Assembly (NCBI GenBank): GCA_003233305.1
Contig: QILI01000062.1
Location: 1 to 47,630 of the forward strand
Reading direction: 5' to 3'
Length of the DNA stretch: 47,630 nt
Source of the DNA: Mizugakiibacter sp.
Lineage (GTDB): Bacteria; Pseudomonadota; Gammaproteobacteria; Xanthomonadales; Rhodanobacteraceae
Position 1 is the stretch's first letter. Every line of letters begins with the position of its first letter. The position numbers and the translations under genes are program-made. The notes under the pieces are model-generated. The model made no database searches. It saw only the letters and a program-made list of their open reading frames with translations, and was not told the origin of the DNA. Shown here piece by piece: positions 1 through 47,630 of the stretch.

Positions 1-782
1 GTCTCGGCGTACATGGACTCGGCTTGTGGGGACCGAACTGGGCCAATGCAGAGGCCCTGAGGACCTGGCTGCAAACACCTACTGCCACCCTGTCTACAGC
101 AGCACGCTCTCTCCCGCCCGCTACCTGTCTGGCACCTGCTGATCGGCGCCGGGCGCCCCCAACAGTGCGCCTGGCCCTGGAGGTCGCAGCCCAAGCCGCG
201 GCGGGCCACCCAGACCTTCCGGCAGTGTTTCTCAGTGTTTACGGCGATATGGCCAATACTGACGTTATTCTCCATACTTTGGCCGAGTCACCGCGTGATA
301 TCTCTCCGACCCGCTTTACTCATTCGGTACACAATGCAGCGGCCGGCTACTGGAGCATGGCCAGCGGCAGCCGCGCAGGCATGTACGCGCTGGGCACTGA
401 CCGCAATGGCTTCGCTACGGGACTGCTGGCCGCCGCCCTACAGGCCCAGGCCGAGGGCAACGCTTTGTTTGTGGCTTATGAAACCGCCAGCAGTGGTCCG
501 CAAGCCGAGATCACCCGGGTACCCGTCGACCTGGGCTGCGCCTTGCGACTCGGCACCGAGCAGGGTGCCGTGCCCAGACTGCATCTGCGGGTTCTGCAAG
601 GACAGGGCAAAACCACCTTGCCGGTAGATCAACGCCTGCATAGCCTGTGTCACCAACATCCTGCGGCCCATGCTCTGGGCCTTTTTGAGGCCCTGCTCAC
701 CACAACAGGCCATAAATCCTTCACCTGGCCGCTCGGCTCTGGCACCCTGCTACACATTGAACTGGAAAAACCCAGCCTATGA
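1..782 (+). CDS. Beta-ketoacyl synthase-like chain-length-factor protein of an aryl-polyene cluster (5' partial)
   Basis: This gene is cut by the left edge. The frame is open from base 3, and the codons before the first possible start (TTG at 24) read as a plausible N-terminus (…HGLGLWGPNW), so the true start is a little to the left of the window. The product resembles the 'beta-ketoacyl synthase chain length factor' proteins (Ketoacyl-synt_2 type) of APE/xanthomonadin loci. It has the thiolase-like stretch THSVHNAAAGYWS and a following AAALQAQAEG helix, but no obvious catalytic Cys-His-His set. In the family such proteins pair with an active ketosynthase and set polyene chain length. The stop overlaps the next start (ATGA at 779-782), so the two genes are translationally coupled. 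Family assignment is good; exact role is inferred from context. Confidence 0.8.
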   Translation, partial: LGVHGLGLWGPNWANAEALRTWLQTPTATLSTAARSLPPATCLAPADRRRAPPTVRLALEVAAQAAAGHPDLPAVFLSVYGDMANTDVILHTLAESPRDISPTRFTHSVHNAAAGYWSMASGSRAGMYALGTDRNGFATGLLAAALQAQAEGNALFVAYETASSGPQAEITRVPVDLGCALRLGTEQGAVPRLHLRVLQGQGKTTLPVDQRLHSLCHQHPAAHALGLFEALLTTTGHKSFTWPLGSGTLLHIELEKPSL

Positions 783-1585
783 CGGTATCTCTCCAACCCC
801 ACTTCGCCGTGGTGATTCCAGCTCTCAATGAGGAGCGTAGCATCCGCGAAGTCGTGCGTTCGGCACTGGCAACCTCGGCCCAGGTGATCGTGATCGTGAT
901 CGACGACGGCTCCACCGACCGTACGGTCGAGTGCATCCAGGATCTGCCTATCACCCTGATTCAACATCCGCACCCGCTGGGTAAAGGAGCAGGGCTGCGT
1001 GACGGCTTTCGCAAAGCCCAGGAGCTCGGCTGTACGGCTGTAGTCAGCATGGATGGGGATGGTCAGCATCTGGCCGCGGACATCCCCCGGCTGGTCGCAG
1101 CTGCCAAGCTGTACCCGCACCACATCATTATTGGGGCCCGTATCAAGGACCGCGAACAGCAACCCCGCGGTCGACGCCGTGCTAATGCGGTGGCCGACTG
1201 GGGAATCTCTGCCGCCTGCGGGGTGGCCGTCGCCGACACCCAGAGTGGGCAGCGTTATTACCCCGCTGAGGTCCTCACCCTGGCCGATCTCGAAGCTGAG
1301 GATTTCGTGTTTGAGGCGGCCCTACTGATTGCCGCCTGCCGTGAATTGAACATGGGGGTGGTTTCCGTACCGATCGCCTCTCGCTACGAGGGAACGTTTC
1401 GTAGCAGTCATTTCCGACCGGTACAGGATGTCACCCGTATCACCGTATTTACGGTCGGCCGGATTCTACACTACGGAAACTTTCTGACGTATTACCGACG
1501 CTCGCGCAAACAAGCGCCGATCATTGTTGATCCACCCCCGGTCACCCCCACTCGCGCCCCCGACCAGCTGCGCTCCAGCGGCTGA
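779..1585 (+). CDS. Family 2 glycosyltransferase (aryl-polyene cluster)
   Basis: A 268-residue GT-A fold glycosyltransferase. The N-terminus has VVIPALNEE, then DDGSTD at residues 42-47 and DGDGQH at 92-97 (the DxD-type metal/nucleotide-sugar site), followed by DTQSGQR at 153-159, which matches the conserved acceptor-site motif of dolichyl-phosphate-mannose-synthase-like GT2 enzymes. There is no C-terminal membrane domain, so it is probably cytosolic or peripheral. The start overlaps the stop of the preceding chain-length-factor gene by four bases. GT2 genes recur in aryl-polyene loci, where they are thought to help attach the polyene to its lipid or sugar anchor; that role here is inferred from position. 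It is the last gene of the plus-strand arm. Confidence 0.85.
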   Translation: MTVSLQPHFAVVIPALNEERSIREVVRSALATSAQVIVIVIDDGSTDRTVECIQDLPITLIQHPHPLGKGAGLRDGFRKAQELGCTAVVSMDGDGQHLAADIPRLVAAAKLYPHHIIIGARIKDREQQPRGRRRANAVADWGISAACGVAVADTQSGQRYYPAEVLTLADLEAEDFVFEAALLIAACRELNMGVVSVPIASRYEGTFRSSHFRPVQDVTRITVFTVGRILHYGNFLTYYRRSRKQAPIIVDPPPVTPTRAPDQLRSSG

Positions 1586-1720
1586 AGGCCCGCTACCGTA
1601 ATCAGAACCTCCTTGCCCTGACTCCGCGCCACGCACCACGGCCATGGACAAGCACGCCGCTTCTCATTCGTCATTCCCACGCAAGCAGAGGTATCCACCC
1701 GAGCCGGAACACGGTTGAGG

Positions 1721-1771
1721 CTTGCTCGGACGCTGCCGCCACAGCGTGGATCCCGGGTCGGCGCCCGGGAT
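1721..1771. repeat. Dispersed palindromic intergenic repeat, copy A
   Basis: A 51-base unit that aligns without gaps to 13856-13906, with 43 of 51 bases identical by hand count. Its 3' half is a perfect 8-bp hairpin, ATCCCGGG (1750-1757) / CCCGGGAT (1764-1771), with a six-base loop. A degenerate third fragment (CCGGGATGACGAGAC) lies near 2555. It resembles REP-type repeats scattered between genes in many proteobacteria. Confidence 0.75.
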
Positions 1772-1874
1772 AACGAGACGGGGGCACCGCGCACCACGGC
1801 AAAGGACGAGCCGGCCACACCCGCATCATTGTCATTCTCGCGCAAGCTTAATCCCGCCTAAGTGGTCTCTACAT

Positions 1875-1884
1875 TGTAGCTACA
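1875..1884. promoter_or_regulatory. Perfect 10-bp palindrome upstream of mazE (candidate operator)
   Basis: TGTAGCTACA is perfectly self-complementary and lies 60 bases before the mazE start. MazE-type antitoxins generally bind palindromes in their own promoter, so this is a candidate operator together with the inverted repeat at 1908-1928. Binding is inferred. Confidence 0.4.
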
Positions 1885-1907
1885 TATCTTGGGACCGACT
1901 GATGTAA

Positions 1908-1928
1908 TGTATCGACACTGACGATACA
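1908..1928. promoter_or_regulatory. 7-bp inverted repeat before mazE (candidate MazE operator)
   Basis: TGTATCG (1908-1914) and CGATACA (1922-1928) form perfect arms around a seven-base spacer. The element ends three bases before the Shine-Dalgarno-like CTGGAGA (1931-1937) of mazE. A repressor here would block transcription initiation or early elongation, as expected for an autoregulated toxin-antitoxin operon. Confidence 0.45.
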
Positions 1929-1943
1929 AACTGGAGACATCCT

Positions 1944-2186
1944 ATGCGCGTCACTATCAAGAAATGGGGCCATAGCGCTGCAGTGCGTATCCCCAGCGGG
2001 ATCATGCAAACCACGAATCTGCAACTGGATGCGGCGATGGATATTCGTGAGGAGGGGGGGTGCATCATTATTGAACCGATCCGGCCAAACCTTTATGACA
2101 TCGACCAACTTGTCGACAGTATCACACCAGAAAATCTGCATGCCAAAGTTGATTTTGGTACGGCTGTCGGTAAGGAAATTCTTTGA
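1944..2186 (+). CDS. mazE: MazE/AbrB-type antitoxin
   Basis: An 80-residue SpoVT/AbrB-fold antitoxin. The N-terminus MRVTIKKWGHSAAVRIP is the typical MazE swapped-hairpin DNA-binding start, and the C-terminal half, acidic and probably flexible, would wrap the toxin. The ATG at 1944 has an upstream CTGGAGA ribosome site. The stop TGA (2184-2186) shares one base with the ATG of the toxin gene, so the pair is translationally coupled. Two palindromes upstream fit autoregulation. Antitoxin neutralisation of the adjacent ribonuclease is established for the family. Confidence 0.9.
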   Translation: MRVTIKKWGHSAAVRIPSGIMQTTNLQLDAAMDIREEGGCIIIEPIRPNLYDIDQLVDSITPENLHAKVDFGTAVGKEIL

Positions 2187-2524
2187 TGGTGCGCCGCTAT
2201 GTTCCTGACGCGGGTGACGTAATCTGGCTACACTTCAGTCCCCAAGCCGGCCATGAACAGGCGGGGCACAGGCCCGCCGTGGTTTTAAGCCCAGCCGGCT
2301 ACAACGAGAAAACAGGCCTCATGCTCTGTTGCCCGATGACAACCCCGGTCAAAGACTATCCGTTTGAGGTTGTGGTTTCTGGAAAACGATCCGGGGTGGC
2401 ACTCGCTGACCAGGTAAAGAGCGTTGACTGGGTCGTCCGTAAGGCTAGCTACAAGGGTAAGGTAAGCCACCAGGAACTGGCAGAGATTCGAGCCAAGGTC
2501 AAGGCGCTGATTGGTAAGAGTTGA
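2186..2524 (+). CDS. mazF: MazF-type endoribonuclease toxin
   Basis: A 112-residue PemK/MazF-family toxin, which cleaves RNA at short sequence motifs. It begins VRRYVPDAGDVIWLHFSPQAGHEQAGHRPAVV, in which the GDVIWL strand and the RPAVVLSP strand are the family signatures; SVDWVVRKA later corresponds to the conserved strand carrying the catalytic-site residues. The length is normal. I use the ATG at 2186, which overlaps the antitoxin stop as TGATG; a TTG one codon earlier is possible. No frameshift is seen, so the toxin should be active. Confidence 0.9.
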   Translation: MVRRYVPDAGDVIWLHFSPQAGHEQAGHRPAVVLSPAGYNEKTGLMLCCPMTTPVKDYPFEVVVSGKRSGVALADQVKSVDWVVRKASYKGKVSHQELAEIRAKVKALIGKS

Positions 2525-2675
2525 GGAGATGCTGGCAAGGATTCCAGGGGCTGGGTCCGGGATGACGAGACATGTTATGGCGCCCGCCGATTGGATCCAG
2601 GTCCGGATAACCTAAATGGGGGAGGCAGTGCAATGATTTCCCAGCTGGATAGCACGTGTTGCCGCCGAACTCGGG

Positions 2676-3263
2676 TCAGGCGGGGTGCCGACCACCCAAC
2701 TCACAATGCCGGAAACAATCGCTGCTGTGATCGTTGACCATACCCACTGCCTGCATCAGGGCATAGCAGATTGTCGGCCCGACAAAGCGGTAACCGCGGT
2801 GTTTCAACTCGCGGCTCAAAGCCTCCGATTCCGGGCTTGAGGCAGGCACCTCACTCTGTCCACGCCAGGCGTTCTGCAGGGGTCGGCCATCGACAAACTT
2901 CCACAGCAGGCCGGCAAAGCCACCCGGCTGCCCGTGGATGTCCAGAAAGATTCGCGCATTGCTGATCGCCGCCAGGATTTTCAGTCGGTTGCGCACGATG
3001 CCGGTATCCTGCAACAGACGCTGCACATCAGCGGCGCCGAACTCGGCAATGCGCACGGCATCGAAACCGACGAAAGCCCGTCGATAGCCTTCACGGCGAT
3101 GCAAAATGGTCGCCCAGGACAAGCCGGCCTGGGCCCCTTCCAAAATCAGCATTTCAAACAAATGCGTATCTTGGTAACAGGGCACGCCCCATTCTTCGTC
3201 GTGGTAGGCGACATACAGGGGATCGTGCTCCGGAACCCAGCCACAGCGCACGACTCGGTTCAT
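2676..3263 (-). CDS. tag: DNA-3-methyladenine glycosylase I
   Basis: A 195-residue Tag enzyme that removes 3-methyladenine from alkylated DNA to start base-excision repair. The N-terminal CGWV…DPLYVAYHDEEWGVP block, LEGAQAGLSW (catalytic-region Glu42) and GYRFVGPTICYALMQAVGMVNDH all match the family. The structural zinc ligands are present: Cys7, His21, His179 and Cys183. The start ATG (3263) overlaps the stop of the FabG-like gene by four bases, so tag is translated as the last member of the aryl-polyene operon. That is an odd partner, and sharing may be opportunistic. Convergent with mazF, 151 bases away. Confidence 0.95.
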   Translation of the reverse strand: MNRVVRCGWVPEHDPLYVAYHDEEWGVPCYQDTHLFEMLILEGAQAGLSWATILHRREGYRRAFVGFDAVRIAEFGAADVQRLLQDTGIVRNRLKILAAISNARIFLDIHGQPGGFAGLLWKFVDGRPLQNAWRGQSEVPASSPESEALSRELKHRGYRFVGPTICYALMQAVGMVNDHSSDCFRHCELGGRHPA

Positions 3264-3991
3264 GCCATGCCGCCGTTAATGCCAATCACCTGACCGTTGA
3301 TGTAACCGGCCAGATCCGAACACAGAAACGCCACCAGTGCCGCCACCTCCTCGGGAGTGCCGGCCCGGGCCGCGGGTACCAGGGCCTTGATCTGTTGCGG
3401 ACTGAAAGCCGCCTCACTCATGCGCGAGGTAACCACCCCCGGGGCCACTACATTGGCGCTGATGCCCCGGCTGGCCATCTCCCTGGCCAACGATTTGACG
3501 GCGCCGTGCAAGCCGGCCTTGGCTGCGGCGTAGTTACTCTGCCCGCGGTTGCCCAATACCGCGGCCACCGAACTCAGCGCCACAATCCGCCCGAAGTGCG
3601 CCCGGGCCATCGGTAGCAGCAGGGGTTGGCAAACCCGGAAAAAACCGTGCAACGATACCTCGATCACCTGCAGCCACTGGGCTTCAGCCATGCCGGCCAT
3701 GGGGGCGTCATGGTGAATCCCCGCCGCATGCACCAGGCCCAGGATCGGTCCCTGCTCGAGTGCCGTGGCAAGTGCCGTCCGAGTCTCTTCGGCATCTGCC
3801 AGGTCACATTGCAGACAACGGGCCATCCCACCGTGGGCCTCGATCGAAGCAGCCAGGGTATCGGCCTGCTGTCGGTTACGATGCGCATGCAGCAGCAACT
3901 GCCAGCCTTGTTCGGCCAAGGCCCTGGCAATCGCCTTGCCAAGATCGCCACTGGCCCCGGTGATGAGCATGCGTCGGGATGGTTCATGCAT
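3260..3991 (-). CDS. 3-oxoacyl-ACP reductase (FabG-like SDR) of the aryl-polyene cluster
   Basis: A 243-residue short-chain dehydrogenase expected to reduce the 3-ketoacyl-ACP intermediates of polyene elongation with NADPH. Visible are the cofactor motif TGASGDLG (11-18), the NNAG-equivalent HAAG (88-91), catalytic Ser141 and the Tyr154-x3-Lys158 pair in NYAAAKAG. The Asn of the SDR catalytic tetrad appears to be Ser113 (EVSLHGFF). The ATG at 3991 has AGAGGA eight bases upstream; a downstream Met8 is an alternative. It follows the dehydratase gene by 12 bases and overlaps tag by four. It corresponds to the ketoreductase of known APE loci. Confidence 0.88.
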   Translation of the reverse strand: MHEPSRRMLITGASGDLGKAIARALAEQGWQLLLHAHRNRQQADTLAASIEAHGGMARCLQCDLADAEETRTALATALEQGPILGLVHAAGIHHDAPMAGMAEAQWLQVIEVSLHGFFRVCQPLLLPMARAHFGRIVALSSVAAVLGNRGQSNYAAAKAGLHGAVKSLAREMASRGISANVVAPGVVTSRMSEAAFSPQQIKALVPAARAGTPEEVAALVAFLCSDLAGYINGQVIGINGGMA

Positions 3992-4003
3992 ACAAAATCC
4001 TCT

Positions 4004-4435
4004 TTAGATGGCCAAGGCAATCAAGGCCCGACCCTCGGCCAAGCACTGCCCGCGCTGGGCAATACGAAACATGTACAAGGCCGCAGCGGCATCACTGTGC
4101 ACCCGCCAAACCTGAATATCCAGCACTGCCGGATCGCTGACCCAGCAACATGCAAGCCGCACCTCGCGTAAGGCGACCAGCAATCCGGGCGGCGGCCGGA
4201 TCCCGCAGGACCGGGCTTGCAGCGCACCATGCACGGCTGCCGCCTGGGCACCGTATTCACACAGATGTACCGCTCGCAACCCGGCGTCCGAACGCAATGG
4301 ATTGGATGCCTGGGCATGCTGATGGCTGCGGCCCAACAGATGCTCCGCATCCCATTCCAGTACCTCGTCGAGCAGGCACATGGCCCCCGTATGAGGAATC
4401 AGGGCTTGCCAGTCGGCGCGCGGCAAAGGCTTCAC
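4004..4435 (-). CDS. ApeP-like 3-hydroxyacyl-ACP dehydratase (hotdog fold)
   Basis: A 143-residue protein of the dehydratase family specific to aryl-polyene clusters. LIPHTGAMCLLDEV at the N-terminus and HLCEYGAQAAAVHG in the central helix are the recognisable signatures; the NPLR segment between them is also typical. It probably dehydrates 3-hydroxyacyl-ACP, possibly as a partner of the FabZ-like protein encoded at 8271-8567. The start ATG overlaps the stop of the MMPL exporter gene (ATGA, 4432-4435). Confidence 0.82.
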   Translation of the reverse strand: MKPLPRADWQALIPHTGAMCLLDEVLEWDAEHLLGRSHQHAQASNPLRSDAGLRAVHLCEYGAQAAAVHGALQARSCGIRPPPGLLVALREVRLACCWVSDPAVLDIQVWRVHSDAAAALYMFRIAQRGQCLAEGRALIALAI

Positions 4436-6756
4436 GGTTTCTGCTCCGTGGACTCCGTATGCGGCCGGGCCAGCAACAACGATAGACAGAAATGAAACAA
4501 CACCCCCAGCCCCACGCTAACACCGATTGCCCGTAGCACCGGTAGCGAGGACCAAGCCAGCATGCCAAATACCAGCAGCGCGGTCAGTACACACATCAAC
4601 GTGGCATGTAGGGTACGCAAGCGATCCCTTGGATCCTCGGGATCACGATGAAAAAACAATGCGTAATGCAGCCCGAGACCCGCCGCCAGCATCAGGGCAA
4701 CCAGGTGGAACAGGTTCAGCGCTACGCCCGCTCCCCGCAGCACGGCCAGCACCAGGAACGTTGCCAATAACATGGGGGTCAGTACCTGTACTGCACCACG
4801 CAGGCTACGCAATCCCACTGCGACCACCATGCCTAGTAGCAGCGTGGCCACCAACAGGGCCTGCAGGATCCGCGTTCGATAGGCCGCAACCAGGGATTCC
4901 GAGGCCGCCTTAAGGTCGAGTAAGCGCACTGCACCATGACTGGCCTGGCGCAGCCCCTCGAAAGCGTGTGTGTCGCGCAGTCCACTCAACGTGGCCAGCC
5001 CGTACCAAACCGTTCCCCGTTGTACCAGTATGCTGGACAATAATGGCCCGAACGGCGTCTTCTCGAACATGGCAGGCGTCATCGGCGGGAGCTGGCGGGC
5101 GCGCTCAACGGCTTGCACAAAGGGCTGGAATAACCCGGCCCGGAACGGCAATCCCCGTTCGGCCTGCTGCAAGGCGGCCTGCAACTGACTCCGATCCGGC
5201 AGGCGTGCCTGACGGGCCCGCTGGGTGGCCACACTGGGCAGATAACGGGAGGGTAGACTCACCGAACGCACCGCGCCTTGGTGTTCCAGGGCGCGCACCA
5301 GCGGCGCGATGTGTTCGGACAAGCTCAGCACTGCTTGAGCGGTTGGTGCCTGCAAGACCAGCAGATAACGCACATCAGGGGCTCCCAAAGCGGCCCGTAA
5401 TCGTGCATCGCGCTGCAGCAACCCCTGGGGGGCCGGGGTCAGCGCCGCCAGGTTGTTCTGCCAAAAAGGTCCTGGGGCCAGCCCCACTGTTAATCCTCCG
5501 GCTAGTAATAGCAACCAGGGCAGCCACCGTGGACGTGGCAAGCCTCGCAGCCACCTGGCCAGGCTCGCCAAGCCCGGCGTATCCACGGCATCGTGAAAGT
5601 GTCGCGGTAACAGTGGTGGCAGCAGGTAGCGGGTGCATAAACCAGCGACCAACAGCCCGGTGATGGTAAACACAGCAAGCTGCTGCAAACCCGGTACCGA
5701 GGATGCAAAAAAGGCTAGGAAGGCGATCGCCGCCGAAGCGATGGCAATACGCAAGGTCGGCCACAAAGCCCGTACACTGGGCAACGGATCCTCACCGGCC
5801 CGGCGTTGGCTCAACACTCGAATCGGATACTCCTGGGCAATCCCCAGCAAGGTGAAGCCGAAGGCCAGGGTGATCCCGTGCACGCTTGAAAACCCCAGCT
5901 CCAGTGCCGCCAGTCCGGCCAACGCCGCACTAAGGATGGGTAGGGCAATCAGGCCGATACTGGCGAAACTGCGATAGGCAAGTAACAGCAAGGCCAGAAA
6001 CCCCAGCATATCCACCAGGCCGATGATGTCGGATTCGTGGCGCGTGCGGGCATCTACAGCCACCGCAATGGGCCCGGTCCCGGCCAATTCAAGACGGGCC
6101 TTGCCCACATCCGGAAGTGCTGCGAAGTGGGCTCGTACCGCAGCCATCGTCCGGCGTTGGGCGGCAATATCAAAGCCCCCCGCACGGGTTTCCACCAGTA
6201 ACAGTGCCCGACCGTGGGCAAACCACACGCCATGCTGCAATCGAGGTGCCGCCACAGGTTTCCAGCGCTCTGCCAACTGCAGGGTTTGCAGGGTTGGGTC
6301 GCTGGGCAGAAGTGGCTTGAGCAAGCCCGCTGCAGGTGAGCCGAGGTCCTCTAAGCGCTGTTGTAACTGGGCATGCAGATAGCTGGCATCCAGGCGTTGA
6401 TGGTCCAGCGCCGGACTTAACAGATAGCGATACGGCAATAGGCTGGGGGCGATCGAGACCAGGGTATTTTCACCATTGAGCACGCGGGTAAAACGTGAAT
6501 CAGCCCGCATGACTGTGGCAAGTTGCTGGCTGAGTTCGGCCAAACGCGTGACGGCAGCACCACGGATCGACAACATCAGTAAGCGCGAACCCGGGCCCTG
6601 GCCAATTTCATTCAGCAGCAGCCTCTGCTGAGCGGTACGCGCCGGTGGCATGAAAGCCCGTAAGTCGGTGCTGATCCGCAGGTGCGTCACCACCGCAATA
6701 CCCAGCAGGGCCAGCACCAGCAGCCAGGCCCCCAGTACCCACCACCTGGAGTTCAT
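4432..6756 (-). CDS. MMPL/RND-family exporter of the aryl-polyene cluster
   Basis: A 774-residue inner-membrane transporter with the MMPL layout: one N-terminal helix (WWVLGAWLLVLALLGIAVVTHL), a large periplasmic loop, a cluster of about five helices, then a second helix, loop and helix cluster. Halves of this kind form the two-repeat RND fold driven by the proton gradient. In aryl-polyene loci the equivalent gene is thought to move the lipid-linked polyene toward the outer membrane. I start at ATG 6756, which overlaps the stop of the LolA-like gene as ATGA; an upstream TTG at 6771 is less likely. Its stop overlaps the next start. Substrate is inferred. Confidence 0.85.
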   Translation of the reverse strand: MNSRWWVLGAWLLVLALLGIAVVTHLRISTDLRAFMPPARTAQQRLLLNEIGQGPGSRLLMLSIRGAAVTRLAELSQQLATVMRADSRFTRVLNGENTLVSIAPSLLPYRYLLSPALDHQRLDASYLHAQLQQRLEDLGSPAAGLLKPLLPSDPTLQTLQLAERWKPVAAPRLQHGVWFAHGRALLLVETRAGGFDIAAQRRTMAAVRAHFAALPDVGKARLELAGTGPIAVAVDARTRHESDIIGLVDMLGFLALLLLAYRSFASIGLIALPILSAALAGLAALELGFSSVHGITLAFGFTLLGIAQEYPIRVLSQRRAGEDPLPSVRALWPTLRIAIASAAIAFLAFFASSVPGLQQLAVFTITGLLVAGLCTRYLLPPLLPRHFHDAVDTPGLASLARWLRGLPRPRWLPWLLLLAGGLTVGLAPGPFWQNNLAALTPAPQGLLQRDARLRAALGAPDVRYLLVLQAPTAQAVLSLSEHIAPLVRALEHQGAVRSVSLPSRYLPSVATQRARQARLPDRSQLQAALQQAERGLPFRAGLFQPFVQAVERARQLPPMTPAMFEKTPFGPLLSSILVQRGTVWYGLATLSGLRDTHAFEGLRQASHGAVRLLDLKAASESLVAAYRTRILQALLVATLLLGMVVAVGLRSLRGAVQVLTPMLLATFLVLAVLRGAGVALNLFHLVALMLAAGLGLHYALFFHRDPEDPRDRLRTLHATLMCVLTALLVFGMLAWSSLPVLRAIGVSVGLGVLFHFCLSLLLARPHTESTEQKP

Positions 6757-7379
6757 GGTGCAGCAGCACAAAGCCGCACCAGTGCTGCGGGTGTCAAGGG
6801 CTTGGGTAGCCGGGCATGACCGAGGACGCCCAGCAGGGTGAAGCTGGTGTCGCCGTCGGTATCATCAACCCGCATGCAGCGTAGTGCGGTTCCATCACCA
6901 TCAATATTCAGAGCCTGGATCTGTCGAGCCACCTTGGCGTCACGCGGGCGCAGGTTCAGCGTCCAGGAGGTCGGGTTACCCCAGACCCGCGCCTCGAAAC
7001 GTTGCAGCAATTGTGTAGGCCGACCGGCCAGTAAAGCCGTGAAGCTTATCAACAAATCGCGTAGCTGGGGAGCGCGGTCCAATGAAAAATGTCGTGGAGC
7101 CTGCCCCGACCGGGTGACCGTAATCTGACCGCTGTTGATCTCGCTGCGTTCTCGGTAGGGCGAAACCACCGTACGCTGCAAGTGGCTACCCCCCAACCAG
7201 GCCAACTCACCGCGCAATATCAACGGCCGATCCAGCACATTCATGAAACGTACTTCAATGAAAGCGGTGCGTGCCGGAACCGGTTGTGCCAGGCTCCGAA
7301 CCAGGGCCTCAGGCGAGATGGCCGCGCTCGCCGGTAGGCTCAGCAGCAGCAAGACCAAGATCGCCAGTAGCCTGTACAT
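6753..7379 (-). CDS. Periplasmic LolA-like carrier protein (aryl-polyene cluster)
   Basis: A 208-residue secreted protein. The signal peptide MYRLLAILVLLLLSLPASA is followed by a LolA/LolB-like beta-rich body with GELAWLGGSHLQRTV and LQRFEARVWGNPTSWTLNLRP. LolA folds carry lipids across the periplasm; here the likely cargo is the acylated aryl polyene, by analogy with the LolA-like protein of known APE loci. The ORF is open upstream to 7454, but the signal peptide fixes the start at 7379. That start still lies inside the 3' end of the acyltransferase gene, giving a 71-base out-of-frame overlap. The stop overlaps the MMPL start by four bases. Confidence 0.78.
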   Translation of the reverse strand: MYRLLAILVLLLLSLPASAAISPEALVRSLAQPVPARTAFIEVRFMNVLDRPLILRGELAWLGGSHLQRTVVSPYRERSEINSGQITVTRSGQAPRHFSLDRAPQLRDLLISFTALLAGRPTQLLQRFEARVWGNPTSWTLNLRPRDAKVARQIQALNIDGDGTALRCMRVDDTDGDTSFTLLGVLGHARLPKPLTPAALVRLCAAAP

Positions 7380-8274
7380 GAGGTTTCCAGAAATCATAGA
7401 AATTGAACCAGTGGTAGGGATATTCACGCAGCAACGCTTCCAGCCGCGCCGCATACGCCATCAATACCGAATCCAGGGTGGCGTCGCCCCGGGTTCGCGG
7501 CAACTCGATACGCTCGGCAAAGGATTCAAAGCGCAGTAGATAATTGCGGTTACCCCGCTCGATGGCAAAGCACAGCAGCACCGGCGCCCGTACTGCAGCG
7601 GCAAGCCGCCATGGAGATACCGGAAATGGGGCTGGATCACCTAGAAACGGCACACTCCGCGTAGTCTCATGGTGCCGGGCGCGATCGGCCAACAAGGCGA
7701 CAATGGCCCCTTCCTGAACCGCCTCGGATACGGCCAGGGCTACCGTATAACGGTCGGCTCCCACATCGATCACATTTTTAGCCAGCTGGGGATCCAGTTC
7801 CTCAAGCAGGGCATTCATGGCCGGGGTCTGGGTACGATCCATGACCACTCGTAACTGCAAGTCCGGGTGGCGTGCGGCCAGAGTTCGCAAGGCCTCGAAA
7901 CTACCCAGATGAGCGCCGTACAACAACACCCCACGCCCCTGAGCCAGGGTCTGTTCAAGCAGATCCAAACCCTCAACCTCGAAGTGATAGCCGCGCTCGC
8001 CCCGGTGCAGCAAGAAGGCGCGATCCAGGATGCTGCTGGCAAAGACATAAATGTGCTGCAACACCTCACGCTGCCGTGCCGGGCGCCCCCACAAGCGCCG
8101 CAGATACGCCTGTGATGCGCGCCGTTCCGGACCTCGTCGCAGAAAGAAATACAGGGTGATCGGATACAGCAGCGCCCGCGCCAAGGGACGGCCCATCCGC
8201 AAACCGATGCCACGTATCAGCCACAAGGCAATATATCCTCCGCCTTCGCGGCGACCCTGCCAGGTATTGCTCAT
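7309..8274 (-). CDS. LpxL/HtrB-like acyltransferase (aryl-polyene cluster)
   Basis: A 321-residue membrane-associated acyltransferase of the lipid A acyltransferase superfamily (COG4261 type). The catalytic HxxxxxE-like motif is GAHLGSFEALR (His122, Glu127). An N-terminal hydrophobic segment (LARALLYPITLYFFL) would anchor it to the inner membrane, and the family ending HWFNFYDFW is present. It then carries about 24 extra residues that overlap the signal peptide region of the LolA-like gene. I start at ATG 8274, overlapping the previous stop as ATGA; the ORF is open about 90 bases further. It probably acylates the polyene carrier or its glycerol/lipid acceptor. Confidence 0.82.
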   Translation of the reverse strand: MSNTWQGRREGGGYIALWLIRGIGLRMGRPLARALLYPITLYFFLRRGPERRASQAYLRRLWGRPARQREVLQHIYVFASSILDRAFLLHRGERGYHFEVEGLDLLEQTLAQGRGVLLYGAHLGSFEALRTLAARHPDLQLRVVMDRTQTPAMNALLEELDPQLAKNVIDVGADRYTVALAVSEAVQEGAIVALLADRARHHETTRSVPFLGDPAPFPVSPWRLAAAVRAPVLLCFAIERGNRNYLLRFESFAERIELPRTRGDATLDSVLMAYAARLEALLREYPYHWFNFYDFWKPHVQATGDLGLAAAEPTGERGHLA

Positions 8275-8567
8275 CTCGCCAGCTCCACCCGGCCACGCGC
8301 GATCTGCGCCGCAGCCTGGGTGACTTCGAAACAGGCTTGCCGGCCATCCACCTCGACATGCCATTCAGCCGTTTCATCAGGTTGCAAGGGGTGCAGAAAT
8401 TTCACCTCGTTGAGGCATGCGATATGACTGCCGAGTCGGGCTTCGAGGGTCGCGGCGAGAACCTCCAGCAGGAGCACACCCGGAACCAGGGGGCGGCCGG
8501 GAAAATGCCCCGGCAAGGCCGGATGGGTTGCGGGCACCGTCCAGATGCAAGACCAATGCTGTTTCAT
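8271..8567 (-). CDS. FabZ/FabA-like 3-hydroxyacyl-ACP dehydratase (ApeI-like)
   Basis: A compact 98-residue hotdog protein. The motif GHFPGRPLVPGVLLLE carries the catalytic His and the helix that in FabZ holds the acidic residue, here reading as Glu in LLLEVL. It would remove water from 3-hydroxyacyl-ACP to build the conjugated double bonds. The ORF is open to 8852, but the ATG at 8567 overlaps the stop of the upstream COG4648 gene (8564-8567) and gives the usual short length, so the longer form is rejected. The stop overlaps the acyltransferase start by four bases. Confidence 0.85.
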   Translation of the reverse strand: MKQHWSCIWTVPATHPALPGHFPGRPLVPGVLLLEVLAATLEARLGSHIACLNEVKFLHPLQPDETAEWHVEVDGRQACFEVTQAAAQIARGRVELAR

Positions 8568-9262
8568 CGCGGCGTCCCTCGCAACTCGGGCCAATGTCGC
8601 CACAGCGCGCGCGCAAAATCCCAGGGGGGTGGAGACGTCGCTCCCGATAGTAGATGCGGGCGCAGCCACCATTCCAACAGAAAAGCCAGCCCTGGGACCG
8701 CATACGCATAGCCGTTTGCCCAGGCATTCCAAACCGTTCGAGACAGCGGCCAGGGCGGCATCCAACCAAAGCCCTGCAGTAACCCATTGGGTACAGCCAG
8801 CAAGGCCAGTACCAGCGCCACCAGGGCCAGTACCCCCAACAGGAGAGCCCATAGTACCGTCAGACGGCGGGTATAGCGCACCACCTCAGCTTGCTCAGCA
8901 CGCTCTGGCCCCTCGCTGATCCGTACAAAACGGGTAATCAAAGCTTGCCGTCCACAACGCAGACTGCCTGCAAACCCCAAAGCCAGCGCTGCCGGGATCA
9001 GAACCGGCGGCAGGGTCATAAGTACCGCTGCAGCAGGACCGAGCAGCACCAGTATTCCAGCCAGGAGCGCGGCCAGGCAAGCTGCCAGAATACCGCCAAA
9101 GCGATACTGTCCAAGCCAAGGCCAGAGAATCAAACCACTCAGCATGGCCAGCGCAGCGGCACTCAGCCAACGATTATCGTAATGCCCCGCCCAGTGGGCC
9201 AAACCTACCCATGCCAGCATCAGCAGTGCTCCGGACACCCCACGCGCCCGTGTCCTGCTCAC
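8564..9262 (-). CDS. COG4648-type integral membrane protein (aryl-polyene cluster)
   Basis: A protein of about 232 residues with roughly six to seven hydrophobic segments, for example GALLMLAWVGLAHWAG, GGILAACLAALLAGILVLLG and VLWALLLGVLALVALVLALL, and a cytosolic loop with RFVRISEGPERAEQ. The pattern and neighbours match the conserved but uncharacterised COG4648 membrane protein of aryl-polyene loci; its function is unknown. I take the GTG at 9262, whose GTGA overlaps the ACP stop; another GTG lies three codons upstream at 9271. The stop overlaps the dehydratase start. Confidence 0.75.
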   Translation of the reverse strand: MSRTRARGVSGALLMLAWVGLAHWAGHYDNRWLSAAALAMLSGLILWPWLGQYRFGGILAACLAALLAGILVLLGPAAAVLMTLPPVLIPAALALGFAGSLRCGRQALITRFVRISEGPERAEQAEVVRYTRRLTVLWALLLGVLALVALVLALLAVPNGLLQGFGWMPPWPLSRTVWNAWANGYAYAVPGLAFLLEWWLRPHLLSGATSPPPWDFARALWRHWPELRGTPR

Positions 9263-9540
9263 AATACACACTCGCTCCGGCGCTGTTGTTCGATGTAGGT
9301 GCTGAGCGTACCCAGGCTGGAGAAGATTTGCCGATTATCAGGAGTGTCCGAACGCAGCTGCACGCCATAGCGTCGCGACACCGCCAGCGCCAGTTCCAGC
9401 GCGTCGATCGAGTCAAGCCCGAGCTCACCGCCAAACAGCTCGGCCTGCGGATCGATATCCTCGGGACGTACCGATTCGAGGTTGAGACTGCTGACAATCA
9501 GTTCGGCCAAGTCCCGTTCGGCCGCGCTCTGCTCGCTCAT
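9259..9540 (-). CDS. Acyl carrier protein (aryl-polyene cluster)
   Basis: A 93-residue acyl carrier protein. The phosphopantetheine attachment motif is LGLDSID with Ser44, in the usual position at the start of helix II. Polyene intermediates would be tethered here. APE loci usually encode two ACPs; the other is not in this window. The ATG at 9540 has GGCAGGAG about ten bases upstream. It is the first gene of the minus-strand arm, and its upstream region is shared with the divergent chorismatase gene. Confidence 0.9.
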   Translation of the reverse strand: MSEQSAAERDLAELIVSSLNLESVRPEDIDPQAELFGGELGLDSIDALELALAVSRRYGVQLRSDTPDNRQIFSSLGTLSTYIEQQRRSECVL

Positions 9541-9588
9541 GATCGTACGACTCCTGCCATCATCGTGGCGTTTGTTTTGGGTCGTGAG

Positions 9589-9617
9589 AGTGTACCATTA
9601 CAGGGTTTGCGCCAAAA
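9589..9617 (-). promoter_or_regulatory. Candidate promoter of the ACP-to-tag operon
   Basis: Read on the minus strand, TGGTACACT (hexamer TACACT at 9594-9589) forms an extended -10-like element 50 bases before the ACP start. The upstream TTTTGGCG region (9617-9610) gives only a weak -35. It lies in the 120-base gap between divergent genes, where a promoter is expected; the exact elements are uncertain. Confidence 0.3.
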
Positions 9618-9660
9618 TCAGCTGAAAGCCTTGTCCAGCCATTCTCCAGCATCGTTGCTC

Positions 9661-10608
9661 ATGACCGAACCGGCCTTGTTGCGGGTTGCTTACGCGGACT
9701 CCAGGGAGCCGGTCCCCACTGAACTGCTGGCCGGATTCAGTTTCGCCGACCCGATCACTCAGCCGCGCTTATTGTCACTGCCTCTGCCCGTACTGAGCCA
9801 CCCCGGGATGTACGAATACTGGCACGTGGATGCTCCCATCCATAGCGGAGTCGAGGCCGGGGTGCATTTTGCTGAAGGAGGTGGTTGGCTGTTCGCCTGG
9901 CTCGAAATTGCCGACCCCAACGCTACAACCATTGAGACCGCCGCAACTGAGGCCTATCGACGTATGGCTGAATTTCAGCAGCGACATAGTGCCCATCATG
10001 TGCTGCGTATCTGGAATTACCTGCGCGACATCAACCAGGGGACGGGGGATCAGGAACGCTATCGCCTGTTCTGCAATGGTCGCGCAGTGGGAATGGGCAA
10101 TGCCTTTGGAAACGCGGGCTACCCAGCCGCCACCGCCATCGGCCATCAGGATCCCCATCGCGGATTGATTGTGTACTGGTTGGCAGCCGTCCAAAACGGG
10201 CAGCGGGTGGAAAACCCGCGGCAGGTTTCAGCCTGGTGTTATCCACATAATTATGGACCCACCCCACCGGGATTCGCCCGGGCACTGCGCTTGCCAAACA
10301 ACCTTGGCCTAGCTATATCCGGTACCGCAGCCGTGGTTGGCCACGCTTCGACGCATCCACGTAATATGGCAGCGCAGTTGCATGAAACCTTTACCAATCT
10401 CGACCATCTACATCAAGCCGCCGGCTATACTAAAAGCCTGCCTGCCGGCAGCCTGCTCAAGGCCTATGTACGCCACCCCCAGGATGCCAATGCCGTGGCT
10501 AAGGCGATCCGCCAGCGTTACGGTGCGGCGTTGCCAAGCCTGATCCTGCAGGGTGACATCTGCCGTAGCGAACTGCTGGTCGAGCTTGACGGCTGGTATC
10601 TACACTAA
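9661..10608 (+). CDS. XanB2/FkbO-family chorismatase (hydroxybenzoate synthase)
   Basis: A 315-residue protein that I recognise as a chorismatase of the FkbO/Hyg5/XanB2 group. Conserved blocks include GGGWLFAWLEI, HVLRIWNYLRDIN, ERYRLFCNGRAVG, YPAATAIG, ENPRQVSAWCYPHNYGP, FARAL and SGTAAVVGHAS. In Xanthomonas XanB2 converts chorismate to 3- and 4-hydroxybenzoate; the former starts xanthomonadin and the latter ubiquinone. Placed divergent to the ACP, it would supply the aryl starter of the polyene. The frame is open far upstream over the antisense of the ACP gene, so I use ATG 9661; its ribosome site is weak and the TTG two codons earlier is possible. Confidence 0.85.
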   Translation: MTEPALLRVAYADSREPVPTELLAGFSFADPITQPRLLSLPLPVLSHPGMYEYWHVDAPIHSGVEAGVHFAEGGGWLFAWLEIADPNATTIETAATEAYRRMAEFQQRHSAHHVLRIWNYLRDINQGTGDQERYRLFCNGRAVGMGNAFGNAGYPAATAIGHQDPHRGLIVYWLAAVQNGQRVENPRQVSAWCYPHNYGPTPPGFARALRLPNNLGLAISGTAAVVGHASTHPRNMAAQLHETFTNLDHLHQAAGYTKSLPAGSLLKAYVRHPQDANAVAKAIRQRYGAALPSLILQGDICRSELLVELDGWYLH

Positions 10609-10609
10609 A

Positions 10610-10623
10610 GCCCTGGTTAGGGC
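10610..10623. terminator. Short hairpin between convergent chorismatase and glmU genes
   Basis: GCCCT (10610-10614) and AGGGC (10619-10623) pair around a GGTT loop in the 17-base gap between two converging genes. The stem is short and has no T-tract, so termination activity is uncertain. Confidence 0.25.
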
Positions 10624-10625
10624 GT

Positions 10626-11996
10626 TCAACCGTCGGTCTTACCGCATTCTTCATGCTTGGTGGGAACTGTGACCTGCCGAGTACGGGCCAGGGTCAACTG
10701 ACCGGCGGGCGCATTTTTGGTAATGACCGAGCCGGCTCCTACTGTAGCCCGAGCTCCAATATGCACCGGTGCTACCAGCGCCGTGTTGGAGCCGATGAAC
10801 GCTTCCTCGCCGATCTCCGTGTGATGCTTGCTGTGGCCGTCATAGTTGCAGGTAATCGTACCGGCCCCGATGTTGACGTGCTGGCCGATATTCGCATCAC
10901 CCAGGTAACTGAGATGGCCGGCCTTGGCATGGGCACCGAGCCGGGTATTTTTCATCTCGACAAAATTCCCCACCGCTGCACCTTCGGCCAGCTCACTACC
11001 CGGCCGCAAGCGGGCATACGGACCAATCCGGCACAGTCCATCCGTCACTACGCCTTGCAAATCACAGTGCCCCAACACCTCGGTGCCGGGGCCCAGCCGG
11101 ACATCACGAAGTTGGCAAAACGGGCCGATATGCACACCGTCACCAAGCTCCACCTCACCTTCCAGAATGACATCAATGTCAATTTCAACGTCATGCCCCA
11201 CCCGCACGGAACCCCGCTGATCGAAGCGACGTGGATCGGCAAGCCGCACGCCCTTACGCATTATTTCCAAGGCCGCGCGCTCTCGAAAGTGCGCTTCGAG
11301 TTCGGCCAGTTGCATAGCATCGTTAGCCCCCAACACCTCTTTGACATCCGGCACCTCGATGCACAAGCCGGGTAGCCCTTCTTCGGCCGCCTGGGCAAAA
11401 ATATCGGTCAGATAGAACTCGCGTTGCGCATTGGTATCACGGACATTCGCCGCCCATACTCTTAAGCGCCGGGCATCCGCGGCCAGAATGCCGGTATTGA
11501 TCCAGCGGATACTACGCTGCTCGGCATCGGCATCGCGTTCTTCAATAACGGCACGAACCTGGCCCAGGCCGTCGCGCATCACTCGACCATATCCAGTGGG
11601 GTCAAGTACCTCCGCAACCAGCAAGACCAGCGGGGTACGGGCATCGACCAAGCGCTGCAACACCCCGGGACGTAACAGCGGTACGTCGCCGTAGAGTACT
11701 AAAACCCGGGCCTGCTCGGGAATATCCTCCAACGCCAAACGCACCGCATGGCCGGTGCCACGCTGTACGGCCTGATGTATCCAGTGCAAATCCTGGGCAC
11801 TGGAAAAAGCGCTGCGGACCGCCTCACCACGGTGGCCATAGACGACGTTGATGCGCATTGGATCGAGGGCCCGTGCGCAATCCAGCACATGTGCAAGCAG
11901 CGGCCTTCCCGCCAGAGGCAACAGCACCTTAGGCTGCTCGGAACGCATCCGCTTGCCCTCACCCGCGGCGAGCACGATCACATACAGTGGAAGCAT
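10626..11996 (-). CDS. glmU: Bifunctional GlmU: GlcNAc-1-phosphate uridylyltransferase / glucosamine-1-phosphate acetyltransferase
   Basis: A 456-residue cytosolic enzyme making UDP-GlcNAc for peptidoglycan and LPS. The N-terminal pyrophosphorylase domain starts VIVLAAGEGKRM (residues 6-17) with Lys23 in QPKVLLPL. The C-terminal half is a left-handed beta-helix of hexapeptide repeats with YLGDANIGQHVNIGAGTITCNYDG, the acetyl-CoA and trimer-forming region. The length matches E. coli GlmU (456). The start ATG at 11996 is well supported by the conserved N-terminus. It lies on the same strand as asnB and the atp operon; glmU commonly follows atpC, but here asnB separates them. Confidence 0.97.
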   Translation of the reverse strand: MLPLYVIVLAAGEGKRMRSEQPKVLLPLAGRPLLAHVLDCARALDPMRINVVYGHRGEAVRSAFSSAQDLHWIHQAVQRGTGHAVRLALEDIPEQARVLVLYGDVPLLRPGVLQRLVDARTPLVLLVAEVLDPTGYGRVMRDGLGQVRAVIEERDADAEQRSIRWINTGILAADARRLRVWAANVRDTNAQREFYLTDIFAQAAEEGLPGLCIEVPDVKEVLGANDAMQLAELEAHFRERAALEIMRKGVRLADPRRFDQRGSVRVGHDVEIDIDVILEGEVELGDGVHIGPFCQLRDVRLGPGTEVLGHCDLQGVVTDGLCRIGPYARLRPGSELAEGAAVGNFVEMKNTRLGAHAKAGHLSYLGDANIGQHVNIGAGTITCNYDGHSKHHTEIGEEAFIGSNTALVAPVHIGARATVGAGSVITKNAPAGQLTLARTRQVTVPTKHEECGKTDG

Positions 11997-12090
11997 GTAT
12001 CAAATCACTTTGGTCATTGGCTACCTAGGCAAAGTAGCTGAAAACCCGCAAGGGTGAAACTGCGGCTCAGGTTTTGACCGATATTGCACC

Positions 12091-13743
12091 CTATTCATGG
12101 ACCGTGGCCACGGCCCGTCCGGAAGGATCGGCATGGTCTGCGAAAGCCTGGGACCATCGAAAGGCAGTCGGTGTTGAGCAGGCAATACTTGGGCCACCTG
12201 GTACCAGTCTGGCAACCATTTCGCCCGGATAATGCTGGGTAAACAGGTTACGGTACAGGTACGCCTCTTTAGTACTTGGGGGGTTGTATGGAAATCGCGT
12301 CGTTGCCATGGCCATCTGTGCATCACTGACCACGTTTTCGGCGTGCTCTTTCAAGGTATCAATCCATGAATAGCCCACTCCATCGGAGAACTGCTCCTTT
12401 TGCCGCCAGAGGATAGCCTCAGGGAGTAGGTCATGACCCGCCTCACGGAGGATGGCTTTCTCCATACGACCCTGGCCGGGGCGCTTGGCAGCCGGAGCCG
12501 TATGCATCGCCGCATCGATAAAATCACGATCCAGAAAAGGCACCCGGGCCTCTACTCCCCAGGCCGCCATCGCCTTGTTGGCGCGCAAACAATCGTACTT
12601 GTGCAACGCGTCGAGCTTGCGCACCAGCTCGTCATGAAACTCACGATCATCGGGGGCCATATGGAAATACAAATAGCCGCCGAATAATTCATCAGCACCT
12701 TCCCCAGAGAGCACCATCTTGATGCCCATGGCACGAATGCGGCGGGCCAGCAGGTACATGGGTATCGAGGCCCGGATAGTGGTTACGTCGTAGCTCTCAA
12801 TGTGGTAAATCACATCGCTGAGAGCATCCAGCCCTTCCTGTACGGTGTACTGGAAGGGGTGATGAGCTGTTCCCAGCTTATCCGCAACAGTTTGCGCGGC
12901 CAGTAGATCCGGGGCCCCTGGTAAGCCAATCGAAAAGGTATGCAAGCGCGGCCACCAGGCGGCACTTTGATCATCGTCTTCTACCCGACGCGCCGCATAA
13001 CGTGCAGTAATAGCAGCAATCAGTGATGAATCCAAACCGCCGGAGAGCAACACTCCGTAGGGTACATCGGTCATCAGATGACTGTGCACAGCGTGTTCCA
13101 GGGCCTCCCGCAATACGTTGGGATCGGCCGGACACGCGGCAACCGCGTCGTACTCGCGCCAATCCGGTTGATAATAGGGCTTGGGAGCCGTCATCTCGCT
13201 GGTTAGATAACAGCCCGGTGGAAAGTCCTCGATACTGACGCAGCTCTTCGGTAAGCCTTTCATCTCGGAGGCAGCATACAGGCGGCCATGTTCATCACGG
13301 CCTGTGTACAGCGGAATAATGCCGAGCGGATCCCGGGCCAGCAACCATCCTCCGCTGACTTTGTCCCACAGCGCGAAGGCAAACATGCCCTTGAGCCTGG
13401 GTAGAAACTCCGGCCCCCATTGCCGCCACAACGGCAGGATGATTTCGCAATCAGAATCGGTTCGGAAGGGGTACTCACCCAGGCTCTGGCGCAACTCGCG
13501 GTGATTGTAGATCTCACCATTAACCGCCAAAACTTGCTCACCATCACAACTCAATAACGGCTGCGCGCCATGCGCCACATCCACGATCGCCAGCCGTTCA
13601 TGGGCCAGCACCGCATAGTCATCGGCATAGATACCGCTCCAATCCGGCCCCCGATGGCGCAACCGTCGCGCCTGCTGCAACGCTAGTGGCCGCAGGGACT
13701 GGGCATCACCTTGCGGATCGAAGATTGCGATAAATCCGCACAT
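12091..13743 (-). CDS. asnB: Glutamine-hydrolysing asparagine synthase B
   Basis: A 550-residue two-domain enzyme that makes asparagine from aspartate, ATP and glutamine. The start is fixed by MCGFIAIF: Cys2 becomes the N-terminal nucleophile of the glutaminase domain after Met removal, so ORF codons upstream of 13743 are not used. Glutaminase residues RHRGPDWSG and NGEIYNH follow. The C-terminal synthase domain has the pyrophosphate-binding loop SGGLDSS (234-240) and LSGEGADELFGGY. Length is close to E. coli AsnB (554). It precedes glmU with a 94-base gap. Confidence 0.96.
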   Translation of the reverse strand: MCGFIAIFDPQGDAQSLRPLALQQARRLRHRGPDWSGIYADDYAVLAHERLAIVDVAHGAQPLLSCDGEQVLAVNGEIYNHRELRQSLGEYPFRTDSDCEIILPLWRQWGPEFLPRLKGMFAFALWDKVSGGWLLARDPLGIIPLYTGRDEHGRLYAASEMKGLPKSCVSIEDFPPGCYLTSEMTAPKPYYQPDWREYDAVAACPADPNVLREALEHAVHSHLMTDVPYGVLLSGGLDSSLIAAITARYAARRVEDDDQSAAWWPRLHTFSIGLPGAPDLLAAQTVADKLGTAHHPFQYTVQEGLDALSDVIYHIESYDVTTIRASIPMYLLARRIRAMGIKMVLSGEGADELFGGYLYFHMAPDDREFHDELVRKLDALHKYDCLRANKAMAAWGVEARVPFLDRDFIDAAMHTAPAAKRPGQGRMEKAILREAGHDLLPEAILWRQKEQFSDGVGYSWIDTLKEHAENVVSDAQMAMATTRFPYNPPSTKEAYLYRNLFTQHYPGEMVARLVPGGPSIACSTPTAFRWSQAFADHADPSGRAVATVHE

Positions 13744-14051
13744 AAGCGTTGCACTCGCGCCACAAAACAACGATTCAAACCATTTGCAAGCAAACTGTCA
13801 ATGCCTGTTGGATAATAGTGCTAACGGCAGGCTTCAGCCCGAATCACGATTGGGACTTGCCCGAACGCTACCACCAGATCGTGGATCCCGGGTCTACGCC
13901 CGGGATGAAGGAATTTTTATTTACTGGCACGGCCCTGCGGTGTCACCCGCTTGGAGGCGTTCTGCGTCCGGCATGATTATGCAGTGGACAAGCAACGCGC
14001 AACCGGTGCTTATGTTGGCAATGGAAGGTTGCGAATGTCGGAATAACCAAC
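13744..14051. other. Intergenic region between atpC and asnB
   Basis: No gene seen in 308 bases. It contains repeat copy B (13856-13906), whose hairpin is followed on the plus strand by GAAGGAATTTTTATTT. The rest has no feature I can support; a promoter for asnB is likely near its right end, but no clear hexamers stand out. Confidence 0.5.
13856..13906. repeat. Dispersed palindromic intergenic repeat, copy B
   Basis: The second copy of the 51-base repeat found at 1721-1771, ungapped and 43 of 51 identical. The hairpin ATCCCGGG (13885-13892) / CCCGGGAT (13899-13906) is conserved exactly while the loop differs (TCTACG against TCGGCG), so selection or origin is tied to the stem. Confidence 0.75.
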
Positions 14052-14474
14052 TTAGTGCTTGAGCTGTTTACGTAGCCGTTCCAAAGCCTGCAACTGGGCC
14101 GTAGCTTCGGCCAGTCGGGACTGGGCTTCAGCCACGCCGATGGCATCACTACGGTTGGCCAAAGCCTGCTCGGCGGCCTGCTTGGCTTTGAGTGCCGCAG
14201 CCTGATCGATGTCGCGGGCCCGCATGGCGGTGTCGGCCAGCACGGTTACCACCTGGGGCTGAACTTCGAGGATCCCACCGGAAACATAAAAGCTGTGCTC
14301 TTCACCACTGGTATCGATGACCCGTACCTGCCCCGGCTTGAGCCGGGTAATTAGCGGAGCATGGCGGGGGGCGATGCCTAGCTCACCCATCTCCCCACTG
14401 GCAACGACCAGAGTGGCTTCGCCATGGTAGATCTCAGCCTCGGCGCTGACGATGTCGCAGCGAATAGTGCTCAT
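14052..14474 (-). CDS. atpC: ATP synthase F1 epsilon subunit
   Basis: A 140-residue epsilon subunit of the central stalk. The N-terminal beta-sandwich starts [19 protein letters not shown] and contains [19 protein letters not shown], the family hallmark. The C-terminal helical hairpin rich in Ala, Gln and Arg can inhibit ATP hydrolysis in related enzymes. The ORF runs 45 codons further upstream over the end of atpD, but the conserved N-terminus fixes ATG 14474. It is the last gene of the atp operon, 34 bases after atpD. Confidence 0.96.
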
Positions 14475-14508
14475 GTTGTGGCTCTCTGTTGACCCATACT
14501 CTGAGTGC

Positions 14509-16859
<2,351 letters not shown>

Positions 16860-16956
16860 CAGTTCATCGCCGTGATTTGTACTTCGTTGAGTGGAATGCA
16901 ATCAGTTTACTGGATCTTGTACAGCGGCAATGTTAGCCATCGCTGTGTGTTTCGTT

Positions 16957-18504
16957 TCACCAACTACCCGTTTTCTTAAATGATTTGATCGCCTCGCGGA
17001 GTTTTGCTTCGACCTCTTTATCCCAATTGCCACTGCTATCGATGTCTTGCATCAGAGCCGCATATTCCTGGTGCATGAAGGTGTGTAGAGCGTCTTCAAA
17101 GGACAACATATCGGAGATTTTGAGATCGTCGAGATAGCCTTTGTCAACGGCATACAGAGTTGTCGCCATTTCCGATACCGACAGTGGCGCGTACTGTTTC
17201 TGCTTCATCAGCTCGGTCACCCGCTGACCCTGTTCAAGCTGCTTGCGGGTCTGCTCATCCAGATCTGAGGCAAACTGGGCAAAGGCCGCCAGTTCGCGGT
17301 ACTGGGCCAGAGCCAGACGTACCCCACCCCCCAACTTCTTGATGATCTTGGTCTGCGCGGCACCCCCAACGCGGGAGACTGAAATACCCGCATTCACGGC
17401 CGGCCGGATGCCCGCATTGAACAGATCGGTTTCCAGAAAAATCTGCCCGTCAGTAATGGAAATCACGTTGGTCGGTACGAAAGCGGATACGTCTCCCGCC
17501 TGGGTCTCAATGATCGGCAAGGCGGTCAACGAGCCGGTCTGGCCCTGAACGGTACCGTTACTCTGCTGCTCGACGTAAGCGGCACTGACCCGGGCCGCAC
17601 GTTCCAGCAACCGCGAGTGCAGATAGAACACATCGCCAGGATAGGCTTCACGGCCCGGTGGCCGACGCAGCAGCAGAGAAATCTGCCGGTAAGCCCAAGC
17701 CTGCTTGGTCAGGTCGTCATAGACAATCAGGGCATCCTCGCCACGATCTCGGAAGTATTCACCCATAGTACAGCCGGCATACGGGGCTAGGTACTGCATG
17801 GCCGCGGATTCGGATGCCGAGGCAACTACAATAATGGTGTGCTCCAGAGCCCCGTATTCTTCGAGTTTGTGGACGACGTTGGCAACCGAACTCTGCTTCT
17901 GTCCGATCGCTACATAAATGCACTTTACCCCGGTATCTTTCTGATTGATGATGGTATCGACCGCCAGGGCAGTCTTACCGGTCTGCCGGTCACCAATAAT
18001 TAATTCGCGCTGGCCCCGCCCGATCGGCACCATTGAATCGATGGATTTGTAGCCCGTCTGTACAGACTGGTTAACGGACTGACGCCAGATCACGCCGGGG
18101 GCCACCTTCTCGATCGGACTGGTCCCCGCGGCCGCGATGCCACCACGTCCATCGATAGGTTGACCCAGAGCATTAACCACTCGCCCCAGGAGTGCCTTAC
18201 CAACCGGAACTTCGAGGATCCGTCCCGTAGTACGAACCTTGTCGCCCTCGCATAGATGCTGGTAGTTGCCCAGCACGACCGCACCGACCGAATCGCGCTC
18301 AAGATTGAGCGCCAAGGCAAAGGTATCGCCGGGTAATTCAATCATTTCACCCTGCATAGCCTCGGCCAGGCCGTGAATACGTACGATGCCGTCGGCAACG
18401 CTGATGATAGTGCCCTCATTACGTATTTCGGCATCAAGCTTGAAGTGCTCGATACGGGATTTGATCAACTCGCTGATCTCGGAGGGATTCAGAGAAATCT
18501 GCAT
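16957..18504 (-). CDS. atpA: ATP synthase F1 alpha subunit
   Basis: A 515-residue non-catalytic nucleotide-binding subunit. The N-terminus [18 protein letters not shown] binds the delta subunit in homologues. P-loop GDRQTGKT is at 171-178, and [10 protein letters not shown] carries the arginine finger that reaches into the beta catalytic site. Length matches E. coli AtpA (513). It lies 60 bases after atpH. Confidence 0.98.
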
Positions 18505-18564
18505 GGATGTTTCCTGGATATCATGTCAGGTAGACCGGTCTTCAATGGATGTTGCGGGTTCACG

Positions 18565-19098
18565 TTATTGGACCAAGGCGTGCGCCAGCCGCTGCAAACG
18601 ACCTTGGGCACTGGCGTCGATCACTTCGCCGTTCGCTTCGATACGTACCCCACCGATCAAATCAGGATCTTCGCTTAAGTGCAATTCCACACGCCGCCCG
18701 TAACGGTGGCCCAAGGCTGTGCACAAACGCTGCTGGATCTCTGCAGATAACGGCTTGGCGGTGCTTACACAAACCTCGATGCTACCTTCAGCAATGCGCT
18801 TGAGTTGCTCGAATTCGAGCTGAATCACGGCCAGCAACGGCAGTCGGGTCACCTCCGCAAGCACCCCAAGGAAGCGTGCAAAGAGTGATTCGCCTTCACA
18901 ATCCGGCGGCAAGTACAAAGCTACTGCTTGGGTGATACCAAAACGGGGATCTCCGTTCAATCGCAATACGCTAGGCTCTTGGGCAACCTGTGCGGCAAAA
19001 CCCAGCCACCTCGACCAAGCTTCCAACTGCTCGCCTTGGCGGGCCAGGCTGAAAGCGGCACGAGCATAGGGTCGAGCCAGAGTCAGTGCCTCAGCCAT
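18565..19098 (-). CDS. atpH: ATP synthase F1 delta subunit
   Basis: A 177-residue delta (OSCP-like) subunit, the cap that joins F1 to the b-subunit stalk. ARPYARAAFSLA at the N-terminus and GGVRIEANGEVIDASAQGRLQRL near the C-terminus are the typical motifs. Length equals E. coli AtpH (177). It starts two bases after the atpF stop, so the two are probably coupled. Confidence 0.96.
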   Translation of the reverse strand: MAEALTLARPYARAAFSLARQGEQLEAWSRWLGFAAQVAQEPSVLRLNGDPRFGITQAVALYLPPDCEGESLFARFLGVLAEVTRLPLLAVIQLEFEQLKRIAEGSIEVCVSTAKPLSAEIQQRLCTALGHRYGRRVELHLSEDPDLIGGVRIEANGEVIDASAQGRLQRLAHALVQ

Positions 19099-19100
19099 AG

Positions 19101-19571
19101 TCAGAGCTCTGCTACCAATTCGTTAAGCAGCTTGTAATGCGCATTGGCATCCACTTCACGCTGCAGAATATGACCCGCTCCATCAACGATCAGTGTCGCA
19201 ATCTGCGAGCGCAATTCGCTGCGAGCCCGTTCCGTGGCACTAGTAATTTCCGCTGCGGCCGCAGCCTTCAGCCGATTATGCTCAGCCTGAGCATCTTCAC
19301 GAGCCTTATCCAGAATCTGACTGGCGTGACGGTGTGCGTGTTCAACAATTTCCGCCGCCTGCTGCCGGGCCTGGTGTATTTCCACCTCAACCCTGGCATC
19401 CGCCTCCTTGAGTTCGAGCCGCGCTTGTTCAGCGGCAGCTAGGCCCTCGGCAATTTTCTTCTGCCGCTCCTCGATAGCCGCCATCATCGGCGGCCATCCA
19501 TACTTCATCACCAGCCACGCCGTGGCAAAAAACGCCAAGCCCTCGATGATCAAGGTCAGATTGATATTCAT
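19101..19571 (-). CDS. atpF: ATP synthase Fo b subunit
   Basis: A 156-residue peripheral-stalk subunit. One N-terminal membrane helix (LTLIIEGLAFFATAWLVMKYGWPPMMAAI) is followed by a long charged coiled coil rich in Ala, Glu, Arg and Gln. Length equals the E. coli protein. I use ATG 19571; a GTG one codon upstream is in frame. It lies 45 bases after atpE. Confidence 0.96.
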   Translation of the reverse strand: MNINLTLIIEGLAFFATAWLVMKYGWPPMMAAIEERQKKIAEGLAAAEQARLELKEADARVEVEIHQARQQAAEIVEHAHRHASQILDKAREDAQAEHNRLKAAAAAEITSATERARSELRSQIATLIVDGAGHILQREVDANAHYKLLNELVAEL

Positions 19572-19616
19572 CACTCGTTCCTTACTGCTTCATAACCGGG
19601 TCTGGTACGGTACCGA

Positions 19617-19916
<300 letters not shown>

Positions 19917-19936
19917 TTAAATAGGGTGGATGAAAA

Positions 19937-21155
<1,219 letters not shown>

Positions 21156-21195
21156 TGGGCTATCCCGTAGTAATCCTGGCCACAGTAAATCGCCA

Positions 21196-21209
21196 ACTCG
21201 GCGCCGAGT
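21196..21209. promoter_or_regulatory. Perfect 14-bp palindrome at the atp transcription start
   Basis: ACTCGGCGCCGAGT is fully self-complementary and lies immediately downstream of the atp -10 element, so it overlaps the predicted start of transcription. It could be an operator or a 5' mRNA hairpin; the sequence alone cannot separate these. Confidence 0.35.
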
Positions 21210-21215
21210 CAGCAA

Positions 21216-21245
21216 ATTATATCAGTCACGCGCCGACAGCAGCAA
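21216..21245 (-). promoter_or_regulatory. Promoter of the atpIBEFHAGDC operon
   Basis: On the minus strand a perfect TATAAT (21221-21216) is preceded by TGA, an extended -10. TTGCTG (21245-21240) stands 18 bases upstream as the -35. Predicted transcription begins near 21209, leaving a leader of about 55 bases before atpI ATG 21155. It lies just past the phasin terminator, as expected for an independent operon promoter. Confidence 0.7.
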
Positions 21246-21296
21246 GTATTTAAAGACGGTGTGTCGTCTCTTTAAACCTCCCTTTATCTAAAGAAA

Positions 21297-21319
21297 ACGG
21301 GCCGGCAATGCCGGCCCGT
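21297..21319 (-). terminator. Intrinsic terminator of the phasin gene
   Basis: A perfect 10-bp stem, ACGGGCCGGC (21297-21306) and GCCGGCCCGT (21310-21319), with an AAT loop. On the minus strand it is followed by TTTTCTTTAG, a T-tract. It lies 56 bases past the phasin stop and insulates the atp promoter from read-through. Confidence 0.85.
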
Positions 21320-21375
21320 GGAAAGTGCGTTTCCCGAAGGGAGGGGTATCAGGAAGCACACTAACGCTACTGAAA

Positions 21376-21783
21376 TCAAGCCTTGGCGGTAGTCTTCTTG
21401 GGTGCTGCCTGCGACGTGGCAAACCCATTGCCAGCTACTGCGGCAATATGTCCCGCCTGTTCCTGAAAATAATCTTGAGCGATTCCCGCATGCTTAGTCA
21501 TGCTCGTCACCACGTTACGGCCAAACTCAAGTACCGACTCGAGGTGCTCACCGGCAGCTTCCGGTGCCTTGGCAACCACCCCAAGAAAAGCTCCAGGATC
21601 GCGTGCGGCCTGAACTTCACGGCCTAGGGTGAGTATCGATTCGGCTTGACGGCTGGCGGCCTGAACCTGCAAGTTCATCAACTCGCTCGCCGCATCAAAA
21701 CTTAGGCCCTGAATCTTCTGCGCTGCCGCCTGCCAGGCTCGGCCCGCTTGCACTGCATTGTCAAATCCGATGGTGTTGTTCAT
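21376..21783 (-). CDS. Phasin-family protein
   Basis: A 135-residue helical protein of the Phasin_2 type. It has no signal peptide. GFDNAVQAGRAWQAAAQKIQGLSFDAASELMNLQ and the following helices are Ala/Gln-rich and amphipathic, as in proteins that coat polyhydroxyalkanoate granules; EFGRNVVTSMTKHAGIAQDYFQEQAGH is a typical phasin segment. The short tail AAPKKTTAKA is basic. No PHA synthase is in the window, so granule binding is inferred. The ribosome site AGGAG is strong and sits next to a small hairpin (21797-21811). The gene has its own terminator. Confidence 0.8.
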   Translation of the reverse strand: MNNTIGFDNAVQAGRAWQAAAQKIQGLSFDAASELMNLQVQAASRQAESILTLGREVQAARDPGAFLGVVAKAPEAAGEHLESVLEFGRNVVTSMTKHAGIAQDYFQEQAGHIAAVAGNGFATSQAAPKKTTAKA

Positions 21784-22090
21784 TTCAATATCTCCTGTGG
21801 AGTTCGTCCACGGAAAACATCCTAGCAGGCTATTTTGTGCAATGCAACATTTAATTTTGTAGCCTACCCATTTTTTAGAACCACGTTATCGCCCGTTCAG
21901 GAAAGGGTCTCAATAGTCAGCGATACTTAAAATCAATTTTGATCTACATCTATATGCTGCGACGCACGAGTGCCGCTTACACCTTCACCGGAGCCATTGC
22001 TGAAAACGGCCCCACCCAGAAAGTTCGCCCCAGTCCGAGCTGAACTCAAAGCTGATGTGTGCCAGGCCACCCTGCGAAGTGGACACGACC
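21784..22090. other. Intergenic region between queD and the phasin gene
   Basis: No gene recognised. Near the phasin start the minus strand has the Shine-Dalgarno AGGAG (21796-21792) beside a GTGGA/TCCAC stem-loop (21797-21811). A possible extended -10 (TGCTAGGAT) with TTGCAT 17 bases upstream lies within about 75 bases of the start. The remainder, near queD, is without visible structure. Confidence 0.4.
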
Positions 22091-22447
22091 TCAACGACCG
22101 TCGTAGCTGGCCCCCGCCGTGCAGGTTTCCTGCACGACAACGCGATCAAGGCCAGGCAAAGTGGACTGTAAATGGCCCCAGACCCACTTCGCCAGCACCT
22201 CACTGGTTGGATTCTCCAAGCCTGGAATATCATTGAGATAGTTATGGTCAAGCTGTTCATACAAAGGCTGAAAAGCACGTTTGACCTCGGCAAAGTCACA
22301 TACCCAGCCCTGTACAGGATCGGGCTCCCCACGCACATGCACCTCAATTTTCATCGAATGTCCATGTAAGCGGGCACACTTGTGACCCACCCGTACATTG
22401 GGCAAGCGGTGTGCACATTCGATCGTGAAGATTTTGAAGATTTCCAT
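22091..22447 (-). CDS. queD: 6-carboxy-5,6,7,8-tetrahydropterin synthase
   Basis: A 118-residue QueD enzyme that converts dihydroneopterin triphosphate to 6-carboxytetrahydropterin in queuosine (7-deazaguanine) synthesis. Zinc ligands are His13, His28 and His30 and the catalytic Cys is Cys24, in AHRLP and GHKCARLHGHS. LDHNYLNDIPGLENPTSEVLAKW and VQETCTAGASY are close to the E. coli protein. The ORF is open 40 codons upstream, but ATG 22447 gives the conserved N-terminus MEIFKIFTIECAHRLP. It is divergent from secB. Confidence 0.95.
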   Translation of the reverse strand: MEIFKIFTIECAHRLPNVRVGHKCARLHGHSMKIEVHVRGEPDPVQGWVCDFAEVKRAFQPLYEQLDHNYLNDIPGLENPTSEVLAKWVWGHLQSTLPGLDRVVVQETCTAGASYDGR

Positions 22448-22544
22448 GGCCTGCAGTGTAACGGCAGTGACCCTCGTGGATGCAGGGTCGGCCACAGTGT
22501 GGGACAATCGACCGCTTCCATTCATCTGATTGTGGAGTTTCACC

Positions 22545-23054
22545 ATGGCAGAAGTGACCCCCGCCAACGGCCAGGATGCAACGCAGGGACAAGCTGACGG
22601 ACCGCAACTTGGTTTGCAAAAAATCTATGTTAAGGATATCTCCTTCGAGGCTCCCAATGCCCCGCAAGTATTCCAGGATATGGGTGCTGCTGAGGCCCAA
22701 CCGCAGATCCAGCTAAATCTGAATCAGAAGGCCGCCGCGCTGGACGAACAGACTTACGAGGTCGTGTTGACGCTCACCCTGACCTGTACTCTGAACGAGA
22801 AAACGGTTTACCTGAGTGAAGTCCAACAGGCTGGTATTTTTTCGGTCAGCGGCTTTCCGGATACCGATCGCGAAGCAATTCTGGGGGTGTATTGCCCCAA
22901 CACTCTGTTCCCATACGCCCGTCAGGTAGTAACTGACCTGATTCAGAATGGCGGCTTCCCCCCTTACTTCCTGCCCCCCATCAACTTCGACGCGTTGTAT
23001 GCCGAACAACAGCGCCAACAAAGCATGCCTGAAGCGCCGCCGGCCAACGCCTGA
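22545..23054 (+). CDS. secB: Protein-export chaperone SecB
   Basis: A 169-residue cytosolic chaperone that keeps preproteins unfolded for SecA. LQKIYVKDISFEAPNAP, CPNTLFPYARQVVTDLIQNGGFPP and the PPINFDALYAEQ region are all conserved. I use ATG 22545 (MAEVTPANG); an upstream TTG in the ORF is five codons earlier. The C-terminal tail is Pro/Ala-rich, and N-terminal and C-terminal tails vary in the family. gpsA starts nine bases later, an arrangement also common in Enterobacteria. Confidence 0.96.
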   Translation: MAEVTPANGQDATQGQADGPQLGLQKIYVKDISFEAPNAPQVFQDMGAAEAQPQIQLNLNQKAAALDEQTYEVVLTLTLTCTLNEKTVYLSEVQQAGIFSVSGFPDTDREAILGVYCPNTLFPYARQVVTDLIQNGGFPPYFLPPINFDALYAEQQRQQSMPEAPPANA

Positions 23055-23063
23055 GCGCGAGGT

Positions 23064-24086
23064 ATGAACGGGCGAACCCCGGTTGCGATTCTGGGGGCCG
23101 GCTCTTGGGGCACAGCTCTTGCCGGACTCCTGGCACATAAGGGGGTCCGCACCTGGCTCTGGGGCCGGGATGCGGCGGCCCTTGCAAACATGGCGGCGTC
23201 ACGACGCAATCACCGTTATCTTCCCGATTTCGAATTACCGGCCGACCTGGTTTACTCAGCAGATCTTGGTCAAACCGTTAACCAGGCCGGACTGGTACTG
23301 ATTGCCGTACCAAGTCATGCATTTTTCACAACCTTACAACAGGTAGCCACACACGTTCGCGCCGATACCGGCATCGCCTGGGCCACTAAGGGCTTTGAAC
23401 CGGGCAGCGGCCGCTTTCTCCACGAACTGGTCGAATCACTCCTGCCCGGTCACCCGGCGGCCGTCATCAGCGGCCCATCTTTCGCTCGTGAAGTTGCTGC
23501 GGGGGCCCCCACTGCAGTCACCGTTAACGCCAGCAACGTCGATTTTGCCCTGGATGTAGCCAGGCTCCTGCACGGCCCTACGTTCCGCGCCTATTCCGGT
23601 ACTGATATGCTTGGCGCCGAACTCGGCGGGGCCATGAAAAACGTCCTTGCAGTTGCCACCGGGGCTGCCGATGGCATGCATCTCGGTCTCAATGCGCGGG
23701 CCGGGCTCATCACCCGCGGAATGAATGAAATGCTGCGTTTGGGTCTGGCTCTCGGAGCACGCGTCGAGACCCTCATGGGCTTGGCCGGGCTGGGCGACCT
23801 GGTGCTGACCTGCACCGGTGACTTGTCGCGAAATCGTCGATTGGGAATCGCCTTGGGTCAGGGAACCCCTATCCAACAGGCCCTTGCCGAAATCGGTCAA
23901 GTCGTCGAAAGCGTGCTTACCGCTGAGGAAATCGGCCGCCTTGCTGAACGCCATAATCTGGACTTGCCGATCAGTCTGCACGTCCGGGCCGTACTGCGCG
24001 GTGAACTTACCCCAGCCGAAGGCATGCAGGAACTGTTGGCCCGTGAGCAGAAAGCGGAATACCCGCATGCGCTGCTGAATCCCTGA
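23064..24086 (+). CDS. gpsA: NAD(P)H-dependent glycerol-3-phosphate dehydrogenase
   Basis: A 340-residue cytosolic enzyme reducing dihydroxyacetone phosphate to sn-glycerol-3-phosphate for phospholipid synthesis. The Rossmann motif [10 protein letters not shown] is at residues 11-20. SGPSFAREV, the catalytic Lys region [17 protein letters not shown] and [14 protein letters not shown] are intact. It follows secB by nine bases on the same strand and is likely co-transcribed with it. Its product is the substrate of PlsB, encoded about 4.5 kb downstream. Confidence 0.97.
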
Positions 24087-24168
24087 TCACTATACCGAAA
24101 GAGTCGGCAAATTTTGTGACTCGGTGCTAGAGTTGAAAGTTTGCTCCAATCCTAAATAGGGACCACCC

Positions 24169-27100
24169 GTGGGGAGCCTGCCAATACCAGCCCGCAAATC
24201 CAACCGATCCGCAACCGGAAAACCTTCCGTACTGCCGGCAATCTGGCGACACCTGTTGGAAACTCCGCAGCCATCGACATCCCAACCCTCGACAGCATTG
24301 GGCTTTCTACTCGAAATCGCCGCCGAGGAGCATGCTGCCGCCTGGCTGGATGTAGCCCCGGTTCTGTTGGACCTCACAGACAACCAACGCCTCCCCCGGC
24401 CCCATCCGCTCAACGCCAATCATCTCACCGAAGCCTCCCTGGGTTTGGCCGAACAACGCTTGGCCGCATGCATCCTGGGGCTGCCTCACGTAGCCCGTAA
24501 GGGTCGCCGATATGCACGCCTCAAAGGGTATCTTGGTGATGCGTTGCTGACTGAGATGCTTGATGTATCACCTTGCCTGCTTGGTGGCGTAGCCGGTCTA
24601 TGCCTGACCCGGGGGCGCCCACATCCACTGGTCTGGGAATGGCATATCGAAACCGATGGCCAGCAACGTCTGTACCCTCGGCTTGAGGCTGGCCAACACC
24701 TGCTGCGAATCGGTGGACTGTGGTGTCTGGACATCGAACACGCCACGCTGGCCCCCTTCGAGGGTCAAGCAGACGAGGCCGCGTTACTGGATTTCCCCCC
24801 CCTTGCAGCCTCCGTAAGCACCAGCTTCGCCGCCGCGCTGCCGCAATCACCGCTGGCTAAGCGCATTCCCCCACCCACCCAATTCGACCGCATTAACCGG
24901 GCCGACCTCGTCCCCCAACCGGTACTGACCCTGCATGCTTTGACCCGACATACGCGTCTGGCTACGGGCACTATCCCGCTCGCTTATGCCAGGTTATGTT
25001 TCGACTACGGCGGCGAACGTCTGCCCGGTCGCGGTGGGGAAGTTAAAGTGCAGCGCGTACACGCTGGGAATCTGGTTGAAATTATCCGTCGCCGGGCCGA
25101 GGAGCTGGCCCATATGGAGCAGCTGGAAGTAGCCGGCCTGACTCCTGCCGTGGATACGGAAGGGTTACCTTGGGATCTGGCTGATACCCTGCCCGAAGAC
25201 GCTTGGCTGTTCCCCGGCACCGGACACAGCGGGGCACTCGAGGTCAATACCCCGGCCCGCTGGCTGGGGCTACGGGAAAAACTCGAGCCCGATGGTTTCC
25301 AGTTCGACTACGCCCCCAGTTTCCCCTTTGAGGTACTGGAAGAACCCCTGCAATGGTATGTCAAAGCAGGCACCCAGACAGGTGAGAACACCTTCCGTCT
25401 GGATCTTGGCCTGGTTCTGGATGAGCAGCGCCTACCCCTGCTGAAGGCGGTCAGCCAGGCATTGGCTGACCACCAGTTCAGTCTGCAACGCAGTCCTAAT
25501 GAGCCCGACGATGCAGTCTGGTATGCCCCGATTGATGAGCGCCGCCGTATCCCGATACGTCTGTCGATACTTCGGGCTCTGCTGGCACCCCTAGCCGAAT
25601 ATCTTGATAAGCCATGCCGAGACGGCAACCTGCACCTACCACGGGTACAGACCGGTAGGCTGGAGGAACTGCGCGACGCCCTGCCGGAAGTACACAGCTT
25701 CGAGGTACCGGATGAGTTGAGCGGTTTTGCCTCCCACTTGACTGAGGTGGCCAAAAACGCCAGTGACCAACCTCCGGCCGGGCTGCAAACGACCTTGCGC
25801 AGCTACCAACGTGACGGTTTGCGGTGGATGAATGCCTTGGCAAAAGCCGAACTCGGCGGCATTCTGGCCGATGATATGGGCTTGGGAAAGACCGTTCAGC
25901 TGATTGCCCATCTTCTGGCTCTACGTGAAAGCGGTGCCCTGGAGCACCCGGTCCTGATTGTCGCCCCGACCAGCCTGTTACCCAACTGGGAAAGTGAACT
26001 CGACCGCTTCGCCCCTGATCTGCGCCGCCATACCCTACACGGCCCGCAACGCGCCGCCAGCTTCACCAGCTTGCACCAGTATGCCGTCGTGTTGACCAGT
26101 TATGCCCTGCTGCCCCGTGATGTGGAGGCCCTGCAAACCCAACGCTTCGCTTTGGTAGTTCTCGATGAAGCGCAGCAAGTGAAAAACCCCCGTGCCTTGG
26201 CTCGCCGGGCCCTGCTGCGACTGGATGCACCGCGGCGTCTGGCTCTGACCGGTACCCCACTGGAAAATCACCTCGGTGAACTTTGGTCACAGATGGATCT
26301 GTGCGTGCCCGGCCTGCTCGGTGATGAGCACGGTTTCCGGCGCCATTATCGACAACCGATCGAGAAGCAGGACGATAACGAGACCCAGCTGCGTCTCAAC
26401 CGGCGTATTGCTCCGTTCATTCTGCGCCGCAGTAAGGCTGAAGTCGCCACCGAGCTACCACCCAAAACCGAAATCATCCGTAACGTACGCCTGTACGGAC
26501 CCCAGCGAGAACTGTACGAATCCTTACGCCTGAGCCTGGGCGAGGAGTTGCGTCAGATCATCGTCGAACGGGGGGTCGAGCACAGTGGCATTGTGGTTCT
26601 CGACGCCCTGCTCAAACTGCGTCAGGTCTGCTGCGATCCACGTCTACTCAAGCTGCAGGCAGCACACGGTATCCAGCAATCCGCCAAGCTCGAGATGCTC
26701 ATGGAGATGCTTCCTGCACTGGTCGATGAAGGCCGTAACATCCTGCTATTCAGCCAGTTCACCAGCATGCTGGCGTTGATTGCCCAAGAGCTTGATCAAC
26801 AGCGCATCCCCTACGAACTGCTGACCGGTAACAGCCGCGACCGAACCACTCCGGTCAAACGCTTTCAGGCTGGTAAAGTGCCACTATTCCTATTATCGCT
26901 GAAAGCTGGCGGGGTGGGTCTCAACCTCACCGCGGCCGATACCGTGATTCATTATGACCCTTGGTGGAACCCTGCTGCCGAAGCCCAGGCCTCGGATCGT
27001 GCTCACCGCATTGGTCAGGAAAAACCGGTCTTCATATACCGGCTGGTTACCGTCAATTCGGTCGAGGAGCGCATCGAGGCCATGAAGGCTCGCAAGGCCG

Positions 27101-27189
27101 CCCTGGCCAATGCGTTGTTCAATGGTGGCAGCAGTAAACGGCTGCACTTCGACGCACAAGACATCGAGACCCTACTGGCGCCGCTTTGA
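24169..27189 (+). CDS. SNF2-family DNA-dependent ATPase (helicase-like)
   Basis: A 1006-residue protein whose C-terminal half is a SNF2 motor. Motif I is DDMGLGKTV (about residue 568), Ia APTSLLPNW, motif II DEAQ (near 666), III LTGTP, and the helicase C domain carries SLKAGGVGLNLTAADTVIHYDPWWNP and DRAHRIGQ. The N-terminal half is a bacterial SNF2-associated region without a cysteine-rich SWIM finger. These ATPases translocate on duplex DNA; a specific role here is unknown. Start is GTG 24169 with TAGGGA upstream. It stands alone, 82 bases after gpsA. Confidence 0.92.
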   Translation: MGSLPIPARKSNRSATGKPSVLPAIWRHLLETPQPSTSQPSTALGFLLEIAAEEHAAAWLDVAPVLLDLTDNQRLPRPHPLNANHLTEASLGLAEQRLAACILGLPHVARKGRRYARLKGYLGDALLTEMLDVSPCLLGGVAGLCLTRGRPHPLVWEWHIETDGQQRLYPRLEAGQHLLRIGGLWCLDIEHATLAPFEGQADEAALLDFPPLAASVSTSFAAALPQSPLAKRIPPPTQFDRINRADLVPQPVLTLHALTRHTRLATGTIPLAYARLCFDYGGERLPGRGGEVKVQRVHAGNLVEIIRRRAEELAHMEQLEVAGLTPAVDTEGLPWDLADTLPEDAWLFPGTGHSGALEVNTPARWLGLREKLEPDGFQFDYAPSFPFEVLEEPLQWYVKAGTQTGENTFRLDLGLVLDEQRLPLLKAVSQALADHQFSLQRSPNEPDDAVWYAPIDERRRIPIRLSILRALLAPLAEYLDKPCRDGNLHLPRVQTGRLEELRDALPEVHSFEVPDELSGFASHLTEVAKNASDQPPAGLQTTLRSYQRDGLRWMNALAKAELGGILADDMGLGKTVQLIAHLLALRESGALEHPVLIVAPTSLLPNWESELDRFAPDLRRHTLHGPQRAASFTSLHQYAVVLTSYALLPRDVEALQTQRFALVVLDEAQQVKNPRALARRALLRLDAPRRLALTGTPLENHLGELWSQMDLCVPGLLGDEHGFRRHYRQPIEKQDDNETQLRLNRRIAPFILRRSKAEVATELPPKTEIIRNVRLYGPQRELYESLRLSLGEELRQIIVERGVEHSGIVVLDALLKLRQVCCDPRLLKLQAAHGIQQSAKLEMLMEMLPALVDEGRNILLFSQFTSMLALIAQELDQQRIPYELLTGNSRDRTTPVKRFQAGKVPLFLLSLKAGGVGLNLTAADTVIHYDPWWNPAAEAQASDRAHRIGQEKPVFIYRLVTVNSVEERIEAMKARKAALANALFNGGSSKRLHFDAQDIETLLAPL

Positions 27190-27294
27190 CCCCTATGCCG
27201 GGGTTGTTGCAAACCAGGAGACCTGGGCCAGCAACATGAGCCTCCTCACCTTGGTGATTTCGTCAGTACCGCCGGAGCTACCGAATCTGCTCGT

Positions 27295-27498
27295 ATGCAG
27301 CGACTGCACGCCTACACAAAATGGTTCGGCAACCGCTGGTTCTTGCTGCCCAATCCCATGTATGGCGGGTGGTTGTCAGTTCTGTTCCATGACGATTGGG
27401 TACTACCACCCGGGCGGCGACGCGAAGCGATTGAAGCCGCTTTGAATCGCGCCAAAAATGGCTTCACAGTAGATCGTGACCAAGCACCACGGCACTGA
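27295..27498 (+). CDS. Small hypothetical protein (uncertain)
   Basis: A possible 67-residue protein: Trp/Arg-rich, beginning MQRLHAYTKWFGNRWFL and ending in a charged helix RREAIEAALNRAKNG. The same frame is open back to the helicase stop, so a non-ATG start upstream cannot be excluded. No strong ribosome site precedes the ATG. I recognise no family. It fills the gap between the helicase and lipoprotein genes, with composition closer to coding than to spacer. Confidence 0.35.
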   Translation: MQRLHAYTKWFGNRWFLLPNPMYGGWLSVLFHDDWVLPPGRRREAIEAALNRAKNGFTVDRDQAPRH

Positions 27499-27595
27499 TA
27501 TACGATACTTGCATCTTGGCAGTCAGGTTGCCTCCGATGCGTGCACCTCAATACTCGGGCTTGCCTGAAATCGGGCTCCCACCTACTCTGCCGGG

Positions 27596-28618
27596 ATGCC
27601 GTTCAGCAATTTCACCCCTCCCCGATCCACCTTAGTGCTCCTGACTGGCTTGCTGGGTTTACTGCTGATAACCGGCTGTTCCCACCAGTCTGCCCCTATC
27701 CAGCCTGGCGGAGCCACGCCCCGGTCGGCTGTGCAGGAATCCTGGCGGCTGCTTGCCGCCGGTGACTTCGACAACTTGTGGAAACACGCCCTACCGGCCA
27801 AGGATTACCAGGCTATGCGCGCCAGCTGGCAAGCCGAGCATCCCGTTCCGCAACGCCTTAATGCTATCGACCGCAACGCCTTCGCCAAGGCCATCAAGAT
27901 CCTCACCAAAAAGAGTGCCAAGAACCAACTCTGGGTCCAATTCGAACCGCAACTGCTGGCGTTTCGCAACAAGTACCGATCCCGTATCCCACTCATGATC
28001 AGCATGGCCGAGCCGGTACTGAATACAATTATCGGGCGCTCAACCGACCTCAATAGTACCGAGAAAAAACAGGCTCGCACCACCGTAAAGATTCTGGTGA
28101 CCTGGGCAACCCAGCAGGATTGGACCAACCCGGTACGCGTTCACCGAGCACTCGGCGTTGTCGTGGATACCGCACGTACGCTGAACATTCAAACCGCCGA
28201 GCAGCTGGAAAACCTGAGCTATGTTCAGTCTATGCATGTTTACAGCGTACTCTGGGACGGTCTGCAGCGGATACTCCACATCTATGGACTATCGATTGAC
28301 CAGGTACTTAACTCTGCTCAGGTCAAACTGCTGTCCAATGACGGCAATGTCGCGGTGGTAGAGACCCGTTTTGACCTGCTGGGCCAGACCGTAGTGGTCG
28401 ATTCCACATTGATCCATCAAAATAAGCGCTGGTTCAACCAGCAGACACTGCACCATTGGCAGCAGACTCGTGCCCGGTTGGCTCGGGCTGCATCCATTGC
28501 TCGGGCTGCCTCGATCACCCCCCCAGCCACTTCGCTCACCCCGGCCCGACCCGGCACCCACACCCCCCCTATAACGGCGCACACAGTACCTGCGTCGAAT
28601 GGAGCTACGGGCCACTAA
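27596..28618 (+). CDS. Putative lipoprotein of unknown function upstream of plsB
   Basis: A 340-residue exported lipoprotein. The signal peptide ends with the lipobox LITG-Cys28. The body is mostly helical, with a first part (RSAVQESWRLLAAGDFDNLWKHAL) recalling solvent-exposed lipoproteins with NTF2-like folds, and LGQTVVVDSTLIHQNKRWF near the end forming a strand-rich segment. The tail is low-complexity Ala/Pro/Thr. I do not recognise the family. It ends 15 bases before plsB and is probably co-transcribed with it. Lipid attachment is predicted from the motif only. Confidence 0.8.
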   Translation: MPFSNFTPPRSTLVLLTGLLGLLLITGCSHQSAPIQPGGATPRSAVQESWRLLAAGDFDNLWKHALPAKDYQAMRASWQAEHPVPQRLNAIDRNAFAKAIKILTKKSAKNQLWVQFEPQLLAFRNKYRSRIPLMISMAEPVLNTIIGRSTDLNSTEKKQARTTVKILVTWATQQDWTNPVRVHRALGVVVDTARTLNIQTAEQLENLSYVQSMHVYSVLWDGLQRILHIYGLSIDQVLNSAQVKLLSNDGNVAVVETRFDLLGQTVVVDSTLIHQNKRWFNQQTLHHWQQTRARLARAASIARAASITPPATSLTPARPGTHTPPITAHTVPASNGATGH

Positions 28619-28633
28619 GCCCGACGTCCGCCT

Positions 28634-31171
28634 ATGCCTACCTCGTTCCCCGTCAAAGAGGCCAACACGCCATGGAACCTGCGCGTGCTGGCCCGCCTGC
28701 TGCGCTCTTGGGTACGTATCAAGCGCGATCCGGTCGAACCCGCGCAGCAGCTTGATATCGATCATCCGGTGGTATACGTCATCGAACGCCACGGCCTGTC
28801 CGACCTGCTGATTCTTGACGAGGCTTGCCGTGAAGCCGGCATGCCCTCACCGCTGCAGACCTCATCCGATCTGCCCGGCCGCCGACGTCGGCCGATCCTG
28901 GCACTTAGTCCGCGCCGTGGTCTATTCAGGCCTTACCGACGGTTTGCTAATCGCGACACGGTATTGCTATATCTGCGCGCTCTGGCCAGCCACAGCACGG
29001 CCGATATACAGCTGCAACCTGTTGCCATCTATGTCGGCCGAGCCCCCAATCGCAGCAGCGGCTGGTTCCGGGTGCTATTCAGCGAAAACTGGGTAGTCGT
29101 AGGGCGGTTTCGGCGTCTGCTGGCACTGCTACTCAATGGCCGCGACACCATTGTGCACTTCTCTCCACCCATGTCCTTGCGCAGCCTGCTCGAAGAACAG
29201 GATGAACTTCCCGATCCGCGTATGGCCCGCAAAGTACTGCGTATCCTTCGTGTTCATCTACGCCGCGTACGCAGTGCCGTCATCGGCCCGGATCTATCCC
29301 ATCGGCGTACCGTGGTCGATGTAGTACTAGCCAGCAAAAGGGTCCAGGCCGCTATTTCCCAGGCCAGCCAGCGCAAAAATATCCGCCACCGGGTTGCCTG
29401 GCATAGAGCTCAAACCTATGCCCGGGAGATCGCAGCCGATTACTCACCCCCGGTCGTCCGCTCAGCATCGTTTCTGTTAAGTGGTTTCTGGAACCGCTTG
29501 TTCGATGGCATCGGCATGCACCATTTTGACTCACTGCGGGCCGCTGCTCCCGGCCATGAAGTCATTTATGTACCCTGCCATCGTAGTCATGCCGATTACC
29601 TGCTGCTCAGCTATCAGCTGTATCAAAATGGGCTGGTACCGCCGCATATTGCTGCCGGAATCAATCTGAACTTGCCATTACTCGGGCGGATTCTACGCCG
29701 TGGTGGGGCCTTCTTTCTGCGCCGCAGTTTCAAGGCCAACGCACTGTATTCCAATGTATTCTCCGCCTATGTAGACCAGCTTTTCCAACGTGGGGTGGCC
29801 ATGGAATATTTTGTCGAGGGGGGTCGCTCGCGTACCGGCCGCCTGCTGCCGCCCCGTGGTGGCATGCTGGCCATCACGGTACGCGCTTTCCTGCGTTCAC
29901 CTCATCGCCCGGTACTGTTTCAACCGGTATATATCGGCTATGAAAAATTGATGGAAGGAGCAAGCTACAGCGGCGAACTCTCGGGCAAAGCCAAGAAAAA
30001 GGAATCCCTGCTGGGACTTTTCAGCATATTTAAGGTACTACGCGAGCACTATGGTCGGGTCACCCTGAATTTCGGTGAACCGATTCTACTAAAGGAAATG
30101 CTCGACCAGCATGCCCCGCAATGGCGTGAGGCACACGGTAACGATGACGAACGACCGGTATGGTTTCCCAGCTTAATCAACACACTGGCCGAACGTATCC
30201 AGGTCGAAATCAACCGTGCTGCTGATGCTAATCCAATTAATTTGCTGGCCCTGTGCATGCTGGCCACGCCCAAGCACGCTCTGGCGGAACAGGATCTTAT
30301 TGCCCAGATCAGGCTCTATCAAACGCAGTTTACCGAATTACCCTATTCCGACCGAGTAACACTGACAGCGAGTTCACCCTCCGATATTGTCGCTTACGGA
30401 GAAAAGATGGGCTGGATCCGGCGCATCCGCCATCCACTCGGCGATGTGCTGATGTGTGAAGGCGACCAGGCCGTACTGCTGAGCTACTTCCGCAATAACG
30501 TGCTGCATCTGGTGGTACCGGCCGCCTGGATCGCCGCCTGCTTTTTAAATGAACGGCGGATGGCAAAACAATCGATCCTGCGTTTGGGCCGTCTGGTCTA
30601 TCCGTTCATTCGTGCCGAGCTGTTTTTGCCCTGGGACGACAACGGCTTCACAGCCAAACTGGAAGCTACCATTGATTTTCTGGTGCAGCATAATTTTCTC
30701 CAGTCTCACGGTGGCGGTCGTGTGCTCGAGCGCGCTGCAGGCCAGGATCCAAGTGCTTACCAGCTACGGGTCCTGGCCCACAGCCTGCTGCAAACCTTCG
30801 AGCGCTATTACATCGCCCTCGCGGCGCTGGTCAAGGCGGGGACAGGGACCCTGACGGCCCTGGAGCTGGAAAGAATCTGTGTGCTAACCGCACAAAGACT
30901 GTCGTTGTTACAACAACTGACCGCACCGGAATTCTTTGATAAATCTCTGTTTCGGGGTTTTATTCAGCAGCTCCGCAGCAGCGGGGTGATTACCCCGGAT
31001 GCGCAGGGCAAGCTGGACTTCGCCCCCGAACTGGCGGTCATCGTCGATGAGGCTGGAGTAATCCTCACCCGCAGCGTACGCGAGGCTATTCTCAAGCTGG
31101 CGCCCGGGGAAACTTTACCGGATACATCTTCGACATCGAACGGTCCAGGCCAAACCTCGGACCAGAAATGA
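28634..31171 (+). CDS. plsB: Glycerol-3-phosphate acyltransferase PlsB
   Basis: An 845-residue inner-membrane enzyme performing the first acylation of glycerol-3-phosphate. The catalytic HxxxxD motif is HRSHAD (His316, Asp321), followed by block II GGAFFLRRSF, block III FVEGGRSRTGR with the substrate Gly-Arg residues, and block IV FQPVYIGYEK. The N- and C-terminal extensions are those of the full-length PlsB family (E. coli 807). Substrate comes from GpsA encoded upstream. Convergent with pgk, only 13 bases apart. Confidence 0.96.
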   Translation: MPTSFPVKEANTPWNLRVLARLLRSWVRIKRDPVEPAQQLDIDHPVVYVIERHGLSDLLILDEACREAGMPSPLQTSSDLPGRRRRPILALSPRRGLFRPYRRFANRDTVLLYLRALASHSTADIQLQPVAIYVGRAPNRSSGWFRVLFSENWVVVGRFRRLLALLLNGRDTIVHFSPPMSLRSLLEEQDELPDPRMARKVLRILRVHLRRVRSAVIGPDLSHRRTVVDVVLASKRVQAAISQASQRKNIRHRVAWHRAQTYAREIAADYSPPVVRSASFLLSGFWNRLFDGIGMHHFDSLRAAAPGHEVIYVPCHRSHADYLLLSYQLYQNGLVPPHIAAGINLNLPLLGRILRRGGAFFLRRSFKANALYSNVFSAYVDQLFQRGVAMEYFVEGGRSRTGRLLPPRGGMLAITVRAFLRSPHRPVLFQPVYIGYEKLMEGASYSGELSGKAKKKESLLGLFSIFKVLREHYGRVTLNFGEPILLKEMLDQHAPQWREAHGNDDERPVWFPSLINTLAERIQVEINRAADANPINLLALCMLATPKHALAEQDLIAQIRLYQTQFTELPYSDRVTLTASSPSDIVAYGEKMGWIRRIRHPLGDVLMCEGDQAVLLSYFRNNVLHLVVPAAWIAACFLNERRMAKQSILRLGRLVYPFIRAELFLPWDDNGFTAKLEATIDFLVQHNFLQSHGGGRVLERAAGQDPSAYQLRVLAHSLLQTFERYYIALAALVKAGTGTLTALELERICVLTAQRLSLLQQLTAPEFFDKSLFRGFIQQLRSSGVITPDAQGKLDFAPELAVIVDEAGVILTRSVREAILKLAPGETLPDTSSTSNGPGQTSDQK

Positions 31172-31184
31172 GCAATGCAGGACA

Positions 31185-32363
31185 TCAGTCTTTGGCACGA
31201 GATTCCAGTGCGGCCACAGCGGGCAGGGTCTTGCCCTCCAGAAATTCGAGAAACGCCCCGCCACCGGTAGAAACATAGTCGATGCGTTCGGCGATACCAT
31301 ATTTGTCCGCGGCAGCCAGAGTATCACCGCCACCGGCAATCGAAAAAGCCTTAGCTCCGGCAATGGCCTGGGCCAAAACTTCGGTGCCCTTGCCGAAGGC
31401 ATCGAATTCAAATACCCCGACTGGGCCGTTCCAGACCACGGTGCCCGCTGCGGCGATCCGTTTGGCATAATCCGCAGCCGTCTGCGGGCCGATATCAAGA
31501 ATCATCTCTGTAGACTTGATGGCCTCAAGCCGTTTCACGGTGGGCGTAGCCTCTGCACTGAAAGCCGGGGCAACCACCACATCGCTGGGTATCGGCAATG
31601 CGGTACCGCAGGCCTGGGCCTGAGCGAGGATCTGCCGGGCCGCGTCGAGCAGATCCGGCTCGTATAGCGAAGCCCCCACCTCGTACCCCATGGCAGCAAT
31701 AAAGGTATTGGCAATGCCGCCCCCGACAATCAGCTGGTCGACCTTGGTCAATAAGTTTCGTAGCAAGGTCAGCTTGGTCGATACTTTGGAGCCGCCAACA
31801 ATAGCCAGAAGCGGCCTGGCCGGTGCCTGCAAAACGCGGCCCAGAGCATCCAGTTCTGCAGCCAGAAGAGGTCCCGCACAAGCTGTAGGTGCCACCTGGA
31901 TCACCCCGTGGGTGGATGCCTGGGCCCGATGTGCCGTACCGAATGCATCCATCACGAAAATCTCACACAAGGCCGCATAGCGGCGAGCAAGAGCCGGATC
32001 GTCGGCCTTCTCACCTATATTCATGCGGCAGTTCTCCAACAGCACGACGGCACCCGGCTGTACCGTCACCCCATCAAGGTAATCGCGCAGCAAGGGTACC
32101 GGCTGGGCCAGTTCCCGACTGAGCCAGGCCGCTACCGGAGCCAGCGATTCGCTGGCTGCAAAGACCCCCTCCCGGGGCCGGCCCCGGTGTGCCAGCACCA
32201 TTACCGCCGCTCCAGCATCGCGGGCTTTTTGCAGTGTCGGCAAGGCCGCAGCAAGACGCTGGGTCGAAGTTATACGGCCGTTTTCGATGGGCACATTGAG
32301 ATCTTCGCGGATCAAGACACGACGGTTATGAAGATCGCAATTCGACATACGCAGAAAGGACAT
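31185..32363 (-). CDS. pgk: Phosphoglycerate kinase
   Basis: A 392-residue glycolytic and gluconeogenic enzyme; in an autotroph it would also serve the Calvin cycle. [17 protein letters not shown], the [30 protein letters not shown] block and the nucleotide site GGGDTLAA near the C-terminus are conserved. I start at ATG 32363 (MSFLRMSNC), with CAGGAT seven bases upstream; the ORF runs 97 codons further but has no related sequence. No other Calvin or glycolytic gene is adjacent. It is divergent from the glutathione-transferase gene. Confidence 0.96.
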
Positions 32364-32573
32364 GCTCAAATCCTGGTGAGGAAACGTAACTTGATGGCAA
32401 CAGATGATCCAGACCTCTATAAAGGCCTGGCCGCTGCGGGCACCCAGCAATTCTACAGCCCGCATCGTGAAGGGTATCCGTCCCCGCCGCCAAGAGCCCT
32501 CTATAACCCGGTTTCGACGCCGCGGCGACGGCGCGTTACTCTTGGCACCAACAGTTCGGTCCGAGGGATGGAT

Positions 32574-33242
32574 ATGAGCGGTGAATTGATTCTCTACAGT
32601 TACTGGCGCTCCAGCGCCGCTTATCGGGTTCGTATCGCCCTGAATCTCAAACAACTACCCTATGCCTTGCGGACGGTGAGTTTGGTTCAGAATGGCGGCG
32701 AACAGCATAGTGCAGCATACCGTCGACTCAATCCGCAAGGTCTGGTTCCGGTGCTGCTGGATGGAGAAAGGGTGTTCCGCCAATCGCTGGCGATTATCGA
32801 ATATCTCGAAGACGCCTACGATGGCGAACTCCAACTGCTGCCATCGCTGGCACGAGACCGCGCCCGGGTTCGCGCACTGGCCCAAATGATCGCCTGTGAT
32901 ATTCATCCCTTAGGTAACCAACGGGTCTTGCAGTATCTCGATCGCGAGTTCAGCACCCCCGAAGTTGAGCGCCAGCGCTGGATGTTGCACTGGATCAAGA
33001 TCGGCTTCGATGCCCTGGAGCCACTGCTGCATGATCATCCCGCCGTGGGCCTGTTCTGTGAAGCCGATGTACCGGGACTGGCGGACTGCTGCCTGGTACC
33101 GCAGGTCTACAACGCCTACCGCTGGGGTCTGGACATGCAAGCTTATCCGATAATTCGGCGTATTCATGCGGCCTGCATGGAACTGCAAGCCTTTCAGCAC
33201 GCCGTCCCCGAAGCGCAACCCGATGCGCCACAGCAAAACTAA
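32574..33242 (+). CDS. maiA: Zeta-class glutathione S-transferase / maleylacetoacetate isomerase
   Basis: A 222-residue cytosolic protein with an N-terminal thioredoxin domain ([20 protein letters not shown]) and a C-terminal helical domain. The active-site Ser13-Ser14 motif is followed by Ala where eukaryotic zeta enzymes have Cys; SSAAYRVR is usual in bacterial members. GLVPVLLDG and [11 protein letters not shown] bind glutathione. No tyrosine-degradation genes are nearby, so the isomerase role is assigned by family only. The ORF extends over pgk, but GAGGG six bases before ATG 32574 sets the start. Confidence 0.88.
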
Positions 33243-33265
33243 ACGTAACCACAGCTGGAACCGGC

Positions 33266-34381
33266 TCAGAATCCGGTTCCGAAAGCATCCTCATTGGTGG
33301 AAAGTTCATTGCTGTCACTACCGGCTTCAGCAAGACGGATACGCAAAGCCAGGCCATCGCGCGAGTCGGCTTTGGATAGTGCTTCTTCAAGTTCGATCTT
33401 GCCTTCGTGGTACAACCTGAACAGCGATTGATCGAAGGTGTGCATACCTTCATGCAGGCTGCGTTCCATCGCCGGTTTGATCTCGTGCACCTCACCACGA
33501 CGCAGCAAGTCACGGATGTGAGGCGTGTTGATCAGTACCTCGGTCGCCGGTAAGCGGTGTCCGTCCATACCGGTCACCAGACGCTGACTGATCACTGATT
33601 TGAGATTCAGCGCCAGGTTCATGAGGATGTTCTTGTGCGCCACATCGATGAAAAAATTGAGAATACGTTCAATCGTCTGGTCGGCGTTGTTGGAATGCAA
33701 GGTGGCCAAACAGATATGTCCGGTCTCAGAAAAGGTGATCGCAGCCTCCATGGTCTTTTGATCACGGATCTCACCGATCATGATCACATCGGGAGCCTCA
33801 CGCATCGCATTCTTCAGCGCTTCGTGATAACTGTGGGTATCTAAGCCCACTTCACGCTGGTTAACGATAGATTTCTGATGCCGATGCAGGTACTCAATCG
33901 GATCCTCGATCGTCAGAATGTGGCCTGGTGCTTGTTGGTTACGATAGTTAATCATCGAGGCTAGGGTGGTGGATTTGCCTGATCCGGTGGCCCCTACCAC
34001 CAGGATCAGGCCACGCGGTACCATGATTAACTCCTTGAACACGGCAGGCAGGCCTAAAGATTCGATAGAGGGAATTTGATGCTTGATTGCCCGTATCACC
34101 ATGCCAACCTCGCCACGCTGTTTGAATACGTTGACCCGGAATCGGCCGGCACCTTTGACGGCAATGGCCATGTTCATTTCCAGGTCGCGCTCGAATTGCG
34201 GCACCTGGCCTTCATCCATCAGTGAGTAGGCAATCTTCTTGACCATGCCACCAGGCAGACCGGTGTTGCCCAGCGGATACAGTTTGCCCTCGACCTTGAT
34301 GTTTACCGGCGCACCGGTACTGAGAAACATATCCGATGCGCCCTTGTCGACCATCAGTTTGAGGAAATAGCCAATATCCAT
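33266..34381 (-). CDS. pilU: Type IV pilus retraction ATPase PilU
   Basis: A 371-residue hexameric ATPase. The PilU-like N-terminus MDIGYFLKLMVDKGASDMFL precedes Walker A GATGSGKST (130-138), the Asp-box AMREAPDVIMIGEIRD and the His-box ETGHICLATLHSNNADQ. PilU works with PilT to depolymerise pili for twitching. I start at ATG 34381, with GCGGAC upstream; ATG 34396 and the longer ORF start are alternatives. No pilT lies on its right, where the next gene is a divergent lipoprotein. Confidence 0.92.
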   Translation of the reverse strand: MDIGYFLKLMVDKGASDMFLSTGAPVNIKVEGKLYPLGNTGLPGGMVKKIAYSLMDEGQVPQFERDLEMNMAIAVKGAGRFRVNVFKQRGEVGMVIRAIKHQIPSIESLGLPAVFKELIMVPRGLILVVGATGSGKSTTLASMINYRNQQAPGHILTIEDPIEYLHRHQKSIVNQREVGLDTHSYHEALKNAMREAPDVIMIGEIRDQKTMEAAITFSETGHICLATLHSNNADQTIERILNFFIDVAHKNILMNLALNLKSVISQRLVTGMDGHRLPATEVLINTPHIRDLLRRGEVHEIKPAMERSLHEGMHTFDQSLFRLYHEGKIELEEALSKADSRDGLALRIRLAEAGSDSNELSTNEDAFGTGF

Positions 34382-34453
34382 GGGTAATGTCCGCATTGCT
34401 AATTGGGGGGTTCCTGACGAGAATAGATCCTGTCCCGTCAAAATTCACTGTTT

Positions 34454-34867
34454 ATGGCACGCATCCCAACAAAAATCCATGTCGTACTGCTCGGTATAGG
34501 GCTTACAGCACTGGCCGGCTGTGCCAGTACCCCACCTCCGAACAGTGCCATGACCCAGGCTCGGCAGATGTTAGCCGCTGCGCGTGCCGTACAGGCAACC
34601 GTATTTGCACCGCTCGAACTGGGTGAGGCCCAGGCCAAATTTAACTTCGCCCAACAGGCTCTGGCAAAACAGGCTTATGAGCAGGCCCGGATGCTGGCCA
34701 ACGAAGCAGAAGTCACTGCGGAACTGGCCCGGGCTCGCTCGCGTCTGAAGGACATGCAGCACAAGATTCAAATGCAACGTACGGAAAATACCCGCTTACG
34801 TCGGGAACTTCTCGGTAGAAATTCGCCATCCTCATCCGATGCTACAAAGTCTGGAGGTGGAGCATGA
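34454..34867 (+). CDS. DUF4398-type lipoprotein
   Basis: A 137-residue exported lipoprotein. A signal peptide ends LTALAG-Cys23. The remainder is a helical domain with AMTQARQMLAAARAVQATVFAPLELGEAQAKFNFAQQALAKQAYEQARMLANEAEV, the DUF4398 pattern, then a charged coiled coil and Ser-rich tail. It overlaps the next gene's start by four bases (ATGA, 34864-34867), so the two are coupled. In other proteobacteria DUF4398 proteins are commonly paired with OmpA-type proteins; their joint function is unknown. Confidence 0.82.
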   Translation: MARIPTKIHVVLLGIGLTALAGCASTPPPNSAMTQARQMLAAARAVQATVFAPLELGEAQAKFNFAQQALAKQAYEQARMLANEAEVTAELARARSRLKDMQHKIQMQRTENTRLRRELLGRNSPSSSDATKSGGGA

Positions 34868-35835
34868 AAAAGCTTGCTTTTTTGCTGGCCATGATAATGC
34901 TCACTACGAGTGCCATCGCCGCTAAGGCCCCCGATCCGCTGGTTCTGCAATGGCAGGCCAAGCTGCAACAACTCGCCCAGAGTCCTACGCTCAGTACCTA
35001 CGCTCTCAGCATGCGGGTTCGTGCAGAAGAGGCTCTGGAGCAACTGCGCAACGCTGGAGAAAAGCAGCGCGCCTACTGGCAGTACATGACCGGCAAACGC
35101 GTGGCTCTGGCTTATGCCGAAGCCCGGCTTGAGGCTGCGCGCAATCAATTCTTCAAGCTGCAGCAGAAACGTGACGGAATCCTGCTACAGGCCACTCGCA
35201 AGAATGCCAATGCGGTACGCCTCGAACTGGCCCGCGAGCGCCTGCAAAATGCCGTAGCCAATGAGCAAACCCACCGCCTGCAGGCTCAAAGTCAGAACTA
35301 TGCCGACCAGGCGCAACAGGCGCAACAGGTCGCACAACAAGCGCAACAGGCTGCACAACAGGCCGGCCAACTCGCCGCCGCCCAGGAGCATGCCGCTAAA
35401 CTGGCCCGGCGTGAAGCCCGCTTAGCCATCGCCGCAGTTCGGGTCATGCGGACTCAACTCGACCATCTCGCCGCCTCACAAGGCACACAGGGCATGCAAA
35501 TGACCCTGGGGGATTATGCCTTTGCTTCCGGCCAGGCCGCGCTACGCCCACAGGCCCGGGCGCATCTCGGCAAGCTTATCCAGTTCGTAAAATCGGCCCC
35601 CAATAAGTCCATATTAGTAATCGGCTATACCGATTCGCGCGGCCAGCCAGCGGCCAATCTGGCGCTCTCTCGGGCCCGGGCTTTGGCAGTAGCGAAAACT
35701 CTTATCAATGCGGGTGTCAAAGCCGGCCGCATCCATGTCAAAGGACGCGGAGAGGCTAATCCGGTCGCTTCCAATCTGAACGCTGCCGGTCGGGCCAAGA
35801 ATCGCCGGGTAGTGGTGATTCTGAAAAAAACCTAG
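34864..35835 (+). CDS. OmpA-family peptidoglycan-binding protein with coiled-coil stalk
   Basis: A 323-residue exported protein. Signal peptide MKKLAFLLAMIMLTTSAIAA is followed by a long helical region rich in Ala, Gln and Arg, with a near-perfect QQAQQ(V/A)AQQ stretch around residues 149-166. The C-terminal 100 residues form an OmpA-like domain (GYTDSRG, LSRARALAVAKTLI, GRGEANPVASN, GRAKNRRVVVIL), which binds peptidoglycan. A Shine-Dalgarno-like GGAGGTGG precedes the ATG. With the upstream lipoprotein it probably links an outer envelope component to the cell wall; this is inferred. Confidence 0.88.
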   Translation: MKKLAFLLAMIMLTTSAIAAKAPDPLVLQWQAKLQQLAQSPTLSTYALSMRVRAEEALEQLRNAGEKQRAYWQYMTGKRVALAYAEARLEAARNQFFKLQQKRDGILLQATRKNANAVRLELARERLQNAVANEQTHRLQAQSQNYADQAQQAQQVAQQAQQAAQQAGQLAAAQEHAAKLARREARLAIAAVRVMRTQLDHLAASQGTQGMQMTLGDYAFASGQAALRPQARAHLGKLIQFVKSAPNKSILVIGYTDSRGQPAANLALSRARALAVAKTLINAGVKAGRIHVKGRGEANPVASNLNAAGRAKNRRVVVILKKT

Positions 35836-36209
35836 ACCGTCGTATTTTTTAACACCCGCCAACATTCTGAACCGCGTTACCTGGCTGAGCATGGTCATCT
35901 AGCCGGTAGCAGATCCCTGCTGATCCTTGGCAACCTGCACCGACATGGGGTATCGCATCGCCACTGATAACGGGATGCTAAATACCCGAGGTGGGCAAAC
36001 GGTTCTTGAAGTAACGGTGGCATTGAACCGGCGCCGATTTGTGGTTGGTACCGGCCCGTGGGTAGATGCCTCAATGATCGGCGCCACAATGACAGTGCGA
36101 GTTCATTTCATATTGCAGCCGGTGATTCCAAACCCCGCCCATTGAGGAAAGCTACCGTTGTCGGTTCCCAGCACTTGTATCCAACCCCACTTGCCTCCAG
36201 CATGAAGCC
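35836..36209. other. Intergenic region between the ompA-like gene and xerD
   Basis: No supported gene in 374 bases. Short ORFs occur on both strands (for example 35927-36145 plus), but they overlap one another, lack ribosome sites and match nothing I know. No tRNA fold or clear terminator was found. Confidence 0.4.
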
Positions 36210-37142
36210 ATGCCCAGATCGACCCGTATCGATACAGCACCTCCCATAGCCTCCGCAGATCAGACCGCCATCGATATTTTTATCGAACGGCTGTGGGCCG
36301 AGGATGGGCTGGCTCGTCACACCTTGGCTGCCTATCGTAGTGATTTGCAGGGCTTTTCCCGCTGGCTCGTACTACGCCACAGCAACCTACTCGAAGCTGA
36401 ACGCGAAGCCATTTTCGACTACCTCGCCGAACGGCTAGGGCAGGGACACAAGGCGCGCAGCAACGCCCGGCTCTTATCCAGCCTGAGACGGTTCTACAGG
36501 TCCAGGGCGCCTCACGTAGGAGGCATTGATCCAACAGCCCTGATTTCTGCACCAAAACTATCTCGGGGCTTACCCAAGGCACTGTCTGAAGTGGAAATAG
36601 AAGCCCTACTCATTGCTCCCGATCCGAACACGACGCTGGGTCTGCGTGACCGTACCTTGCTGGAACTTATGTATGCCTGCGGCTTGCGGGTAAGCGAATT
36701 GGTGCGACTTCCTTATGCTGCAGTCAACCTGCGCCAAGGCATCATCCGGGCCTATGGCAAAGGGGGTAAGGAGCGTTTAGTCCCCATCGGTGAAATCGCC
36801 CAGGATTGGCTCGAGCGCTACCTCCACGAAGCCCGCCCGGTGCTGGCCCGAGGTACCGCACCCGAAGCACTGTTGCTTACCCGGCTGGGGCGGGGAATGT
36901 CTCGGCAAATGGCCTGGTACCTGATCAAACGGCATGCCCAGACCGCCGGCATCCCCAGCTCACGAATCTCCCCGCACGTACTGCGGCATTCTTTTGCTAC
37001 TCACCTACTCAATCACGGTGCCGATCTTCGCACCTTGCAGATGCTGCTGGGCCACGCCAGCCTCAGTACTACGCAGATTTACACCATGGTGGCACGTGAA
37101 ACCCTCAAGCGCCTGCATGCTCGTCATCATCCCCGGGGCTAA
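36210..37142 (+). CDS. xerD: Site-specific tyrosine recombinase XerD
   Basis: A 310-residue recombinase that with XerC resolves chromosome dimers at dif. The SAM-like N-terminal domain (IDIFIERLWAEDGLARHTLAAYRSDL) is followed by the catalytic domain with all key residues: Arg160 in CGLRVSELV, Lys184 in GKGGKER, His256 and Arg259 in PHVLRHSFATHLL, His282 and nucleophile Tyr291 in LLGHASLSTTQIYT. Length is slightly over E. coli XerD (298). It is not next to integrase targets or phage genes, and the sequence fits housekeeping Xer rather than an integron. A hairpin follows the stop. Confidence 0.93.
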   Translation: MPRSTRIDTAPPIASADQTAIDIFIERLWAEDGLARHTLAAYRSDLQGFSRWLVLRHSNLLEAEREAIFDYLAERLGQGHKARSNARLLSSLRRFYRSRAPHVGGIDPTALISAPKLSRGLPKALSEVEIEALLIAPDPNTTLGLRDRTLLELMYACGLRVSELVRLPYAAVNLRQGIIRAYGKGGKERLVPIGEIAQDWLERYLHEARPVLARGTAPEALLLTRLGRGMSRQMAWYLIKRHAQTAGIPSSRISPHVLRHSFATHLLNHGADLRTLQMLLGHASLSTTQIYTMVARETLKRLHARHHPRG

Positions 37143-37172
37143 ACGACCGCGGCTTGCCGCATAGCGGTCGTT
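37142..37172 (+). terminator. Hairpin after xerD
   Basis: AACGACCGC (37142-37150) pairs perfectly with GCGGTCGTT (37164-37172) around a 13-base GC-rich loop, directly at the xerD stop. No T-tract follows, so it may be a weak terminator or an mRNA-protecting stem. Confidence 0.45.
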
Positions 37173-37267
37173 GGCTCTGGCAGGACACCGACTTGGGATT
37201 ATAGGACCCGGCCCTGCAACCGGGGTATGGGGAGCGTTCAGCCAGCTGTCTAGTCAAACAGAGTGAC

Positions 37268-37276
37268 TGCTACAAT
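37268..37276 (+). promoter_or_regulatory. Candidate extended -10 promoter of purL
   Basis: TGCTACAAT (TGN plus TACAAT, one mismatch to TATAAT) lies 34 bases before the purL ATG. No good -35 hexamer sits 16-18 bases upstream, which is tolerated in extended -10 promoters. The leader would be only about 25-30 bases. Confidence 0.45.
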
Positions 37277-37309
37277 GAATGGTCTTGTTACTGCAGTGCT
37301 GCGTTCCCC

Positions 37310-40300
37310 ATGATCGTTCTCGACGGACAGAACGCCTTGTCGCCGTTCCGGCTCGAACACCTGAATAAGCATCTCAAAGCGATCCACCCGGGGGTCCGGG
37401 TCAAGTCGGCATGGTTTGTTTATTTTATTGATTGTGTCGCCAAACTTGACGAGGCTGAACACATTCGCTTGCAGAATGTGCTGCAAGCCCATGCTACCGC
37501 TATCAAGAATGCAGCCATACTATGGGTTACACCCCGGCTGGGTACGATTTCTCCCTGGTCCACCAAGGCCAGCAACATCCTTCACCGTACCGGCTTTGCA
37601 GTACACCGAGTCGAGCGAGGTATCGCTCTGTTGATGGAGGCCCTGCCACCGGCTGAACACGAGGATTATGCTCGGATCCTGGCAATTCTCCATGATCGCA
37701 TGACCGAGACGGTACTGGAACGTCTCGAAGATGCCGGGCAGCTTTTCTTGCACGGCCAACCTGGTGCATTAGTCACTATTGTCCTCGGCAAACAACCCGG
37801 GCTGGTTTTGCAAGCGGCTAACCAACGACTTGGACTGGCCTTGGCCGAAGACGAAATCACTTATCTCGCCGAACGCTATACCGAACTCGGCCGTGATCCC
37901 AGTGACGTGGAATTGATGATGTTTGCCCAGACCAACTCTGAACACTGTCGGCATAAAGTGTTCAATGCCAGCTGGACCATCGACAAGGCAGACCGCTCTA
38001 AAACCTTATTCGACATGATCCGTGCCACCCACGAGGCCCATCCTGACCACACTCTTTCGGCCTACTCCGACAATGCTGCAGTAATCAGCGGCTCGCGTGG
38101 ACAACGCCTTCGCGTCGACCCTGAACAGGGCGTCTGGACCAGCAAACTTGGTGAAATCCCTTACGCAATCAAGGTTGAAACCCACAACCATCCCACTGCC
38201 ATCGCCCCCTGGGCGGGTGCCGCAACCGGAGCGGGTGGGGAAATTCGCGACGAGGGTGCCGTAGGCCGTGGCGGAAAACCCAAGGCCGGGGTAATAGGCT
38301 TTACCGTATCGCATCTGCGTATTCCAGGCCTAGCCCGTCCTTGGGAAACTCCTCGCCCATTGTCGGCACGGTTTGCCAGTGCCTTCGAGATCATGCGCGA
38401 GGCCCCACTGGGTGCTGCCGCTTTCAACAACGAGTTCGGCCGTCCCTGCTTGGGCGGCTACTTCCGCAGCTTCGAGCAGGACACCAGCGAACTCGGTGTC
38501 CGGCATGGCTACGACAAGCCAATTATGATCGCCGGTGGAATTGCCAATCTACGTTCCGGGCATGTGCAAAAGCAACCACTGCAAGATGGCGACGCTATCG
38601 TCATACTGGGCGGCCCGGCCATGCTGATCGGTCTGGGTGGCGGGGCGGCTTCGTCGCAAGTGGCCGGGCGTAGTATTGAAGATCTCGACTTTGCCTCAGT
38701 ACAGCGCGACAACGCTGAAATGCAGCGGCGTTGCCAGGAAGTCATCGATACCTGCTGTGCACTGGATACAGCGACCCCGATTATCTCCATCCATGACGTC
38801 GGTGCCGGCGGCTTATCCAATGCCATCCCCGAGCTGCTGCATGATTCGCAGCTCGGTGGGCATATTGAACTGGCCAAGATACCTTGTGACGACCCCTCGC
38901 TATCACCGCTGCAACTGTGGTGCAATGAGGCCCAGGAACGATATATTCTCGGTATCCGCCCACCGGATCTGCAACGCCTTAAGACCATCTGTGACCGCGA
39001 ACGCTGTCCCTATGCCGTGGTCGGCCACGCTACTGCCGAGCAACATCTGCATGTGTCCGACCAGCGCGGTGCAAAATCTTCCACTGTCATTGATCTGCCC
39101 ATGAACATGCTGTTCGGTAGCCCACCCCAAATGCAGCGCCGCACAACCCGGATCAAACCTCGTGTGGATCTGGTACCGGATCTCTCCGGCATTACCCTGG
39201 ACGAAGCCATTACCCGGGTACTTCAGCTCCCCTGCGTGGGCTCAAAATCATTCCTTATCACCATTGGCGACCGTAGTGTCGGGGGTCTTTGCGCGCGTGA
39301 TCCCATGGTCGGCCCGTGGCAAGTACCGGTGGCCGATTGCGCAGTGACCCTACTTGACTTCGAAGGCTATGCTGGCGAAGCCATGGCCATGGGTGAGCGT
39401 AGCCCATTGGCCCTGCTGGGCAGTGCCGAAGCAACGCGCATGGCAATTGGTGAGGCCATTACTAACCTGGCCGCCGCACCGGTTCACGAACTGGGTGAAG
39501 TACGCCTTTCTGCTAACTGGATGGCTGCCGTCGACCATGCTCGTGAGGATACCGCCCTGTACGATGCGGTACAGGCCGCCAGCGAGCTATGCCAAGCGCT
39601 CGGCCTTTCCATCCCGGTGGGTAAAGATTCACTGTCCATGCAAACTCGCTGGGACGATGCTGAGCAAGGTCCTCAGCAGACTGTAGCCCCGGTATCCCTA
39701 GTGGTTACGGCTTTCTCCCGGGTCACCGATGTACGCCGGGCCCTGACCCCGCAACTGCATCTCGATCAGGGTGCCACAGCCCTGTGGCTACTTGATCTTG
39801 GCGGCGGCCACGATCGCTTGGGGGCTTCCGCCCTGATGCAAGTATTCAACCGTGGTGGTGGGGTACCACCTGATCTCGATGATCCCCATCGACTGCAGGC
39901 TTTTTTCACCTTCATACAGCAAGCTACCAGCCAGGGCTTACTGCTCGCCTACCACGACCGTAGCGATGGAGGCCTGATTGTCAGCCTCCTGGAAATGGCC
40001 TTCGCCGGCCATTGTGGTTTGCAGATCCAACTCGATGGCTGGGGGGAAACCACTCTGCGCACCCTGTTTACCGAGGAACTTGGGGCTGTGTTCCAAGTCA
40101 GTGAGAATAACAGTGAGCGCTTACAGGTTTTGGCTCAAGCCCACGGTCTCACCCATTATTTGCACCGTATCGGCCAACCCAGGGAAAAGCTTGGTATCAA
40201 GCTGTTCCTCGGTGACGAAGTTGTGGCTCGCTGGAACTGGACAGATCATTTTAATTCCTGGCATGAAACCAGTGCAGCCATGCAGCGACTCCGCGACCAT

Positions 40301-41179
40301 CCCGACTACGCCGAGCAGGAACGGGTCTGGCGTGTCGACGATGATGACCCCGGCATGCGACCGGCCTCAAGTTTCGTTCTTTCCGAGAATGTGGCCGCGC
40401 CCCTGATTGCCAGCGGAGTACGTCCACGAATCGCCATCCTTCGTGAACAGGGTGTCAACGGTGAGGTAGAAATGGCCGCTGCATTCATCCGTGCCGGCTT
40501 CGAAGCTGTCGATGTACACATGAGCGATCTGCTCTCTGGCCGTCATCACCTGAAAAATTTCCATGGCCTTGCTGTTTGCGGCGGTTTTTCCTACGGTGAT
40601 GTCCTCGGTGCCGGCCGCGGCTGGGCTGCCTCGATCCTCTACAACGAGTCCTTGCGACAACAGTTCCAAGCCTTCTTCGCCGATGAAACCACGTTCTCTC
40701 TGGGCGTTTGCAACGGTTGCCAGATGCTCTCGGAATTACGTGAAATTATTCCCGATACCGATGCCTGGCCACATTTTCTGCGTAATAAATCCGAACAGTT
40801 TGAAGCCCGGCTGGTCACCATAGAAGTGCGTGAATCACCCTCCATTTTCCTCACTGGTATGACCGGCTCGCGGCTTCCTGTAGTCGTCGCCCACGGAGAA
40901 GGTTGTGCAACATGGCAAGAAGGGCTCGAACCCACGCAATCATCCTGCCTGAACTATGTCGACCATCACGGTAAAGCCACCGAGGCTTATCCACTCAATC
41001 CTAATGGCTCCCCCGGTGGACACACCGGATTTCACGCTGCCGGGGGCCGGGTATTGATTCTCATGCCGCACCCCGAACGCGTCTTCCGTAGTGTGCAACT
41101 GAGTTGGTACCCCTCCACCTGGGGCGAGGATTCACCCTGGATGCGTCTGTTTCGCAATGCCCGGGTTTGGCTGGGATAG
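37310..41179 (+). CDS. purL: Phosphoribosylformylglycinamidine synthase
   Basis: A 1289-residue long-type PurL for the fourth step of purine synthesis. From the N-terminus: a PurS-like domain, the FGAM synthetase domains with [27 protein letters not shown] (about residues 290-315), and a C-terminal glutaminase with [16 protein letters not shown], nucleophile Cys in LGVCNGCQ and the His/Glu pair in MPHPERVFR. Length equals that of E. coli PurL (1295) within a few residues. The ATG at 37310 has no good ribosome site (GCTGCGTTCCCC precedes it). It is monocistronic and followed by a strong hairpin. Confidence 0.97.
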
Positions 41180-41311
41180 CTGCTACAAATGGCCACTAGG
41201 TAGTCCGTTATACGGTATCGGACCTTGGGTTCCCTGGGCGTTATCCACGTAAGAAGGTGGCGCTTGTTTGACTGCACCCCCACTTGCTATTTCCCTCCCG
41301 GTTGGAATCCA

Positions 41312-41350
41312 GTGAATACACCACTGGTTTTTAGCCGGTGGTGTATTCAC
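41312..41350. terminator. Long hairpin between convergent purL and doxDA
   Basis: A 16-base arm (41312-41327, beginning GTGAATACACC) pairs with 41335-41350 (ending GTATTCAC) through 15 Watson-Crick pairs and one G-T wobble, with a TTTTTAG loop. It sits between two converging genes, about 130 bases past purL and 26 bases past doxDA. Neither side has a strong T-tract beyond the stem, so it may act as a bidirectional terminator or have another role. Confidence 0.6.
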
Positions 41351-41375
41351 AACTCAAGATGAGTGCTGGTCGCCG

Positions 41376-42473
41376 TCAAGGCTGGGCCGTCACCTTCGTG
41401 CTTAGGTGCTGGCCATCGATGGTGGTTAGGCGCAAGGTATAGCTGCTACCGGACAAGGCTTGCATCGCATTTCCCGGTAACTCAATGACGGCCTTGGCAC
41501 CGACCACTCCGCCAATACCGTAGGCTGTTGGCTTAAACTTCGAGGACCAGGCTTGGGTAAACCGATTGACGATGCTGGCTTTGGGTAGTGCGGTCAGCTG
41601 CTTACCGGTCCACCGCTCCACGGCGTTACCACTGGAATCGAGCAACTCTGCACCAATTAAGTAGAGCTTACCGGTGTCCGGGCCGGCATCAACATAAGCA
41701 TGAAAGCTCACTGTCCCATCGGTCTTGACTTGTGCCTGATTCAGACTCAGGGAGTAATGATGAAAATTTACCCGTGCGTGCAATGGGCTGTATACCGCGC
41801 CATGTAGAAACTGGTAGGAGGTGACGGTAAAAATAATCGCGATGATACCCAGCCAGATGCTCCACTTACGCATGGTCTGGTAAGGTAAATGTCCTGAAAA
41901 CAACACCCGGAACCAGCTGCGCTCACCGAGATTCGGATTACGCCGGGCCAGCCAGTGATCCACCGACCAGGATCCACCGCCGGTAAGCATCAGCAGCGTA
42001 CCCATGGCAAAACCCGCCGCCGCCATAGTCCACTCGTCAACACAAGTCGAACCCATCCAGCCAAAGATCATCATCAACGATACATTTACCCCGGCACTTG
42101 CGAAGGCCAGCAAGCGGGTGGCGAAACCGATAATCAGGCCCACTCCGACGACTAACTCGACCAGAGTCCAGAACCACACCATGGTATGCAGCAAGCTACC
42201 ATGCTCCATAATCCATTGGATCATCCCGGGAAACATCGACCCAGGCATGGCATGCGCCAGCTTGTTGGCCACGTAGCCGCTAACGTCCGGGTTCATCTTC
42301 ACCGCTGACAGGTGGCCTTGAACCATATGGAAATCGTAAAACAGTCGGCGTGAAGCGCCGCCCCAATACACCCAGCCCTGAACCAGGCGTACGCCCAGAG
42401 CCATCAGCCCCGCGAATGCGAAAATTCGTGCCGGGGTCCATTCGCCCTGTTGAGTCGTGTTGGTCGTTTGCAT
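41376..42473 (-). CDS. doxDA: Thiosulfate:quinone oxidoreductase, DoxD-DoxA fusion
   Basis: A 365-residue inner-membrane enzyme oxidising thiosulfate to tetrathionate and passing electrons to the quinone pool. Residues 1-175 form the DoxD domain, a DoxX-like four-helix bundle (ARIFAFAGLMALGVRLVQG, MVWFWTLVELVVGVGLIIGF, ASAGVNVSLMMIFGWMGS, MAAAGFAMGTLLMLTGGG). A further helix near 205-222 leads to the DoxA domain (225-365) in the periplasm. Such fusions are known in Acidithiobacillus, whereas archaeal DoxD and DoxA are separate. ATG 42473 is chosen; the ORF runs 21 codons further. It is last in the dsrE-SBP-doxDA cassette, after a 250-base gap. Confidence 0.9.
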   Translation of the reverse strand: MQTTNTTQQGEWTPARIFAFAGLMALGVRLVQGWVYWGGASRRLFYDFHMVQGHLSAVKMNPDVSGYVANKLAHAMPGSMFPGMIQWIMEHGSLLHTMVWFWTLVELVVGVGLIIGFATRLLAFASAGVNVSLMMIFGWMGSTCVDEWTMAAAGFAMGTLLMLTGGGSWSVDHWLARRNPNLGERSWFRVLFSGHLPYQTMRKWSIWLGIIAIIFTVTSYQFLHGAVYSPLHARVNFHHYSLSLNQAQVKTDGTVSFHAYVDAGPDTGKLYLIGAELLDSSGNAVERWTGKQLTALPKASIVNRFTQAWSSKFKPTAYGIGGVVGAKAVIELPGNAMQALSGSSYTLRLTTIDGQHLSTKVTAQP

Positions 42474-42682
42474 AGCCGTTTTCCTCTTGTCCGTACCTGC
42501 TGGACGAACGATCGAATTAATGATTTTTCCAAGCACACCAAGATCGTGCGGTTCCTGTCACTTTTCAGATCATTACCGAAGTTGCTCACCCGATCATGGG
42601 GCTGAACTTGCTGGGTTGGGTCGATGTTACGGCCGTACTACCCCAGCAACCTCTGCAGTGAGGGCAGGTCTGCCGCCGAGCA

Positions 42683-42705
42683 GATCGGACCTCTGGGGCC
42701 CGATC
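42683..42705 (-). terminator. Hairpin after the solute-binding protein gene
   Basis: GATCGGACC (42683-42691) and GGCCCGATC (42697-42705) form a nine-base stem with one A-C mismatch, 18 bases past the stop. No T-run follows on the minus strand. It could partly terminate or stabilise the upstream message and so weaken doxDA expression. Confidence 0.35.
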
Positions 42706-42723
42706 CACCCAATCGCCATGGCT

Positions 42724-43725
42724 TCAGTGTTTGCCCATGTAGGGTTTAAAACCGTAGTGCTCAAACACTTTCAAAGCTGCCGCCGAGCGTAGAAACTTGA
42801 TCCAGGCCCTGGCCCAACGCGGATGTGGCGCTCCCCTGACCATCGCAATGGCATACACCGCCGTCGTATTGTTACGCGGAGCGATATCCACATAGCTGAT
42901 CGGATGACCGATCTCCTCCTGGAACAGGGCCTCCGACTTCCAGGTAATCCCCGCATCCGCCAAACCCTGCATCAGAAACAGAGGTGTCTGTCGGTGATGA
43001 ATATGGGTCAGAACAGTCTGCCCATTCTGCACCTTGGTAACGTAGACATTTTGCTCCAAGGCCTTGCCACCAGCCTTACGCAGCGTGCTCATAGCCCTGG
43101 CAGCAATACCTTCCCATTTTGGGTTAGGCATGACAACACGGATGCCGGGCTTGCCGAGATCCGCTACCGACTTGATCCCTGCTGGATTGCCTTTCGGCAC
43201 CATAATGGTCAAGTCATTGGTCACATACGGCACAACCGGAGCCACCAGTAGTCCCTTTTTGAGAACCTTACGCACCCGACCCAACCCTGCTGCATATACA
43301 TCTGGAGCGATGGTCCAGGTCATATTGCCAACAGTGATCGTGTTACCGGCCTGCATCTGCTTGAGCAGGAGACCCGGTGGCAGGGTCTCAGAATAAATCC
43401 GGCCACGGAGCTGCGGATATTTGGCCTCAAAGGCCTTGACCAGTGGTGCCATGGCAAAGTAATAGTTGCCACCGACAAAGATTACCAGCTTGGGATTATC
43501 AAGATTACCGTGAAAATCAGGCAGGTCATCCACTTCCGGTACGGTAAAATTCAGACCCTTGTACAGTGCTGGATTGTTGGCCCCATGCTGCCAGGGCGGA
43601 AACAATGTTTCCTGGTATTTTGGTGGCGTCACCGGCTTGCCGATATCGCCGGCCTGAACACTGACAGCCATGCCTGCCAAGGCCAACAGAAGTGTTCCCA
43701 GCCCAATTTGTAAGTTCCGTTTCAT
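42724..43725 (-). CDS. Periplasmic solute-binding protein (PBP II superfamily), orphan
   Basis: A 333-residue secreted protein. Signal peptide MKRNLQIGLGTLLLALAGMAVSVQA is followed by a two-lobed PBP type II fold: VIFVGGNYYFAMAPLVKAFEAKYPQLRGRIYSETLPPG, then NDLTIMVPKGNPAGIKSVADLGKPGIRVVMPNPKWEGI, a ModA/sulfate-binding-like pattern. The ligand is likely an anion; a sulfur oxyanion would fit the neighbouring doxDA, but this is inference. No permease or ATPase gene adjoins. ATG 43725 has AAGGTG upstream; an upstream ATG and GTG are alternatives. The gene follows the DsrE-like gene by 68 bases. Confidence 0.8.
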   Translation of the reverse strand: MKRNLQIGLGTLLLALAGMAVSVQAGDIGKPVTPPKYQETLFPPWQHGANNPALYKGLNFTVPEVDDLPDFHGNLDNPKLVIFVGGNYYFAMAPLVKAFEAKYPQLRGRIYSETLPPGLLLKQMQAGNTITVGNMTWTIAPDVYAAGLGRVRKVLKKGLLVAPVVPYVTNDLTIMVPKGNPAGIKSVADLGKPGIRVVMPNPKWEGIAARAMSTLRKAGGKALEQNVYVTKVQNGQTVLTHIHHRQTPLFLMQGLADAGITWKSEALFQEEIGHPISYVDIAPRNNTTAVYAIAMVRGAPHPRWARAWIKFLRSAAALKVFEHYGFKPYMGKH

Positions 43726-43793
43726 ACCCATCACCTTATCGTTATGCAGAGAAGTACCGGCCGCTCAGAGAATCCTGCCGACCGGTGGCCTAT

Positions 43794-44345
43794 TTACATG
43801 CGCATCAGTGCATAACCCTTATTTTGCAGAATAACCAGAGTCGAAATTGCTGAGAGCGCGATCTTGAACTTCGGGTTTACTTCCGCTGGTGTGTAACCGT
43901 TATCAGCCAATGCGTTACCGCAGACCGTCAGTTCAACCCCGGCCTTATACAGCGCGTTGATTACCTTGAGGTTGGGATTGGCATAACCGAACTTGGCCTT
44001 GAAAGCCTTCGCACTGAGTACCACCGAAGTAGCCGGGCCGTGTACGACAAGCACGAACTTCAGATTCTTCAGCGGAACCCCCATCACTGCAAACGCATTT
44101 ACAGTGCGCGCGGTGTGGTTGAGACTGCCATTGAGCTTGTCCATATGCTTGGACTTGGTTATATCAAACAAGGCTTTATAGGTGGTGTGTTGATTCGGGA
44201 CAAAAACCACATGCTTCCACACATGCACATGGCCAAAACCGGGAACCCCAGGGGTGCTCCAGAATCCAGCCGGTTGGGCAGCAAGAACCAGGGTTGGAAT
44301 CGAGAAAATCAGTGCAAAAACCAGTAGACGGAGTTTCTTGCTCAC
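43794..44345 (-). CDS. Secreted DsrE-family protein
   Basis: A 183-residue exported protein. Signal peptide MSKKLRLLVFALIFSIPTLVLAA (cleavage after about residue 23) precedes a DsrE/DsrF-like fold. The segment LKFVLVVHGPATSVVL, then AGVELTVCGNALADNGY with Cys142, is the position of the reactive sulfur-carrier Cys in DsrE proteins. Most characterised DsrE proteins are cytosolic, so a periplasmic form is distinctive. The start is GTG 44345, preceded by GAGGAG eight bases upstream. First gene of the sulfur cassette; upstream lies an AT-rich promoter region. Confidence 0.82.
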   Translation of the reverse strand: MSKKLRLLVFALIFSIPTLVLAAQPAGFWSTPGVPGFGHVHVWKHVVFVPNQHTTYKALFDITKSKHMDKLNGSLNHTARTVNAFAVMGVPLKNLKFVLVVHGPATSVVLSAKAFKAKFGYANPNLKVINALYKAGVELTVCGNALADNGYTPAEVNPKFKIALSAISTLVILQNKGYALMRM

Positions 44346-44418
44346 GTGTCACTCTCCTCAAGAAGCCATGGATAATACGGTCACCCTACGCCTGCACTTA
44401 AGGCTCCACAAATATATT

Positions 44419-44432
44419 TTAACTATAGTTAA
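44419..44432. promoter_or_regulatory. Perfect 14-bp palindrome upstream of the sulfur cassette (candidate operator)
   Basis: TTAACTATAGTTAA is completely self-complementary. It lies about 74 bases before the dsrE-like start and just downstream of the predicted promoter, the position expected for a repressor site. The binding regulator is unknown. Confidence 0.45.
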
Positions 44433-44450
44433 TATAAGGATTACTTATAC

Positions 44451-44478
44451 CTTATATTTGATATGATACATTGCACAA
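44451..44478 (-). promoter_or_regulatory. Candidate promoter of the dsrE-SBP-doxDA cassette
   Basis: On the minus strand TTGTGC (44478-44473) is followed after 16 bases by TATAAG (44456-44451), a second TATAAG lying seven bases further. The whole region is AT-rich. Predicted transcription would begin near 44444, just before the 14-bp palindrome at 44432-44419. Confidence 0.4.
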
Positions 44479-44903
44479 ATAGTCTGATATATCGTTCTGT
44501 TGGACAACCATCCGCCGACTTGAGCCATCAGATCACTCCACCGTTGATCCCGGCAGTACCTTCCGAGCTGACTGTATGTCCCACCAGCCCGCCTGCTGTG
44601 TCATGAGGTACCGACGATCAATACAGCTTGGAGTAATGTGAGATTTCTGTATTCACCACCTGCTTCTCGCCGCATTGCAGTACACCGGCCTGCAGATTAC
44701 CTTCCGGATCTGGGCAGAAACGGTGCGCAACCTGGTTACATTGATCGATACCCCCTGCTGCCGCGATGCCAGCAGCGGATGCGGGCCACCGGGCCAGCCC
44801 CAAAAATCGGTCGGAGCGAAATATAACGATCCCCCGAACCAAGCTAAGTGGTTCATAACCGCTTTGGCACGCAGGTTCGCCCCGACTTCGCTACCATAGG
44901 CGT

Positions 44904-45653
44904 ATGAACAAACCTGCTACGACCCATTTCGGTTTCCGCGAAGTACCGGTTGCTGAGAAGCAATACCTGGTCGGACGCGTTTTTACTTCCGTTGCGCAGC
45001 GCTATGATCTGATGAACGACCTGATGTCGTTCGGGCTCCACCGGTTATGGAAGCGTTTTTTTGTCGCCACCTGTGGAGTGCGGGCCGGTGATCGGGTCCT
45101 CGACCTGGCGGGTGGAACCGGCGATATTGCCGCCCTGTTGTATCCACGGGTGGGGGCCAAGGGTCAGATCACGGTCGGTGACATCAACGCGGCGATGCTC
45201 GACGTAGGACGGTCCCGGCTTACTGACCGAGGCTTGGTTGGACGGCTTGACTGGACCCAGATGAATGCCGAATACCTGCCCTGTGCCAATGCCAGCTTCG
45301 ATGCCGTAACAATCGCCTTCGGCCTGCGGAATGTCACCGATAAAGATCGGGCTTTGCGGGAGATGTATCGGGTTTTGCGCCCAGGTGGCCGGGTACTGAT
45401 TCTGGAGTTTTCGCGATTGACCCAGGACTGGATGCAACCACTGTACGACTTGCATTCCTTTCAGGTATTGCCGCGCCTCGGTCGCCTGTTTGCCAACGAT
45501 GCAGAGAGCTATCGTTATCTTGCCGAGTCCATCCGCAAACACCCTGACCAGGCCACCCTGAAAGCCATGCTGCATGAAGCGGGCTTTGCCCAAGTCAGCG
45601 TACACAATCTCAGTGCCGGCCTCGTCGCCATCCATCGCGGCTATCGGCTTTGA
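44904..45653 (+). CDS. ubiE: Ubiquinone/menaquinone C-methyltransferase UbiE
   Basis: A 249-residue class I SAM-dependent methyltransferase that methylates demethylmenaquinone and the ubiquinone precursor. FGFREVPVAEKQYLVGRVFTSVAQRYDLMNDLMSFGLHRLWK is the UbiE N-terminal signature; DLAGGTGD (67-74) binds SAM; AFGLRNVTD and LRPGGRVLILEFS follow. Length matches E. coli UbiE (251). Quinones are the electron acceptor of DoxDA encoded nearby, though the genes are divergent and not an operon. A perfect hairpin follows the stop. Confidence 0.96.
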   Translation: MNKPATTHFGFREVPVAEKQYLVGRVFTSVAQRYDLMNDLMSFGLHRLWKRFFVATCGVRAGDRVLDLAGGTGDIAALLYPRVGAKGQITVGDINAAMLDVGRSRLTDRGLVGRLDWTQMNAEYLPCANASFDAVTIAFGLRNVTDKDRALREMYRVLRPGGRVLILEFSRLTQDWMQPLYDLHSFQVLPRLGRLFANDAESYRYLAESIRKHPDQATLKAMLHEAGFAQVSVHNLSAGLVAIHRGYRL

Positions 45654-45678
45654 GGGCTGCTTCCGGTCTCTGCTCCCT

Positions 45679-45702
45679 GCCGTTGGCGCTCATGCCAACG
45701 GC
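45679..45702 (+). terminator. Hairpin after ubiE
   Basis: GCCGTTGGC (45679-45687) and GCCAACGGC (45694-45702) pair perfectly around a GCTCAT loop, 25 bases past the ubiE stop. No T-tract follows; a terminator or message-stabilising stem is likely. Confidence 0.5.
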
Positions 45703-45871
45703 CTGCCATTCAGCCTGATTTGAGCGGGCACGATGTGCCTGTTGGACCTACCGGTCGCATGGGGTATCGCCTTGCCAGCGACCCCCGACGCAGCCACACT
45801 TCCCCGGCGCGCACTTTATTCTTTCAATGGCCTGCCGAGCAGCACCCCACCTCGAACCAAGCCGCAAAGCC

Positions 45872-46867
45872 ATGACCCCATCCACAACCTCATCCGTACG
45901 ACCTTCCTTGAAGGTACTGCTGCTGCGCCGACTGAGGATGCTGATTCTGCTGGCCAGCCTGCTTCTGGCAGTCGGGGCGGGCGTGTACCAATTTGCACCC
46001 TCTTGGCTGGTTCGTGGTTGGGTAACGTGGCAGGTCTGGCAAAACCATCTGCAAGTACGCAGTATCAAGGTCGCTGGGGTACGTTGGGTGTACTACGAAG
46101 GTGGCCAGGGACCGACCCTGATACTGCTGCACGGTTTTGGTGGCTCGGCCATGGACTGGCTACCGACGGCAAAGTATCTGGTTGGTAACTTCCATCTGCT
46201 GATCCCCGATCTACCCGGCTACGGCCAATCTTCACCGGTCCCCATAGCCCAGGGGGGTATCCATGGTGAAGCCCAGGCATTGGCTGGCTTTGTGCGAGCG
46301 CTGCATGTCAAGCATTTCGGACTGGTCGGACATTCCATGGGCGGCGCCATCGCCGGGGTCTATGCAGCCAAGCACCCGGATCAGGTCTTTGGCCTGGCTT
46401 TGCTGGACTCAGCCGGTCTGCCGTTCAAGCTCAACGCCTTCGCCCGGGGAGTGCTAGCCGGGAAAAATCCCTTCGCTTACACCAGTCGTGCCGAATTTCG
46501 GCACCTACTCACTCTGGTGTTTTTGCATCCGCCGCAGCTTCCCGGCCGAATCGAGGATGTGTTCGTCAACCGCAACCGGAGTCGGCATGCCTTCATGCTG
46601 GGCGTATTAGAGCAACTCCGCAAACCCGCCAACGCGACCGCACTGGTACCCTTGCTGCCGCGTCTGCGTATGCCGGTACTCGGCCTCTGGTGCCGCCAGG
46701 ACCGGGTGATCCCCCCCGATGCCATGCAGGCCCTACGCCGGGGACTGCAACAGGCCACCCAGATCGACATGACGCTGCTCAATGGTTGCGGCCACATGTC
46801 AATTATCGAAAAACCCCACGAAACCGCACAAGCTATCACCCGTTTCTTCATCCTGCCGGGCGGATAA
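45872..46867 (+). CDS. Membrane-anchored alpha/beta hydrolase
   Basis: A 331-residue hydrolase. An N-terminal segment (LRMLILLASLLLAVGAGVYQF, near residues 21-41) is a membrane anchor or uncleaved signal. The fold shows the oxyanion-hole motif LHGFGG, nucleophile Ser155 in GHSMGG, an acidic member in LWCRQDRVIP and the catalytic His in NGCGHMSIIEKP. Substrate cannot be told from sequence; lipase, esterase and haloperoxidase-like enzymes share these motifs. I start at ATG 45872; ATG 45827, 15 codons earlier, is in the same frame. Convergent with the next gene, 14 bases apart. Confidence 0.85.
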   Translation: MTPSTTSSVRPSLKVLLLRRLRMLILLASLLLAVGAGVYQFAPSWLVRGWVTWQVWQNHLQVRSIKVAGVRWVYYEGGQGPTLILLHGFGGSAMDWLPTAKYLVGNFHLLIPDLPGYGQSSPVPIAQGGIHGEAQALAGFVRALHVKHFGLVGHSMGGAIAGVYAAKHPDQVFGLALLDSAGLPFKLNAFARGVLAGKNPFAYTSRAEFRHLLTLVFLHPPQLPGRIEDVFVNRNRSRHAFMLGVLEQLRKPANATALVPLLPRLRMPVLGLWCRQDRVIPPDAMQALRRGLQQATQIDMTLLNGCGHMSIIEKPHETAQAITRFFILPGG

Positions 46868-46881
46868 GTACCTGCAACCTG

Positions 46882-47630
46882 TCAATCGGCCTGCCCAAGA
46901 ACCCCACGGTCCCGGTAAATCTCCCGAATAAGCCAACTACGCTGACCGCGCAGCAGTGACAACTGCATCACCCCCACCCCTTGCCGGGAATGGGTCGCAC
47001 CGCGAAAGGCGGCCCGAGCCTGGTATCGCACCAGCACCCGTGCCTGCCGACCGTCGCGTGACAGCGCAATGCTTGGTGTGGAAAAAACCAATTGCCGACG
47101 TAACGTGTTCTGAAACAGCTGAACATACTCCTTGCGGATGCGCCGATAGCCTCCGTGACTGGAACGCACCTGCGAATCGAACAGACTCATTAGCTGTTTC
47201 GTACTACCGGCCTGGTAGGCAGCCGCAAAATCCGTAAGCAGCACTCCGATATCACCGGCCGCCCCTATTGGGCGTGGTGCCGCCACAGCCTTCGCAGGTT
47301 GGGGTATCAATGGCCGATCCAGTACGGCAGGGAGCAGCATCCCCATTTTCACCCCCGGCTGCTCAATATCCGCAGTCAAACGAACACTATCCAGCACCGC
47401 CATAGGTACCTCCATCGTCACCCCCACAGCAACCGGCCGGCTTGTCATCATTATCAGCGCATTGGGATTAAGCCCCTCATCACTACGCAGGAGGTCTACC
47501 GGGGGGTGCGGGAGACGTGACAGATCGACATTCAAGCGCAACGGATCAAGTTTCACAGCCATGGGCACCGGCCGCAATAGTGGAGGGGATACTTGCGCTG
47601 CCGTAAGTGCCGATACACCCGGCCCCTCGC
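46882..47630 (-). CDS. Unidentified protein with NTF2-like C-terminal domain (5' partial)
   Basis: The frame is open to the right edge, so the gene starts outside the window; at least 249 residues are present. The left (C-terminal) part from IGVLLTDFAAAYQAGSTKQLMSLFD to SWLIREIYRDRG looks like an NTF2/SnoaL-like cone: helix, FDSQVRSSHGGYRRIRKEYVQLF, then strands ARVLVRYQARAAF and GVMQLSLLRGQRSW. The N-terminal part is Val/Pro/Leu-rich with repeats of the type VPMAVKLDPLRLNVDLSRLP and VAVGVTMEVPMAVLDSVRLTADI, perhaps a linker of beta strands. I do not recognise a named family. Confidence 0.7.
   Translation of the reverse strand, partial: EGPGVSALTAAQVSPPLLRPVPMAVKLDPLRLNVDLSRLPHPPVDLLRSDEGLNPNALIMMTSRPVAVGVTMEVPMAVLDSVRLTADIEQPGVKMGMLLPAVLDRPLIPQPAKAVAAPRPIGAAGDIGVLLTDFAAAYQAGSTKQLMSLFDSQVRSSHGGYRRIRKEYVQLFQNTLRRQLVFSTPSIALSRDGRQARVLVRYQARAAFRGATHSRQGVGVMQLSLLRGQRSWLIREIYRDRGVLGQAD

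Follow-up and report, generated by a model that had tools for sequence, protein, structure and literature searches.

The window, that is, the whole 47,630-nucleotide stretch of DNA that was analyzed, contains a cassette of three genes encoding a secreted DsrE-fold protein, a periplasmic solute-binding protein (SBP), and the oxidoreductase-like protein DoxDA (Table 1). All three were found on one strand, where the sequence-only reading had placed them, and each assignment is supported by Pfam. The stop codon of the DsrE gene and the start codon of the SBP gene are 59 bp apart, and the cassette is flanked by purL and ubiE. Export signals of the DsrE protein and the SBP were judged by inspection and hydropathy; both proteins begin with a hydrophobic segment, in agreement with the signal peptide that had been read on the former.

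Table 1. Features of the cassette (positions in the window)
Feature	Coordinates	Strand	Remarks
Secreted DsrE-fold protein	43794..44345	-	First cassette gene; 183 aa; one Cys (Cys142); Pfam DsrE match
Codon of Cys142	43920..43922	-	C-x-[N/Q] motif; end of a β-strand
SBP, periplasmic, sulfate/molybdate-like class	42724..43734	-	336 aa; Pfam SBP_bac_11; no importer adjoining
DoxDA, fused thiosulfate:quinone oxidoreductase-like protein	41376..42536	-	Pfam DoxD and DoxA

The DsrE protein scored 40 bits against Pfam DsrE (cut-off 22.7), which places it in the DsrE/DsrF-like superfamily; a PHROGs search with it gave no matches. The PDB matches of its predicted structure (pLDDT 85.9) include DsrE/DsrF-like, YchN, DsrEFH, and TusBCD chains (3mc3, 2qs7, 1jx7, and 2hy5). 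Its sole cysteine is the final residue of strand 138–142 in the predicted structure and is invariant in all 25 aligned DsrE rows. The C-x-[NQ] motif is present in 48 of 48 distinct matched DsrE-family sequences, each of which has one Cys beyond residue 20 of the matched stretch.

The SBP scored 174 bits against SBP_bac_11 (cut-off 25) and contains no Cys. Its closest solved structures are sulfate-binding proteins and also molybdate-binding proteins. It shares the fold class of Sbp/SubI and ModA and retains a Trp in the pocket region (W265), whereas W-E-G takes the place of the SSGG-like segment seen in sulfate-binding proteins (E208 and G209 are invariant, and W207 occurs in 12 of 13 rows). 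This replacement counts against thiosulfate, which is a putative ligand. The SBP could still belong to an ordinary ABC importer for sulfate, molybdate, or thiosulfate whose other genes lie elsewhere, its neighborhood being incidental, and the fold class and the best solved relatives are as expected for such a protein. However, none of the curated sulfate/thiosulfate- or molybdate-binding models reaches its cut-off with the SBP (43.2 against 155.5, 29.2 against 308, and 40.2 against 62.5 bits), and there is no cognate permease or ATPase in the cassette, which sets the SBP apart from the binding protein of an ABC importer. Affinity for an unrelated ligand such as molybdate or phosphate, together with a permease gene elsewhere, had been named in the sequence-only reading as evidence that would speak against its proposal. 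The four PF00528 permease matches in the window genome, which is 99% complete, score best as OppB, OppC, PstA, and PstC, and none of the four is a sulfate or molybdate permease; unlike Sbp/SubI and ModA, the window SBP has no fitting permease. A strict ABC ATPase motif occurs, at distances of 5.8 and 6.7 kb, in the flanks of two of the 80 loci retained from the survey described below (the best 80 of 489); this count covers only the ATPase motif, which may overlook some ATPases. Instead of an importer, the SBP adjoins extracytoplasmic sulfur-oxidizing enzymes, as had been anticipated, and we regard service to a distant importer as highly improbable. Two candidate arrangements were rejected. A putative permease and ATPase between the SBP and DoxDA in same-genus relatives turned out, in the genes scanned with Pfam, to be a second SBP and cytochromes. 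An apparent SBP–cytochrome c fusion (a 569-aa frame in G024, locus L072) is a frameshift: reading of three frames placed the usual C terminus of the SBP in a different frame and gave the cytochrome a signal-like start of its own.

DoxDA exceeded the Pfam cut-offs for DoxD (89.5 bits) and DoxA (60.9 bits) and fell below that of the NCBIfam equivalog for TQO DoxD (NF041179; 74.4 against 300 bits). Its thiosulfate:quinone oxidoreductase activity is accordingly a claim from homology, and the function of bacterial DoxDA has been said to require confirmation (PMC6335251). Translation probably starts at the ATG at 42473 instead of the upstream GTG. A basic loop precedes the last hydrophobic segment, and we infer from this that the DoxA domain of the fused protein faces outward. 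The archaeal TQO has been described as cytoplasmically oriented (PMC4175335), so the outer-face action of DoxDA, which the sequence-only reading took as known, is tentative. In the tree, the window DoxDA forms a group (support 1.0) with that of locus L082 and with two DoxDA that have no linked SBP, apart from the DoxDA of the same genus. As in the window, ubiE adjoins the DsrE gene in 5 of 10 same-genus relatives that carry the DsrE–SBP pair; in the other five, ubiE is absent from the flanks examined, one of which stops at a contig edge. The foreign grouping of DoxDA, together with the retained ubiE neighbor, makes it look as if the electron outlet was exchanged in place.

To place the cassette among its relatives, tblastn with the SBP gave at least 489 similar stretches at E ≤ 1e-3, some of which may be ordinary SBPs. 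The best 80 of these were retained (60–78% identity to the SBP, several near-identical; farther SBPs are outside this scope), and genes were called by codon-trained calling and profile searches, which leave the N termini of the called proteins uncertain. "TSD" in the locus counts refers to a thiosulfate dehydrogenase family profile built here. In these best 80 of 489, the gene directly upstream of the SBP encodes a TSD in 48 loci and a secreted DsrE protein in 26, and never both; in five it is neither, and in one the contig ends. Clustering at 90% SBP identity reduced the same loci to 54 clusters (30 TSD, 18 DsrE, and 6 none). DsrE, SBP, and DoxDA follow each other in this order in 24 of the best 80 loci, or 25 counting L137, and TsdA sits between the SBP and DoxDA in five of these. 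DoxDA lies downstream in 44 loci and TsdA is nearby in 21, so that the outlets of the best 80 of 489 are DoxDA only (39), TsdA-like only (16), both (5), and neither (15), with five contig edges; the counting rule overlooked DoxDA of L137, and the corrected number for neither is 14. Homology of the TsdA-like cytochromes with TsdA is solid (PDB 5lo9, E = 5e-86; 4wqc, E = 3e-53). Examples of the two outlets are Acidocella, which has TSD–SBP–DoxDA, and Methylorubrum thiocyanatum, which has TSD–SBP–TsdBA.

Among 61 genomes (the window genome and 60 relatives), the DsrE and SBP genes directly adjoin in 17. TsdA is present in 15 of these 17 and in 2 of the 44 genomes without the pair (Fisher 2e-10, ignoring kinship). 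The two upstream proteins replace each other in position, the electron outlets are exchanged as well, and the genes are linked across genomes. The order of the three genes, which the sequence-only reading proposed to look for in other genomes, is beyond chance. Three single cases were also recorded: in L107, a distant DsrE match far from the SBP; in L153, downstream of TSD–SBP, two members of the cluster to which the DsrE-like protein of Acidithiobacillus ferrivorans belongs; and in G009, a DsrE–SBP cassette with a TSD on a separate contig. The genes may also travel together without cooperating physically, through horizontal transfer or shared regulation. The patchy distribution of the DsrE–SBP pair and the ancestry of the window DoxDA, which differs from that of the genus, are compatible with such hitch-hiking, but 74 of the best 80 loci retain DsrE or TSD in the upstream slot, and five same-genus relatives keep ubiE beside the pair though their downstream genes differ. 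Mere co-travel is therefore very unlikely.

The TSD family was identified with AFE_0042 and AFE_0050 of A. ferrooxidans via their double inverted cluster, whose copies are 76/75/71% identical (76/74/71% as published; PMC6335251). One member was checked on NCBIfam and passes NF052225, named thiosulfate dehydrogenase, with 410.6 bits (cut-off 300). The window DsrE protein (P0003) has no match to this Acidithiobacillus-type TSD model at E ≤ 1, so the equivalence of TSD and DsrE rests on position and fold. Profile–profile comparison of the two families gave probabilities of 63% and 57%, with a single-pair E value of about 1e-4. The TSD model, whose confidence is moderate (pLDDT 76.9), has the same order of elements as the DsrE model, and the invariant Cys ends the same strand in both. 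In the PDB, the four best matches to the TSD model are all DsrE-like chains (E = 0.003–0.04), with no Foldseek match at E ≤ 0.001, and searching PDB sequences with a single TSD returned nothing relevant. These results suggest with moderate confidence that TSD is DsrE-like in fold. A single Cys beyond residue 40 is found in 37 of 46 TSD sequences, and thus a lone Cys is not universal. The His after the preceding strand is invariant in 33 TSD rows and 25 close DsrE rows; in the wider DsrE alignment, the same position is Ser, Tyr, or Thr in 5 of 12 rows, which indicates that a shared catalytic His is not general. By position and predicted fold, the window DsrE protein would be the counterpart of the Acidithiobacillus-type TSD.

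Here, we propose that the three genes encode a periplasmic thiosulfate-oxidizing module feeding the quinone pool, a proposal to which we give about an even chance. The SBP would capture thiosulfate (or a thiosulfonate or polythionate) and present it to redox proteins, not to an importer. Cys142 of the secreted DsrE protein may take up thiosulfate to form a Cys-S-thiosulfonate adduct, from which a second thiosulfate would release tetrathionate, and quinone would receive the two electrons through DoxDA. The place of DoxDA may be taken in related genera by the diheme cytochromes TsdB/TsdA, which may also stand beside it. The ligand, the Cys chemistry, the direct contacts, the electron route, and the product are all predicted steps of this scheme.

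A different role was favored in the sequence-only reading, namely a sulfane-sulfur relay in which the periplasmic DsrE protein accepts or donates a Cys persulfide, with thiosulfate or tetrathionate being processed around it by the SBP and DoxDA. Sulfur carriage is known from cytosolic DsrE proteins, and the DsrE fold and the lone Cys142 would suit this function. However, the DsrE slot is held by the thiosulfate dehydrogenase family in the 48 loci counted above (best 80 of 489), the flanking purL and ubiE provide no sulfur acceptor, and the sole other DsrE match of the window genome lies amid genes that, named by inspection, seem unrelated. The relay is thus unlikely, and thiosulfate oxidation via Cys-S-thiosulfonate fits better than sulfane-sulfur transfer because the DsrE protein stands in the place of a TSD with a similar predicted fold. 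The coupling of the SBP with DoxDA that had been proposed earlier is retained in our scheme.

Precedents for the adduct exist in TsdA, which acts via Cys-S-thiosulfonate (PMC4423706), and in the archaeal DsrE3A of Metallosphaera cuprina, which forms it as well (PMC4175335). In the latter study, DsrE3A reacted with tetrathionate, not with thiosulfate, and the window DsrE protein may therefore act in reverse or in storage. This reactivity would also suit a sensing or protective function, in which the SBP and the DsrE protein bind, sense, or neutralize periplasmic tetrathionate or sulfite and DoxDA or cytochromes merely recycle, as would the location of the SBP ahead of a SorA-like sulfite dehydrogenase in L161 and of another member of its cluster in L144. 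On the other hand, three known or proposed tetrathionate-forming types (TSD, DoxDA, and TsdA) recur beside the SBP in the best 80 of 489 loci. In A. ferrooxidans, moreover, AFE_0042, AFE_0043, and AFE_0044 are higher on sulfur as energy source than on iron (log2 −1.5, −2.2, and −2.3 towards sulfur; PMC2754497). Sensing or protection therefore appears decidedly unlikely. The co-expression that the sequence-only reading had proposed to check is supported by this cluster, but not by AFE_0049, the second SBP copy, which was not raised on sulfur in the same report (0.3; PMC2754497). AFE_0043–0045 and TetH were raised in biofilm cells on pyrite (PMC6450195).

If the thiosulfate-oxidizing module is taken together with the A. 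ferrooxidans TSD, haem-free DsrE-fold periplasmic thiosulfate dehydrogenases or carriers may tentatively be viewed as a modular system of three parts: a Cys carrier, a dedicated SBP feeding the redox enzyme, and a swappable outlet, either DoxDA, which leads to quinone, or TsdBA, which leads to cytochrome c. The case for a DsrE-fold dehydrogenase family is weakened because not all DsrE rows retain the His near the Cys. Should TSD and the secreted DsrE protein prove to be one kind of SBP-served Cys carrier, TSD would gain a testable mechanism and an electron outlet, and the exchangeable neighbors of the SBP hint at how this poorly understood thiosulfate dehydrogenase may work. Proteins resembling sulfate- and molybdate-binding proteins would gain another job, and thiosulfate oxidation would become predictable for records that bear the names Acetobacter, Acidocella, Methylobacterium, and Rhodanobacter. 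Among the titles and abstract openings listed by searches of the open-access literature, we found no report of TSD as DsrE-like or of a secreted DsrE protein that accompanies an SBP and DoxDA.

Comparison with known systems distinguishes the cassette in several respects. DsrE3A of M. cuprina shares its gene cluster with TusA and Hdr-like genes, whereas the window DsrE protein is exported and encoded beside an SBP. The TsdBA system (PDB 5lo9 and 4wqc) is represented in relatives, where TsdA-like cytochromes occur in the same cassette and are accompanied in several cases by a TsdB-like diheme cytochrome; the window genome, in contrast, has no TsdA match at E ≤ 1e-20, and its outlet is DoxDA. At the threshold used, the window genome has no TSD. 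It also has no match at E ≤ 1e-10 to TetH, the tetrathionate hydrolase that marks the S4-intermediate pathway; relatives G011 and G012 have TetH matches of 59–60% identity. This absence counts against the proposed module, as does the case of A. ferrivorans, where SBP and DoxDA are adjacent, a DsrE-like protein two genes upstream is below the threshold (Pfam 14.2 bits), and the TSD is on another contig. The closest comparison is with the two A. ferrooxidans clusters (AFE_0042–0044 and AFE_0048–0050), whose SBPs are 65% and 63% identical to the window SBP and whose two DoxDA are 39% and 40% identical to the window DoxDA. They differ from the window in that the latter has purL and ubiE as flanks, no rhodanese, and a DoxDA from another lineage. 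The order, published in 2008 with a Tat protein ahead of SBP and doxDA (PMC2621215) and in 2019 as tsd-sbp-doxDA (PMC6335251), and the orientation are common to both. The window has the SBP and DoxDA parts, and in the TSD slot it has a shorter protein of the DsrE family, similar in predicted fold, that lacks the twin-arginine motif. With an order in print since 2008 and at least 489 SBP-similar stretches, the arrangement is not uncommon, contrary to the sequence-only reading; the cassette is a conserved variant of the published A. ferrooxidans tsd-sbp-doxDA cluster.

The three genes picked out by the sequence-only reading, encoding a secreted DsrE-like protein, an ABC-type solute-binding protein (SBP), and a fused thiosulfate:quinone oxidoreductase-like protein (DoxDA), are all present on the minus strand between purL and ubiE in a genome of 2.66 Mb that is 99% complete. 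A tyrosine recombinase of the phage-integrase family (36210–37142) adjoins purL. The sole other PF02635 match in the window genome is a 165-aa protein (G000:C59:4968-5465; L208, L209), located downstream of a same-strand gene named AccC-like by inspection.

Cassette genes and their flanks in the window
Feature	Coordinates	Strand	Remarks
DsrE-like protein	44345-43794	minus	signal-peptide-like N terminus; single cysteine, Cys142
SBP	43734-42724	minus	similar, signal-peptide-like N terminus; without cysteine
DoxDA	42536-41376	minus	likely start 42473
purL	37310-41179	plus	one flank of cassette
ubiE	44904-45653	plus	other flank of cassette

Among 61 genomes (the window genome and 60 relatives), DsrE directly followed by SBP was found in 17, comprising 11 of 13 from the same genus, 6 of 24 from other genera of the family, and 0 of 24 from the rest of the order. 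DoxDA is present in 13 of the 61, namely all 11 same-genus carriers of the pair and two genomes without it, and in none of the six other-genus carriers. In all of these six, TsdA lies within ~1.2 kb after SBP, and the homology of this cytochrome to TsdA is clear (PDB ID: 5lo9, E = 5e-86; 4wqc, 3e-53). Of the 11 carriers in the genus, 8 have TsdA inserted between SBP and DoxDA, and G006 has it on a separate contig; no match was obtained at E ≤ 1e-20 in the window genome or G004. Overall, 15 of the 17 genomes with the DsrE–SBP pair contain TsdA, versus 2 of the 44 others. Some relatives also have a second SBP and a diheme cytochrome in the cassette region. In G017, which has TsdA and lacks the DsrE–SBP pair, a TsdB/TsdA-like pair is directly followed by a secreted DsrE protein that is more distantly related and has no SBP adjoining it (G017:C13:70420-72078; L026). 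An apparent SBP–cytochrome fusion in G024 (L072:6080-7789) proved to be a frameshift at the SBP C terminus.

Named genome contigs were also scanned with an SBP profile, which gave 489 similar stretches at E ≤ 1e-3, and the best 80 loci were kept (SBPs 60–78% identical). The most similar SBP record among the matches listed is from a Rhodanobacter MAG (L082). In these best 80 of 489 loci, the gene directly upstream of SBP encodes a family with a twin-arginine-like N terminus (N1) in 48 cases and a window-type DsrE in 26, never both together; five have neither and one is at a contig edge. Merging SBPs at ≥90% identity left 54 clusters (30 N1, 18 DsrE, 6 none, and 0 mixed), and merging at 80% left 28 (17 N1, 10 DsrE, and 1 none). 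Downstream or nearby, 39 loci have DoxDA only, 16 TsdA-like only, 5 both, and 15 neither, with 5 at an edge; the DoxDA of L137 was missed by the counting rule, and this locus was entered among the 15. Record titles include Rhodanobacter, Thiomonas, Sulfuriferula, Acidocella, Acetobacter, Methylobacterium, and Bradyrhizobium, together with MAGs labelled with other phyla that are possibly misbinned. The proposed coupling of SBP to DoxDA is thus supported by comparative genomics. At L153:2428-5950, TSD–SBP is followed by a protein weakly matching TsuA (32.5 bits against a cut-off of 400) and by two small proteins, both exported, that cluster with the DsrE-like protein of Acidithiobacillus ferrivorans. 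In that species, SBP–DoxDA (L092:6588-7690) has upstream of it a DUF302-like protein and a DsrE-like protein that scores below threshold, and a DUF302 protein adjoins DoxDA at L079:6027-6614.

One N1 protein tested against NCBIfam NF052225 (thiosulfate dehydrogenase) scored 410.6 bits (cut-off, 300). An Acidithiobacillus genome carries two copies of N1–SBP–DoxDA, inverted relative to each other, whose proteins are 76, 75, and 71% identical between the copies, close to the 76, 74, and 71% given for TSD, SBP, and DoxDA of A. ferrooxidans in a review (PMC6335251). The match and the double cluster identify N1, at the sequence level, as AFE_0042/AFE_0050, the Acidithiobacillus thiosulfate dehydrogenase (TSD). 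TSD is found in 1 of the 61 genomes (G009), and the window genome yields none at E ≤ 1e-3. A 2008 genome paper describes this cluster and a similar organization in Gluconobacter oxydans (PMC2621215), and the 2019 review depicts TSD–SBP–DoxDA (PMC6335251). The arrangement, which had been called uncommon, is common across genomes and partly in print.

The DsrE-like protein and TSD are likely to share one fold, on moderate and not conclusive evidence from profiles and models. Profile–profile comparison aligned the C-terminal part of TSD to the DsrE family (probability 63% and 57%; single-pair E ~1e-4); the window protein gave no match to the TSD family model. Its structural model (pLDDT 85.9) best matches DsrE-type structures, and the TSD model (pLDDT 76.9) has the same strand and helix order. 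The top four PDB matches of the latter (E = 0.003–0.04) are 2pd2, a DsrE-type structure; two hits to 3pnx, which is a sulfurtransferase of the DsrE type; and 8uja, whose engineering started from a DsrE-like protein. An invariant Cys ends one strand in both models (DsrE Cys142, 25/25 rows; TSD Cys209, 33/33 rows), and the His directly after the preceding strand (DsrE His102 and TSD His138) is invariant in the same alignments, whereas it is Ser, Tyr, or Thr in 5 of 12 rows of a wider DsrE alignment. The motifs are C-x-[N/Q] in 48/48 DsrE and C-[H/R]-[N/Q] in 46/46 TSD sequences.

In a tree of 46 DoxDA sequences, the window protein and that of L082, which share 82% identity, form a group with two SBP-unlinked DoxDA (support 1.0). 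Compared with four same-genus genomes, the window DoxDA is 37–41% identical, SBP 64–67%, and DsrE 52–54%. As in the window, ubiE lies divergently 0.2–1.2 kb from DsrE in 5 of 10 same-genus relatives. This grouping and the shared site suggest that the DsrE–SBP core stayed in place in the ubiE-flanked relatives while the downstream genes changed, with long-branch effects possible. The electron outlet (DoxDA or TsdBA) thus looks to have been exchanged in place.

Here, we propose a catalytic route. SBP would present thiosulfate, Cys142 would be loaded oxidatively with electrons exiting through DoxDA, and a second thiosulfate would release tetrathionate. A search of the window genome for tetrathionate hydrolase (TetH) gave nothing at E ≤ 1e-10, so tetrathionate would leave the cell or serve otherwise. 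Metallosphaera cuprina DsrE3A is reported to form Cys-S-thiosulfonate with tetrathionate and not to react with thiosulfate (PMC4175335), and TsdA acts via Cys-S-thiosulfonate (PMC4423706); this chemistry makes such a route natural. Expression of the Acidithiobacillus homologues mostly fits: log2 ratios toward sulfur are −1.5, −2.2, −2.3, and −1.1 for AFE_0042 to AFE_0045, contrary to +0.3 for the second SBP AFE_0049 (PMC2754497), and pyrite biofilm shows increased levels of AFE_0043–0045 and TetH (PMC6450195). In the open-access literature searched, we found no report of a secreted DsrE protein in place of TSD, of the likely DsrE fold of TSD, or of one binding protein common to the DoxDA and TsdBA outlets.

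SBP is probably not an importer component here. The four matches to the permease family PF00528 in the window genome scored best as OppB, OppC, PstA, and PstC, and a strict ABC ATPase motif occurs in the flanks of 2 of the best 80 of 489 loci, 5.8 and 6.7 kb away. From the neighboring genes, we infer thiosulfate as a candidate ligand, in line with the earlier suggestion that SBP may capture thiosulfate or tetrathionate for DoxDA. At L161:1440-2606 (a MAG labelled Eremiobacterota), SBP precedes a SorA-like sulfite dehydrogenase (NF052245, 301 bits, below the cut-off of 600), and the ligand may thus be another sulfur oxyanion; in L144, SBP is followed by a gene of the same cluster. The Acidithiobacillus copies are 65 and 63% identical to the window in SBP and 39 and 40% in DoxDA. 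SBP fell under the cut-offs of every sulfate, thiosulfate, and molybdate model matched. A Trp of sulfate-binding proteins is also kept in the window SBP. An SSGG-like segment takes part in sulfate binding, and where sulfate-binding proteins have SSGG, TSGG, or SSGS, the window SBP has W-E-G instead.
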